A DNA stretch of 64,000 bases from Aldrovandia affinis. Lineage: Eukaryota; Chordata; Actinopteri; Notacanthiformes; Halosauridae. How positions within the stretch are numbered: position 1 is the first letter of the stretch; each line of letters starts with the position of its first letter. Shown here in pieces: positions 1 through 64,000 of the stretch. The notes below the pieces were generated by a model. It saw only the letters and a list, made by a program, of their open reading frames with translations. It did no database searches and was not told the DNA's origin. A program made the position numbers and the translations under genes. Location of the stretch: NCBI GenBank assembly GCA_029706075.1, contig JAINUG010000048.1:4966374-5030373 (forward strand), written 5' to 3'.

Positions 1-419
1 GTTCATTGAGTGCAGAGCAGGGCAGTCAAGATACTCCCATTGCCAAGGAAATATTGTGTGTCTAATTTTGGGCAAGCACTTGAAAAAGTCATTTTCGCAA
101 ACTGGAAAGTTAATAACTTTAGATATGAATTACATAAACAGATAGCACTGGGATGATTGTTTTCCCTAAAAAAACATCCTACTGGCATGAAGCACCTAGT
201 GCCATTAACTTGGTAAAGGAGGTCACTGTTTCGTATGTCTAGTTCACTGAAGGAGCCTCTAGCTGTCCCCTGGCCTCGTCAGTCATTGGTGGGAATCAGT
301 GGGAGTTAACGTGGTCCATGTAATTAGGTTGCTTAGGTTACTTATTCTGCTAGCTGCCTGAGGGACATTCCCATCATTGTAGCTTTTGCTGAAGTGATAA
401 AGTAACAGGAAAATACCTG
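1..419. other. Intergenic, nothing recognised
   Basis: No gene, RNA or repeat family is recognised here. The sequence is AT-rich and leads into the LINE fragment that follows. Confidence 0.5.
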
Positions 420-439
420 GTTACTGGGATTTCTGGTGA

Positions 440-1370
440 CTTCAGGTTCCTCGGTGTCCACATCACTGAGGACCTGTCCTGGTCCGCCCACACTGGCCAC
501 GTAGTCAAGAAGGCACAACAACGCCTCTTCTACCTCAGGCGGCTGAAGAAGTTCGGGATGGGGCCCAAGATCCTGCGGGCTTTCTACAGAGGCACTACTG
601 AGAGTATCCTGACTGGCAACATCACCGCGTGGTACGGAAACTGCTCAGGCCTCAACCGCAAGGCACTGCAGAGGGTGGTGCGGTCCGCTCAACACATCAG
701 CGGAGGCACGCCCCTCCCCTCCATCCAGGAACTGTACAACAGCCGGTGTGCCAGCAGAGCCCACAGGATCATCAAAGACCCCAGCCACCCCAACCACAGC
801 ATGTTCCAGCTGCTACCGTCAGGCAAACGGTACCACAGTCTCCAGGCCAGGACCAGTAGGCTCAGAGACAGCTTCTTCCACCAAGCTATCAGGCTACTGA
901 ACTCTGGCCACTAGCCTAGCTAGCCCAACTGCCAATTTTGCACTACCAGGTGGACTGAGCACAGACACACCTGCACAGACCCAGCACGTGCAGGCGACAC
1001 TCGCACACGCAAGCGCGCGCGCGCACACACACACACCACTCACTCCTGTACTGTTGCCTCGTGCCCCTAGTACCACTTGCTGCTACTTGATCTGCTGCAC
1101 TACCACTGAGTCTGCTATCCTGCTATTTTGTACTGTTACCATATTACATTGTTACATATATTACATTGTTACCTATATTTTATATATTTATTCATGTATG
1201 CTCATTTGCACTGTCATCACTATTACGGGTATTACTATTTTGTTACAATGTGTGGTTTTTCTGTGTGTATTTCTGATGCTGCAAAGTTGAGGGGCCAGGC
1301 CCAAGATTTTTACTCTGGTGTACCTAGTATCACAGATGTAACAAATAAAGGAATCTGAATCTGAATCTAC
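440..1370 (+). mobile_element. LINE 3' end, CR1/L2/Rex1-type, 5'-truncated
   Basis: The + strand encodes the C-terminal end of a non-LTR reverse-transcriptase protein. An open frame at 558-914 contains ESILTGNITAWYGNC, ALQRVVRSAQ, a Cys-Arg-rich stretch and RLRDSFFHQAIRLLN, all typical of fish CR1/L2/Rex1 LINE tails. Upstream, 440-557 continues the homology (FLGVHIT-like) with a frame break. A 3' UTR of about 450 bp follows and ends in AATAAA and three TGAATC-type repeats (about 1345-1370), the short-repeat terminus usual for these LINEs. The polymerase core is absent, so this is a dead 5'-truncated copy. The exact clade is uncertain. Confidence 0.85.
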
Positions 1371-2510
1371 TATAGTCTCTGTTATAGACTTGAGTCTCTA
1401 GAACTCAATGTCTGTGGAAGACATATGGGTGGCTTGGTCATGGCACACTAAGTGGATTGGATGCGCCAAATTCAGGCGCAGCTAATGGATGTTGCAACAA
1501 CTAAACTGGTTACCAGAAACATTAGTTATTTCCTGTCCCACTTTGCTTGTTTGGCATTATCCACAGCACAACAATAAAACAGCTTTGCCAAAATGGATAT
1601 AAAGAAGATTAATTTGAGTCTATCCATTTGCAGGTATGCAGCATTCAGTCCATTCAGTCAATAAAAGCCATACAAGAAAAATGGCAGTTTTCCCCCCACA
1701 GCTAAATGTTGGACACATCAAATTCATATGGAGGTCTCACTCATTGAAATCATAATTTTACATTTGCTACAAATGTTCTTAGATATTAAATAAAAGTGAG
1801 AATCAATAAAAGTGACTTGCATGTTTTTATTTATTTTAATGTTTAAGATTATGTGCTCAATAATATGATTGCCTTTGGTTGCTGAGAGTTCTCTACATGA
1901 TATAGGCTAATTAGCCTGTTGCATTAAGATAGACTTTCATGTTTGTGGCTGTTCCTGTGGTTCTTGTCCTTTCGGGTCTAGGTTTACAGAGCATTGCACC
2001 TGTGACATGACAACAAGTTTGTGAACAGTTACCAAAGGGCTGCATAAATGAAGCTGGAATGTTTTGAGATTTCATTCCATACATTACATGAACTGATTGA
2101 AGGTTTTATTTGCTGGGAATCAGAAATCAGATGCAATACACCATGACAAAACCTGACAGCAAGAACTAAAAAGATGCAGATGTGTAGCAGATGGGTCTGT
2201 TTAGTTGAACACAGAGTTTATTTCCCAGTTTTAAATGCTGCCTACCCACCAAGACCCACCTTAAGGTAACCTTTTGGATTTGTTAATCCAACTGTCAGCT
2301 ATTTCTTTGATCAGCAATTCCCCTCCCCAAATATGGGCAGGCCTATCCCATTGAGGAGATATTTCTCTTGATAACAAACGTAAAAGTTCCATTTTTATTT
2401 TCTATTTAAAAATGTACTGTAGTTTGTTTAGGCAAAGGCAAATAGGTAAATAGCCATTGAAAGTTTGCTTCACTGTATGGCCTAGAAGTGATGCATTACA
2501 CTGGTTTTAG
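1371..2510. other. Intergenic, nothing recognised
   Basis: AT-rich sequence without recognisable coding, RNA or repeat structure. Confidence 0.5.
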
Positions 2511-2519
2511 GACCACTTA

Positions 2520-2735
2520 AGACCAGATTTACTAAAGGATTGTGACTGCTTTTTGAATGCAAAAGCAGTCACTACAAGGTGGCAATATCCACGTCAGATT
2601 TACTAAGGGGCCGCAAGGGGTAGAATCGCTATTAGGATGTAAAATACAATGTAACCTGGGGTAAATGTGTTAAAACAGGTTGGAGACTTTGGAATTAGGC
2701 TGATAAGGTATTTCGTCTGATTTACTAAAGCATGC
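2520..2735. repeat. Region with a thrice-repeated AGATTTACTAAAG motif
   Basis: Near-identical GATTTACTAA(A/G)G motifs occur at about 2525, 2596 and 2719, separated by unrelated sequence. Spaced repeats like this often mark the ends and middle of an old non-autonomous transposon, but no terminal inverted repeat or target duplication could be fixed. Confidence 0.35.
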
Positions 2736-2931
2736 CTTAATTATGACTCCTCTTTGCATGAGAATTTTAAGAACACTTGAAAGCAGGCTGTATTTTGAGC
2801 ACTGATATAGCCTAGCTCAAATTTGATAAACTCTTCAAAGAATGTGAGCACAAAACTGTGGTTCTAATTCATAACAGGCTACTCTCAGGGGAGAAAGGTT
2901 GACAGAGTAAAAACCACAGATTACATTACAT

Positions 2932-3105
2932 TTTACATTTTAAGCATTTAGCAGATGCTCTTATCCAGAGCAACTTACAAGATGTTCATTAATACATGGT
3001 AGGAACAATCATAGTTTGCGCAAGAAATCAGTGCAGTAATACAGCGATAGACATCATTGTAGGCAGCTGCATACCATACCTGTACACAGTACAACATTAC
3101 AGTGC
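2932..3105 (-). mobile_element. L2-type LINE 3' UTR/tail fragment
   Basis: Read on the minus strand this matches the 3' UTR and tail of the L2 element at 33.1-33.95 kb: an ACAAGATG.TCATTAATACATGGT-like block, a degenerate stem-loop (TTGCTCTGGATAAGAGCA) and CTGCTAAATG, ending in TTACATTACAT-type repeats. It holds only the non-coding 3' end. Confidence 0.8.
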
Positions 3106-4480
3106 TTATTAAAAGCATGGCCATGCTATCACTAAAATGAGAACAATATGTTTTAAACTTGCAAAGCCAAATGTAAAGGTAGCATTGGTTTTCTCATGTA
3201 TACACGTGGAACAAGATCACAATGTTTGGTATTATATCATGGCAAATGTGTTTTCCCCCTCCATATAGCCCTGCACAAAACTATTCAGTTAGCTGACTGA
3301 TTTCCCTGTAGATAATAAGCAAGAACACTCTTTAAATTAAATGTTCTCACAGACATATTCCCACTTGTACATTTGCTTTTGTTTTCCTTTTAGACAAATA
3401 AACACCAGGAGGGATCCTGTGGAGCTTGAGAATTTTGTTCACGTAGAAAAAAAACCTTTCAAAGAAAACTCTTACATAGTACTATTATCCTATCAAGGAT
3501 GTGATTCCAGGGGGTTTGAGGGTGGGGGGGTAGGGACTGTTTGGAATCTGAAAGCCGTCACACTACATAGGCATATGGTGATGGAGATTTTATTGAGGTG
3601 TGGACCCAGGCATGGAAGAAGGAGAAGTTCAAACCAGATTCCGACGCGTTGCCCAAGATCCAGAGGTGTTTCCAGTCAATTAGTGAGAAGACAGAAGGGC
3701 CAAAACATCAAAGGGGTACTCCATTTCATAATGTCACTGTTGTGCGCACAACATTTCTCTGCATCAAAATGACCAACAGCCCTTTAAGTGGGAGCCAATG
3801 GTGATTCTGTTTGGAAACAGTGTGGAGAAATATCTACTTTTCGAGGAGGGACAAACAAAGGACAAGTCAGATTTTATAAGGTCATCATTTCCTCGTTATG
3901 GGGCATTAGTAAGACGAGAGTGATTTGGTCCTTAACTGACCCGTATGACGTTAACACATCAATTTGTTTTGGTCCAATGTGATGCAGGGATGAGAGGAAT
4001 TAAAACATCTGTGAGATGTGGAACATCTCTGAGAAATGAATGTGCTTGAATGTCTTTTCCTTTCACCAGTCCTTCAAGTTTCATTTTTTGCTGCTGAAAA
4101 ACACGTCGACAGTAAAATGTGTGCGTCGAAGGCACCACTGGGGCCTGAAATTTGGAACGTTTGACAGTTATGCAGAGTTGGTCAAGCGAGAGGTGGCGTG
4201 AAGTGAGGTCATGCTGGGTGCTAGACCTTCAGCGCGCTGAGCACATGAGGCCATGGGTTTGAATGCCAGCAAGTAGGCAACATCTATTTCTCCTCTTTGC
4301 ACGAGACATTTGATTTACATTCTAATAACTAGAATGTACATTTTTATTAAAAAGTGTGTGTTCAGCAACATGAGAAAAGTGGATCAAAAAAAGGCGCAGA
4401 GGGCAGCCAGGCAGGCAGGGGAAATAATTGATTTGGACCAAATGTCTGTGGCCGGGCTACAAGAGAAATTGATGGGAAAC
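3106..4480. other. Intergenic, nothing recognised
   Basis: A 143-codon open frame at 3341-3772 has no recognised domain and low-complexity composition. I see no convincing splice context or family match and treat the region as intergenic. Confidence 0.45.
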
Positions 4481-4489
4481 TAAATTGAA

Positions 4490-4945
4490 CAGATAATAGG
4501 GAATGCCAGCCACCCTCTCCATGACAGCCTGTGTAGCTATAGTAAGTGGCCGTCTTCTCCACACAAGATCAGCATCGATAGGTATGGCAATTCTTTCATT
4601 CCCACTGCCATTAGGTTCCACAATAAGCATATTAAGCACTTTACTAAAAGAACAGTAGAATAACCTATTTCTCTAGTAGTTTTAGATACCCTACTAATTG
4701 TATAATTGTATATAATCTTTTTAACCTGCTGCTTCCTTTGCACTTTTTCCAGATGAGCCATGTATACCATGTACTGTATGTCATGTGCCCTGTTTTTCGC
4801 CTCTGTGTTTTATGTACTTTTGATATACCATATGTCACGTGTCCTGTTTTACTGTTTTAGCGCATGTGCTTTATGTACTTTTGAAGCTCTGCCAAATGAA
4901 TTTCCCAGTTGTGGGATAATAACATTTACTCGACTTGACTTGATT
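4490..4945 (+). mobile_element. LINE 3' end, CR1/L2/Rex1-type
   Basis: The + strand translates, with frame breaks, to the last residues of a LINE reverse transcriptase (SSPHKISIDRYGNSFIPTAIR-like). A short AT-rich 3' UTR follows and ends GGGATAATAACA followed by tandem CTTGA units (about 4928-4945). The layout matches the 440-1370 copy but the tail repeat differs, so it is a different subfamily. Confidence 0.75.
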
Positions 4946-4949
4946 TATA

Positions 4950-5608
4950 TGAATGGCATTTGCAAGTGTGACTTTCTACTTGCGAAATGAGAATTTAACA
5001 TGGATGTGTATTGATTTGTCCCAGAGGCTTGGATCACAGTAGTCGCTAACATGCATCGCCACAGCACGTTTTCCAGTGCATCTGCTGAAAGCATATAACT
5101 GATGTGCACCTCTTTGTGTGCATCTGTGCGTGTATGTGGATCATCAGGAGGTGGAGGAACACTGAAAGGAAAACCAGTTTCTCTACTTCCTCATGACAGC
5201 CTCATGTCTTAAAGAGCACGGTTTATTTTTAGCGCCGATGTAAAGACTCAGTGAGTCACTCCTTCACATACCGAACAAAGGGCTGTTTTTTTTTTAACCG
5301 GTTCTGAGATAGGTTCAGCTTGAGGCAGTTTACCTGTGGGTGGGGAGTGTCAGTTCCCCTGTTCCCAGTACCACCCAATATTTTTTTTTCTGAAGATCCC
5401 ATCAGTATCTCAGCCCTTAAATCATCTGTTTGCACTCTGTGAATCAGCTTCAGGAGATTTCAATGAAAACTCAAAAACCCTTTTTCTGAGGGTCCAGAGA
5501 TGTCCAGAGATGATCTGAGAGTAATCTATTATTTTAAAAATGAAAGCATCCACAATGAGCTGATAAAATCTCTTGCACAATTGCCCCCTTCTGTCAAAAA
5601 ATATGGTC
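4950..5608. other. Intergenic, nothing recognised
   Basis: AT-rich DNA without recognisable genes or repeat families. Confidence 0.45.
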
Positions 5609-5611
5609 ATT

Positions 5612-5990
5612 GGGCCTCCCGGGTGGTGTAACTGTAAAGGCATTCGACTGAAATGCAGGCTGCCCACTGCAGCCGGGGTTCAAATTCCCCGGCTACACCA
5701 GTCCGGCCCTGGCCGGGAGTGCTGCTAGGGCGCGGCAATTGGCTGTCTGGCCCAGGATGGAAGCTGATATGAGCTCGCTGCGTATAAGAGTGGCTCTATA
5801 TGTACCGGAGTTATAGTTGGCGACTTGGCGAGTTCCGGCTCAGAGGAAGTGGGACATCAACTTTGTCACTGCCAGTCTCAGGACTATGGCAGCGAACTCA
5901 CAATACAAGGGCAGAATAGTTGACGAAAAGAGGGTACAATTGGCTACTAAATTGGGAGAAAATGGGGAAAAGTCTGATGCAAAATCTTGA
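5612..5990 (+). mobile_element. tRNA-derived SINE, family A (full-length copy)
   Basis: It starts with GGGCCTCCCGGGTGGTGTAA, a tRNA-like head with a pol III A box. The B box is GGTTCAAATTCC at 5677-5688. The body contains the conserved block AATTGGCTGTCTGGCCCAG, and the 3' end carries the family tail ATTGGCTACTAAATTGGG followed by A-rich sequence. The same tail appears at 15.5, 17.1, 24.9, 28.2, 41.3 and 55.2 kb, which defines a multicopy family within this window. Confidence 0.85.
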
Positions 5991-5994
5991 AAAA

Positions 5995-7590
5995 AAACAT
6001 GTTCACTAACGTTTGGCTAATGTTGCATTAATATGCAATTTTATCATTAGAAATAACAGTGATATGTATGCAAGATCTCATTGGCCATGTTACATATCAA
6101 ATAAGAATCTTCTTTCATATACAAATACATATTCATTACCTATAGTGAAAACTACTCTATTAAATGTGATTGCTATACTCTCTGGACACATGCCTTATAA
6201 GGTTATTTTTCACTCATTACTGAAAACAAACAGCAATAAAAAGCTTACTGACTTTCAGCTGTCCACCCATGCATGTTTTATTCCACTTAATATTCTAGAC
6301 ACCCACGTTAAGGAAAATAACCTAAGGAGCTCTTTGGAAGACATACTCTCCTCTGATCCTCCTCCAATATCAGACTTTGTTTTCTTGTTGTTGCCTAATT
6401 CTGCATGGTACATTAACAACAATTGCAGGCTGTCTCTAAGGTGATTATGTGTAGATGGATATGTTTTCAGCATTGGCTCTCAATTACATGGCTGGTGCAA
6501 GGGATTGAGGACATTGAGGAATCTGTAGCATAAACAGGGCAAAAAAAAACAATCTGTTTTTCATCTGCCTTCATCTTTTTACATGGGCTTCAGTTTATTT
6601 TGCCATCCAGAGGATGGCTCACCCCACAAAGGTCATATTCATCCCTTTCTCCCATTCCCACCCCAATTCCAGTATAGACCCTTGCACAATTTTCATATTT
6701 CATATTCATTTAAGAACCGCTACCTGTTATAAATACAACCTACTCCACACTGTAAAAAGCATGCAAGATCATAAGCCCCTTTCCCACATGGATTCCGGGA
6801 CATTACCGGGTTCAATTATCCAGGTATGGTTTTTCATAATTCCCTTATACAGTAGGTATCCTATCCTGAAAAAAAAAAAATCAGTGTAGAGTCTGTTCTC
6901 ACATGACATAATCATTCCAGATAGATTAGTCAATGCAGGATGTATCTATCTGAAGAATTGTTTTATGCAGAGTTTGCTAATGATCTGGGCCTTCTGTCTC
7001 ATTATAGCTTGTTCACATGGGATGTCTGTTATTTTGACACAGACTACAGCATCTCTGATGGTGCCACAAAGCTGAAGGTTAATTTCATGGTCTGCGCGGA
7101 TAGACAAAAGTTCCCTTGTCTCGGAGTCAGTCCAATTTCCAGACATGTTCAGTGATTAAAACAAAGACGCTGCTAACTACCATTAGGAGCCAGTAGCTAA
7201 CTGGATGTGAAATAAAATGATGTGATTTAAATCGTTAAAATAATTGTTTAAATGTTTGGTTTGATCATTTAACAAGTTAGCTAGCTAGTGCATTAACATA
7301 ACTTATATTATATTGTTGTATATATTATATTATATTATGAACGCACCGTTATCTGGCAACATAAAACCCTCATGTGTAAGAACGTCGTAAACGTTTGCGT
7401 GCTTTATCCGCCAGTGTCATGGCTTTGTTCCCACTAGAGCCATGGCGGAAGATTTCCGTAAATCTTACTTAGGCCTTGACCCGAAAATGGCTGGAGCGTC
7501 TTACACGGAAAAGCGACTTGGGCTCCTGTTCCCACATGATGCCCACACGGAAAATTACTGTAACATTTACAGTTTAAGATGCATGTGAGA
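5995..7590. other. Intergenic, nothing recognised
   Basis: AT-rich sequence. Open frames at 6013-6444 and 6940-7155 resemble no known protein and lack coding signatures. A TA-rich patch lies near 7300. Confidence 0.45.
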
Positions 7591-7596
7591 AAGGGG

Positions 7597-8690
7597 CTAT
7601 GATTTCAGGATTAAAAACACCTGTTTTTGTGAGGATTATTAGTTGGGTAGTGAATTTAAAGGAAAAAACTCAAATTAAGGAAGGCTTTCTCAGGAAGACA
7701 GGGATATGGTTATGAAAACTACATCATGCCACCCAGATCCTGCCTAGAAAAGGCTGCCCCTCCAAACTCAGTGACCAAACAAGGTGAGACTTGTAAGGGA
7801 AGTCACTGTGAGACCTACTCTACAAGAGCTACAGAGTTCAATGGCTGAGAATGGACATTTTAAAATTTTAAGCATTTAGCAGACGCTCTTATCCAGAGCG
7901 ACTTACAAGATGTGCATTAATACATGGTAAGAACAATCATTGTTTGCGCGTTGGAGTAATAGTGCATCAGTCAGCAATATCAAGAGCACTGCATAATAGT
8001 GGCCTGTATGGCAGTGGCAAGAAAAAAGCCATTACTTAAAACAAAACATCTCAAAGCCCACTTGGAGTTTGCTAGATAGTGTGTGAGTGATCTAGCTAAG
8101 ATGTGGGAAAAGGCTTTGTGGTCAGATGAGACTAAAATATAGCTTTTTGGCCAAAATGCAAAGCGTTAAGTATGGCGCAAACCTAATGCTGCCTATGCCC
8201 CACCTAACACCATCCCTACAGTGAAGCAGATAGTGGTGGCAGTATCATGCTATGGGGATGCTACTCTTCAGCAGGGACTGGGAAACATGCCAGAATAGAA
8301 GGAATAATGGATGGAGCAAAGTACAGGCAGATGCTGCAAGAAAACCTATTTCAGTCTCCCAAAAAACTGAAACTGAGTCAAAATTTCACCTTTCAGCAGG
8401 ACAACGATCTAAAGCACAGGATCAAAGCTCAAGAGTGGCTCAAGAATAAAAAGGTGAATGTCCTTGAGTGGCCCAGTCAAAGTCCTGGCCTGAACCCCAT
8501 TGAGAATCTGTCCATACGCAATGTCCAAGCAACTTGAGAGAGCTGGAGCATTTCTGCCAGAAAGAATGGGTGAGAATCACCTCCAACCAGTGTGCAAAGT
8601 TTGTACCAACTTTGCACAAAAAGACATGAAGTTGTTATTGCAGCGAAAGGTGCTTCCACCAAATATCAAAGCTGACATAACTAATTTCTT
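7597..8690 (+). mobile_element. Tc1-like DNA transposon, degenerate, with a nested L2 tail
   Basis: The + strand carries a broken Tc1-type transposase. 7600-7850 matches the helix-turn-helix half and 8095-8510 the catalytic half: an LWSDET-like start, GGSIMLWGCYSS, FQQDND in place of the second catalytic Asp motif, and WPSQSPGLNPIENL near the third acidic residue. Stops and frame breaks disable it. Compared with the related minus-strand copy at 10.1-11.8 kb, the reading is interrupted at 7851-7954 by an L2 tail. Terminal inverted repeats are missing, so both ends are truncated. Confidence 0.88.
7853..7954 (-). mobile_element. L2-type LINE tail nested in the Tc1 element
   Basis: The minus strand shows ACAAGATG, the intact stem-loop CGCTCTGGATAAGAGCG and CTGCTAAATG. 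It splits the transposase reading between the GCTGAGAATGG and GTGCATCAGTCAGC blocks, which are nearly contiguous in the sister Tc1 copy. The LINE tail therefore landed after the Tc1 copy did. Confidence 0.8.
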
Positions 8691-8699
8691 CCATTGCCC

Positions 8700-10130
8700 T
8701 GATCTGCCCCTTACACATGGCTCACTGGAGCAGAATGAATTGCCTCGGTGTGTATAATAATCTATTGCCCAGTTTGCTGCTAAACGTGTTAATATTCATA
8801 TTTTATAATTACTGATGTTGTTCCTCAATGGTGGATTGCATATGGTAAATTATGGTCCGGTGTTGTTGATAATAAATGCTAGTCTGTTGTAGTTGTTGAC
8901 GTTGTTTATGCTAAACATTGTCTTATTGTTAGGTCATTGATTGTATTTGGGTTTTATGGTGGTCTGCTGGTATGGATGTTGAAGGCTTGTTTGTTGCTTT
9001 TTTTTTGCCTGTTCTTTAGCCTGGTGGCCTGTTCTTTTTATGTGTCATGTGATAGGTAGCCCGTGAAAAGTGGCCATCCGTTAAAGATGATACATTTGGA
9101 GAGAATAAGCATGTACTGTATATAGCTTCCTCAGTCAGGGTCAGGGCATGTTGAATCGATGCACACACAGACACACACATGCATTATGCAAATACACACA
9201 CACAGAGATACAATCACACAGATACACTCAAACACACTTACAAATGTGCAGACACAGAAGGATGTTTCAAGAACACTCACTGGTACACCCAACAAAGCCA
9301 CCAGAAATACCTGCAGCAGTGAGGAAATCTACACTTCTTGAGGTACACTTACAGCTGACAACTGCAACACAAGTGGGATGGATTCGTCCTGAGTCCACCA
9401 AGGAAGCTTTTACACGCACCCCTGTGGCTAGCATCACTTGTGCTCTTTTAATTGGGAGAGTATGATTGGAGCCTTCTGATGAAGCCAGAGGGAGTTTATT
9501 TTGATCGTTGCATTTGCGATTGTTGTCTCCCGGCAACAGCGGGTTCACAGAGTTCCTCGGCCACAGTGGAATCGTGGGTGTTGCATAGTCCCAGCCCGCC
9601 ATGCCAACGGACAATAACAAGAACGCATTTTCATGTACATGTGGGAAATATATGTGGGAAGCAGATCATTTTTAGAAGATACAACTGATGAAGGTATTGA
9701 AGATGCAACTGATTTATTTTTTCAGATTTTTTTATTTCTTATCAATGCCTTGGTGATAAGGTATTGAAAAGGAGCCTAAATGGTAAGCAGATACCAGATA
9801 CATTGTTATCTGTGCAGGATACACTGATACACATATTGCTAAACTCGCCAGATTGGGTTTCTGCAAAAAAACAAAACAAAAACATGCATTTAATTGTGAG
9901 TCAAAGTTAAGGACAAAATTGAATCCTGGCTTAAGTGGACCTTCAGACCTCAGAACAGGCAACTGCAGATTATGATGATAATTACATTACATGCAGATAA
10001 GATAAAAACAGGAAAGCGCAAGGTAAAATTCAAACAACCAAACAAAATGTGGATATTTGCTCTGCCATGACCACAGACCTCATTCCATTTCATATATCAC
10101 AATAATCACCCATTCATGGTCATTTTATAT
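8700..10130. other. Intergenic with CA-rich microsatellite
   Basis: It contains an interrupted CA-rich tract (about 9160-9255). Several unrelated open frames overlap it on both strands without family resemblance. No gene is supported. Confidence 0.5.
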
Positions 10131-11214
10131 ATATATATACAGTGCCTTGCAAAAGTACTGCTGGAAACGTTTAAATATATTTTATATTTTCAAAACAAAA
10201 CTCACATGCTCAGACTGAATTTTTATAAAGAAGAAATTAGTTATGTCAGCAAATATTTTAAATAAAAAATAAAAACCTTAAATATGCTAAATATGCTGCT
10301 TGCATAAGTATTCAGACCCCTCGCATTGATAATTGGTAGAAGCACCTTTTGCTGCAATAACAGCTTCATGTCTTTTTGTGCAAAGTTTCTAACAACTGAC
10401 TTTCTTCCTGGCAGAATTGCTCCAGGTCTGTCAAGTTGCTTGGACATTGCTTATAGACAGCAATTTTCAAGTTGTGCCACAGACTCTCGATGGGATTTGG
10501 ATCAGGACTTTAACTGGACCACTCAAGGACATTCACCTTTTTATTCTTGAGCCACTCCAATGTAGCTTTGGCCCTGTGCTTTGGATTGTTGTCCTGCTGA
10601 AAGGTGAATTTTTGCCCCAGCTTCTGTTTTTTTCAGAGACTGAAAAAAGGTTGCACACTCTCTAGCAAACTCCAGATGGGCTGGATGTTTTGTTTTAATT
10701 AATTGACTTTTTCTTGCCACCCTGCCATAAAGGCCACCATTATGTAGTGCTCTTGATATTGCTGACTGATGCACTAATACACCATTCTCAGCCACTGAAC
10801 TCTGTAGCACTTTTAGAGTAATTGTTGGCCTCACAGTGGCTTCCCTCAAAAGTCTACTCCTTGTTTGGTCACTGAATTTGGAAGGACAGCCTTTTCTAGG
10901 CAGGTTCTTGGTGGTATGATGTAACTTTTAATTCTTGATTATTGAGCCAATGTTGATCACTGGGATATCCAAACCCTTAGATATGTTTGTGTATCCTTCT
11001 CCTAATCTATGCCTTTTCATAACCATATCCCTGGCTTCCTGAGAAAGATATTTGGTCTTTATTTTTGTGTCTTTCCTTGTAGTTCACTACCCAACCAATG
11101 GTCCTCACAAAGACAGGTGTTTTTAATCCTGAAATCATGACAATCACTGTTATGGCACACAGAGGCCAATCAGCTCATTATGTGGCTATGTTCTGCACCT
11201 GCATTACCTTAGAG

Positions 11215-11388
11215 CAGGGGTGTCCAATCTTATCTTAAGGTCCAGTGGGTGGTCCAGTGTGCACCACCTGATTCAACCAATGGTCTACAATCAAGTCCTT
11301 GATTAGTTGAATCAGGTGTTTTAGTGCTGGGCTAGAACAAAAGCCTGCACCCACACTGGACCTTCTCGGATAAGATTGGACACCCCTG
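11215..11388. mobile_element. hAT MITE (174 bp) nested in Tc1
   Basis: Palindromic element starting CAGGGGTGTCCAATCTTATC and ending with its complement GATAAGATTGGACACCCCTG. It is flanked by a perfect 8-bp duplication CCTTAGAG (11207-11214 and 11389-11396), the hAT signature. It has no coding capacity and needs a transposase in trans. Confidence 0.95.
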
Positions 11389-11469
11389 CCTTAGAGCTAC
11401 CAGAGCACAGGGTGTGAATACTTTTGCAATCAACATTTTTCCATTTTTATTTCATTTTAAGTATCTATA

Positions 11470-11641
11470 TGTAACGGAGTTGGTTCTGCCTGCAGCAAGT
11501 TTCGAACCGAGGATCTCGAAGCGGCAAGAGAGCAATTTAGCCCGCTGAGCTAAAGACTCAAGTCTCTAACTCTGGGAACTAATCGCACTCTTATCGACGT
11601 CACATTCTGTAGCAGATGCCCACGTACCAGAGCTCATCCGC
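11470..11641 (-). mobile_element. tRNA-like SINE or short repeat nested in Tc1
   Basis: The minus strand contains TTAGCTCAGCGGGCTAAA (A-box-like) and, downstream, CTCGGTTCGAAAC (B-box-like), the spacing of a tRNA-derived head. The outer edges TGTAACGGA and TCCGCTACA are imperfect complements. It interrupts the AT-rich 5' UTR of the Tc1 copy. Whether it is a SINE or a small DNA element is unresolved. Confidence 0.6.
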
Positions 11642-11799
11642 TACATATATACTTTTTTTCATTTGTTTGTTTTTATTAATGTGTGTAGGTTGTGTTTATA
11701 CCAGATATTACTTCCTAAATTAACGTTTCATAAATGAAAGCAACAAAATTTGAAAATTGTGCAAGGGTCTGAGTACTTTGGCAAGGCACTGTATATGTG

Positions 11800-12138
11800 T
11801 GTATGCATGCTTACTAATGTTAAATATTAAGCTTTCACTGCAATAAAAAAAGAGAGCACTTTTAATTAACATAATCATGAACATGGCAGTGTCAGAATGT
11901 GGGCGAGTTGAATGTTTTCAGAGTTTTTTTGTCACTGGACCAGCACAATCCATAGGCTATTGTTGTGCCATAGCTAAGACTGTTAAAAAAGGAGAGGGGC
12001 AGTCTCTCCTTGCTGTGAGTAAGATTACAGGGCACAGCATGTGATAAACAGCCAACACTGGCATACAGAAGCTTCTTGGCAACTCTGCTGCCAGTAATGT
12101 ATTGTAGCTTCTAGAGCCATTTTAAACAGTGTATATTA
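11800..12138. other. Intergenic, nothing recognised
   Basis: AT-rich flank between the Tc1 element and the following LINE tail; no features seen. Confidence 0.5.
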
Positions 12139-12280
12139 GATTATATTAGATTAGATTTATTTTATTGTCATTGCACAACGAAACTGAGTGGCAATCCTGA
12201 CGGTACATTTACCAATAACAAAGACAAAACACAACAGAACAGCAGAAACAAATTAAGGTTCTAGATATAAAATTAAATAA
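12139..12280 (-). mobile_element. LINE 3' tail (minus strand)
   Basis: On the minus strand the sequence reads TTTCGTTGTGCAATGACAAT, AAAATAAATC and then tandem TAATC units, the usual end of a CR1/L2-type LINE with a short-repeat terminus. No reverse-transcriptase coding is visible. Confidence 0.6.
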
Positions 12281-12612
12281 ATAAATAAAATGAAATGTGA
12301 ATTATGTCAAATATGTCAAATAATATGTCATACAGAAGGAGGCCCGAAAAGAGGTTTGGGGTCAGGAGACCATAAAAATATACCGTTTGTGGGCTCTCTT
12401 AAAATGTAAAATATTGTAAAAGTAAAGGACGAAGTCACCTCAAGGCCTTTTTAGCAGTACTTCCTTTCTGTAAAACAGCAAAAAGCAATATTAATTATGT
12501 GTATAACGTAATTAGTCCCATATATAGTACAGACCCAAAAGTAAAACTGTGGTGTCCCATCATAGAGGCAAACCAACAAGCTTGGTATACATTATCACTA
12601 CCATGTTTACAT

Positions 12613-12703
12613 GTTTGTACCAACTTTGCACAAAAAGACATGAAGTTGTTATTGCAGCGAAAGGTGCTTCCACCAAATATCAAAGCTGACATAACTAATT
12701 TCT
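12613..12703 (+). mobile_element. 91-bp Tc1 fragment identical to 8599-8689
   Basis: This block, from GTTTGTACCAACTTTGCAC to ACATAACTAATTTCT, is identical base for base to the end of the 7.6-8.7 kb Tc1 copy and has unrelated flanks on both sides. It is the C-terminal edge and 3' UTR of a Tc1 copy, without the terminal repeat. Confidence 0.9.
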
Positions 12704-12709
12704 GAAGGT

Positions 12710-13428
12710 TACACAATAACTAACATAACAACTGGACAACACCAGTGCGGGGAGTCAGGGTGACACATCACACAAGATTTCGTATGAATGGTTGTGTGTC
12801 ACCACAAGTCACTGACGCTGCCAAACAAGGTTATGAATAGGTGTAGCAATATTCAATATATACGTCAGTAAACATGGATCAATTATATTTCCACATAAAC
12901 AAGACTTACCCAGCAAAAAAAGAAAAAAAAGCATGTGGCAGAGATCTCAGTTCTGTTTCTCATTTGGGATACAACAGCATAAGATGCAAAGCATTCCATG
13001 TTAGAATTGTGTGTCTTCGTCAGCTTAGAAATAATATCTCTTCTGGCCTAGTGCCCTTGGTTTGCATTCAAATGTTGTTAAAGAACGATCAAAACGTAAC
13101 TGTTTTCAATGTTGAATAAAGACCCAGAAGATCATTACAAGCAATTACAAAAGTTCTCAGTGAATGTGTTACATCACTGTTGATAAGTCACACAGAGATA
13201 AACAGAGAGAGAGTGTCTCGGTGAAATTATATGGGGAAAAAACTCACTGACGTTAGCAGACAAAAGCCTGCAGCCAACGTCATCCTACAAAGAAGCCCTG
13301 TGATCCAACTCCAACACAGGGTTCCACAACATAGAATATGACATAGCAAAAAGCAAAGATACAGCAGAAGACCCTAAGGTAGCTTACTCTATAAGACCAT
13401 AAACAGACCCAGTGCTGTACTATTGTGT
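12710..13428. other. Intergenic, nothing recognised
   Basis: An 81-codon open frame at 12874-13119 has no recognisable domain. No splice or promoter context supports a gene. Confidence 0.45.
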
Positions 13429-13431
13429 ACT

Positions 13432-13605
13432 AGTGGTTCTGTGTGGCTCAGTTGGTAGAGCACGGCATTGGCAACGCTTATAGGTTGTGGGTTCAATTCC
13501 CGCTGGGACCACTTGTATGTATGCATTCACAACTGTAAGTCGCTTTGGATAAAGCGAGCAGCAAGTCATACAGTGTCAAACGATGTAACGTATCTGATGA
13601 TAACT
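13432..13605 (+). mobile_element. tRNA-derived SINE, family C
   Basis: The tRNA-like head has A box TGGCTCAGTTGGTAGAGC and B box GGGTTCAATTCC at about 13490. The 3' part contains CTGTAAGTCGCTTTGGATAAA, a degenerate form of the L2 tail. This is the common teleost tRNA-derived SINE layout, with tail borrowed from an L2 LINE. Confidence 0.82.
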
Positions 13606-13872
13606 GCTGTAAATAAATAACCACACCACAATCCAATTATGTTTCCACTAAGCCTGGGGGATCTCACTGAAAACTGACAGAAACTTCAGTGTCTTTATAT
13701 CCTCAGAATTAAAGTCAGGATGTAGAGTCTGTCCCATACCCCCACCCCCTCCGGTTTGACCTGGTGGCAAACCAGCACCCCATGTAACCGGCAACCAGAG
13801 GGGTCAGATCCAAATGCACTGCCGCAAGAATTAGACTACAGGCATGCAAAGACAACATGATGAATCTACAGC

Positions 13873-14050
13873 AGGGGTGGGAAATTCTGTTCCTAGAGGG
13901 CTAGAGTGTATATGTAGTTTTATTTCCATCAAATACCCTGACTCAGTTAGCTATTTAGCTGTATACACCAACGCGGATTTACTCATATATTAAACCGCAT
14001 TATAATGTTACACATAGGCACACAACAACAGTCATCCATTAGCTTATCAA
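13873..14050. mobile_element. Half of a hAT-type MITE, then intergenic
   Basis: CAGGGGTGGGAAATTCTG at 13873 resembles the left terminal repeats of the hAT MITEs at 11215 and 49214. No matching right end is seen before the promoter region, so it is a truncated copy. Confidence 0.45.
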
Positions 14051-14222
14051 TAAATAAATGAGAGGCGCTTCGTGGGTCTCAACCATGATGCGTGAGTGGG
14101 AGCCTGCGTACCCACCACGCAGTGGTTTTGCCCTCTCCTCCCTCCCCCCCTCCCTTCCTCCTTACTCCATCGTTCATTACCTCCTCCTCTCCTGGAGATT
14201 CCAACTCAGCTGAGCTGGAGGA

Positions 14223-14230
14223 TATAAATA
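14223..14230 (+). promoter_or_regulatory. depp1: TATA box of the probable depp1 promoter
   Basis: TATAAATA lies in a locally GC-richer, CpG-containing stretch (about 14080-14380). It sits about 25-30 bp before the likely start of a non-coding exon that ends in a clear splice donor. Assignment to depp1 rests on strand, position as the nearest upstream promoter, and the two-exon structure known for mammalian DEPP1. Confidence 0.6.
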
Positions 14231-14254
14231 CGGGCGTTCTGACTCCGGCACAAA

Positions 14255-14372
14255 CAAATCTCCCTCGCACTGCCTTGCGCTTTACGACAGACCGTTTCGT
14301 CTTAACTAGGACGTTTCTACATCGAGAGACGCGGATACCCCTTGGTCGAAGACAACGCGGATTTCATTTCAG
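14255..14372 (+). other. depp1: Probable non-coding first exon of depp1
   Basis: The exon begins about 30 bp after the TATA box and ends with the splice donor ATTTCAG|GTAAAA at 14372/14373. It would join to the acceptor CTCTTCTCTCACAG ending at 21066, two bases before the coding ATG. A second possible first exon lies at 18600-18771. Only transcript data can show which is used. Confidence 0.5.
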
Positions 14373-14379
14373 GTAAAAC

Positions 14380-15495
14380 ACTGTTATGCCGTTCGCCTTT
14401 TTCTTTAAAAAAAATCTTGCAAAAAAAAGTTTCAGCTAAAAAGTATTTTCTTTTCTGCAAAGCTGTGATGCAAGTTCTGAAAGATTTTGCTTGGATTCAC
14501 ACGTTTATTTAAAAAGCTGAATTAATTGGTGGGCTGGGCTGCAGCGTTCATTGCACCCTTTATTTTATATTTTTTTATTTTTTTGTGGGGGCAACACGGG
14601 ACGTTCATCTCTGGCAGTGGAAAGGTACCGCGCAGATACCTGTAAAACGCATGTTTGACTTGCACAATGGTTACTACAAATACAGTACAGCCCCGGGCGA
14701 AGCTCTAGCGGCGTGTGGGTCCCTCCTGCCAGCTGTGTGTGGAAAGCCAAACAGGTCATAATTCACACATTTTTTCTTGGCGTATTTACCGTTATAACGC
14801 TGCTATTGTCCTCGTCAGTCGTAAAAACGCGCCGATCGGAACGGCGCATTTGTCAGACCCCTGCGCCGCCTGACGACGCCTCCCGACGTTAAGAAAGCAC
14901 CAGTCGACGTGCCTAAGGGCATTCGGATGATTCAATATGTGAGAGCAGCTCATGTTAGCAAGGAAATGGCTTGAAGAAATCTTATTTTGCACTGCAGGCA
15001 CACTCTGAACAACTGGACAGTACCTCTCCTTTCAGATAATGTTGGACCTGATGTGCTTGAATCAATTAGACCAACTTTAGGAGCAAAACACACATATGTC
15101 TTTAACTCGCAACAAATGCGTTAAACTGAACATTTCATTTAATGGCAACACTCGACTTCTATCAGATATTGCTGTATCCGTTGCCTAATGAAACCATGGA
15201 GCGAAGTTTTCATTTTCTTCACTGCACTCGATGACGACTGCTCTAAACTTTTAAAGAAAAATATATTTTAAAAATTGACGGATGGAGACAAGGGCGAATA
15301 TGCACGCCCTCTGCAGTCTGTTAAGAAGAGGCTGCTGGTCACATTTTATCAGGGCATTTAGAAACCTCCGTGAAGTTGGCACCCCAACCATCATACAATT
15401 TATTCAATCATAAATAAATCATTGGGCCACGTTTGTGCCTGTTTGTGCCGCAAATATTTTTGTTTATGCAGTTATGTTTTTTTCTGATTTCTGAT
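14380..15495. other. depp1 intron 1, proximal part
   Basis: A CpG-rich patch continues to about 14900 and could hold regulatory sites. No gene or repeat is recognised. Confidence 0.4.
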
Positions 15496-15499
15496 ATTT

Positions 15500-15835
15500 C
15501 AGATTTTATCCCATTTTCTCCCAATTTAGGAGCCAATTACACCCTCTATTTTTCATGTCAATCCCCCCTAGTATTGTGAGTTTTCTGCTGTAGCCCTGTG
15601 ACCGGCAGTGACAAAGTCTAAGTATCGTCTCCTCCAAGACGGCCCTCGCCAAGCCGTCGACCGTAACTCCAGTACTTCAGAACCACTCCTATACGCAGTG
15701 AACTCATGTCGGCTTCCCTGGGGGTTCAGCCAATTGCCGCCTCCTAGTGGCACTACCAGCCAGAACCGACTCTAGCACGGCAGGTGGAATCGAGCCCCAG
15801 TCACAGTTGCCAGCGTCGAACGTCCCGGGAGGCCC
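15500..15835 (-). mobile_element. tRNA-derived SINE, family A (minus)
   Basis: On the minus strand it runs from GCCTCCCGGGACG, through a B-box-like GGCTCGATTCCACC, to the family tail CCTAAATTGGGAGAAAATGG at the low-coordinate end. The layout matches the 5.6-kb copy. Confidence 0.8.
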
Positions 15836-16399
15836 TGGCAGTTCTGTTTTTGATATGAAAAATTATAGTTCATGATCTATTATGTGGCGATCATACTGTA
15901 AAGTAGCCTAGTGTTTCTCCCCCTAGGGTACGTTGATGGAGAGGCACTAAGACGAAACGGGTTGGAAAGGGGCGAAAGAGGGGCGTTTGTGTTAATATTC
16001 TGAGTGTTTTAACTTTATTTTTTTTAACTGTTTCGCGCAACATTAGAATGCATATGTGAGTTGAATGGTGTGTTGAAATTGTCGCTGCGCCTCTGCTCTA
16101 TTTTTTATCAGAGATTTTATACATTACACTTTCTAACATGGCTAGCTAGCTAAGACCATGAGAACATTTTTGGCTTTCCATAAGGAGAAGCCTTGTGCAG
16201 TCGTGTGCTTGCAGTACAAAATAAGATTTATTCAAGCCATTTCCTTTGTAGCGTTAGCTGCTCTGACAAATTGAATCACCCAGTGACCGTGGGCAGAACA
16301 TTTTAAATGAAGGAGGTGCTAGGGAGATAAGGAGTGAACATTTTCATAGGGAACGATAGTTACTGGGCATGTAACGCCAACACTCCATATTGGCCAACC

Positions 16400-16875
16400 C
16401 CGCCGCCCTAGGCAGCTTACACTTGAATTTGTCTCATGGGGCTAGAATCAGCCAATCGTCTAGATAGTAGAGAATTCTGATTCCCCGTCAGCGTAGTGGT
16501 TATAATACTGCATCCACACACTTGGGGAAAGTGAGTGGTGCTAGCGAATAACCAAAAGGCAACCCGGAGTGTTGGTAGACAATGCCCTGAAATGAGAAAC
16601 GCAAGTATTTCCTCTGCCGCTTTAATATCGCCACATGAAAATATGCATCTCTCCACTGATATGAACCGATCGCTGGGCTGGGTGAGTTCCAAGAGGGTTC
16701 TAACCATCAGCATGTGAAAGGGGCGGAGTGCAATGTAGCAGTTTAGAGTGCATAAATCCCAAATGAGGAAATAAGGACAATAAAACCCCATCTCCATCTC
16801 ATTGCCTGGCACGCATGTGATTGTCTGTTTCGCGAGTAGCTCTGTTACCTCTAGCATCAGAGCTGACGTCTCCGC
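16400..16875 (-). pseudogene. DIRS-type retrotransposon reverse-transcriptase remnant
   Basis: A 146-codon minus-strand frame (16417-16857) follows the pattern of DIRS1-like reverse transcriptases: GFY.PYFLI, then DL..LN, RPFHMLMVRTLLELTQPSDRFISV and, downstream, VAFWLFASTTHFPQVCGCS, which corresponds to the LPFGL.LAPRTF..CVDAAL region. Catalytic residues are substituted (FWLFAS instead of a clean active-site context) and neighbouring domains are missing, so it is a decayed fossil. The match is from recalled family patterns and is moderate. Confidence 0.6.
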
Positions 16876-16894
16876 TAATGTTAACAGTTTGGTC

Positions 16895-17172
16895 TCAGGG
16901 GCCTCTGATAGAGTAGCAGTCTAACGCACCCGTATTGGTTGGCATTTAGCTGTCTGCCCCAGGGGGAGGGAGAGCTGGCACAAGCTTGCCGAGGAGCGGT
17001 AGGGCGACCTCGTAAACAGGGTTGGGTGAGTTCCGTCTCGGAGGAGGCCTTGAGGTATTAGCTTATCCCGCGGAGGTAGGCAGCGATTTCATGGGGGAGG
17101 GTAAAATCTAAAAGAAATAGAGGGTATAATTGGCTACCAAATTGGGTGAAAACATGGGGAAAATCTGAAACC
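16895..17172 (+). mobile_element. tRNA-derived SINE, family A (internally deleted)
   Basis: The head GGGGCCTCTGATAGAGTAGC, the mid block GGCATTTAGCTGTCTGCCCC and the tail ATTGGCTACCAAATTGGGTG are present. The B-box part of the tRNA-like head is missing. It sits directly against the DIRS remnant. Confidence 0.78.
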
Positions 17173-17174
17173 CC

Positions 17175-18590
17175 CCCACCAAAAAAACGCCACCGAATCA
17201 CATTTCAGGAGCAGGTTATGCTTGTGTTCCATCCTCGACTCGGGGGGCCCATCGCGTACTCCTCTGACCAGCTTTCCATTGTTGTGAAAGGGGAGAAGCG
17301 CGTTGCCGGGAGAACCGTCTTCCCTGGTGCCGCCCAGGTGCCCTTGACGAAATCCATGAAATCAGGAAACTGGGATGTTGCGTGAGTGCGAGGAAGGTAG
17401 TGCTAGCTTGCTGTGGGTTGGTGGTGGTGGAGGCAGAGGCATGGTGAGACCAGTGTGACAAGCAGCATCTTTGAGCAGGCGAGGGAAGTCTACAAACAGG
17501 AAGCAGTTAAATCAGCGGTTACCATAGTGTTTCCTCAATACTCCGTGCAATCAACGAGGGAGTTGATTTTTCTCGGTCTGACGCCGAGAGAAAAAAAGGT
17601 GTGCATTCTGACCTGTTTGGCTTTCCATAACTGTGTTTAATGTGCGGCTTCTTCCAAGTTTGTCGTACAATGGCTGCAGCCATCGTCCCAAGTCTTTTTT
17701 CACCTTTTATAAAAATACCAAGTATTTTATTACCATAAATACTTGGAGTCTAAGCTCGGTGAAAAGCGCTCAGTCGCAATTCACCTGTATAGAGTTGCAA
17801 CACACCGTGCAGATTTTACTCTGTAAAAGCAGCTGGGATTCGCCTCATCTGGGTATCTACTTCTAAAACAAATAATTAAGAATGAACTGTTACCAATTAG
17901 TTCCACCTATGGACTAAGCATAAATCAACATCAAAATAGGGGAAAGATGGTCATCATTTGACACAATGGACACCTATGACGACATGTCCTCAGGGCTGCA
18001 GATGGAAAAAGTCGTTTTCTTCAGACACCTGTGACTGAGTGGAATTGGTGGGGTGGCAGAGCGGAGTAGAGTTTGATGCTTTGAGATTGGAATCCAATGA
18101 TTTCAGGTTCCCAGAAAGGCTGCTCCCATCACATTGAGCTCCGAAACATAAACTAGACAATATGCTGAAATGTAAGCTATGTAAGTGACACTTAAGAGTA
18201 AACAAATGTTGGTCTCTCTGCAATTAAATAATACTAAGAATAATATTAGAGAAGCTGTGACAGTAGTAGGCCTATGTAGCCACAGATAGGTCATTTCACA
18301 TTTAGGAACGCTGATAAAGAGCAGGTCTGACAACACGCCTTATCGTAGGAACTGCACCTGGTTCCCGGCTTCCTAGGGATGGGGTACTTTTCATTCTCCA
18401 CGTTCCCATCATCTCTCCTCAACCCACCCGCTTTAAGTCCCTCCCCTCTCTTTCTATCCGCCTCTTTATCTGTCAATAAAATCCATTCGACAAATGACAG
18501 TGTTCAAGGACAGCAAATATATGGCGTTGCTATTTTTAGACACCGGGGAAGGAGGAGACAGAGGGAAAGAGCGAGAGGGGGAGCAGGAGG
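17175..18590. other. depp1 intron 1, middle part
   Basis: Open frames on the minus strand at 17216-17461 are Arg/Gln/Trp-rich and might be the gag-like part of the DIRS element, but this is weak. The rest shows nothing recognisable. Confidence 0.35.
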
Positions 18591-18599
18591 GTGGTGATA

Positions 18600-18771
18600 A
18601 ACAGCCTTATTTCTGTAGCGACGGTCAGTGAAGGACTGGTGGTCAGTGAGGGACTGGTGGTCAGTGATACAGACGGCTGTCATACCCTCACTCGAAGCGA
18701 AGAGATCCCGTAGCGTTTAGAACACGCATCGAGGAGAAGCTGCACAGGAGAGAAGCACACACACATGCAGG
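18600..18771 (+). other. Candidate alternative first exon of depp1
   Basis: A GC-richer stretch with a small tandem repeat (GGACTGGTGGTCAGTGA-like units at 18614-18668) ends in the good splice donor ATGCAG|GTGAGG at 18771/18772. Using its terminal ATG would put the downstream depp1 exon out of frame, so it could only be untranslated leader. No TATA box is obvious. Confidence 0.3.
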
Positions 18772-18774
18772 TGA

Positions 18775-21035
18775 GGCGCACTTCACCGTTGCGGTCAAAG
18801 TCAACATCCTTTGGAACCTAATTCAGATGGAGATTGGCTCTGTGACATTGTCCTGGTTCCACGTACGACATTGCATAACCGGACGGTGTTGGGACCGCCA
18901 ACACCTAGCCGGCAGAAACCGTGCGGTGGAAAAGGCTAGGTGCAAACGCTCCAGCTGCAGAAGTAATGTGCTGTGAGTGGAGGTTGCATTTGGGATTTGT
19001 GGGAGCGATTCATTTTTTAGGTCGGCGAGCTGAAAATAGATGTAAGACTCCTTCATGCAGTGCTGCCGAGTTGGGACCAGGAAATCAGGGTTACGTAAGA
19101 GTAATCAGAGCCGCAGATAGAGCCATTCATCCAGGCTTATTCATTTATTAATTTGGTGATGCATGCAGAGGTGTGCTTGTGGACCAGGCTTGCAAATATG
19201 TAAGTATAATTTAAGCAGATATATGTGTAAGGATATATATTAAATATATACCTTTGTATACAGTATAGATATATCTAAATGTATGTTATGTGTGTATATG
19301 AAGATATATACAGTGTGAACAGAGGTATAGACCTTTATTGAAATGTAATTCTGCACATGTGAATCACATGTTTTTTTGGCATGTTTGGCATGTGATCTAC
19401 ATATATACCACATATTGTCATGTGTGTATATCATGTCATCACACGTCCCATTTACTTCACTGGTGCTCACATATGTAAGTGATGTATATATACATATGTG
19501 TTTTTTGGATGTCAGATGGCTCTCCACACCCCATCCAACTAGGAAGGCGTGGCTCTGGGGTCACCCATTTGCGAGCTGGGCAAACTGAGCGTGGGAGCAC
19601 CTGACTATTGTGGATGATTGTGTTGCCGTGGAGACATGCATGAGTGGCTGGGGAGCCGTGGGCTGCACCTATGGATTATATAATCTTCTTTATTGATGTC
19701 TTTCTTTTGTTTATGTACACGTGTATGCTACTGTGTGTCTTTCCAGGATTGGAAATACAGCTTTTTCTATATTGATCAGCCATGATTGAATACTAATTTA
19801 CTTGTTGCACATGAGCTTTCAATAAAATAAAAGCCATTTAGAATAAGCTGATACTCACATCTGGTTACAAGGGAGGAGGAAGTGAAATGTTTGTCCATTG
19901 AGTGTTAACTGGAAGAGGTTTGTCACTCCCCCCGTTTCAGTATCGTCATGGATATGAGTCTGTGCTTTGGACGGATGTGTATCCGTGCATTGCTTGGGAT
20001 GATAACCATTTCATCATCCCAGTGTAGCTATCCTTCTCTGGCTTAGCTCTATGGTTAGTTCTATGCATGTAAATAAATGTAAGCGCAAGATCTCTCTCAG
20101 AGAGAAACATTCTGACTATATCCAACTTGTGGAAGATTATTACATTTTGGTTCACGGGCGGGGGGGGTGCTCAGGACTTTCATGGGAGGGGGGCAAAAGG
20201 AAGATAAATGATGTGTGTATTTGAATTAGGTTTGAACTGGTTATGAACATGTTTGTTATTAGTTTACCAAACCCTGACAGAGCTGTCACAAGGGAGAAAG
20301 AGCACTGAAACAACACAAAAAGAGATGGGGGGTAATTTGATTCCCTGATTAGTTCCATTGTGGGCTGTCACCAACCTGCAGTCCTAACTGATTAAGCAAT
20401 AGTGGGTCTCACGGCAGTGCCTGTCTTTTTCCCATGATGTCGATCATCAAGCCATGTCAGAGGTTACGGACCTCACCCCATGTCAGCGCCAATTAGCCAT
20501 GATGTCTGTGTCAATATCTCGTCCTTGGCATTCCGCCGGGATTTCTGCTTGTCCGTATGGCCCAGGTAGTGAGAATGATATGGACCAATCGGACCACTGA
20601 GCAGCCAGCTGAGCTGTCATGTGACCATGCCTGGGCAGCCTTGAGGTGCTGAATTGGTTTTAAAAATCAGAGTTGTCTCTGGAACTACGTATGGGAGGAG
20701 GGAAGGTTCAGCTTGGGACAGTTTTGTGGCTCCACCCTGAGCAAAGAAGGGTGAAGCTTTAGTATTCTCGTGTCCTGTTTTAGCCAGTTACTGTATTTGA
20801 GCAGCTTATTCTTCAGCAGACGTTTTTTATTCCGTCTCCACCATTTGGCAAAACATATTTCCTGTTTCATAAGTGTGTCTGAGAGGGAGGTCAAACTAAG
20901 AAGCATAACAACATGACAATACTGCTCTGTGCTGAGTGGTATTTTGCTTGCTGACTTGATCTGATCTGAATCTCAGGATGTAATTATGTTTCCACATCAA
21001 CATAAAGACTCCATTGATGGAGGTTCTGTTGCCTC
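18775..21035. other. Intron or intergenic sequence upstream of the depp1 coding exon
   Basis: TA/TG-rich stretch at about 19190-19510; otherwise no repeat family or coding exon is recognised. Confidence 0.4.
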
Positions 21036-21068
21036 TGTTTGACTGTGACCTCCTCTTCTCTCACAGAC

Positions 21069-21952
21069 ATGCGTCCCCGGTCCAGACTCCTCGCCAAGAG
21101 GCGCCTGCCCACCATCAGGGAGGGATACGAGGAGCTGCTGCAGGACATGAACCAGGCCAACAGCTACCACGCGCCCCACCACACCCGTCAAGATGCACTC
21201 TCCTCTGAAGACTACCTGAGGTCCATCTGTCAGCTGGCACAGCCCACCTTCCCTCTGCAGGAGCCAGACCGTGACATACTGACCCTGGGTCCACTGGAGG
21301 CCCTGAAACCTAGCCTGAGGCTGGCCCGCCTCTCTGCGCCCACCAGACCCTCGACGCCCACCGTCTGCAGCCATCTGGAGGAGCAGATGAGAGACAAGGT
21401 AGGCTTACGCAACTTCTCTGACATCACAGTCCCGGATGCAGTGCGTCAAAACCATGGTCGGGATGGTTGCCACAGTGCCCCGGATCCCCTTGAGTACCTG
21501 TATGGTCACCTGGGTACCCCTGCCTCCTCCACCTGCCTCAGTCGGGACACCAAGGGGAGGCTGAGTGAGGGTGGGGTATCCAGGGAAGTCGGAGACAGAC
21601 TCGGGTCCCACTCCCTCCCTCGGGCCAACAGCTTCCCCCTCCTCTGCTCCCCGCGCCAGGCCTACCGCAAAAGCAGCTGCCCAGAAATCATCCTGGAGGA
21701 TATGCCGCCCAGCCCTGCCCCTTCTCCCCCCAGGCCCTGCCCACCCAAAGAGAAGAAGTCCAGCACCACCAGACTGCCCAACCAGAGACCCCAGGAAGGG
21801 ATGGGCAGTCATGCCACCACTGGAGAGAGGGAGAATTGTGGCGGCTCCACAGACAAGCATTCCATAATATCTAACTGGATCGCGGACTGTCGCAGCGCTG
21901 GCGTGAGACCAAAATCCGAGCATACATGCTGCCCACCATTGCTGAGATATAG
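21069..21952 (+). CDS. depp1: DEPP1 homologue (autophagy/stress regulator), one-base frameshift near the C-terminus
   Basis: A single coding exon preceded by acceptor CTCTTCTCTCACAG, with ATG two bases inside. Residues 1-18 (MRPRSRLL..LPTIRE), residues 47-60 (EDYLRSICQLAQPT) and residues 139-148 (DPLEYLYGHL) match human DEPP1 (MRSRLLL..LPTIRE, DDYVRSISRLAQPT, DPLDWLFG). DEPP1 is a FOXO- and hypoxia-induced regulator of autophagy and peroxisomal/ROS control. The middle is Pro/Ser-rich and disordered. Around 21897-21899 the frame slips by one missing base: the annotated frame then runs through a CA microsatellite to 21992 (307 aa), while the shifted frame encodes a conserved-looking end, MLPTIAEI, and stops at 21952; human ends LPVIHEL. 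At about 294 aa it is longer than human (212 aa). The slip could be a real mutation, an allele or an assembly error. Confidence 0.88.
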
Positions 21953-21982
21953 ACACACACACACACACTCACACACACACAT
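21951..21982. repeat. (CA)n microsatellite overlapping the depp1 stop
   Basis: CA repeats start exactly at the conserved stop codon. They lead the unshifted frame into a HTHTHSHTH tail. Confidence 0.9.
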
Positions 21983-21984
21983 GC

Positions 21985-22610
21985 TAGTGTAAAAGAACAT
22001 TCTATAAGAAACATACAGATTTGTAGTAAGTAAATATATATTCTGAGTGTATACTTGTGCTCTATGCTACACAGTGAACACAGTAGTAACAGTCCTGATC
22101 TAGCTTGAATGCTTGAGATTAGATCCTTGGGCAGAGACAAAAAAATAATGTTACTTCATTTTTTGGTTTGAGATTAATGTTATTCCTGCCTGTGGAAAGC
22201 ACCTATTTTAGACAAAAAGTCAGAAATTATTATGTTAGCTAAAAATAAGGCTTCAAGCTGTAATGTGTGTGAAATATTAGTTTGAGATAGACAGTGGCAT
22301 TTTTGACACAAACTCATTTTGTGAACAAAACCTTGGTCAGCTGATATTATTTTGATTTGAATTTTATTTTTATTTGACAATGCCATTATCCAAGTACTGT
22401 TCATCTGATAGGGGCTGTCTGAAAGTTGTAGGGCCTATGAGTTGAGGGAAGCTATAGGGACTAAGGGAATATCAAATATTTATGCATCTTTGGCAACCTG
22501 TTCCATGGCCTCTCCTTGAACTTCAGATATCTGGCAAAGGAGTGTGGGAGATATTGTATTATGAGCCGGAGGGAAGCTAGGAGCATTTTTTGGAGATCCC
22601 ACTGAATGAG
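21985..22610. other. depp1 3' UTR and downstream sequence
   Basis: Probable 3' untranslated region. No canonical AATAAA was found close to the stop codon, so the transcript end is undetermined. Confidence 0.4.
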
Positions 22611-22619
22611 GAGGTGTTA

Positions 22620-22725
22620 CTGCACGAATCTCTTGCACTAACTTTGTTTAATCGTACCATATTTAATGCACTTTTTTAAAGTCGCTCTGGATAAGAGCGT
22701 CTGCTAAATTACATAAATGTAAATG
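22620..22725 (+). mobile_element. L2-type LINE 3' UTR and tail
   Basis: The block TTGCACTAACTTTGTTTAA is followed by TAATGCACTT, stem-loop CGCTCTGGATAAGAGCG (22683-22699) and CTGCTAAATTACATAAATGT. It matches the end of the 33.1-33.95 kb L2 copy. Confidence 0.85.
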
Positions 22726-22729
22726 CTCA

Positions 22730-23085
22730 GTAGAGGTAGAGGAGGTTATGATCCTTCTTTTCTTCTCAATGGGGCCAAGAGAGAGTTGGCGTTCACACCC
22801 TAGTACGGCTTCCCTTCCCCAGCTCTGAGCCTTCATCCCAGACAGCCAAATGGAAACAAAGCAAAAAGCAGCATATTCCCCATTATACCCCACAAAGAGT
22901 GAGAGCAAAACAAATTGAACATAATGCAGCATTATAGGTAGTGAATTCAAATTGTAAACACCTGGGTAAATGAGGGACAGCAAATATATGCAAAGGAAAG
23001 GCTACCACACAGATGTGGCTCATCAATTAATTAAGCAAATAACATCCTAGCATGCATAGGGTTATGAATACAAATGCTGGAGAGG
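22730..23085. other. Intergenic, nothing recognised
   Basis: No feature recognised. Confidence 0.45.
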
Positions 23086-23099
23086 CCTGGTTGCCTATA

Positions 23100-23450
23100 A
23101 TGGCTGACATGGCTTCAAGAGGAGACCTCATTGGAAAGATGGGTGATTGTTGGTGTGCATTTAGTAGGAGCGTCAATGACTAAGATAGCTTAACAAGCTG
23201 ATAAGCAGTTAATAAATGGTGCTGATAAACTATTGGCTTTCTAACAACATGGAAAGACATCATCAGCAGAGGGCAAAAGGGGGCGAAAGCACATACTCCA
23301 GGATTGTGAGGTATGTGCATTCATTCATAGTGCAAGGCAAAACAGTTGAGCAAACACATTAGTTGACTGCTAATTTCAATCTGGGACAAAAGCTACCAGT
23401 CCAATCAAAGATTTTGGTGGCCTAACACCCTATTAAAATACTTTTTTAGT
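23100..23450 (+). mobile_element. Tc1/mariner-type remnant (AACTGCCAAAATAAAGG family)
   Basis: GGGTGATTGTTGGTGTGCATTT and a later GGCCTAACACCCTATTAAAA block match the start and end of the related element at 30408-31272. It is heavily decayed and has no open transposase. Confidence 0.65.
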
Positions 23451-23469
23451 TTTTTGTTCACTACCTATA

Positions 23470-24530
23470 CCTTATAAGAGTGACATGCAGCTTGGTTGTT
23501 TGCTTCTTTGTTTTATTTTTGGGGGGGGGGAATGGGGGGTCATAGTTTCTCCACCTTTCTCTGCAGACAGACTGTGTAGGGTATGCATTCAGATGGGGTT
23601 ATACATCACATGGGGACATTATTGGGCTTCTTGGACACAGCGACTGGGACCTCACCCCACACCCAAAGCCCCACCCCAATGTCCCTGCACTTTTCTTGTT
23701 TCAGGTGATGGCAAATACTTAGGGGAGGGGTTTTGACCCTTATCCATCAGTGTACTTGATTATGTTTTTTTACTATAGTGCATGATGTTAAATATGCATT
23801 GTACTACTGAGTTAAATTGAGGATTGTGAAATGTTGTGAAGACTGTTGATAGGCATGTGCATATAATGCACTTCGACTTTTCTGGCGTGCCGGTATCCTT
23901 CGGCTTCTATGGAGATTCCTTTGTGGACGGACTGTAGCTTTGTATTGTTGTTGTTTATCATTATTATTATCATTTAAGTATTTCTGTGACATCCTCTCTT
24001 GCCTCCGAAGATGACCCCTAAGGAGAGGGTTATGTATATGTTGTATGGAAAAGACTCCACACGCAAAGACGTCCTCTTGTAAGAGCAGAAAACTGTGACA
24101 TATTTAGCATTTTATGGTGATCTGATACTCAATGTTTTTGTACCTCTGTCCACCATTGGTTAATAAATCATGACTTATTAAACACTGTTTATGTTGTATT
24201 TGTGCCCAGAGATATTTATTTATGTCACTGCAGACAGATGTTTTCAAAGCGAAAACTGCTTTATCAGAGGCAGCACAGCTCACAAACCTAAATGCAATCT
24301 TAAGCTGAAAATTTTGTTTCTGATTTTATCTTTTTCTCTTTGCCCAATTAGCTGCAGAACATCAGGCCTGAGTGTGAGTTGGTGCTCCAAAACAGAAATG
24401 GTTCTGGAGTCCTTGTTGAACCACACCTTTATGATGGAAAACAGTGATCATTGGACCGCTGTGCTGGACAGGGACCTCACATTGCCCATGTGTGGTAGTC
24501 TGTGCCATCTCCGTTTTCCTTTAACTTGAG
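23470..24530. other. Intergenic, nothing firmly recognised
   Basis: G-rich run near 23520. An exon-like stretch after an acceptor-like TTTGCCCAATTAG at about 24350 is open for about 30 codons but belongs to no family I recognise. Confidence 0.4.
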
Positions 24531-24536
24531 GGTGGA

Positions 24537-24912
24537 GGGGCAGCGGATAGCGTAGCGGTCTAACGCATCACACTTTGGCTGGTCTGGTGTGGTGTGCTCT
24601 GCCTGTCAGGGACGCAGTTCGAAACCCATGTCTCTACCAGACCGGCCCTGGTCGTCAGCCCGGTTGGGGGCGGCATTTGGCTGTCCGCCCAAGGGGGACG
24701 GGGGAGGGAGAGCCGGCTCAGGTCCGCCGAAAAGCAGAGTCTCCAGAACGTGGGTGGGTGAGTTCCGTTTCGGAGGAAAAGCGGAGGTCACTGCCTACGG
24801 AGAATTGGCTTTCCTCGAGTAGTCGAGCAACGGACCCATGTGGAGAGGGTTAATCGAAATAAATAGAGGGTGCAATTGGCTACCAAAATTGGGAGAAAAA
24901 TGGAAAAAATAA
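24537..24912 (+). mobile_element. tRNA-derived SINE, family A
   Basis: The head GGATAGCGTAGCGGTCTAACG has an A box, the B box is CAGTTCGAAACCC at about 24615, the mid block is GGCATTTGGCTGTCCGCCC and the tail is ATTGGCTACCAAAATTGGGA. It is one of the better-preserved copies. Open frames here are SINE-encoded shadows. Confidence 0.85.
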
Positions 24913-24914
24913 AA

Positions 24915-26180
24915 ACAAACTTGAGGGTGGAGTGCAAGGCACACTCTCTCTGCCAAGCTGCCCTCCTTCTCATGTCCACCCCCGCCAAAATGGTACGGGC
25001 GCAGACGGCACTCTGTAGAGCTCTGATGAAAATGCACTCTCCGATGCACTCCCTCTGCCAAAGCTACAGGGTCCACCTGTTGCTATAGCAACAGAAGCCG
25101 CAATTCCAGAGAGGCTCGTGGATGCAAGCCTGGATCAGCGGAGGGAAATGCAGGTCAGTACTGAAGGAAAACAAACAGAGACAAAGACAAAGGCAGGCAA
25201 AGAGATGCATCAGGGACAAGGTGTCTATCTTGATGCTGATATACCACTGACACTGCAGCAGTGAAAATGAATGTATGTTTGTTCCTGATTGTGTTTGGAC
25301 ATAGAGAGAGAACATGATATATTAATATTTGGAAATAGCGGATAACAGTGGGACCATTAATTTAAAAAACACTTGTTTAATTTTATTCTCAATTTTTTTA
25401 TTTTCTCCCATGGAATTCCCAATCATATTTGTACACATACTCCATCACTGAAATGCTGCAACAATCATTTTCACCCTAAAGTCCTCCTGCAGCTGAGCTG
25501 TGCATCACCCCATTGGATTCAATTCTGAAGTACTACTAATATGAAAATATAAATGTTTCATAAATATTCTGCTTCCTCTTCTATTTCCCAGGTTTATTCT
25601 ACTAGTTGGCCACAAGGAGGCAGTAAAATGATTGAAGTGAATTCGACAGGGAGAACTTGGATCGTGTACAGTGCATCTAAACTAGAAGTTGCAAAAATGC
25701 ATGCATTTTTCATGAACATGCCATTATGATTAGATTAAACTCTCCTGGATCCCAAGAGTCCTCAACACACCTTTTGCATTAATATAACATTATACAAAAA
25801 ACTGAAAATGATCATTCTTTGTGGATTCTCCACTATTTTATGTGGGTTTTCTCAGGGTATTGATTTAGATATTGATTACTGATATTGATTTAAATCCATC
25901 CTTGTCCTCTGCCGTAAGCTTTTAGAATGTGCCGTGCTGTACTACATGCTGATAATAATCTAAATTTGCACTGGATCGTTTACATATTTACATTTACATA
26001 TTTCACACTGCACTGCTGTACTGCATGGCGATAATGTCATCAGTAGTGTAAAAACGTTGTACCACAGGTTTGGAACATTAATCCCGTCTATGGGTTTTAT
26101 TCGAAACATTGTGAAGGTAAAGAGAGATCTGTTTCTTTGAAAACGGGTGAAAAAAGGAGCCTTGGGTCTTTGTGTGCATA
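24915..26180. other. Intergenic, nothing recognised
   Basis: No gene or repeat family recognised. Confidence 0.45.
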
Positions 26181-26184
26181 TATG

Positions 26185-26186
<2 letters not shown>

Positions 26187-26238
<52 letters not shown>
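26187..26238. repeat. (GT)n microsatellite
   Basis: About 25 uninterrupted GT units. Confidence 0.97.
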
Positions 26239-26239
<1 letters not shown>

Positions 26240-27005
26240 TATTCAAAACCACTAACCCCTTCCTTCCTCTACTTGACTCATGGGGCAGCAACACAATGTG
26301 TTCCATTTGCAATACCTTGTTCCTATGTGGTTTTTTGTTTGGATTTTTTCATTTTTATTTATTTGCAATGAATTAAGAAAAAGCTTTAGAGTTTTCTTTT
26401 TATATTTCTTATTATAGAGTACTTTGTGATGATAAATGGCAAGAAATCCCAATTAAATCCATTTTGATTCCATGGAGTAAGAAAATAAAATGTGAAAAAT
26501 GCCAAAGGGGGTGAAAACTTTTTATACACTCCCTGATTTAATTATTAAATGCTTATATTAAAATATTGTTAAAATTCCATAAATTAGGGATAGGCAGATT
26601 TAATTAGATTGAGACAGATTAAACGGAAATGCAACATAACTCAAATAATTGATATACATTATTTTAATATATCATTATTCATCATAAAATATTATAAATA
26701 ATATAAATATATTATTTTTAACAAAACATTGTAATACGTGGTTAAGGTAAAAAAAACTATACTAATAATATAAGTTCAGGATCACATTCACGGAAGAGAA
26801 GTTCTAGCATCAAAGACTTGGCAAGCCAGCAACAGGAGCAGCAGCACCTGTTCTACCAAGGCTGGCAAAGGAGTAACTTGTCATTCCTGAAACATCTGTA
26901 CCTTCTGAGTGAGTGTTCTCAAATGCAGGCCTAATTGTAAACAAGCACTGATTGATGGCCAAAAATGTGGACATGCTACTGCTTCTGAAGGCCAGCATGA
27001 AATAT
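26240..27005. other. Intergenic, AT-rich, nothing recognised
   Basis: Very AT-rich (26540-26770). No gene or repeat family recognised. Confidence 0.45.
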
Positions 27006-27009
27006 AGGG

Positions 27010-27225
27010 AACTACCAGAATAAAAGAAACACAAACATAAAGTGTCTTAATAGGGCATTGGGACACCACGTGCCACCAGAACAGGTTCAATGCACCTTGG
27101 CATAGATTTTTCAAGTGTCTGGAACTTTTGGAGGGATGCAACACCATTCTTCTACAAGAATTGCCTAATTTGCTGTTTTGTTGGTGGTGGCAGAAAGCTA
27201 TGGTGGAGTTACATTTGTGCCAGAT
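27010..27225 (-). mobile_element. Tc1/mariner-type 3' end
   Basis: TTAATAGGGCATTGGGACACC, then a block containing CTTGGCATAGATTTTTCAAG and GGAGGGATGCAACACCATTC, is the reverse complement of the 3' end of the element at 30.4-31.3 kb. It is truncated. Confidence 0.75.
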
Positions 27226-27229
27226 TTTC

Positions 27230-27815
27230 AAGTAAAATATCAAGTGTTGAAACCAAAAATCATGTTGAATGTTAAAAAAAATATTGATAAGTTACATATT
27301 TTATTTGAGTAATTTCACTGTCATTTGTAGTCAATCGGCTCTCCCTTTGCATGCATTTTCTCTGCACTTGATTTTGTTGTTTTTTCCTTTTAATAAATTT
27401 TTTTCTTTCAAGTTTTGGCACATTCAAAACTTGTGTGTGGGGTTTAGAAGAAGGGGTGTAGCATAAATGTCTATTTTATAATACATAACACTAATTATTA
27501 TAATATAATGTCACATTTAAAATTTGAATGGCTCAACATTCCAAAGTGTAAAAGTTTAAAGAAAAATAATCCAAATGCACATCCCTTATATGAATGAATG
27601 ATATTGTTGCCATTGCGTTATTGTGGTCACGCTAAGAGCTTATGCTAGCAAGCACAATGTAATCAACGTAGCCTACTGTCAGGCTCTGAGGCCAGTCTTG
27701 CTGTAATCAGCCATGAACTGGGCCCTGACAGAGATGCATGATGCTCACATGACTGAGGATGTACCCTGAAACAGTCATATGGTCTCAGTATATAAAAAAC
27801 CTTTCCTAATCTGTC
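27230..27815. other. Intergenic, nothing recognised
   Basis: No features recognised. Confidence 0.45.
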
Positions 27816-27821
27816 AACCAT

Positions 27822-28190
27822 CGGGGCTGTCGGGTGTCAAGTCCAGCTATGACACAACCCACAATCTGGAATCAAATCCTGACCGTGCCAGCTGTTGCCA
27901 GCACATAATCAGCTAAAGCATTGGCCAGGAAGAAAAGGTTTCAGTCAGCTGTGTGCATAAGCGACTCCACTGTTCAGTGGCCTACAGCCTACTGTCTATC
28001 TGCACCAGCTGTTTAAGTACTGTAGGGCAGGCATCCAGCCCAACAACTTTGCAGCTCAATTAATGGACTGCAGAGTGAAAAGAAGCACCAGCTGGCTACA
28101 CATGTTTCAGAGGGCCCATGGCCATGGGCAGGATACTGTAGCTGGGCCTACAAATACAATTGGATATCCCAAATTGGGAGGAAAATGAAA
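27822..28190 (+). mobile_element. tRNA-derived SINE, family A, degenerate
   Basis: A degenerate head with B-box-like GGAATCAAATCC lies near 27868. The end ATTGGATATCCCAAATTGGG is a mutated family tail. It is the most diverged copy here. Confidence 0.6.
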
Positions 28191-28194
28191 AAAA

Positions 28195-29210
28195 CAAGGA
28201 CGAAAAGATGATGTTATTCTGTGAACTGTCTGAAGGTTGTGCCCAGAACCCCATTCCCTCACTTCTCCATACTCACCCACCTTCCTCCCATTCATCTCCT
28301 CCCTCATCAATTCCTCACAATTCCTCACTTTTTTCAGGTTTTGTGCCCACAGGAAGTTTCTGATGTCTGAAGTTTCTGCCCCTTGGACACAATTGATCCG
28401 GCTGTCTCAATTAAGCTTAATTAGTTGTTAAATTACCTGTCCAAGGCAACATCGAACAACAACTTCTAATCAATAAAGCTGAAAGGCTATGTGCATTAGT
28501 ATTTTGTTTAAGGGACTCAAATGAACCAAAATAACTTACTGAAACATCTTGTCTCATGGTAGAGCAACAACCGATATCTGTAAGAACTGGCATCGAATTG
28601 GTAAATTGTGTCAACACTAGATCACTGAACCAACATCAAGCTAGATTAAGTACTGAAGTTAATCATATTCACTAGTGCCTCAACAGTCATCACTAGAATG
28701 AGACTTTGATAAATGTATGTATTTATTTGTTAATGTGGTTGTGTGTCTGTTTGTTTGTTTGTATTGCACAGTTACTAAAAGGCAGATACTTTGACATGTT
28801 TTATTTTGTTGTTGCTTTTTTTTTTGCATCTGTGCACAAGGCGGTCAGTTCAGTGGGTGATGTACACAAACAGTTTTTCCGATCACAGCACGTTTTTTCA
28901 AGCACAGCGGTGAGGGTCTGGAGTGTTGAGCTGAGCTGTGCAAGTGTGAGAGCTGAGGCTCGACTTCCTTCCTGTATGTGGTGGAGAAGCAGAGGGGTTA
29001 GTATACCAAGTAACCATCTACTCACGCATTTATCAGGCACTAATTTAGCAGACGTAAACCATTTTTTAAATCCTTTTTACTCAGTATTGCATTTCCATGA
29101 AATTTCTATGATACAAACTATTGCTGGTCACTCTCAAAAAGTGTTTATGATATACATTTCAAATATGTTTACAAACCTTTTAGGGGTGATATGGGAACTT
29201 TTTCTTAATT
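28195..29210. other. Intergenic, nothing recognised
   Basis: A 168-codon open frame at 28706-29212 is hydrophobic and low-complexity, with no domain, start or splice context. Not called as a gene. Confidence 0.45.
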
Positions 29211-29214
29211 AATT

Positions 29215-29740
29215 ACAAATATAAAACAGGCAATAATTGATTGCATAAGTATTCACCCCTAGATAAGACACACCTAAATTAACTCTGGTGCAATAAATTG
29301 TCTTATTGGAGTCCACCTGTGTACAATTTCATATTATTATAAATGTCTGTGAGAGGTCCCACAGTTGGCTAGCGCCAACCTTTTGATTTCCAAACAAGAG
29401 CTTCAACATGAAGACCAAGAACATTCAAAGCAAATCTGAGAAAAGGTTCTTCAAAAGCATCAATCAGCATAATGATATAAGAAGATTTCAAAGACTTTAA
29501 ATATCCCCCAGAGCTCTTTTAAGTCCATCATAAAGACATGGAGAAAATATGTCACAACTATGAATTTGCTTAGAACAGACAGTGCTCAAAAACTGAGCAC
29601 TGGTGGCAGAGGGGCACTTGTAAGGAGGCCACCAAGAGACCCATGGCAACTCTGACAGAGTTATAGTCTTCCATAACAGAGATGAGGCTTATCTGTGGTT
29701 ATATCTTCACACAGTGTGAGATATCTACCCAACTGGTGAT
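29215..29740 (+). mobile_element. Tc1-like transposon, 5' half, decayed
   Basis: TTGCATAAGTATTCACCCC, then an ATG (29408) starting MKTKNIQSKSEK, and a later CACTGGTGGCAGAGGGGCAC block, correspond to the leader and DNA-binding half of a Tc1 transposase. Stops and frame breaks abound and the catalytic half is missing. Confidence 0.7.
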
Positions 29741-29858
29741 ATGATCTCTCAGAACACAACCACATAGCATTCAGCAAACAATCTCCTTTGAAGTGCGCAT
29801 GCACTGAAAATAATTCACTGAAAAGGCATGCTGGAAATCTTCCAGTTGTTTTATAGCA

Positions 29859-29861
<3 letters not shown>

Positions 29862-29938
<77 letters not shown>
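29862..29938. repeat. (GT)n microsatellite
   Basis: Nearly 38 uninterrupted GT units. Confidence 0.97.
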
Positions 29939-29939
<1 letters not shown>

Positions 29940-29940
<1 letters not shown>

Positions 29941-30405
29941 CATGTGTATGTACCCCTATGAAACTCAAATGGTGGTTTTCATTGCATCTGATGGATTCTG
30001 AACTGCTGCTACTGCTTAACCCCAGAGCGCATTTCTGTTCAGCCTGGGCCAAGTTGCTGTGGAAACACCTCCAGCTCACCGGGTCACTGGAAACATGGTT
30101 AGTGTTTCTAGGCTTTTGTTCTCGTCATGGACTTAATCTCCTGATGCAACAAATAATTTTGATTGCACCAATTTGACTTACTTCAACAGATCAGACAATG
30201 TAAGTACCTTAGAAAGTGAGAGCTGGCTGGATTGCATTTGGTTTAACAGCCAGGGGATATAGGCATTACATGCACGACTGCAGTTCTGAATCGGATGGAA
30301 AGAAAATGAAGGAATATCCATGCTCAAATCAAATCCATAATCAAATCAGGAGGTCAGAAATCAGCTTTTAGTTTCTTTCTGAAAGAAAGTTGGTAGCTGT
30401 ATATA
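29940..30405. other. Intergenic, nothing recognised
   Basis: No features recognised. Confidence 0.45.
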
Positions 30406-30407
30406 TA

Positions 30408-31272
30408 CAGGTAACTGCGAAAATAAAGGAGGCACTTGATTAATTGAGGGATACAAAGGCTGTGTTCGAAACCGCTCCCTATTCACTATATAGTGCACTA
30501 TATAGTGTGTACGCCATTTTGTAGTGTGCGACGAATTCTAAACTGTTGATTTCGTTCACTATATAGTGAACGAGAAAATACCCACAATTCACCGTGATTT
30601 GTAGTGAACAGCGAATGTACCCTACAATTTATCCCGTGTCCCAATTTATCCCGTTGTATATAGTAAACACTATATAGGGAATAGGGAACGAGTGAACGAG
30701 TGAGCGGTTTCGAACACAGCCAAAGTCTATTGTAAGCAGGTGCTTCCACACAGCTGTGGTCCCATTATTTTGGTTACCATGGCTGTAAGAAGAGATCTCA
30801 GTGACTTTGAAAGAGGGGTGATTGTTGGGGCATGTTTGGCAGGAGCTTCAGTGAAGAAGATCACTGGATGGTTTGATGAGCATGAAAACGATGTAAACCA
30901 TATGCCTTTTCAGTCACCAGATCTCAACTCAATTGAACACTGAGATTCTGGAGTAATCATTGAGACAAAAGTTTCATGCACCATCAACAAAATCCCACAT
31001 GATGGAATTTCATGTGGAAGAATGGTTGCATTCCTCCAATAGCATTCCAGACACTTGCAGAAACTATGCCAAGTGCATTGAAGCTGTTTTGGTGGCTTGT
31101 GGTGGCCCAACACCCTATTAAGGCACTTTATTTTTATGTTTCCTATCCGCCGGTACTGGCCGTGGAATCCCCCCTCCTCCCCCCAACAGATGCTCACAGT
31201 ATCTCAGCCGTTTAAAGGATTCCTCATTTGCTCCTGTGTTTTATTTTAAGCCTTTATTTTAGCAGTTACTTG
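30408..31272 (+). mobile_element. Tc1/mariner-type element with both ends, containing a nested MITE
   Basis: Left end CAGGTAACTGCGAAAATAAAGG and right end CCTTTATTTTAGCAGTTACTTG are inverted repeats, each flanked by TA (30406-30407, 31273-31274). The remaining interior has an ATG at 30779 starting an open stretch (RRDLSDFERGVIVGACLAGAS), a helix-turn-helix type start. It jumps to an SPDLNSIEH block, so the catalytic domain is almost wholly deleted. It is split near its left end by the 30458-30721 MITE. Confidence 0.88.
30458..30721. mobile_element. Palindromic MITE nested in the Tc1/mariner element
   Basis: Starts GGCTGTGTTCGAAACCGCTC and ends GAGCGGTTTCGAACACAGCC, inverted repeats of at least 19 bp, with internal CACTATATAGTG palindromes. 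Flanks fit either a 3-bp AAA duplication or, if the ends are trimmed by one base, a 5-bp CAAAG duplication (30454-30458, 30721-30725). The superfamily is not settled. No coding capacity. Confidence 0.85.
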
Positions 31273-31540
31273 TATATACACGCTATAGTGGCTCCTGTTT
31301 AAAGGGGTGTATTATGCTTACACAAATTCTAATATTCTGAGGTTAATGTGAAAATTCAAGCATTAAGACATGAGTCATGCAAAAGCTATTTTGCAGAAGT
31401 GCAAAAAACACAATATCTGGGCTATAGGGCATAGCATGCATTCATGGGAATTACCATTACCAATTCAGCCACAGCTTTTCGGAACATTACAGGGTGTACA
31501 GAAATGTTCATAACATTTTCTTACCGTAGCCCTTAGAGCA

Positions 31541-31621
31541 GGGGTGTCAAACTCATTCCATCGAGGGCCGAGTGTGTGCAGGTTTCTGTTGTAACCAATG
31601 CATTACACCAGAAGACCAATA
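31541..31621. mobile_element. Left end of a hAT MITE, interrupted by the LTR element
   Basis: CAGGGGTGTCAAACTCATTC resembles the hAT MITE ends at 11215 and 49214, and the 8 bases before it (CCTTAGAG) equal the target duplication of the 11215 copy. The LTR element begins 81 bp in. No right end was found beyond 37203. Confidence 0.55.
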
Positions 31622-32067
31622 TGTAGCAAGGTGGCAGGGGTGGCCACCATGCCAGGTGGTGAGTGGATGAAAGACCAACCAAAAAATTAACTTCCGATAG
31701 GCCAATGGCCGATTTATTACCTTTTTACAAAACAATTCAAACAAAACAGGAAGATACAGCAGTAACATCCAAAAACTATGCAATAGAGGGAAGGAGCAAC
31801 AAAAACCAGCACTTCTGCCTCCATGCCCCAAAAACTCTCTCATCAAGCATGGCAGGCTGTGCTTTTATAATGGCCTAATGAAGGCAATGGCTCACAGCTG
31901 AGTTGATTGCTCATTAGCCTCAGGTGAGCCTGCCTGTAAGTGAGGCCACTGCTGTCCAAGGCCCTGTAGTCTTCTTCAGGCTGTGGGAGGGAACAGAAAT
32001 ACCTGACAGCAGCCAAAAGGGAGGTGCAGCCCTCTCTACTCCTCCCTCTACCTCTCTCAGTGTCACA
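31622..32067 (-). repeat. 3' LTR (446 bp) of the LTR element
   Basis: It matches the right LTR along its length, including TGGCAGGCTGTGCTTTTATA and the CTCAGCTGAGTTGATTGC region. It keeps a 28-bp stretch (CCAGCACTTCTGCC...) that the right LTR has lost between CAAAAA repeats. Confidence 0.92.
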
Positions 32068-32342
32068 TACCTTCCCCCTCAGCTCCAACTAAGGGGAGGA
32101 GGTGGAAATCTCCAAACACCAGGAGAGGAACGCCAGGGCTTTAGGAGGCTCTGCCCCCAGGGTTGAAGATAAGCCATGCCTGTCGCACCAGCGAACTGAT
32201 ACCGGAGGCATAAGGCAGCTTTGTGCCCCCGGAAAAGCTGGCAACGGCAGGCGATGAGGGGCCCCCAGGGAGGCCAGCAGCAGCACGCGACCAGCGACCC
32301 TCTGGGAGGCTGCAAGCAGCAGGCAAGGAGGGCGACAGCTGG

Positions 32343-32540
32343 GCGCGATGGGCCCTCAGGAAGGCCGGCGACAGCTGGGCGCGATGGGCCCTCAGGAAGG
32401 CAGGCGACAGCTGGGCGCGATGTGCCCTCAGGAAGGTCGGCGACAGATGGGCGCGATGGGCCCTCAGGAAGGCCGGCGACAGCTGGGCGCGATGGGCCCT
32501 CAGGAAGGCCGGCGACAGCTGGGCGCGATGGGCCCTCAGG
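32343..32540 (-). repeat. 36-bp coding minisatellite, part 1
   Basis: About 5.5 tandem 36-bp units (CTCAGGAAGGCCGGCGACAG + CTGGGCGCGATGGGCC), each encoding the 12-residue unit GPSRPAVAGLPE on the minus strand. The array is open in that frame and belongs to the LTR element's protein region. It is interrupted at 32540/32541 by the LINE insertion and resumes at 33950. Confidence 0.93.
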
Positions 32541-33949
32541 TCCAGTACTTTTGGGACAAGGATCCGTGGCGCACCTGCGGCCCAGTTGTAAAAGAGGTGA
32601 GGAAGAATAAATCACCTGTGGTTGTGCTGAGGGTTAGGTTTCACTATGGTCAATGAGATCAGCTGTGTTTTTCCCTTCAACACCAGTGCGCTAACGGCGT
32701 AGCGAATTGGCAATCTCTGATAAGAGTTATGAGACGCTCCGTCTGAAGCACTTCTCTCAGGAGGAAACTGACATACTTGCCCAGGAGGCACTTTTTATGA
32801 CACCTCAGACAAGCCATCAAGACCGCCTGCGAACCAACGGAGGAAGAAGACGGCACGGCGCTCGTTAGTGCAGTTTATGTATTTTCGTTTAAGCCGCAGG
32901 CACTAAAATGCGTTTCAATTATATAACCTTTCGAGTTTACAAGGCTATGTAAGTGGCGTGATTCATATTCACTACTTCACTTGTGATGCTCCACAGCCAA
33001 CAAGCCTCTCCTCTCCTGCACGCTCTGTGCCTGTCCAGCATTCTTGCGATCGGCACAGGCAACTCTGTTGCACCACATTTACATTACATTTTACATTTCT
33101 CGTGCTTCTCGAGCCATATTGCAGCGATCTCCCGGACCTGCCGTTTCTCCCTCCACAACATCCGGAGGATCAGACCGTTCCTCACCCAAGAGGCCACTCA
33201 ACTCCTGGTCCAGGCCCTGGTGATCTCACGTCTGGACTACTGCAATTCCTTGCTGGCAGGCCTTCCGGCCTGTGCCATCAAGCCACTGCAACTAGTCCAG
33301 AACGCTGCTGCTCGCCTGGTGTTCAACCAGCCGAAGTTCACCCACGTCACCCCTCTACTCTCCTCTCTGCATTGGCTCCCCATCGCAGCACGCATCAGAT
33401 TCAAGTCACTGGTGCTTGCTTTTCAAGCGGCCAGAGGTACTGCTCCCCCATACCTCCAGTCACTCATCACGCCCTACACCCCGTCCAGACCCCTCCGCTC
33501 CGCCTCCGCTGGCAGACTGACTGCCCCATCCCTCCGGGCGCCTGGCAGCCGCTCCTCACGGTCTCGCCTCTTCTCTGTCCTGGTCCTCGTTGGTGAACGA
33601 CCTCCCGCACCGGTCAGGACTGCGGAATCACTTCCAATCTTCCGCAAGAGACTCAAAACCCACCTCTTCAGACTCCACTACCACTGAACACTGTCCATCT
33701 AGTCAATCTGTCGTCACCACTGTTTACTTGTTCTAAAAAAAATAAAATAAAAAAAATAAATAAAAAACCCACTAACCTTTTCTTTCCCAATGTTACAGGT
33801 ATGATACGCAGACGCCTGCAATGATGTCTTTTGCTGTTTTACTGCACTGATCTTGTACGCTAACTTTGATTGTTCTCACCTTGTATTAATGCACATCTTG
33901 TAAGTCGCTCTGGATAAGAGCGTCTGCTAAATGCTTAAAATGTAAAATG
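32541..33949 (+). mobile_element. L2 (UnaL2-like) LINE, 5'-truncated, inserted in the minisatellite
   Basis: 33112-33687 is open and encodes the C-terminal part of an L2-clade reverse transcriptase: SRLDYCNSLLAGLP, LQLVQNAAARLV, LHWLPIAARIRFKSL and FRKRLKTHLFRLHYH before the stop at 33685-33687. The 3' UTR ends with the stem-loop CGCTCTGGATAAGAGCG (33906-33922) and CTGCTAAATG. The minisatellite resumes immediately after. The sequence at 32541-33110 belongs to the same insertion but is unassigned; it contains ACATTTACATTACATTTTAC at 33076, which may be a second tail. The polymerase core is missing, so the copy is dead. Confidence 0.85.
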
Positions 33950-34365
33950 GAAGGCCGGCGACAGCTGGGCGCGATGGGCCCTCAGGAAGGCCGGCGACAG
34001 CGGGGCGCGATGAAGGGGCATTCAGGGAGGCCTGCAACGACAGGCAAGGAGGGGCCCTCAGGGAGGCCATGACGACAGGCAAGGAGGGGCCCTCAGGGAG
34101 GCCTGCGACGTCAGGCAAGGGGGGCCCTCAGCGAGGCCTGCGACGGCAGGCAAGGGGGGCCCTCAGGGAGGCCTGCAACAGCAGGCAAGGAGGGGCCCTC
34201 AGGGAGGCCTGCGACAGCTGGCGGCAATGGGCCCTCGGCGAGGCTGGCAACGGCAGGCAAGGAGGGGCCCTAAGGGAGGCCTTCGACGGCAGGGCACGAT
34301 GGGCCCTCAGTGAGGCCAGCGACGGAAGGCGGTGATGGGCCCTCAGCGAGGCCGGCGACTGAGGT
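33950..34365 (-). repeat. 36-bp coding minisatellite, part 2 (diverged)
   Basis: About 11 diverged units of the same 36-bp repeat, for example GGCCCTCAGGGAGGCCTGCG, some with small insertions or deletions. On the minus strand they read as variants of (E)GPSxPAVAGLP. Divergence increases towards the gag-like frame. Confidence 0.9.
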
Positions 34366-34389
34366 CTGTGGGGGTGCATGGCCCGGTCT

Positions 34390-35060
34390 TAGGGCCTTCC
34401 TCTGCTCCTCAGTCAGTGAGAGGAGAAGCCAGTGGGCAGTGTCATTAATTGGTGCTGGACAGTGGTGCCAATGATGACCGTCGCTTGTGCAGCTTCCACA
34501 CCAATTGCCATCCTGCATTGGGCACACAGACTAGCGATGATCTGGGTCCCCACACCACTCACACCAGAGAAAAATTCTCATAAGCTCCTTCCCAGGGGCC
34601 CCTGACCCAGGGTTCCACAGGTCGGTGGGGCAACTCCCACACACCCCAGAGCCTGCAGTACTGGACCACGGGTTAGGCGATAACCAGGCAGTGGTGGAGC
34701 CAGGGAAGGGGTTGCATGATTGCTTCTCTCTGGGTTTCCTCGCTTTTCCCCATGAAAGCCAGGAGTGTCTCCACCACACACTCGCTCAGGTAACTGACCC
34801 CCTCCAGGTCCAGCCAGATGTACACCTCCGGGTCCCTCATCCAACGAAGGAGGTCCTCCACCTCTGGGCTGGTCCAGGTCACAGCACGCCAGGGCTCATG
34901 TCCACCAGGGCTCGAGGCTGGCTCCAACTGGACCCCAGTCGCTATACAGCAGTTCTCCCTGCATCTTGGGGGAGCAGGCTTCCAGGTCCTGGGGTTCCTG
35001 GGGTCCCCTAGGCATAGGGACTGCCTGTCTCTTTGCCTTGCCATGTTTTTTCCTTGGCAT
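34390..35060 (-). pseudogene. gag-like frame of the LTR element with two CCHC zinc knuckles, frameshifted
   Basis: On the minus strand an ATG at 35060 opens MPRKKHGKAKRQ, a basic start. After frame shifts it continues through SPEVEDLLRWMRDPEVYIWL and LSECVVETLLAFMGK, a helical capsid-like stretch. Around 34480-34560 it carries two exact CX2CX4HX4C zinc knuckles (CEWCGDPDHRSLVC and CGSCTSDGHHWHHC). A Leu/Glu-rich linker then joins it to the minisatellite-encoded tail. Zinc knuckles of this spacing bind RNA in gag nucleocapsid proteins. At least two frameshifts disrupt the reading. Family assignment beyond gag-like is not possible by eye. Confidence 0.75.
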
Positions 35061-35222
35061 TTTTTATTTTATTTTATTTTTTAGGGGGGGGGAAGAGAAG
35101 AAGTGTGGGGGAAAAAATGTCCCAAAAATATTTTTTATTTATTTTTTATAGTAATTAATGAAGGAAAATCTTAATCCACTCAACCATCAGGGACAATTAA
35201 ATTGCCCGCATTCTCCACCATA

Positions 35223-37203
35223 TGTAGCAAGGTGGCAGGGGTGGGCACCATGCCAGGTGGTGAGTGGATGAAAGACCAACCAAAAAATTAAGTTCCGATT
35301 TAGATTTAGTACCTTTTTACAGTGGTGGGCCGTCAGGGCCTGCAAGGCCTTCTCTGCTGGCCTAAAAAATATCTGAATCACAGACTGATGTTAATTATAT
35401 TTTTTCCATGAATACTTATTAAATAATTCCAAATGGTCTGTCCGCTTTCTTTCATAGCTTTTCCCCTGGTTGCGGTGCTTCCAGACGTGTATTTTCATAT
35501 TAAAGCATTTAACCAATCACATTTCAGCCATCATTTGTTGCCAGGGTCAAATAAATCTGCCTGTAGGCCTTCACAATCAGTTCTGCAGGCACTGTAGCAT
35601 AAAATAAGTGTTGATCAAACTGTTGCTTCAACCAATCAGATTTTGAGTTGGGGACACTAAGGCCTTCTAGAAGGCCTAGGTAACGTTAGCGTATTCACAC
35701 CCTTTGATTGGATAGTCAGAGAGTGTCTGACTATGATGTCATGTGATTGGTTAAATGCTTTAATATGAAAATACACGTCTGGATGCAGCGCAACCAGGGG
35801 AACAGCTATGAAAGGAAGCGGACAGACCATTTGGAATTATTTAATAAGTATTCATGGACAAAATATAATTAACATCAGTCTGTGATTCAGACATTTGAGC
35901 GGACATTTTCAGCCCTAAAGCGAATTAAAATATATGCCAGAAATACGACAGGGCAGGCTCGACTTTCAGCATTAGCTTCGATGGCGATAGAAAATGACTT
36001 CTTGATGGAACTGAAACACACGGATAATCTGTACGACAGAGTAATTGAACTCTTTTTGAGGAAAGAAAGGAGGATGGATTTTGTGTACAAATAATAAGGA
36101 TTTTTGGTGAGTAAAATGTTGCTATTTTCCTAAATAATATTGCAATTTTATGAGGTTATTATTGATGCTTTGTTATGTGTGTCGCAGCTGTAGCACCCCG
36201 GATTTGTTTCTTCAGTAAAGGCATTTATTCTGGATACACGAGTTATCAATCTGCGATGCAACGGCAACGGGTGTTTGTTCGGTTTGTTTTTGCACTTTGT
36301 TTATTTATCTTTCTTCAGTCATGTTTCATTCTCGTTCTGTTCCCGTCTGTCATTGTTCCTGTTCGGGTTCCTCTCCTTGTCTTGTCATGCACTTCGCAAA
36401 TTCTATGTTTCGGTTTTTAGGGAGGAGGAGGAACGCATAAAGAAATCTGCGTGCGAATAAAGCGGAACGTGAGAAGCGTACAGAGAGAGAGAATGACAGC
36501 GATAGTTAGAAGCGTGAGATAATTAGTGATTAGTAGTGTTAGTAACTTAATCTAAATCCCTAATGTTAGTAGATTAGTTGGTTAGTACTATATACATCTA
36601 ACTAATATATACAAAGTGTAATTAGAAAGTAAGAAGGAAGTAAAACGAGATTAGAAACGAAGACGGAAAAACCGAAACATAGAATTTCCCGAAGTGCATG
36701 ACAGAACGAGAATGAAACATGACTGAAGAAAGATAAATAAACAAAGTGCAAAAACAAACCGAACAGACACTCAAAACATAACAATAAGATGGCTTTTATA
36801 GCCATAAAATAGTTATTGAGGGGTGGATTGATTCAGACAGAGCACTACTGAAGGCCTAGGTGTGAAATGCACGGCCCGCCACTGCCTTTTTACAAAACAA
36901 TTCAAACAAAACAGGACGATAAAGCAGTAAAATCCCAAAACTATGCAATAGAGGGAAACAGCAACAAAAACTCTCTCATCAGGCATGGCAGGCTGTGCTT
37001 TTATAATGGCCTAACGAAGGCAACGGCTCACAGCTGAGTTGATTGCTCATTAGCCTCGGGTGAGCCTGCCTGTAAGTGAGGCCGCTGCTGTCCAAGGCCC
37101 TGTAGTCCTCTCCAGGCTGTGGGAGAGAACAGAAATACCTGACAGCAGCCAAAAGGGAAGTGCAGCCCTCTCTACTCCTCCCTCCGCCTCTCCCAGTGTC
37201 ACA
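35223..37203 (-). repeat. 5' LTR of the LTR element, split by a hAT insertion
   Basis: LTR sequence occupies 35223-35319 and 36893-37203 (about 410 bp in total). The gap is the hAT element with its duplicated CCTTTTTA. Confidence 0.92.
35320..36884 (+). mobile_element. hAT transposon (internally rearranged) inside the LTR
   Basis: Ends CAGTGGTGGGCCGTCAGGGC and GCACGGCCCGCCACTG are inverted repeats, flanked by a perfect 8-bp duplication CCTTTTTA (35312-35319, 36885-36892). 35882-36094 is open and encodes the hAT C-terminal dimerisation region (ERTFSALKRIKIYARN, RLSALASMAIEND). The upstream catalytic part is gone. Two large inverted repeats replace it: 35372-35522 against 35741-35891 (about 151 bp), and 36271-36418 against 36667-36769. 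Confidence 0.92.
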
Positions 37204-37209
37204 CAATAC

Positions 37210-38445
37210 AATGAGTTTTCTTCCTTACAGGTCAAACCAATAGCAGCTTCCAAATTGGCAAGCTCTATTATCTACCTCAAGTCTAATATACAAGAGATAT
37301 AAATGAAAGGGATATTTATTTCAATGCTTAATATATGGACTATCATTCCGGGATTCATTTTGATATATGTATTTCTACGCATGCAGCACATTACAAAATT
37401 GCATTGCTGAGAAGTACTCATCATATTTGTTGAAATCAGAGGAGTACATGTGTGTGCACATGCGTGCACATCTGTGTGTGTGTGTTTGTGTATGTTTGTG
37501 TGTGTGTATGCGTATGTGTGTGTTTATGTGTTTGTGCTTTGCTGCATTCGTTTGTGTGTGTATGTGTGTGTACAGCGTTAAAGAGTACTGTGTTCCACTC
37601 TGCTGACACACTGAGCTCAGAGAAGACCCAGGAAATAAATAGCAGCTGGGGTGGAATGAGTGTACAATGAAGTATATGCCTTGTTCTGCCTAAAACCACA
37701 CAGCCCATTTGGTGCCCCTTTCAATTGCATGTTAAAGGGACTACAGAAATTACCAATGACAGAACATATGAGATCTGTGGCTATGTACTGAGAACTCTGT
37801 CTATTTTTCTCTGTACAAAACTAGCCTTTTTGGGCTTCCAGTTAGTAGGCTTTTCTAGTTTCTACAAACTTGCGGATGCTTGCTAAAGATGCTTGCACAA
37901 ACCACAAAAGCATTGTTTGTGAGGGCAGGTATCAAAAGGCTAAAACACCACAAGACCACAGCACAAAAATGGAGAGCGAGCATGTTGTTGGGGGCATCAT
38001 GTATAATATATTACTGTTCTGTGTGGAAGTGGAAGGTGTTTGTTATGAAGTCTATGGGTGTGAGTAAATAGGGGATACAGTACTTTGCTGCTGGGGTATA
38101 GCTTGTGAGCATGACAGAAGGACATTCTTTGTAAACTGGCAATGGAACTGTGATCCAACATTTTATATTTTAAATTAATTTTTAATATACTGTATATTAC
38201 AAGTGCTGTTTTTAATAAGGAGACACGTTAAATGTAAATTATATAATATGGTTTTAGTGCACCTCACTGAAGGTGCCCTAGATTCTGGAATATGGTCCTG
38301 TATCATGTAAAATAGTGTGGCACCCCAAGGAGCCACACAGGAAAATGGCTGCCCAGCCCTTTCATTCTTGGGAGCCACTACAGTTCCCAGCAGCCTGCAG
38401 TCCCACACTTGATTACCAGCTGAAGGCCGTAAAGTAATGAGGACT
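37210..38445. other. Intergenic with TG-rich tract
   Basis: Imperfect TG/TATG repeats at 37448-37575. Overlapping Cys/Val or His/Thr-rich frames are shadows of the repeat. Nothing else recognised. Confidence 0.5.
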
Positions 38446-38450
38446 TAATG

Positions 38451-38491
38451 AGGGGAGGGGAGAGGGGAGGGGTTGGGTTGGGGAGGGGGGG
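38451..38491 (+). repeat. G-rich tract with quadruplex potential
   Basis: Six or more runs of four or more G separated by 1-4 bases (GGGGAGGGGAGAGGGGAGGG and onwards), meeting the usual quadruplex-forming pattern. Confidence 0.8.
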
Positions 38492-38499
38492 TTAATCCT

Positions 38500-39790
38500 G
38501 GTCAGTGCATAGTATATCCTTGTAAAAATCAATACTTTCTCAGACAAAGCTTTTATTAAACCTTGATCTCAAGAAAGGAGACAATTCAGAGCTGAAGATA
38601 GGTTGACCCTGCAAAGGCTCTTTAGTGTGGTATTCACTGTGAGAATATTCATTTGAATGAAATCTAATTTAATCCAATAGTTTAAAATGTATGAATGTAC
38701 TATCAAGGTTTTCAGTGTCATCCAACATGTTTGGAAATATTGGTGAACTTCTTAAACCATGGGAGGAAGTACGCTAGTTTACCCTGAACCCCTATTCAGC
38801 AGTCTCATGTCTTAGTTGGAAAGGTAGAAGGGCTTGAGGTGTTAACCGCTGGCCAGGCTCCGCCCTTAAGAGATGTTGGGTAATGGAAAGGCAATGAGAG
38901 CGCTGAGCAAAGGAACCCAGTCGTGAAGGGAAAGTCCCGAACTCGCCTAAACATCTGAGAAAAAGTGACAAATAATGCACACACTCGCACATGTATATAC
39001 ATACACTCAGACACACATAAATGTACAAACACAGACACATGCAGGTACATAAATTACAAATATACAAAGACAGGCAGGTACACATATGAACACAAAGGCA
39101 CACACACACACACTGTACATACACAAATGCACATACAGTACATGCCTGCGCACACACACACACACACACAAGTCTCACCCTTCTATCACGCACTGTGCTC
39201 AGTTACCCAACTGATAAACAATTAGCTCTATAGCAATACTATAGCAGTTAACTGTTGAAACAAAATGTTGGCAAAATGGTAGGCCTCTGGAATTACTGCT
39301 TTAATGGAGGTGGACTGAAAGAAACCACAGTCAGTGACATGACTCTGTATGCTGACTTCCCATAATTATATGTAGATATCATAGTCATTCATTGAGTCAT
39401 ACATTGTACACATTGAGTCACACAATGTACGCATTGACATTCTGCGCTCTCAGTATCGAATATGAAACATTGCAAGGCAAGATTCAAGCTGTCTGCGGTT
39501 ACATAATTGGATGTTACAATAGTTACTTTAGACAGTTTATTCAAGTAAACAATTCAGATACCATATGTGTGTAGCACTGCTTTGCATAAGGAGGAAAAAG
39601 GAACAGGCAAATTAATATTGATTGGTTCAATATTGTAAGGATGGAATGACAGATATTTCACACTACTTTTGTCTGGTTGGTGGAGCATGGGATGTGTTAG
39701 TTCTTTCTCTCTAATAAGTGCCACGAGTAAAACTTCTACTGTTATAATATACTCCTATATTCTCATAACTCATATTTTAGACACTGTGCT
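38500..39790. other. Intergenic with CA-rich tracts
   Basis: CA-rich microsatellites at about 38980-39175. No gene recognised. Confidence 0.5.
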
Positions 39791-39796
39791 GACATA

Positions 39797-40220
39797 CAGA
39801 TAACTGCCAAAATAAAGGAAACACTTGAATAAATCAAGGCAGTTATGGTGTGGAGTGCATTTTCCTGACATGGTTTAGGCCCACTAAACCCCTTAGAGGG
39901 CAAAGTTAATGGAAATAAATACAAATCCATGCTGAGTGATCACCTTCATACTATGGTGAAGCATTTGTATCCTGATGGGAAGTGTGTCTTCCAGGATGAC
40001 AATGTCTCATCCACAGGGCATGAGTGGTCACTGAATGGTTTGATGAGAATGAAAACAATGTAAACAATATGCCATGCTCATCTCAGTCACAAGATTTCAA
40101 CCCCGTTGAACACTTATGGGAGATTCTGGAATGGTGCCTGCATGAGACAGCGTTTTCCACCACCATCAATAAAACACCAAGCTCATGTTTTTTCAAAAGC
40201 AGTATCAAATGTTGCTTATT
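39797..40220 (+). mobile_element. Tc1/mariner-type remnant, same family as 30408-31272
   Basis: Left end CAGATAACTGCCAAAATAAAGG after TA. The interior translates with stops to a transposase catalytic stretch (GKCVFQDDNVSSTG, later STPLNTYGRFWNG-type). The right end is lost where the next transposon inserts. Confidence 0.8.
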
Positions 40221-40221
40221 A

Positions 40222-41035
40222 CACTGCTAGTCACACACTCTAATATTTTTTTGGACCGCCTTTAGCTTTTATTATGCACACATTCGCCGTGGCATCGTTT
40301 CAATAAGCTTCTGCAATGTCACAACATTTATTTCCGTCCAGAGTTGCATACATTTTTCTCCAAGATCTTGTATTGATGATGGGAGAGTCGGACCGCTGCG
40401 CAAAGTCTTCTCCAGCACATCCCAAAGATTCTCAATGGGGTTAAGGTCTGGACTCTGTGGTGGCCAATCCATGTGTGAAAATGATGTATCATGCTCCCTG
40501 AACCACTCTTTCACAATTTGAGCCCGATGAATCGTGGCATTGTCATCTTGGAATATGCCCATGCCACCAGGGAAGAAAAAATCCATTGATGGAAAAACCT
40601 GGTCATTCAGTATATTCAGGTAGTCAGCTGACCTCATTCTTTGGGCACATAACGTTGCTGAACCTAGACCTGACCAACTGCAGCAACCCCAGATCATAAC
40701 ACTGCCCCCACAGGCTTGTACGGTAGGCACTAGGCATGATGGGTGCATCACTTCATCCGCCTCTCTTCTTACCCTGATGCGCTCATCACTCTGAAACAGG
40801 GTAAATCTGGACTCATCAGACCACATGACCTTCTTCCATTGCTCCAGAGTCACTGCCTTTTTGACCAGGCAGTGTATTTTACCATTGAATAAATTGATCA
40901 TGGCTCTAAATATTCACACAAAACTATTAAGTTTTTTTCCGTGGATGATGGTTCTCCTTCCAGGTTTTAATAATGCGTTGGACAGAGTAGTTTCAGCAAT
41001 CTCCTTAGTTGTTTTCTTTGCTTGATGCAGGCCAA
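40222..41035 (-). mobile_element. Tc1-like transposon with nearly intact catalytic domain
   Basis: A 209-codon minus-strand frame (40272-40901) encodes a Tc1-family catalytic domain: [11 protein letters not shown] (first Asp), [22 protein letters not shown] (second Asp), and [16 protein letters not shown] with the third acidic residue. The homology continues past 40901 to about 41035 in another frame (KTTKEIAETTLSNAL). The left terminal repeat begins CACTGCTAGTCACACACTC after TA. The right end has been lost and abuts a SINE. It is the best-preserved transposase in the window but lacks an intact N-terminal DNA-binding half. Confidence 0.9.
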
Positions 41036-41038
41036 TAA

Positions 41039-41385
41039 TTTGGCTGTCCATCCCAGGGATATGGGGGCAGGGAAGCCGACAAGAAATAACGTTGCCAGCT
41101 CACACTGCAGTACAGGAAGGCTCTTACCCTTTGTTAAATCCAGGTGGTGACTTTTTTGACGGAGTTTAATCGGTCAAATATTCAGCAAAACTGAGTTGTG
41201 GTCGAGTGCCGTCTTCCATCCCAGGAGGAGAAGCGACAAGACGTTCACTGCGCTTGTGGTGTCACTCAACAGCCGGTCACAGGGCTTACGGTCAGCGAAC
41301 TACTACGAGGGAGGGGATTGACCAGAGAATAGCGGGAGTAATTGGCTACCAAATTGGGAGAAAAATGGGAGAAAATCCCATATAG
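41039..41385 (+). mobile_element. tRNA-derived SINE, family A, 5'-truncated
   Basis: Starts within the mid block (TTTGGCTGTCCATCCCAG). It ends with the family tail ATTGGCTACCAAATTGGGAG plus A-rich sequence. The tRNA-like head is missing. Confidence 0.8.
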
Positions 41386-41389
41386 AGAA

Positions 41390-42440
41390 AAATTATATAC
41401 ATTTTTTTAAGTTTAGTTTTTTTAACTATTAGTTGTGGAGTTTGTACTAATATATGACATGTAATCAGTCTGACTATTCTGACTGCCGTAAGGTAAAGAC
41501 AAAAGTTTTTAATGCCACAGGTGCATCATTTATCAAATTTCAAATCAAATATCAAATCAAATCAAATCAAATCAAATCAAATATCCAGCCATAAATTTGA
41601 GTTATTTCAAAGTAATATTAAACCCACAAATTTGACCCCTAATCTCCAGTAGTGATTCATTGGCTTCAAAGAAAGGAGGACAAAACCCATACACATAAAC
41701 CGATGATTGCTGTCAACCTGTTTCTGTTTACATTCCTTGATTATCAATCAACAAATTAATTAGTTGAATATTTAATGCCAATAGGTATACCTTTTCTTTA
41801 CATCACAAAATTGTGTAGCATTTTCTCATATCTACACGTTTTTTGAACTTGGATAAATGTAGGCATCTCTTTGTTCTCAGTGCCAGAAGTATAAACTTTT
41901 ATTAATCTGATCTGTGCAGATCGGGCAGTTTAATGCTCATGGAAAAACATCAAACTTTTCATTGAACTGAAGTTTGTTTGCTAGGCTTTATTGCACATTT
42001 ATCGAAGCTAGTGCACTATAGAGTTAACAGAGGGATTGAAGTTAATAGTGTAATTGAAATGATCCCATAGACTTTTACTCAATTAAACCTGAAAGATTTC
42101 AGCCTCTCCATTCCCAGCTGACTGGCTGCAACTACTTCTCTCACAAAGTCAACGAAGACTCTCAATATGACCAAAGTGACACACAACATTTTAAAAATAT
42201 ATTTGCACCTTACTAAGAAGTAAGAGTCCAGTGAACATAATTTCTGTAGATTGAAGTTGATAGGTTATTATCTATCTATCTAACTATTTAATTCAGATTT
42301 GTATTCAATCATAAGTTTAACGTTTATGAAACTTTTGTTCTTGAGGTAAATATTTTTACTGAAACAATTATTGCCAATTGGTAATTCTTAGGGCAGAGGG
42401 GTACATTTTCAGAATGTTCTGAGATCCGTTTCCTTTGGGT
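41390..42440. other. Intergenic with (AATCA)n repeat
   Basis: A simple pentamer repeat lies at 41540-41582; otherwise AT-rich, with nothing recognised upstream of the chemokine promoter. Confidence 0.5.
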
Positions 42441-42451
42441 TGAACTTTCCA

Positions 42452-42468
42452 GAAAGGGAAATTTCCCC
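42452..42468 (+). promoter_or_regulatory. Overlapping ISRE core and kappaB-like palindrome of the CXC chemokine
   Basis: GAAAGGGAAA at 42452-42461 fits the IRF/ISRE core GAAANNGAAA. GGGAAATTTCCCC at 42456-42468 fits an NF-kappaB palindrome. They share six bases and lie about 45-55 bp before the TATA box, an arrangement typical of interferon- and NF-kappaB-driven CXC chemokine promoters. Function is inferred from motifs only. Confidence 0.7.
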
Positions 42469-42509
42469 AGCAAGAGAGAGTGCATGAGGTAAAGGCTGAG
42501 AGAGATGCA

Positions 42510-42515
42510 TATAAA
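42510..42515 (+). promoter_or_regulatory. TATA box of the CXC chemokine gene
   Basis: TATAAA lies about 124 bp before the ATG, so transcription probably starts near 42540. Confidence 0.75.
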
Positions 42516-42638
42516 CGCCCCTTAGTTGCACCACTCAGAGCACCACCTTTATCTCTTTCGGTCTCTTCCTCACTCGCTCACTCACTCACTCATCTCTGAC
42601 AACCTCACCAGCAGTGCAAACCAGACCAGACCACCAAC

Positions 42639-43735
42639 ATGAGCACCAGAGTTCTCCTCCTCCTTGCTCTCTCAGTGTGCATGGCCTTTGCACAGAGTAG
42701 GTTATATTCATTTAAATTAACACTCGTTTCTCCTCACACTCATGCAAGAGCATTCTTAAAACATGTCACATGATTGCCTTTTGTGTGATGTTATTTTTTG
42801 TACATGATGTTGTGTTTTGGTGGCATACATTTTGTGGTCTAACGGCCTCTCTCTCTTCAGATGCTGTTTCCGGCGGCTCCAGGGGCCAGTGTCTGTGCCG
42901 GCGTGTCCGGGACAGATTCGGACCCCCCCGGGCCATCCTGGATATTCAGATCTACCCCCCGTCCCCCTCCTGTGATAACATGGAGATTGTGTGAGTAAAA
43001 CTATGAAGCTTTTGCTGGGACAGCATTATCTGGTGTCACAAATGTACCTATTCACTTGTTATTATTAAACAACTATATTCATTTTAAATATATTATTACA
43101 AATCATATTATAAATAAATAATATTATAAAATAAATATTGCTTATTTAAATATGAATAATTGTATTGTACCATTATCATAGAGTATTGTGATATTATACT
43201 GTAGACTATTATATAATATTACTTTATATGATGCAATATAAAATTATATATTTTACAGTAACTGCAGATTAATAAATGTAGTAACTCTGTGTTATACAAT
43301 TTACATTTTCCTGAAGTGTACTGTGGATTAAAGTCTTATGTGTATTTGTAACCTTTTTACCAATGTGTTTGCAGTGTTAGTCTAAAGAATGGGGTGCAGT
43401 ACTGTTTGAATCCCGGAATGAAAAAGGTTCAAAACATGATCCGGAACATGCAGGCTGTGTAAGTTTGATCCAAACAGAGTTTTCTTCAAATAATGCACTT
43501 CCCATTGTATCTCTGGGCAACCCCAATTTAAAATGTGTCTCGTGTCAGTATTGTACAGTACATCTATGACCTAATCTAGGATATATACAGTATGACCTAC
43601 TGTAATTAATTTAAACCAATGAGGTAACGGCAGACACCTAACCTTTCTGCCCCCTCTTACTTTTGTCCATAAAGCAAGAAAGAAGTCCCTACTGCTTCAC
43701 CTGAGGGCAGCACTGACCTCTGGGCTCCCATCTGA
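42639..43735 (+). CDS. CXC chemokine (non-ELR, CXCL9/10/11-like), four exons
   Basis: Exons 42639-42696, 42861-42990, 43375-43458 and 43675-43735 have GT/AG junctions and phases 1, 2 and 2, giving 110 aa. Residues 1-18 are a signal peptide (MSTRVLLLLALSVCMAFA). The CXC motif is Cys30-Leu-Cys32, with Cys57 and Cys73 completing the two disulfides (30-57, 32-73). No Glu-Leu-Arg precedes it (SRGQC), so it should attract lymphocytes or monocytes rather than act on the neutrophil-type receptor. The core PSCDNMEIVVSLKNGVQYCLN and the C-terminal helix (KKVQNMIRNMQ) follow the CXCL9/10/11 pattern. The four-exon, 1-2-2 phase structure is typical of CXC genes. The exact fish orthologue group cannot be decided by eye. 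The promoter suggests interferon and NF-kappaB induction. Confidence 0.94.
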
Positions 43736-44023
43736 CATCATCGCTGACCAATAAGAGTTCTATGTCAAGACCTTCCTGAGCAAATTGTCATAGTTAAAAC
43801 TTAGCAAAAAGCTACTTTTATGTGCACTTTCATTTTCTGTATCTTTTTTTGTGATTACATTTTTTTTTGTATTTTGTCATTGTAGTTGTATAATACAAGT
43901 TCACATGTATGATCAGCATTCATCATTTTCTGTATCTTAAAGTCATCACCTTTCATTGTTGTTGTTGTTATTGTATTGTTGCCTCTATTGAATTCTGTTT
44001 ACGTACGTAGCGAGCACAGTTCA

Positions 44024-44029
44024 AATAAA
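44024..44029 (+). terminator. Poly(A) signal of the CXC chemokine
   Basis: AATAAA about 290 bp after the stop codon, followed by AAATAAAA-type sequence and a T/G-rich stretch. Confidence 0.7.
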
Positions 44030-44039
44030 ATAAAAATGT

Positions 44040-45845
44040 GAAAAATTGGGATAAATGTGTTGAATCCATTGTTTATTGTTAAATTTTTGTGGAAGTTGGA
44101 ATTGCACAAGAGTATATTGGTTACCTAAAGATTGACTATTTTATTTACCAAAAACATTTGTGAGAGTATATAGCTTCATACATTAATACCAAAAATACAT
44201 CATAAAGCTTCAAAATACAACATAAAGTATACAGCAAAAACTAATCATACCAAAAAGGGAAATGGCCTTTCTGAAATTGATACAGAAAAAGAAAGAGTAA
44301 TTTAACTGTCTGATTGTTAAGTTGGCAAATATTCCAACTGGCAATAGTTTTAAATCCATAGCTAACCAACAAACATCAGAACTGAAAATGTCTATATTGT
44401 TCATGGTTTTCAGAATGAATTTGAAATAAAACCCACATTTTTCCCCTGAGCGGCTCAGTAGGTTATGATGATTGATGAGTGTAGGATAGGTCCAAGACAT
44501 ATTTGGTTCAAATCTGTCATATGGACATGTCATCGGCTGACCAGGACCATGAGTCCGAAGCAGGGGGACTCAATTGGCTTTATTACAGTGTGATAGGGGG
44601 GCTCAAGTCAGACATAATAATAATGTGTGGGGGGATTTACATCAGCAATCACCGTTATGCAGCATCGAGAAGTTTAATGCATGGCAGCCATTTTACAGCA
44701 GAACGCTCACCACACATCTAATGCGGCAAACAGAGGGTTATTGTACTGTATTCAGCCAGTTAAACCATAGTGTGTTCCATTTACAGAACTGCCCATATAC
44801 AATCAATCACCTGGAAATATATAAAGTTCTGTTTTTAATTTCTAAATAACCATTGCCAATGAGCCATGTCTGTTAAAATCATTTGGAATACCTCAGTTCT
44901 GTGTTGAGCAAGACAATTCATCAAGTGATGCTGAGTGAAGCAGAACAGCATCCACATGTGGCCATTTGTGGAAGAGCTGCAGACATCTTTTTGGCAGCAC
45001 AGACATACTGTACCTCAATTACACAATTCGTCCACAAAACAAATTACTTCTAGATAGCTCTCAATGAATCTGGAATTCATATCAGCAGTAAGAGTTTAAT
45101 CTAACATGATTAACTCAACACATACAGAACTAAGACCAGCATGATGGTCAACAAGTTTTGCCAAATAAATCTGAAAGCACAAATCTTAATTCAACAGAAA
45201 TAAACTCCAAATGTTGGTATTTAAGGCATTTGTTTCCAAAAAAAAGAAGCATTATATAGGAATAAGAACATTAGTTGGCTTGTAGTTCAATGGGAGGAGG
45301 CACACCCAGAGGTGTGGATCAGGTTATTAACCCCTCCCAAGAGAGACAAAGCATTAGGGAAGGTAAAGGAAATGTCAAATGAAGCAGGATTCTAAATATC
45401 GTAAACCAGTGTTATTGAAATAAGGTTCAGACTGACATGCCCACTTATTGGAGCTGATTTGGCACCAAGAAGTTGCTATGTCCCAGTCTGTATTAACCCT
45501 ATTTTATTAACCCCGCAACTAAGAAAGATGCAGGATCATGTATGTGGAATATTAGCAGCCTCACTGGTTAGGTTCCTTATGACACTATGAGATTAAGCAT
45601 ATTGGCACTTGGAAGTCCGCCAAAATTCCTGGGATTTATAATTTATAGTTTGAATATTGACTGTATATTTGAATTAGCAGAGAAAATTCCTGTCCCATAG
45701 GAATATTATAGTGAGGTCTGTGCCATATTGTAATATATACTAAAACATCACAAAAAATCTATTTGGTGGCCAGTCATGGCGTAAAAATAGTCCTGTGGAA
45801 CCATTTTACGTGGTAGATGTTGGACTTTTAACAATGGAGTGATTT
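44040..45845. other. Intergenic between chemokine copies
   Basis: No repeat family or exon recognised. Confidence 0.45.
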
Positions 45846-45860
45846 ATGTTTTTCATTTGG

Positions 45861-45933
45861 TTTCAATTTCCAATGAGATACATTTCCCTGTTATAGAGGG
45901 TGTGAAGTAAGGTCTGAGAGTACTGTATATAAG
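45861..45933 (+). promoter_or_regulatory. Promoter of the duplicated chemokine exon (ISRE core, TATA)
   Basis: TTTCAATTTC (45861-45870) is an ISRE core, and TATATAAG lies at 45926-45933. The stretch between aligns with the first copy (TGAAGTAAGGTCTGAGAG against GAGGTAAAGGCTGAGAGA). This is a duplicated promoter; the kappaB palindrome is not intact (ATTTCCC only). Confidence 0.6.
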
Positions 45934-46005
45934 TCCCCCCTCTGCATTTTTAGAGAGAACTACCTATCCCTTCATCACCAGCATTTCAGGCCACAAACCA
46001 CCACA

Positions 46006-46063
46006 ATGAGCACCAAGATCCTCCTGCTCCTTGCACTTGCTAAATGTGTGGCCTCCTCAAAGA
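46006..46063 (+). pseudogene. Orphan signal-peptide exon of a duplicated CXC chemokine
   Basis: ATG opens MSTKILLLLALAKCVASSK, closely matching the signal peptide of the intact gene (MSTRVLLLLALSVCMAFAQ). It ends in phase 1 at a perfect donor A|GTGAGT (46063/46064), just as the intact gene does. Searching by eye to 54.8 kb I find no exon with a CXC motif, a PSC..MEI block or a C-terminal helix in any frame. It is either a truncated tandem duplicate or a promoter/leader spliced to something unrecognised. Confidence 0.75.
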
Positions 46064-46069
46064 GTGAGT

Positions 46070-47310
46070 AACCCTTCTCTCTGTCTTTCTCTCCCTCTCT
46101 CTGTTCCACAGCTACTTTTCTGTCCAGTCTTTCTTTTCTACCCTCAGCAATCTAGTGGAATCTCCTTTTCCATAACTTTTCTTTAATACCTATGAACAAA
46201 TCAAAGATTTGGACCAGAATCTAGGTGGGTTCCCCCAGTGAATTCCGGCCACTGACAGCACTGTGTGAAACACACATGTGTGTGCACCACCTTTTGCAGT
46301 TGGGGACATATATTATGGGATGTTTTCCTTTTGCTTACTTATTCTTCAACCAAAGAATAGAACAATTCTTATACGTATTTCTGACATTTAAAATGCTGGA
46401 GCATAACAGTGTTTTTTGAATACAAATAAAGCAATCACTGTTTTTAAAACCATATGTGTGTGATCAAATCTTATCTTAAATATGTATGACATGGAGCTCT
46501 TACATTTATCTTTCAATTTATGCTTACATAAGTGCATATTTATTGATGCTATTCAGCATACGGAGCTTGTGTGGAGACACAGCCACAGTGCACACATCTA
46601 GTACTCAAACCCACAATCTTCTGTTAGTTATTAGTCCAGGTGACTACCCTCTACTCAGCACTGCTGTCCCTTGTGTTCTGCAGGCTACGTGTTCAATGTT
46701 CCAAAATCATGCTGATGGATATGTTTCTATCTCCTCACAAGAAGAGGGGAGCTCTCAGCCCCAATGAGGATCCCCCATATGGCCTTCTTCATGTCGAAGC
46801 TGCAGCTTCCTGGTAACTGTAAAATGTTTTTTTACGTTATTTATGCACACACACACGAACACAACTGCAGTTTTATAGTATGAATGTTCCTGGCCAGAAC
46901 AAATGATTACCATCAGAATGTCAGATAACAGATCTATCAAGTCAGTTTACATATCTCCATATTTTCACATAAAGACTACATTTTGTTCTGTTCGCAATTG
47001 TTTGCACATATTTCTTGTAACAATATCATGTTCTCAAAACAGTTATCACGTGACTCAAAACTCAAAAAATCTATTGAAAATGCAAATTAAATAAATAGCA
47101 GGTCAAAATCACATCATTAGTTCATATTGATAGAGGTGAACCCAATGAGCAATACTATCATCAAAATGCTTCTTATGTTTTTAGTCCAAACGAGACCATG
47201 TTCTGACAGTTCACTGTTAAATTACAAAAGTAGGGTCTGCACAGGTAAGGTTTGAATGAGGTAAATAGGCAATTATTGGAACAAATATTCCACGAGAATG
47301 CACAAATTTA
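46070..47310. other. Region downstream of the orphan exon, nothing recognised
   Basis: Searched for chemokine exons 2-4; none found. No repeat family recognised. Confidence 0.45.
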
Positions 47311-47317
47311 CTGAAAC

Positions 47318-47415
47318 AAATCAGGTTAAGTACTTTGTTCAAGGGTACAACAGTCGTGACTTGGGAATTGAACCTGCAGCCTTTGCATTATAAGCCCAGT
47401 TCCCTAACCATTATA
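47318..47415 (-). mobile_element. tRNA-derived SINE, family B (partial)
   Basis: On the minus strand, ATAATGGTTAGGGAACTGGG, B box GGTTCAATTCCC and TTGTACCCTTGAACAAAGTA match the head and body of the full copy at 61303-61513. The L2-derived tail is missing. Confidence 0.82.
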
Positions 47416-47419
47416 TTAT

Positions 47420-47830
47420 GTTTGTAGCTTTGTTGAAATACAGTGATTTGATACTTGAGTTTTTGCTTTTGAACTTTGTGCCAACTTTAATATGAACTAA
47501 AAACGAGAGGTTAGTTAAACAAAGTTGCCCTTTAGTGGAAGGAGCTGGCCTTGAACACTGACTTCTTAATAGGCCACACACAGGCAGCCTGTTTTCCATT
47601 GGATACTCTGTTTTCAGCTGTGTACTTTCACACTCCAGCATACCGTATCATTGTATAAATAACAAGCCTAACAAGTTACTTTTTTACAGACCAACTTGAG
47701 CTGTTATGCTGGTAAGAGAGGTTATATGAGTCCCCCTGCTGGTATATTCTAATAGCACATGAGTACCACTGACTGAATATGCAAAGGTGTGAGAGGCTGG
47801 TCCGGAAAAATGCAGTAATACAGTGACATT
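47420..47830. other. Intergenic, nothing recognised
   Basis: No features recognised. Confidence 0.45.
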
Positions 47831-47837
47831 ACAAATA

Positions 47838-48213
47838 TTATGGTGGGAATCTCGGTTCTGGGGACCCACTGTGTATGCAGGTTTTTAATTAAGGTTGTTG
47901 AAAACGTGTTTCAAGTGCTACCATCAATTTTTCCTTAAACTTATTTCAACACAAAATAATGGCTCATTGCCATTTGCTCTACCATTGAACTCTTCATCAG
48001 GTGTCAACACTTTCAGCAATTAGGACTCCATTGATTTCACCTGCCAGTTTCATTTGCATGCATACCTATTTCTGACATAATATGGCCTAAGAGGGTAAAT
48101 CATCCCTCAGTAGACATTCAAATTGTCTAATTATGAACAATTAACAGCTTGTTACAATTCAGAGGTTTACAATTACACAGTGGTCACACAGGACTGAGTT
48201 TGTGAACCACTGC
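47838..48213. mobile_element. Degenerate hAT-type MITE
   Basis: Left part GGTGGGAATCTCGGTTCTGG with CACTGTGTATGCAGGTTTTT and right end GGACTGAGTTTGTGAACCAC resemble the ends of fish hAT MITEs (CAGTGGTTCACAAACT reversed). The target duplication is not clear. Confidence 0.45.
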
Positions 48214-48219
48214 TGTAAT

Positions 48220-49205
48220 AAACGTTGTGCCATACTGAAAGGGAAATATGAACAGTCCACAGTAAAGGAGCCATAAGATGAGAGTCTGTAGTAAAGAATT
48301 GCCTGAAGATCAGAAAATCTTAGATAATGCTAGGTTAGTCTTGCCTGATGGACCCAATATTTATTTTGAAGAGGTGTGTTTTCAGTCTGCATCTGCTGTT
48401 CTACTGCTGGTGAGCACTGTGAAACGGTGTACTTGTGACATTGGTGTGGTTTTTATCTTAGGCCACCTGGTAAAATAAAATATGAATACAACATTGATGG
48501 AACACTCCCCTGCTGTTGAAGGCAGTTGCAATATTGTGGTACTTCAACCAATCCATGCACATTTATATCGATTGTGCTTATTGTGCATTTTAGAACTGCC
48601 TCGTATCCCCTTCAGATCGTATGCCCTTATTTCACTTTCTATGTATCTATCAGTTGCATATATATATATATATAAGTTTACAAGAGAGAGAAACAAGAAA
48701 TTAACAGGAATGGATTATGGGCTTTTGGATCATTTTATTATTAGTGCCTTACAGTCTTCAGAAGAGCTACAAGTGAGTGCATGAGTGAACAAGTCTACAG
48801 TTTATAGATCTGCTTAGTCACCACCAAAATGCAAAATGTATTTTTATATGCTAAATTGGAGTTAAAGCAATTTTCTTAGAGGTGTTCCAGTTCAATGGCT
48901 TGATGATAAAGCACCCACCAAAAGACAAAGCTTATATAAATATGGAATATACAATATTATGATGAATATAATTTGACATAGGCTAATGCCTTGCTAAGAA
49001 AAAAATAACAGGGTGTAAATTTGAATGTAAGCAATTATTTTAATTGTTACAATTAAAATGTTAGGATCTAACAAATATATGTACATTTTTTAATTAGACC
49101 ATTTTAACTGTGGTCTGAGGAGGAATAGAACCCACATATTTAAAAACCATACAATCCAACTGGTGAGACATGAGAAACTATAAAATATTTTAAAAATACA
49201 GATCA
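48220..49205. other. Intergenic, nothing recognised
   Basis: Contains a TA repeat near 48660. No gene recognised. Confidence 0.45.
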
Positions 49206-49213
49206 CTTAAGAT

Positions 49214-49507
49214 CAGGGGTGGGCAAGGAGGACTGTATCCATTTCTGGATTTCATGCCAACTTCTGCTCTTAATTATTGAATTATCATTTACGTGATCTG
49301 ACATTTTAACTAAATTTATTGATAAGCACATGGATGACCGGTGAAGACTGTTCTTGTGCTCCCATATGAAACATATTACTGTGGTCTAATCTACAAGTGA
49401 ACCAGTATTGGCGTATCCACCTAATTAGCCAATTGAGCCAGTGTAATTGGTAGACACAAAAACCTGCATACACACCAGCCCTCCAGGACCTGAATTGCCC
49501 ACCCCTG
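49214..49507. mobile_element. hAT MITE (294 bp)
   Basis: Starts CAGGGGTGGGCAAGGAGGAC and ends with an imperfect complement closing TGAATTGCCCACCCCTG. The 8-bp flanks are CTTAAGAT (49206-49213) and CTTTAGAT (49508-49515), one mismatch apart, as expected of an older hAT insertion. Confidence 0.88.
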
Positions 49508-49509
49508 CT

Positions 49510-49930
49510 TTAGATGCCTGGTCAAACTCCGACTGAGACTTAAGCGTAATGGTGGCATCATCAGTCGAAGCTTCAACAGCCACTGTATTCTTATGTTTTG
49601 GACTATTTTGAGTTCATTACTGTAGCGCACTGACAATATGTGACAAAATGCAGAAGTAAATATATTTTACCAGTTGTCCCACACTGCTCACCTGTGTCTG
49701 AATTTGGTATTGAAGTATTTTCTGCAAAACAGGGCTTCCCAAACTTTGTCTTGGGCACTTTCTGTGTATTATCATGGAGGTTTATGAACTAATATCAATA
49801 ACATTGCATTAAAACATACATTTCACTGCTTCCTCAATAACTTTAGAATAAGTTGATTTTAACAGGATGCATGTTTTATTCATTACTATTCAGTCATGGA
49901 ACTCTGTTATTTAGTCTCCATAACCACGTT
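49510..49930. other. Intergenic, nothing recognised
   Basis: No features recognised. Confidence 0.45.
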
Positions 49931-49936
49931 CTCATA

Positions 49937-50798
49937 CAGTGCATTTGGAAAGTATTCAGACCCCTTCACTTTTTCCACATTTTGTTATGAAATTTTCGTT
50001 TTATTCATGTACACACAATACCCCATAATGACAAAGCAAAAACAGGTTTAGACATTTTTGCTAATTTGCCTAATTGGAGTGCTGAAGAGATGGTTGCCCT
50101 TCTGCCAGGTTCTCCCATCACTGCAGAGGAACTCTGAAGCTCTCTTAGAGTAGTCATTCTATTCTTGGTCACCTCCCTGACCAAGGCCCTTCTTGCCCAG
50201 TTACTGAGTTTGGCTGGACAGCCAGCTCTATGAAGTCATGGTGGTTCCAAGCTTCTTCAATTTCACAATGATGGAGCCCACTGTGCTCCTGGGAACTTTC
50301 AATGCTTTAGCAATGTTTTTATACCCTTCTCCAGATCTATGCCTCAAAAAAATATATATCTTGGAGGTCTATGGTGTGTTCCTTGGACTTCATGGCTTGG
50401 TTTTTGCTCTAATGTGCACTGTGCACTGTGGGACCTTATATAGACAGGTGTGTGCCTTTGTAAATCATGTCAAATCAATAGAATTTGCCACAGGTGGAGT
50501 ACAATCAAGTTCTAGAGACAAGTCAAGGATGATCAAAAGAAACAGGATGCATCTGAGCTCAATTTGGAGTGCCATAGAAAAGGGTTTGAATACTTATGTA
50601 AATGTGATATTTCAGTTTTTTATTTTTTTACATTTGCAAAAATGTCTAAAAACCTGTTTTTGCTTTGTTATTATGGGTTATTGTGTGTTGATTGATGAGG
50701 AAACATGCTGTAACATAACAAAATGTGTAAAAATGAAGGGGTCTGAATTTTATTTATTTATTTATTTAACCTTTATTTAATACTTTCCAAATGCACTT
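49937..50798 (-). mobile_element. Tc1-like transposon, internally deleted, both ends present
   Basis: Left end CAGTGCATTTGGAAAGTATT and right end TACTTTCCAAATGCACTT are inverted repeats flanked by TA (49935-49936, 50799-50800). A subterminal TTTTTGCTTTGTTATTATGG block mirrors CCATAATGACAAAGCAAAAA. The minus strand holds the DNA-binding part of a Tc1 transposase around 50080-50420, with stops; the catalytic half is deleted. An ATTT simple repeat (50748-50765) has expanded near the right end. The type is very common in teleosts. Confidence 0.92.
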
Positions 50799-50804
50799 TA
50801 GTTT

Positions 50805-51600
50805 CATCATTTGGGACTAGAGTGATTCCACATGTCAATCAATCCATCAATCAACCAATCAAAGGACTTAAAGAAACACAATTGGTACAAAAATCAGTAA
50901 ACCCTAGAACCAAGGCAGTTTTATATATTTTTATTATGAAATATTACAATATTTTCATATAAATCTATGAAGGCTGAAAACTTGATTTTACAGTGACTCC
51001 CCAATCACCAAAAAGTAAATGAAGATCAATACAAACATCGAAAGCTTGATTGTTTTAACCTTGAATTACAGTAGTAACAAGAAGAAGAAGAAGAAGAACA
51101 TTTTTCTCATCATGAAAAGAGATAATAAATTACAGATTGTCTTAAACGTAGAGGCCTGAAAAGGTCAATTAGTGGCGTATTAATGTATTTGTTTAGGTCC
51201 TTTGTATAGTTGGATTTCGAAAAGGGCAGTCCAGACATAATTATATTTATAATCTTCAACTAACTGCTTAGCCTGTCACGCGGCCGTGACGTAGGTAAAT
51301 AAATGTCAATGGATATGTGATCTCATTGAACCTGTCTCCTTCGGTCATGTTAGGGTATATTCTCAGAGCCTGCTATCTGCCCAAATCTCTTGTCACGTAA
51401 CAATCTGCCAATCTGTGCAGCGCGTGCATCCGTGCAGAAGTTGCTGGAAAGAGACAACTCACAAATGCAAATGCCTGTTTTTCTTATAAAAGACCTATCG
51501 GCATTTAGTTAAAGGTCGACATTTCAGAAATAGTATGCACTGTGTAGGTCGCAAGTTACTGTCACGTTGTAACCCTTACTGTTACATAATGTACACTGGT
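50805..51600. other. Intergenic, upstream of the KIAA1191 promoter
   Basis: A short (GAA)n run lies at 51080-51099. Otherwise nothing recognised. Confidence 0.45.
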
Positions 51601-51613
51601 TTTACCGGGAACG

Positions 51614-51623
51614 TCTCGCGAGA
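51614..51623 (+). promoter_or_regulatory. KIAA1191: TCTCGCGAGA core promoter element, probable KIAA1191 promoter
   Basis: The exact 10-bp palindrome TCTCGCGAGA is known from TATA-less, broadly expressed vertebrate promoters. CATGTGACC, an E-box-like site, follows. It lies upstream of a plausible non-coding exon with a GTGAGT donor at 51807. Assignment to KIAA1191 is by strand and position. Confidence 0.6.
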
Positions 51624-51639
51624 CATGTGACCGCTGCAT

Positions 51640-51806
51640 AGTCGGTGGTTTTAGATCGGCCAGTCAGAAGTCATGCATACAGTTGTAATACCGAAGAGTG
51701 ATGGCATTTCGAGCTCCTTTAAAGCAGTCAAAACTAAATTTTCGCAGTACGGTTAGAAGCGTCCTAGGATTTTTAAGTAAAGAGAAGTAGCGGAAATATA
51801 CATCAA
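51640..51806 (+). other. KIAA1191: Probable non-coding first exon of KIAA1191
   Basis: Begins shortly after the TCTCGCGAGA element and ends at the strong donor CATCAA|GTGAGT. The start is approximate. Confidence 0.4.
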
Positions 51807-51809
51807 GTG

Positions 51810-52625
51810 AGTAAAAGAAAAGGGATTTATTTAATATTAATAGATTGAATGGGAACACAACTTCGCTACGTGCAGAATGGGAGGGCTCACTGGCATAGAT
51901 TACGTAAACGGCATTGCCATTAATCACAAAGTAACGAGTTGCTGGATAATTGTTTAATAAATATCCACAAAGAAAACGTTTAGATAAGGTTTCATTGTGG
52001 TGATCGTAGGCCTATCCCCTTAATTATTTATTAAACTACTGTTGTTTTCCCGTGAATAACATAGCGTTTTACAATGAATGTATAAATTAATTGATTAATT
52101 ATTAAACAACTTCATCCCATAAAACCATGTTTGTGCAAGTCACCGTGCACAAATTGCGTTGGATTGATGACGGATGTGAAATGTAACTAAACCTTTGCTA
52201 TGTAACTATTGTCGACTGAACTGTGACACTTCACAGATTTGAGTTAGAGCCATAAAACTATTACTGTTTGTATTGCTTTTTAATCTTTGTCAAGTATTAT
52301 ATTGAGAAGATTATATTACCCTAGCGAGTTGTGCTTCCGAGCGAGTGGTTCGCTTACATGGGGACAAATTACTGTGCTGATAGAAGGGCGATGTCAGGAT
52401 TAGGAAAGTTAATCCTTTAAGGATACTGGGGATTGAGGACGGTTATGAAACTGAAACTAACAAAAGAAGCACTCTAATTTAATCCTGACGAAACCTAACT
52501 GCAGACAGCCCTCCTGTATTTTCGTTTGGACACGCGCACGTGCATGTACAATAAGATGGGACATGGCATACGCAGGTAGAATGTTGGTACTGTTTATTAG
52601 TTTGACTGCAGATCCCTGTTTTTTA
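51810..52625. other. KIAA1191 5' intron
   Basis: No repeat or coding exon recognised. Confidence 0.4.
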
Positions 52626-52628
52626 CAG

Positions 52629-52755
52629 ATCTTCTGTCTCTCTCCAGTGTCCCTGGCATCACTACAATGCTCAGTCATCCACCTTACTCACTGGCCCTGA
52701 ATCGACCTAATCAATTGACCCTGCAGAGATAACTTTCACCTCTCCCTCCACAACG
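52629..52755 (+). other. KIAA1191: Probable non-coding leader exon of KIAA1191
   Basis: Acceptor CTGTTTTTTACAG ends at 52628 and donor CAACG|GTAAGT lies at 52755/52756. The exon holds a short upstream reading frame (ATG, MLSHPPYSLALNRPN...) that closes at TAA within the exon, which could dampen translation if the exon is used. Confidence 0.45.
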
Positions 52756-52759
52756 GTAA

Positions 52760-54840
52760 GTGCCAGCAACAGCATTTTGTTGTTGTTGAGACATTCAGCT
52801 CTTACACATTTTGCCAGATAATTTATGTTAATGATTTATCACACCACTGACCCCCATTGGCACCTAATCAAAGGAAACTTCTGTCTGTATGATCCAGTTT
52901 CATATTTATCCTTTGTCAGTAATTTGTTCTTGGATTCTCCTCTGTCAAAATAACATTCAAATTTTCTGTAATAACTCCCAACCCCCCATCATTCAGTTCT
53001 ACAGATAATTCATTTAATCATTGTTATAAAGGTAATCAAACTGTCTCAATAATATGAATGTTTGAAGTAACATTAATTTAAGCATGCTATGAATTTTGGT
53101 GAGGATATATTTGCATGCTCTCATTGGGTAAGTAGATCTAAAACTTTTATCAGAATATAAATTACAAATGTATAGAATATAGAAGACAAAATATAAAATA
53201 CAAATTATTGAACTACTGAATGAAGTGACTATTGAGCAAAATCCACTTATTTGCCCCAGATACTAACTAGCATGAGGTAGGTCTCACTAAAACACATTTC
53301 AAAATAAAAAAAGTGTTCCAGGTTACTGGACAGAGCTTTTCTTTTTTTTGTGCAAATTAAATTCAATGATGAATAAAAGAGAATCCAACAACAGTGGCAT
53401 GTAGCCTTTAAGTAATAAATAAAAAGAAACAAGAGTAGTTTAAATTTACTGACATGGTGACAGACCATTAGTCCGGAAATATTTTTTTAAAACACTAACG
53501 TTATATTCTGATGACAGATGACACAAGCCCTTTTTCCATTAAATAATTATATGGCTTCAACTTGATGTGCATCAGAAAGTTATTGCGACAATGCTAATGG
53601 AAAACAGGTTAGTTCGAACCTATGATGCGCTAGACTAATTTGTTTGCTAGAGGTGGATTACAGTAGATCCCAATTCTATATAGTGCAATGGAAAACACTT
53701 GTAGCGATATAAGGGCGGATGTTTCAGTTGGAGCTTGTCAAAGGCATTGAAACAAGCCGCTCTTCAGCAGAATTTCGTTATTTGCGTGAGTCAGGTAGCC
53801 TAACGACTACGAATTTAACTAGCTTCAAAGCCTAGATAAAAATGTTTCAAACTAGGAGTAATTGGAAAAGCGGCGATGCTGCTGTTTCTGAGTTTGTTTG
53901 ATAGTGGAAACGCACAGCTGGCACCTTCATGCACAACACAGTTAATACACCATTTGTGGTTTAGCTAGAAATCGTTAGATGAATTTATCATTAGGTCTAA
54001 TAAGTTCGATTTGTATGAGTGAATAGCACTGTTTCATAACGTCACTCATTAGCGAACATAATGATTTCAGTGCAATTCAGTGCTTCAGCAGGGCATTATT
54101 ACGTCAAGTGTATGCACTACCACCATGTTCTATTAATGGAAAATGGTTCAGAGGAACCGAACTAGCAACGAAGTTAATTGTTAATTAACCCGGTACCTAC
54201 GGTACTGTAGAAAACGACTACCGTCACATTTTCGCGGCTTATTTTCGATTAACATGTATGACAAACTGCAAGCTCTAACTAAAGACATCCTCTATGGGGG
54301 ATTTAGACCTGAGTCTGGAATCAATGGCATAGTGTCTAGGACATTTTATTAATGACCCATTATACACATTAAAACACTGATGGTCTTGGTCTCTTTTCTA
54401 CCACCACCTCAGGAAATACTGGCTATTGCTGCAAATCATGACTTGTTTATCTCAATTTTGGGTTAATTTAGGAAATAGTTAACTTGGACCTTGCAGACGG
54501 TTAGAAAATGAAAGATTGTCCCTGCTGTTTTTCTGTACTTCAGCCTCATGCTTTTGTGGGACATGCAAATATTTCATGAAATTTCGTCCAGTGGGCCCAA
54601 GCAAGTCCGATCCCAAAGATCCAGCATCTGGACATTTTTTGTGTTTGTAGTTTCAATCCTCTTGTTGATTCTTAAAACAGGATATGATCTAGTGAGTTTT
54701 TAATCAAAGAAGGTTGTGTAAGGGGAGCACTAGTTGTGGCATATCTGTGATGTGCTTGTGAATAAATGAATCGAGTAGACTTCTGTCTGACATGCTTCAT
54801 TTTTACTAGCTGCTCTTGAATTCCCTCTGCTGTCTTTATC
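52760..54840. other. KIAA1191 intron, nothing recognised
   Basis: AT-rich. No repeat family recognised. Confidence 0.4.
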
Positions 54841-54870
54841 ATTCAGTCCACCTGATTGTTCCATGACACA

Positions 54871-57800
54871 ATGGCATCGAGGCAGGGTGACATACCAGGT
54901 AAGGAACTCAATTAGATAGGATTTTCCCCCCAGTAGGCTTTTGGGGAAGCTTTTGATGTATTCAAATGTAATGTTATGTATAATCTATAGCTGTGCCGCT
55001 CTATTCTGTTTTGATTTGATGAGGTGGCAGTATGCCATGTTGGATGTAGAACATCATGTGTAACCAGTTTTAAAATGTCCAGACAAAGAAAGGTTTACAC
55101 AAAAAGTGTACAGTAAAGTTTTTAGTTTTTTATATATATGAATTTAATCTGATTTCCCCCCCATTTTTTCTCCCAATTTGGTGGCCAGTTGTACCCTTTA
55201 TTATTACAACTATCCCCACCCCTCCACAAGCCCGCTGCTGGCCTATTCTAATGCCAGTAGTGGCATGGGCGACGAATCGCCTCCTCCAAGACGGACTCGC
55301 CAGTTGCCGATCGTGATTCTGATACAGCCAGAGAAGCTCTCTGCAGCGAGTTCAGGCCGGCTTCCCTCCCCTCTCCCTGGGGCAGACAGCCAAGTTCTGC
55401 CTCCTAGTGGGGGAATCAAACCTCGGCCGCAGTGGGCAACTTGCACTCAGGGCGAGTGCTTTTACCGTTATGCCAGCCAGGGTCCCAAATTTATTTTAAT
55501 AAAGATTTATTCTAATCTTTAATAGTATAATTTTCTATACTATGTGAAAAAGTTATTGATAAGGATGTATGTGAAGCAAATAATTGATCATAATAAAATA
55601 TGTTTTTTCTAATTCAGGTCAATCAAGCAACCATTTCATATGACAAAAAGCAATGTAGCCAGAGATGTGTTTGTATGTGTTGGGCATGAAATAACATTGT
55701 ATGTTGTATGCACTCCCTCTTGACCCTTGCCCATGGGCCTGAATGTCTATTTGTTTATCTTTTTTTCTGTCTGTCCATTTGGCCCATGTTTAGCATTGGA
55801 ATCAGGAACCTCAGAGGGGATGATGAGTGAGATGTCCCTCCCTATCAGAATGGCACGGCGTTGCCAAAGCTATGACGATGCCATGACCACACCCATGCTC
55901 ACCCCTCCTTCTGACATGAGCTTCAACACTCTGTGGAAAAGTCCTGTGATTCCAAACAGAAAGTTCCGGTGCATGTCTGAGGTAATGTACATCCCTTAAA
56001 CCCGAAATTACACCTTTCCCACCCTTTAAAAAATTGGTAAATACTAATAATTTACTGGCCATTCAAAGTTGCGTTCACTCTAAATGCATATATTTTGTCA
56101 GTAGTCTCACTCAGTAGTTTTTTTTTGTATATTTCAGTTAATTTCCTCATTGACTTGTAATTATTTTATTCACCTACAATCAATGCACAATTCATTTATT
56201 GGAATTAGGGAGATGGCTCTGGAACTCCCAAGGCCTCTGTTGAAGCTGTGCCCACAAAGCTTACTGTCCCTGTGGTCAAGGCCAAAGCATCATCCTTCAT
56301 CCTAAATTCCCTTATGACCAGTGAGTATGATCATGTTAAAACCAAATAAAGAGGAAACTATTACCCATTATGTAGACATACACTACCGGTCAAAAGTTTT
56401 AAAACACCCCCATTTTCCAGTTTTTACTGAAATTTAAGCAGTTCAAGTCCAGTGAATAACCTGAAATGGTACAAAGGTAAGCAGTAAACTGCCAGAGGTT
56501 TAAAAAAAAGTTTAGGTTATCAAAAATGAATAAAATAATGTACATTTAGTTATTAAAAAAGGCCCTTTTCAGGAAAGGATGGTTCCTCACTGTGTGACAC
56601 CAACTGTCAAACATGGAGGAGGAAGCGTGATGGTCTGGGACTCTTTTGCTGGATCCAGAGTCGGTGACTTGCAGAGAGTGACTGTTAACCCACATTAACC
56701 CATTACTTGTTCCCTGAAAAGGGCCTTTTTTTATAACTCTGAAATTTGGAAGTTTTTGATAACCTAAACTTTTTTTAAATTATTTTTTAAATAAAACCTC
56801 TGGCAGTTTACCGCTTACCTTTGTACCATTTCAGGTTATTCAGTGGACTTGAACTGCTTAAATTTCAGTAAAAACTGGAAAATGGGGGTGTTCTAAAACT
56901 TTGACCGGTAGTGTATATGCTGAGCTTCCATCTCTATCTATGAAATCACACATCTAGCTTATAATCATACATCTGGCTAATACCCTCACTGTGGGATTCA
57001 GTCCTGGAGGTTATTGTGCTCAGTGAAATACTCCCCATCATGTAATTTGGTGACTATAATTTAACTCCCAAGTGGCTGTTAAGCAACCAATAAAACCGTT
57101 TTTAAGAAATCCCTGTCACCATAAATGAAGAGAAATGTAAGATATCATCAAAGTCTGGTGCACCTGTTCTATATCTGTTTGACTATAGATTTAGGTAATT
57201 AAGGAAGAAGTACCCTGCTCAAGCATCCAGGTACCTGGAGTGCCTTTTACTTACTTATTTTAAATTCACCCTGAAACACTTGGCACTAATGAGATGTTGC
57301 CATTGTAATAAATTCATTGAGTGTTGCTTTAAGACTTTAAGAACAACACTGCACCTACTTTGTACCTCAGAGCAAACCCAGGAGAGCATACAGAAGTTTG
57401 AGCAGCAGGCTGGACTGACTGACGCTGGCTACACCCCCCACAAGGGACTGACCACTGAGGAGACCCACTACCACCGCATGGCAGAGGCATCTCATGTAAG
57501 AGTAGGATGGTGATTGTTAAGCTTGTCTATGTGGGGGCAGGGAAGGAATCAGTGTGTCAATGAGCAAGGCAGTGGAAGAATGGCAATGGTGGGTAGGGAG
57601 GGTATGGCTATTGAGAGGGCCAGATGCGATCTTTGATTAATTCATTTTTGCAGAATTTAGAGATGAAGTGCCTAAAACATGCTAAACATAAGATTTGTGA
57701 ACACCAGTATACCCTGTTGCCCTTGTGGACTGAACTAGGAGTGCACCGATATTACTCGTTGGTACTTGGTATCCAGCCAATAGAGTAGTAAAATACTCAG

Positions 57801-60800
57801 ACTTGGACTATGCCCTGAAATCGTGTCTTCTGTGTGGATTTTTTTTTTTCACCTTCAGCAAGAGGATATTAAAACTGCAAATTACAATGTGTGCCATGCC
57901 TAATCGAACATCTAAAGACTCACCATCCCCAGAAGCACGAGATGTCCCTTGACATAAGTAAGGGTAAACAGGGCAAGCAGATGACTAACATTAGACAGCG
58001 GACAGTGCAGCAGTTGCTGCATAGAGAAGAGAGACTATCTCAGTTCCCAAGAAAAGAAAAGTATGGACAAAGTAATCAAATGTATTGCTGTTGATTACAA
58101 CCTCAGTTGTTGAGAATGTGGGGTTCCGCTGCCTCATGGACAAATGCAGAACTACCTCAGTGAGACAGCAATCCTGAGGCCCATAACGTCCTGCAGTATT
58201 GTGGTAGCAACAAAGTCAGATTCCCCTCCATGGCTTCCACTGTCTGAAAAAAGTACTTCTATCGATACTTGGTATAGGCTGATACTGTTAATGAAGTATT
58301 TGCATCGGTCTTCAATAACTTATTGCTACATGCCTAGTCCCTAGGGAGAAAATGTTTCAGAAAATGTGGTAAATCTATTATTAATGTATTATCTAAGGTT
58401 AGTGCGTCAGGATAAAAAATTTTTTAATTAGGATGGGAATATTTGTTTGTTGCCAGTTTGATTTGATATATATTTGGGATGAAACTGTTAATAATTTAGA
58501 ATCATATACAAAAGGGTAATCGGCGGGCTTTGCCGGTACTGTACAAAATAAACAGATCACAGAATGTTCCGTTCTAGAACGTGTTTATTCGGTGACCAAG
58601 CAACAACTCCAAATCAGACGAGCCCCTATTTTGAAGAATCATCCAATCAGGTCGCTTTGGAGAGGCCAGCATTATCCAGGCCTCTGTTTAGTGCCTCGGT
58701 TGCAACCAGGAAAATAATAACAATGTCTATCAAGGGGATATCGGTCGAGCATGAAAGAGAAAGACACATTCTCATGAAAAGGTATTTTGTATATTCCTTG
58801 ATATTTTAGCGTGTTTTACTGTCTGTATTTTGCACTATGCCGTTGAAGGAATGTTGTTTTTGAACGTGTTTAGTTTAGAAAGTCTGAGGCCCTCCCTAGC
58901 TAGCTGCACTGTGAAGCCTGGGACTCGTGTTTTTGGCTAGCTGGCTGACGTGCGCGCTCATTTCACTTGTTTACGTGGTTAGGCGAAAGGTCTTCTGAAC
59001 CAATGTATCGGTGTTTTCGCTAGGAGAGCACGGTTTAGTGATTTAAAGTAATTTAGGGGTCACACGAGGTTGTACAACGTTCGAATTATTTATCTAGCGT
59101 TAACTAACGAGCGTTCTAGCTACAACGTATATAATTTCCTTATGTAGCTAGCTAGCTGGTGTAGTGGTAGCTAGCTAGCTGGTGTAGTGGTAGCTAACGA
59201 GCTAACGTGTTTTGCTGAGCAGGTTGCTAGCCCAGCAATTGTTTAGCTTGCTGACGGACGTTATCGTTAGTTAGTAACGTTAGCTAATTTATTTTTTTAC
59301 GACATAGAAAGTAGCGGTCTCAATGCTATTGGATAGAAATAAGCATAAGAAAAGATAAGAACTGTTCAGCGGAAAGGACACCCTGTAACATTCCCAGATT
59401 GAACTGGCTAACGTAATTAGCTATCATGACAGTTGAACATCAATATAGTCATATTTGGTATGCTTGTGTTTGTCTACTTTTTTAACATTCCCAGTATTTC
59501 CGAATCGAAATGTGCTATTTAAACATACTGTCTAATGTAACGCTAGCAGACTAGTTAAATTGGCGTTAGCTATCCATCTATCTAGCATAACGCTAAATCT
59601 TTAACAAAGGCTACAGAGTGCGACAGGCACAGCTGTAATTTATCAAGAGGACACTCTCATAGTTAAGTTAGAAGATATATATTATCAGATCATTTTGATA
59701 AACGGCTAGAAGCTGGCTACATAACCTATTTTATGAATGAACCATAGCAATGTAATTAAATGTGATTTCTGGAAAGATAATTGCGTTGGTTGGCTTTTTA
59801 CACTTTTTTTTTTTTACCGCAAAGCCAGGCCATTAATAAAATGAGCTTTGATTGTATACTGAAAAGCAGTACCAGATACCTATCTGATCAGACTTTATAA
59901 CGAAGTTAACTAAAGAATAACGTTAATAATTGAATACTAGCTTGTCGTTGTACTTGTTAGAATATTGAAGTTACAAAATGTTCTTTTTTGCCGCCGTTGT
60001 TACTCCCAACAAGAGTAAGCTAGCGTTATGTCGCAGTTTACCAGAAAACATTTTGGTCACTAGAAAGAAAGTTGTGCACGGCCAGAGGGAGGGAATTCGT
60101 GATTTATGACGAGCGGGAATGAGGAGTGACCTGCAGGATTTAGCTGGAAGGTAAAGTGAAGAAGAGATGAGAGAGCGATGGACTCCAAAGAGCTGGAGAC
60201 TGCAACAAAACTGCACTTGTGGTTCCAATGACTTCAGTAGTGGCCTAGATTGAACTTTGATTCAATGTTTTACAAATGTTTCCCTAAGCATGGACACCCA
60301 ACAGATAAACTTCTGAAAAGCTATACATAAACGTTACTTATTATAGAGAGTTATTTGTGTTTGTTTGGGTAACTAAAGTTATTTTTGTGGTAGCCTAATT
60401 TACGTGCAGGGAAACAGTGGGGCAGCAGTCGTTCAAGGACATTGGGCAATTGTCCAGTTGAATCTGTTTTGCTCAGTGATTGTCCAGTCATTTGACAGTC
60501 CTCTGCCCCCCACCCCCTATGTATCACTTGTTTACCGCCCTTCTCTAGTAATTTGCCATGGTTTTCAGGACTCAGAACCCTTTGAGGAGGCCATTTAAAA
60601 TGTAACAATGCCGCAATTCTTAATAAAACTTTTGACCTGTGCTGTCTGTGAAGGAATTATTGGAATACAACTGTTGATCCGCAGGTTTCAGCTACTATTT
60701 TGAAGCTGCAACTTGTAAGTATATGCGAGTAAACACCGTATTTGCCGTGGGTCATTATCAAATGCTTTATGCTGGAAGTAGCAGAGACTGTGACCACAGG

Positions 60801-61722
60801 TATCCTCTTTCAAACTTAATAATAATAATAATAATAATACATTTTATTTGTAACACGCTTTTCATTGTAAAACAATCTCAAAGTGCTACAGGGGTGCATA
60901 AAACAAAAATAAAAACAGGGACATGAAAATAATAAGGACATGTAACAAGGGCCCACTGGCACTACCAGGAGAACAAAGACAAAAAAAGAAACACAAACAG
61001 TTATTTCCTGTAGAGGAACAGGAAGTTCTAGAGTTTTTAGGACTTTAAATCAGGTGTCGGGTACTGCACAGCCAAGCAGAGCATAGAGTAATTGGACGTG
61101 AGTAAACATGACATGAAAGGTCAACATAAACTCTGATATATCTCACAACAGCACATTGAACGATGTACATACAACATATACAGGTGGATAGGGCTGTCTT
61201 TGTGGATGTGCCTGACCCCTCTGACATAATTGATTCCCAAAACGGTGACTGTTTGCTTAGAAGGGAGACCTTCCCTGGCTTATTTCGCATGTTTGCTGGC
61301 AGTGTAGTGTAATGGTTAGGGAGCTGGGCTTGTAACTCAGAAGTTGCAGGTTCAATTCCCAGGTGGGCCACTGCTGTTGTACCCTTGAGCAAGGTACTTA
61401 ACCTGAATTGCTTCAGTAAAATATCGAGCTGTATAAATGGATTGTATGTAAAGAAATGTAAACTGTTTAAGTCGCTCTGGATAAGAGCGTCTGCTAAATG
61501 CCTAAAATGTAATGTCCCTCTAACCGAGGCTTGTTTCTGTTTGCAGAAGTTGAAAATGCCCAGTGGGGACTTCAGGGAGGACAAGCAGAGGACATCCGCA
61601 CAATCCACCCCCAGCGTCACCCCCAGCGCCACCCCCACCGTCACCCCCTGTGTCACCCCCTCCGTCACTCCCTGTGTCACCCCCTCCGTCACCCCCCATA
61701 CCTCCCCCAGATCGAATCGCAG
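54871..61722 (+). CDS. KIAA1191: KIAA1191/P33MONOX homologue (putative monooxygenase), 5' five coding exons, incomplete
   Basis: Coding exons 54871-54898, 55794-55981, 56209-56320, 57371-57495 and 61547-61722 join with GT/AG sites and consistent phases (1, 0, 1, 0, 2), giving 209 residues. The start MASRQGDIPALE, the block MSLPI..RRCQSYDD, MLTPPSDM, VPVVKAKA and KQTQESIQKFEQQAGLTDAG followed by YTPHKGLTTEETHYHRMAEA match vertebrate p33MONOX, which is about 305 aa in human. The ATG lies in an exon whose acceptor (ATCATTCAG) ends at 54846. The protein is described as cytoplasmic, brain-enriched and putatively NADPH-dependent, but its enzymatic role is poorly established and no catalytic motif is visible. 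The last exon shown has an expanded TPSVTP repeat (residues 171-201) absent from human. The remaining ~100 residues lie beyond the window. Confidence 0.94.
55152..55490 (-). mobile_element. tRNA-derived SINE, family A, in a KIAA1191 intron
   Basis: On the minus strand, GGGACCCTGGCTGGCATAAC (head), B-box-like GAGGTTTGATTCCC, mid block and tail ACCAAATTGGGAGAAAAAAT at the low-coordinate end. Well preserved, in the intron between the first two coding exons. Confidence 0.85.
56381..56913. mobile_element. Tc1/mariner foldback element with ~190-bp inverted repeats in a KIAA1191 intron
   Basis: Starts CACTACCGGTCAAAAGTTTT and ends AAAACTTTGACCGGTAGTG, flanked by TA (56379-56380, 56914-56915). Nearly the whole first 190 bp is mirrored at the end (AGCAGTTCAAGTCCAGTGAA against TTCAGTGGACTTGAACTGCT). 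The centre keeps a scrap of Tc1 transposase (TPTVKHGGGSVMVWDS), showing descent from an autonomous Tc1 element. Confidence 0.92.
57740..58345 (+). mobile_element. hAT (ZBED-like) transposon fragment in a KIAA1191 intron
   Basis: 57860-58110 translates, with breaks, to a BED-type zinc finger end (CLIEHLKTHHP) and 58070-58140 to VIAVDYNLSVVENVGFRCLM, the hAT block after the zinc finger. Edges AGGAGTGCACCGATATTACT and GCTACATGCCTAGT resemble degenerate hAT ends. Only the N-terminal part remains. Confidence 0.7.
58350..59140. other. KIAA1191 intron with an exon-like segment
   Basis: A short ATG-initiated frame at 58723-58780 (MSIKGISVEHERERHILMKR) precedes a possible donor AAAAG|GTATTT, in locally CpG-containing sequence. 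It would be out of phase with the next KIAA1191 exon, so it is not an alternative start for that protein. No other gene could be identified. Confidence 0.35.
59143..59195 (+). repeat. Two-unit tandem repeat TAGCTAGCTAGCTGGTGTAG
   Basis: Two near-identical 24-bp units of GCTAGC-rich sequence ending GGTGTAGTGG. Confidence 0.7.
59200..60805. other. KIAA1191 intron, nothing firmly recognised
   Basis: An acceptor-like GGTTTTCAG followed by ten in-phase codons and a stop (60569-60598) and an AATAAA at about 60622 might be an alternative short terminal exon, but the evidence is thin. Confidence 0.35.
60813..60905 (-). mobile_element. LINE 3' tail (AAT-repeat type, minus)
   Basis: On the minus strand CACTTTGAGATTGTTTTACA, then ACAAATAAAATGTATT and (ATT)n, a frequent teleost LINE terminus with a trinucleotide tail. 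No coding part is visible. Confidence 0.6.
61303..61513 (+). mobile_element. tRNA-derived SINE, family B (UnaSINE-like), full length
   Basis: tRNA-like head GCAGTGTAGTGTAATGGTTA (A box), B box CAGGTTCAATTCCC, body GTTGTACCCTTGAGCAAGGT, and a 3' tail with the L2 stem-loop CGCTCTGGATAAGAGCG (61473-61489) and CTGCTAAATG, ending in AATGTAATG. The tail is shared with the L2 LINE at 33.9 kb, which would supply its reverse transcriptase. It ends only about 33 bp before the next KIAA1191 exon, close to that exon's acceptor. Confidence 0.92.
61604..61695 (+). repeat. KIAA1191: 12-bp coding repeat (xVTP)n in KIAA1191
   Basis: Seven to eight units of CCC-AGC-GTC-ACC type encode Ser/Cys/Thr-Val-Thr-Pro repeats in frame. 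Confidence 0.9.
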
Positions 61723-61724
61723 GT

Positions 61725-61965
61725 ATAACCAATACACCTATTCAGTTTGCAAACTGTTTCCATTATGGCCCATTGCTTGCCTTGTGACACTGCTAGATCT
61801 GCTGCGAGCTACGTTACCTGCGTTTCTGGTTATGTCTATCCGTATATAAAGGGCATGTACTGTAACTGCCCAAATGCGTGAGTAAATCGGGGATACAAAG
61901 TGTATTGAAAGCTTGTGCTTCCACAAAGGGGTGTTTCCTTAGTTAAGCAATTAAGATCCCATCAT
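61725..61965. other. KIAA1191 intron
   Basis: Nothing recognised. Confidence 0.4.
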
Positions 61966-61974
61966 GGTTATGGT

Positions 61975-62225
61975 CATGCATAAAAATGCTGGGCAGCCCC
62001 AGCTGTCCATTATTTTGGAAACCATCGCTAGAAGAAGAGAGATCTCAATGACTTTGAAAGACGGCTGATTGTTGGGGCACATTTGGCAGGAGCTTCAGTG
62101 ATGAAGACCGCTCAACTTGCTGATGTTTCATGAGGAAAGGTGGTTAAGGTGATGTTGGCATGGAAGTGTGAGGGAAAGACATCATCAACTAGGGGTTGAG
62201 TGCATACTCCTCAACCTTAATGTCC
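61975..62225 (+). mobile_element. Tc1/mariner-type remnant (AACTGCCAAAATAAAGG family)
   Basis: A block containing GATCTCAATGACTTTGAAAG and GGCACATTTGGCAGGAGCTT matches the 5' interior of the element at 30.4-31.3 kb. Ends are missing. Confidence 0.75.
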
Positions 62226-62492
62226 GTGCATTGTCCGTGCATTTCTAACACGCATACAGTATTTTACCAATTTAACTGTAAATGAGTGCTTCTGGTGCCT
62301 AGAATTCTTGACAAGTGACCAACAGGTCGACCGCTGGACACACCCATAACCTGAACTACCAATCGGCAGTTGTCGCCACGGGAATAGCTGGGAGCCTGCC
62401 AGTGACAAAGCGAGATGTGGGATAGCAGCAAACTTGAACTTTTGTTTTAAAAGGAAACCCAAAATACACAAACCTTGTCACTGAACGGAGGT

Positions 62493-63405
62493 AGGGCCCA
62501 ATGATTTCCGAATCAGGACAATAAATAAAGGGTGGCTAAGCCCACTACTGCCAAATGCCTATAATGTAATGTAATGTAAATAAAAATGGAATTCACTGTT
62601 AAACGCGGAAATGCACAGAATTTGAAAGATTTTGGTTAAAGTTATTCAAAAGGCTGCTTAAATTAGTGGAAATATTAGGAATCTGATTTAGTTTATTTAT
62701 CAAATAAATTGCGAACACACATTTCCCTGTTTTGGAGTGGTATGTACACATTTGCGCGCTAGTGTTGGGGGGGAGGGGGGAGGAGTGTGGGTTGTTGAAT
62801 GGAGGACAAACATGTCAAACAGAGACTACTAAATCCGCTAAAAACTCAGAAAAGCAGCATTATCTGCAAAGTTCAGGGCAGAGCAGTAGACTATCCCAAT
62901 GATTTATATGAATTGGGAAATCATTTGTAAATTCTGTCAACACACCGTTGACTGGACTTGAAAAAATATGTGCGATGACCATGTAAAATTGAAAACCCAC
63001 CTTCGAAACAAGGATAAGCTTACCCCTCCAAACTACTATATAAAGTGCATCAAAATTGTCAGATGCAAGCTGTGGGTTTGTTGAGGACTTTGTGGCTATG
63101 TGCGTGGATTGAACAACACATGGAGGCAGTCCTCCACAAGATACGCGGGAAGAAAATGTCCGTTGTGGTTGATGAAATGACTGACATCCGCGATTGCAGT
63201 GTTTTCAACATTGTGATGGGTGAGTGAGTCATAAAATATTAAAATCATTAGTAGCTGCTATGTTCATAATTTAATTTGTAAGTTGTATTGATATTGCTAA
63301 TTCATATCCAGAAAAAATAAAACGGAGAACACGGAATATGAAAAAAACTAATAATAATTGTACAGAATTTGGGAAAAAATCAAATGGATTTCATAGGGCC
63401 CTACA
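62493..63405 (+). mobile_element. hAT transposon remnant (CGGBP1-like transposase lineage)
   Basis: Edges TAGGGCCCAATGATTTCCGA and CATAGGGCCCTA form imperfect inverted repeats. Flanking octamers ACGGAGGT and ACAGAGGG are similar, a possible decayed duplication. The interior (62870-63225) translates, with breaks, to a zinc-binding-type stretch (CKFCQHTVDW) and then KIRGKKMSVVVDEMTDIRD, the first catalytic Asp region of hAT transposases related to CGGBP1-type proteins. The rest is deleted. Confidence 0.72.
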
Positions 63406-63409
63406 GAGG

Positions 63410-64000
63410 GTTACCTAGCCAATTGGTGCCAAACAGCCTGCGAATTGATAGTTACTAGAACGTTGTATTAATCATCAATTTGTATTCGGACTACTGGTTG
63501 CCACTTAAAGGGCCTTATTTTCGTGCCGGCACTAAGCAGCATTATGCCCTAGCACAGGCGAATTGCCAGTTTTGTCTGTCGCAAACGGAATGTTTCCCAT
63601 CTCTGCCGAGTTTGGCAATTTCGTGGTCTGCAGTGAAGGCATTTGCGCGACTATAGGTTGGTTAGCGCAGTAGGGGGTGTGACAATGAAAACAGTTGGGT
63701 GGCTGTGCAAGTTTGGTGTCAAATAATGAGTTTGTGTTAACGTCCAACTAGACCACCTCTTAGCGTAAACGCTGGCGCTCTGTGCAATTTGGTGACTTTA
63801 TTGATGTGCACATTATCTGAAATCACATGAGAATGTTTTGTGAATATTGTTAATTTTCCCCCACGTTGAGGCAAATTGTCCAATCCATGGGTAACTTGCA
63901 AGCGTAATCAATTAAGCTAAAAACTATTTCACCACAGCTTGTGGTTATTCAATGCACGGACACGGCATTGAAGCCAGCAGGAAGCCAGCAGGCCATCCAT
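63410..64000. other. Intronic or intergenic end of window
   Basis: A GC-richer palindromic-looking stretch (GGGCCTTATTTTCGTGCCGG to AACGCTGGCGC, about 63510-63780) may be an uncharacterised MITE. No further KIAA1191 exon is visible. Confidence 0.35.

What the first reader, a model, noticed from the sequence alone, without database searches (positions are those of the whole stretch)
31617..37208. Pol-less LTR retrotransposon encoding zinc knuckles fused to a 12-residue tandem repeat
The boundaries are firm: LTRs, TG/CA ends, a perfect CAATA duplication, primer-site and purine-tract candidates. Inside there is only a gag-like frame with two exact CCHC knuckles, followed by about 16 copies of a 36-bp unit encoding GPSRPAVAGLPE variants where pol should be. 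A gag-only element whose coding region runs into a length-variable Pro-rich minisatellite is unusual. The repeat may be part of the packaged protein or may serve RNA packaging.
Basis: partly seen in the sequence, partly recalled or inferred. Interest (0 to 1): 0.75.

Follow-up and report, generated by a model that had tools for sequence, protein, structure and literature searches.

The report
Pol-less retrotransposon with repeat-bearing RNA-binding protein
This is a decayed copy of a mobile element in a fish-like genome that has no copying enzymes of its own, but whose better-preserved relatives carry a gene for a probable RNA-binding protein with a variable run of a 12-residue repeat, and that appears to borrow the copying enzymes of another element.

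Summary
The window copy is dead: a frame change, a stop inside knuckle 1, a LINE-bearing insertion in the array and a hAT element in one LTR.

In the same genome the architecture is a family trait. The gag-like domain has at least 151 matches. The array is in frame with the knuckle region in 15 of 17 scored copies; repeat number ranges from about 2 to more than 20. Four copies read without a stop through the array into a conserved tail. Knuckle-region dN/dS averages 0.39, and array variation peaks at third codon positions in 9 of 9 arrays. No pol was seen in the copies read.

A likely helper was found: a Gmr1-like Ty3 element (SCAN gag, integrase upstream of RNaseH). It shares the tRNA-Ala primer site, LTR 3' terminus and an 18-nt purine tract, not the LTR body or gag. 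A sister pol-less family has a related N-domain, a knuckle, a coiled coil instead of the repeat, and the FDPGG tail.

New variant of a known kind (non-autonomous, gag-only LTR retrotransposon). The repeat's role is inferred.

The parts
31617..31621 (.). target-site duplication CAATA (left)
   Evidence: sequence
31622..32067 (-). 3' LTR (element sense), 446 bp, TG..CA
32068..32086 (-). polypurine tract GGAGCTGAGGGGGAAGGTA; L020 has GGAGCTGAGGGGGAGGGTA
32141..32230 (-). remnant of the conserved C-terminal tail (..GGTKLPYASGISSLVRQAWLIFNPGGRAS*)
32231..32540 (-). 36-bp array, second part (8 recognised units)
32541..33949 (+). insertion inside the array; from about 33102 a LINE with UnaL2 3' end (33888-33940)
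33950..34378 (-). 36-bp array, first part (10 recognised units); encodes GPSRPAVAGLPE-type repeats, now with stops and frame changes
34459..34500 (-). zinc knuckle 2, CGSCTSDGHHWHHC
34522..34563 (-). zinc knuckle 1, CEWCGDPDHR*SVC, with an in-frame stop at 34531-34533
34676..35068 (-). open piece with the gag-like N-domain (..LRWMRDPEVYIWLDLEGVSYLSECVVETLLAFMGKSEETQREAIMQPLPWLHHC..), in another frame than the knuckles
35203..35220 (-). primer-binding site, 18 nt complementary to tRNA-Ala(AGC)
35223..35319 (-). 5' LTR (element sense), piece at the lower coordinates
35320..36884 (+). hAT-type insertion in the 5' LTR (TIRs CAGTGGTGGGCCG/CGGCCCGCCACTG, 8-bp TSD)
36885..37203 (-). 5' LTR (element sense), piece at the higher coordinates
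37204..37208 (.). target-site duplication CAATA (right)
   Evidence: sequence

Best explanation
The window holds a decayed copy of a high-copy non-autonomous LTR retrotransposon, about 2.6 kb without its later insertions. Its family encodes one protein: N-terminal domain, two CCHC zinc knuckles, a short linker, a length-variable run of 12-residue Pro-rich repeats, and a conserved C-terminal tail ending shortly before the purine tract. It is copied by the reverse transcriptase and integrase of a Gmr1-like Ty3 element of the same genome, which recognise the shared tRNA-Ala primer site, purine tract and LTR 3' end. Most likely the protein is a nucleocapsid-like RNA chaperone: the knuckles bind the element's own RNA, and the repeat is a flexible, length-tolerant spacer or self-association segment that helps that RNA enter the helper's particle. 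Shown: anatomy, in-frame array, coding constraint, shared cis sites, no pol in the copies read. Inferred: that this partner is the helper, RNA binding, and every role of the repeat.
For: Family: the LTR search scored 40 matches of 2496 candidates. Of 20 fetched LTR loci, 7 hold internal parts, in the order PBS-gag-array-tail where present. Array in frame with the knuckle region in 15 of 17 scored copies. Stop-free through the array into the tail in L033, L034, L044 by script and in L043 by the printed frame. Constraint: mean dN/dS 0.39 over 15 copies (96 of 105 pairs below 1), linker 0.46 (61 of 64), tail 0.60 (55 of 66); third-position variability highest in 9 of 9 arrays from 8 copies, pooled permutation p=0.008. 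Helper: of the 100 PBS places listed (of 1226), 11 have a Ty3 RNaseH within 6 kb downstream on the same strand (66 of 150 RNaseH places entered), and 32 a partner purine tract+LTR within 8 kb, median 4.3 kb (100 of 107 places entered). Partner gag has SCAN (E=3e-7); its integrase lies upstream of its RNaseH; its purine tract shares 18 nt with L020. tRNA-Ala confirmed.
Against: Shared cis sites show common descent or a common enzyme, not mobilisation as such. The partner's LTR body and gag are not similar, and the FDPGG stretch that precedes the purine tract in both pol-less families was not found in the partner pieces. The gag-like N-domain has no significant Pfam or PDB match, so 'Gag' rests on knuckles, position and composition. 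A subfamily lacks about 55 aa of the N-domain core (by eye) yet amplified. Two of the four copies that read through to the tail have lost knuckle residues (one knuckle in L043, both in L044). 9 of 105, 3 of 64 and 11 of 66 pairs are not below dN/dS 1, and copies found by protein similarity are biased towards low dN.
Confidence: 0.7

Rival explanations
1. The array is a neutral passenger: a GC-rich minisatellite that expanded by slippage inside a tolerant C-terminal region and stays open only because 36 is a multiple of 3.
For: Unit number varies from about 2 to more than 20; frame-breaking indels and stops occur in many arrays; more than one sense frame can stay open over many units.
Against: Third-position variability is highest in 9 of 9 arrays; the conserved tail follows in the array frame; the sister family has a different long module at the same place.
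Confidence: 0.3
2. The array acts as RNA (packaging, dimerisation or stability signal), not as protein.
For: It lies near the 3' end of the transcript and is GC-rich; one of three arrays folds somewhat better than shuffles (z -1.6, 3 of 100 shuffles as good).
Against: The other two do not (z -0.5 and 0.0); variation follows the codon frame.
Confidence: 0.07
3. The helper is another, unsampled pol-bearing family that shares the whole LTR with this element.
For: The partner found shares only LTR termini and cis sites; RNaseH scoring covered 150 of 6266 candidates, and LTR scoring 40 of 2496.
Against: The shared PBS, U5 end and 18-nt purine tract point at this partner. In the 20 LTR loci fetched no pol was recognised as part of an element with this LTR by motif scan; the Ty3 pol in L028 is an older element that the LTR inserted into.
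Confidence: 0.15
4. The protein is a complete Gag that builds its own particle, and only pol is borrowed.
For: Knuckles at the expected place; stop-free frames of about 270-390 aa in the copies read.
Against: The region before the knuckles is short for a two-domain capsid (capsid sizes recalled), and a subfamily lacks its core; no capsid domain matched.
Confidence: 0.1

Closest known systems
TR-GAG elements (Chaparro et al. 2015, known here only through passages of PMC5818461)
   Same: LTRs kept, pol missing, a gag-type frame kept
   Different: Animal host; the gag-like protein is not the likely helper's gag; a coding minisatellite is fused to the knuckles
Retand elements (PMC11963269, passages)
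   Same: Family-specific tandem repeats of variable length between the coding region and the 3' LTR
   Different: Retand arrays lie after pol; here the array continues the gag-like frame and is followed by a conserved C-terminal tail. The paper calls origin and eventual function of such arrays unknown
Gmr1-like Ty3 elements (in frogs SCAN was found in Gmr elements only, PMC4131045 passages)
   Same: tRNA-Ala PBS, LTR 3' end, purine tract of the Gmr1-like element found here
   Different: Encodes SCAN gag, integrase and RNaseH; LTR body not similar
TRIMs such as Helenus (PMC10886601, abstract and passages)
   Same: Non-autonomous; animal ones are thought to be moved by Gypsy elements with a similar PBS
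   Different: TRIMs are short; Helenus LTRs carry a tRNA-like sequence; vertebrate Helenus uses tRNA-His, -Leu or -Lys as primer

Membership tests
LTR retrotransposon | LTR pair with TG..CA, 5-bp duplication, PBS and purine tract | tested here: met
non-autonomous, pol-less LTR element (TR-GAG kind) | no pol between the LTRs, in this and other copies | tested here: met
   No pol in the internal regions read of the window, L009, L016, L020, L024; only a small part of all copies was read
TR-GAG | keeps a gag open reading frame | tested here: inconclusive
   Gag-like frame with knuckles open in several copies, but no Pfam gag domain
TR-GAG | gag derived from that of the autonomous partner (expectation, recalled) | tested here: not met
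   No similarity to the SCAN gag beyond the knuckle
TRIM | no coding capacity | tested here: not met
Gmr1-like Ty3 (for the partner) | SCAN-type gag and integrase upstream of RT | tested here: met
   One copy (C2403): SCAN; integrase domains upstream of the RNaseH place; the start of RT after integrase was recognised by eye and the RT stretch itself was not read. That this order marks Gmr1 is recalled
Gmr1-like Ty3 (for the window element) | encodes pol | tested here: not met
endogenous retrovirus | env | tested here: not met
   No further long frame was seen besides gag-like, array and inserted elements; no env model hit

The most novel reading that the evidence does not exclude
A lineage of satellite retrotransposons that lack every enzyme but carry their own RNA-binding packaging protein, unrelated to the helper's gag and of a new class: a DPxV[YF] N-domain, CCHC knuckle(s), an exchangeable long module (12-residue Pro-rich array in one family, coiled coil in the sister) and an FDPGG tail close to the purine tract. 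They compete for a Gmr1-like helper through a shared primer site, purine tract and LTR end.
Probability: 0.4. Interest if true: 0.7.

Novelty: new variant of a known kind. Interest (0 to 1): 0.57.

Why it matters
Pol-less LTR elements are usually seen as cut-down relatives of their helper. Here two abundant families share with the likely helper only the sites that reverse transcriptase and integrase touch, while bringing a different, probably RNA-binding protein with a swappable middle. This gives a concrete system to ask how satellite retrotransposons get their RNA into another element's particle, and whether coding minisatellites in mobile elements are selected or merely tolerated.

Tried and rejected
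RNA function of the array: of three arrays folded, one was slightly and two not better than shuffles; a script for more arrays timed out without output. Known domains: Pfam gave only matches below cut-off (STAS E=0.01, FH1 0.0045); PDB sequence search gave nothing credible (best E=0.012 to CasX). L028 was checked as a pol-bearing copy: its Ty3 pol is an older element cut by an LTR. Relatives in viral contigs: none. L048 and L049 were fetched too far downstream to show the partner's purine tract, so smaller pieces followed. Structure prediction was never accepted, so there is no fold. Literature: in the listings I saw no description of this element; most subscription journals and Repbase were not searchable, so absence from print is not claimed.
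Full report
What is there. The window element runs on the minus strand from 37203 to 31622, flanked by CAATA. Its left LTR is 446 bp (TGTGACACTG..TTGCTACA in element sense). The 5' LTR is cut by a hAT-type insertion with an 8-bp duplication, and the array by a 1409-bp insertion that ends in a UnaL2 LINE 3' end. Without these the element is about 2.6 kb. The PBS is an 18-nt complement of tRNA-Ala(AGC) with CCA; the gene 3' end was found at 14 places of the same genome, and in the two loci examined ARAGORN calls tRNA-Ala there. Between PBS and purine tract there are one degenerate gag-like frame, two knuckles and about 18 units of 36 bp. It is broken: N-domain and knuckles are in different frames, knuckle 1 holds a stop, and the array holds stops and frame changes.

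The family. The LTR search scored 40 of 2496 candidates. Seven of the 20 loci hold internal parts by blastn (L009, L011, L016, L020, L024, L026, L028), in the order PBS-gag-array-tail where present; L011 and L026 show only array and tail, and in L028 the internal part lies 3.4 kb from the matched LTR. In the other 13 only the LTR was matched. A script found duplications in 11 loci (10 of 5 bp, one of 4 bp), two of which (L015, L017) have the same flanks. LTR pairs differ by 5.1% (L020), 4.8% (L009), 4.6% (L016) and 1.7% over 174 bp (L024).

The array is coding in the family. A 195-aa query that ends just before the first repeat (L009) gave 151 matches from 150 scored of 514 candidates; among those listed the longest frame was 620 aa with three stops inside, so none is of polyprotein length. 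Twelve more copies, all chosen among hits without stops in the query region, were read. Of 18 copies entered, 17 were scored for the frame of the first repeat: 15 are in frame with the knuckle region, L041 and L042 are out, L043 was not scored. L033, L034 and L044 reach the conserved tail without a stop, and so does L043 in the printed frame; but L043 keeps only one exact knuckle and L044 none. Unit numbers range from about 2 (L043) to more than 20 (L035, in two frames). Pairwise dN/dS in the knuckle region was below 1 in 15 of 15 pairs of six copies (0.08-0.83). Over more copies the mean is 0.39 (15 copies), 0.46 for the linker (12) and 0.60 for the tail (12; a one-codon indel misaligned three rows); 9 of 105, 3 of 64 and 11 of 66 pairs are not below 1. 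Copies found by protein similarity favour low dN. Within arrays, third codon positions of the GPSRPAVAGLPE frame vary most in 9 of 9 arrays (8 copies; the window counted as two). Single-array p values range from 0.002 to 0.15, the pooled position test gives p=0.008, and the excess remains without CpG sites. Array RNA folds slightly better than shuffles in one of three tests (z -1.6) and not in two (z -0.5, 0.0).

The helper. The 26-mer LTR end+PBS occurs 1226 times within three mismatches, its reversed control never. Of the 100 places listed, 11 are followed on the same strand within 6 kb by a Ty3 RNaseH domain, with 66 of the 150 scored RNaseH places (of 6266 candidates) entered. Ten are followed within 2.5 kb by the gag-like domain, judged against 44 of the 151 gag places. 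Small pieces of the pol-bearing element show a SCAN gag (E=3e-7, over cut-off), integrase domains upstream of the RNaseH place with the start of RT recognised by eye, and RNaseH about 200 bp before the 3' LTR: the Gmr1-like order (order recalled; SCAN in Gmr elements only, in frogs, PMC4131045 passages). In four copies its LTR begins TGTAGCGCCC and ends TGCTACA; the body has no blastn match to ours at E 0.01. Its purine tract GGAGCTGAGGGGGAGGGT (L052) is identical over 18 nt to that of L020; the 16-nt core is exact in 8 of the 11 family copies in which it was located, and the window has one change. The FDPGG stretch was not found in the partner pieces. The partner purine tract+LTR junction occurs 107 times, control 0; 32 of the 100 listed PBS places have one downstream within 8 kb, median 4.3 kb.

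A sister family. L016 carries a second pol-less element: 606-bp LTR match with 1.3% divergence, PBS 18 of 18, and a frame with a related N-domain, one knuckle and a long coiled coil (coiled coil judged by eye). The N-domain match is 31-37% identity over 42-114 aa for five long-subfamily pieces, with E values from a three-sequence set; the three short-subfamily pieces gave no such match. Relatives number 150 scored of 1033 candidates, with frames up to 876 aa. Three read copies have the PBS with 0 or 1 mismatch; the two tested have no long-period tandem repeat (L045, L046). Both families carry TTYGACCC (FDPGG) before the purine tract, at 68-69 nt in this family (18 in L016) and 79-80 nt in the sister. 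By eye, one of the sister hits (C2088) lies within 10 kb of a listed RNaseH place, on the opposite strand.

How it likely works. Element RNA is primed by tRNA-Ala and copied by the Gmr1-like enzymes through shared PBS and purine tract; integrase recognises the shared LTR 3' end (inferred). The encoded protein is most simply a nucleocapsid-like chaperone acting on its own RNA, with the repeat as a tolerant spacer or self-association segment (inferred). That a subfamily lacks about 55 aa of the N-domain core but keeps knuckles, array and tail (by eye) suggests that the latter matter more.

Place among known things. It works like plant TR-GAG elements (PMC5818461 passages) but its gag-like protein is not the likely helper's. 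Tandem repeats near the 3' LTR are known from Retand (PMC11963269 passages), there after pol. I therefore rate it a new variant of a known kind.

Noticed in passing
L016:5806-9305: A young second pol-less tRNA-Ala element (LTR divergence 1.3%) coding for N-domain, knuckle and long coiled coil, 0.6 kb downstream of a copy of the window family.
   Followed up: yes
window 35320-36884: hAT-type element with 8-bp duplication and inverted repeats (156-bp and 70-bp arms), keeping a C-terminal transposase remnant; a copy about 97% identical in L010.
   Followed up: partly
window 32541-33101: The first 560 bp of the insertion in the array were not part of the LINE matches elsewhere, which begin at about 33102 (L014, L027); origin unknown.
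   Followed up: no
G000 C2333:958889-964388, C2466:5411250-5414677, C1:3290451-3292871: Gag-like domains repeated in the same orientation every 1-1.8 kb, which looks like tandem multimers of the element, as reported for Cassandra (PMC7215508 passages).
   Followed up: no
G000 C1090, C1258, C1762: Gag-like hits clustered on both strands, perhaps inverted multimers.
   Followed up: no
L053, L054 (C1372): tRNA-Ile, -Phe and -Ala genes repeated with a period of about 1.48 kb.
   Followed up: no
L020:42-2124: Tandem repeat of about 970 bp, 97-99% identical, in the same locus as a complete copy.
   Followed up: no
window 8599-8689 and 12613-12703: Two identical 91-bp stretches 4 kb apart.
   Followed up: no
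L015 and L017: Two solo LTRs with the same flanks and duplication, probably one insertion seen twice (haplotypes or a segmental duplication).
   Followed up: no
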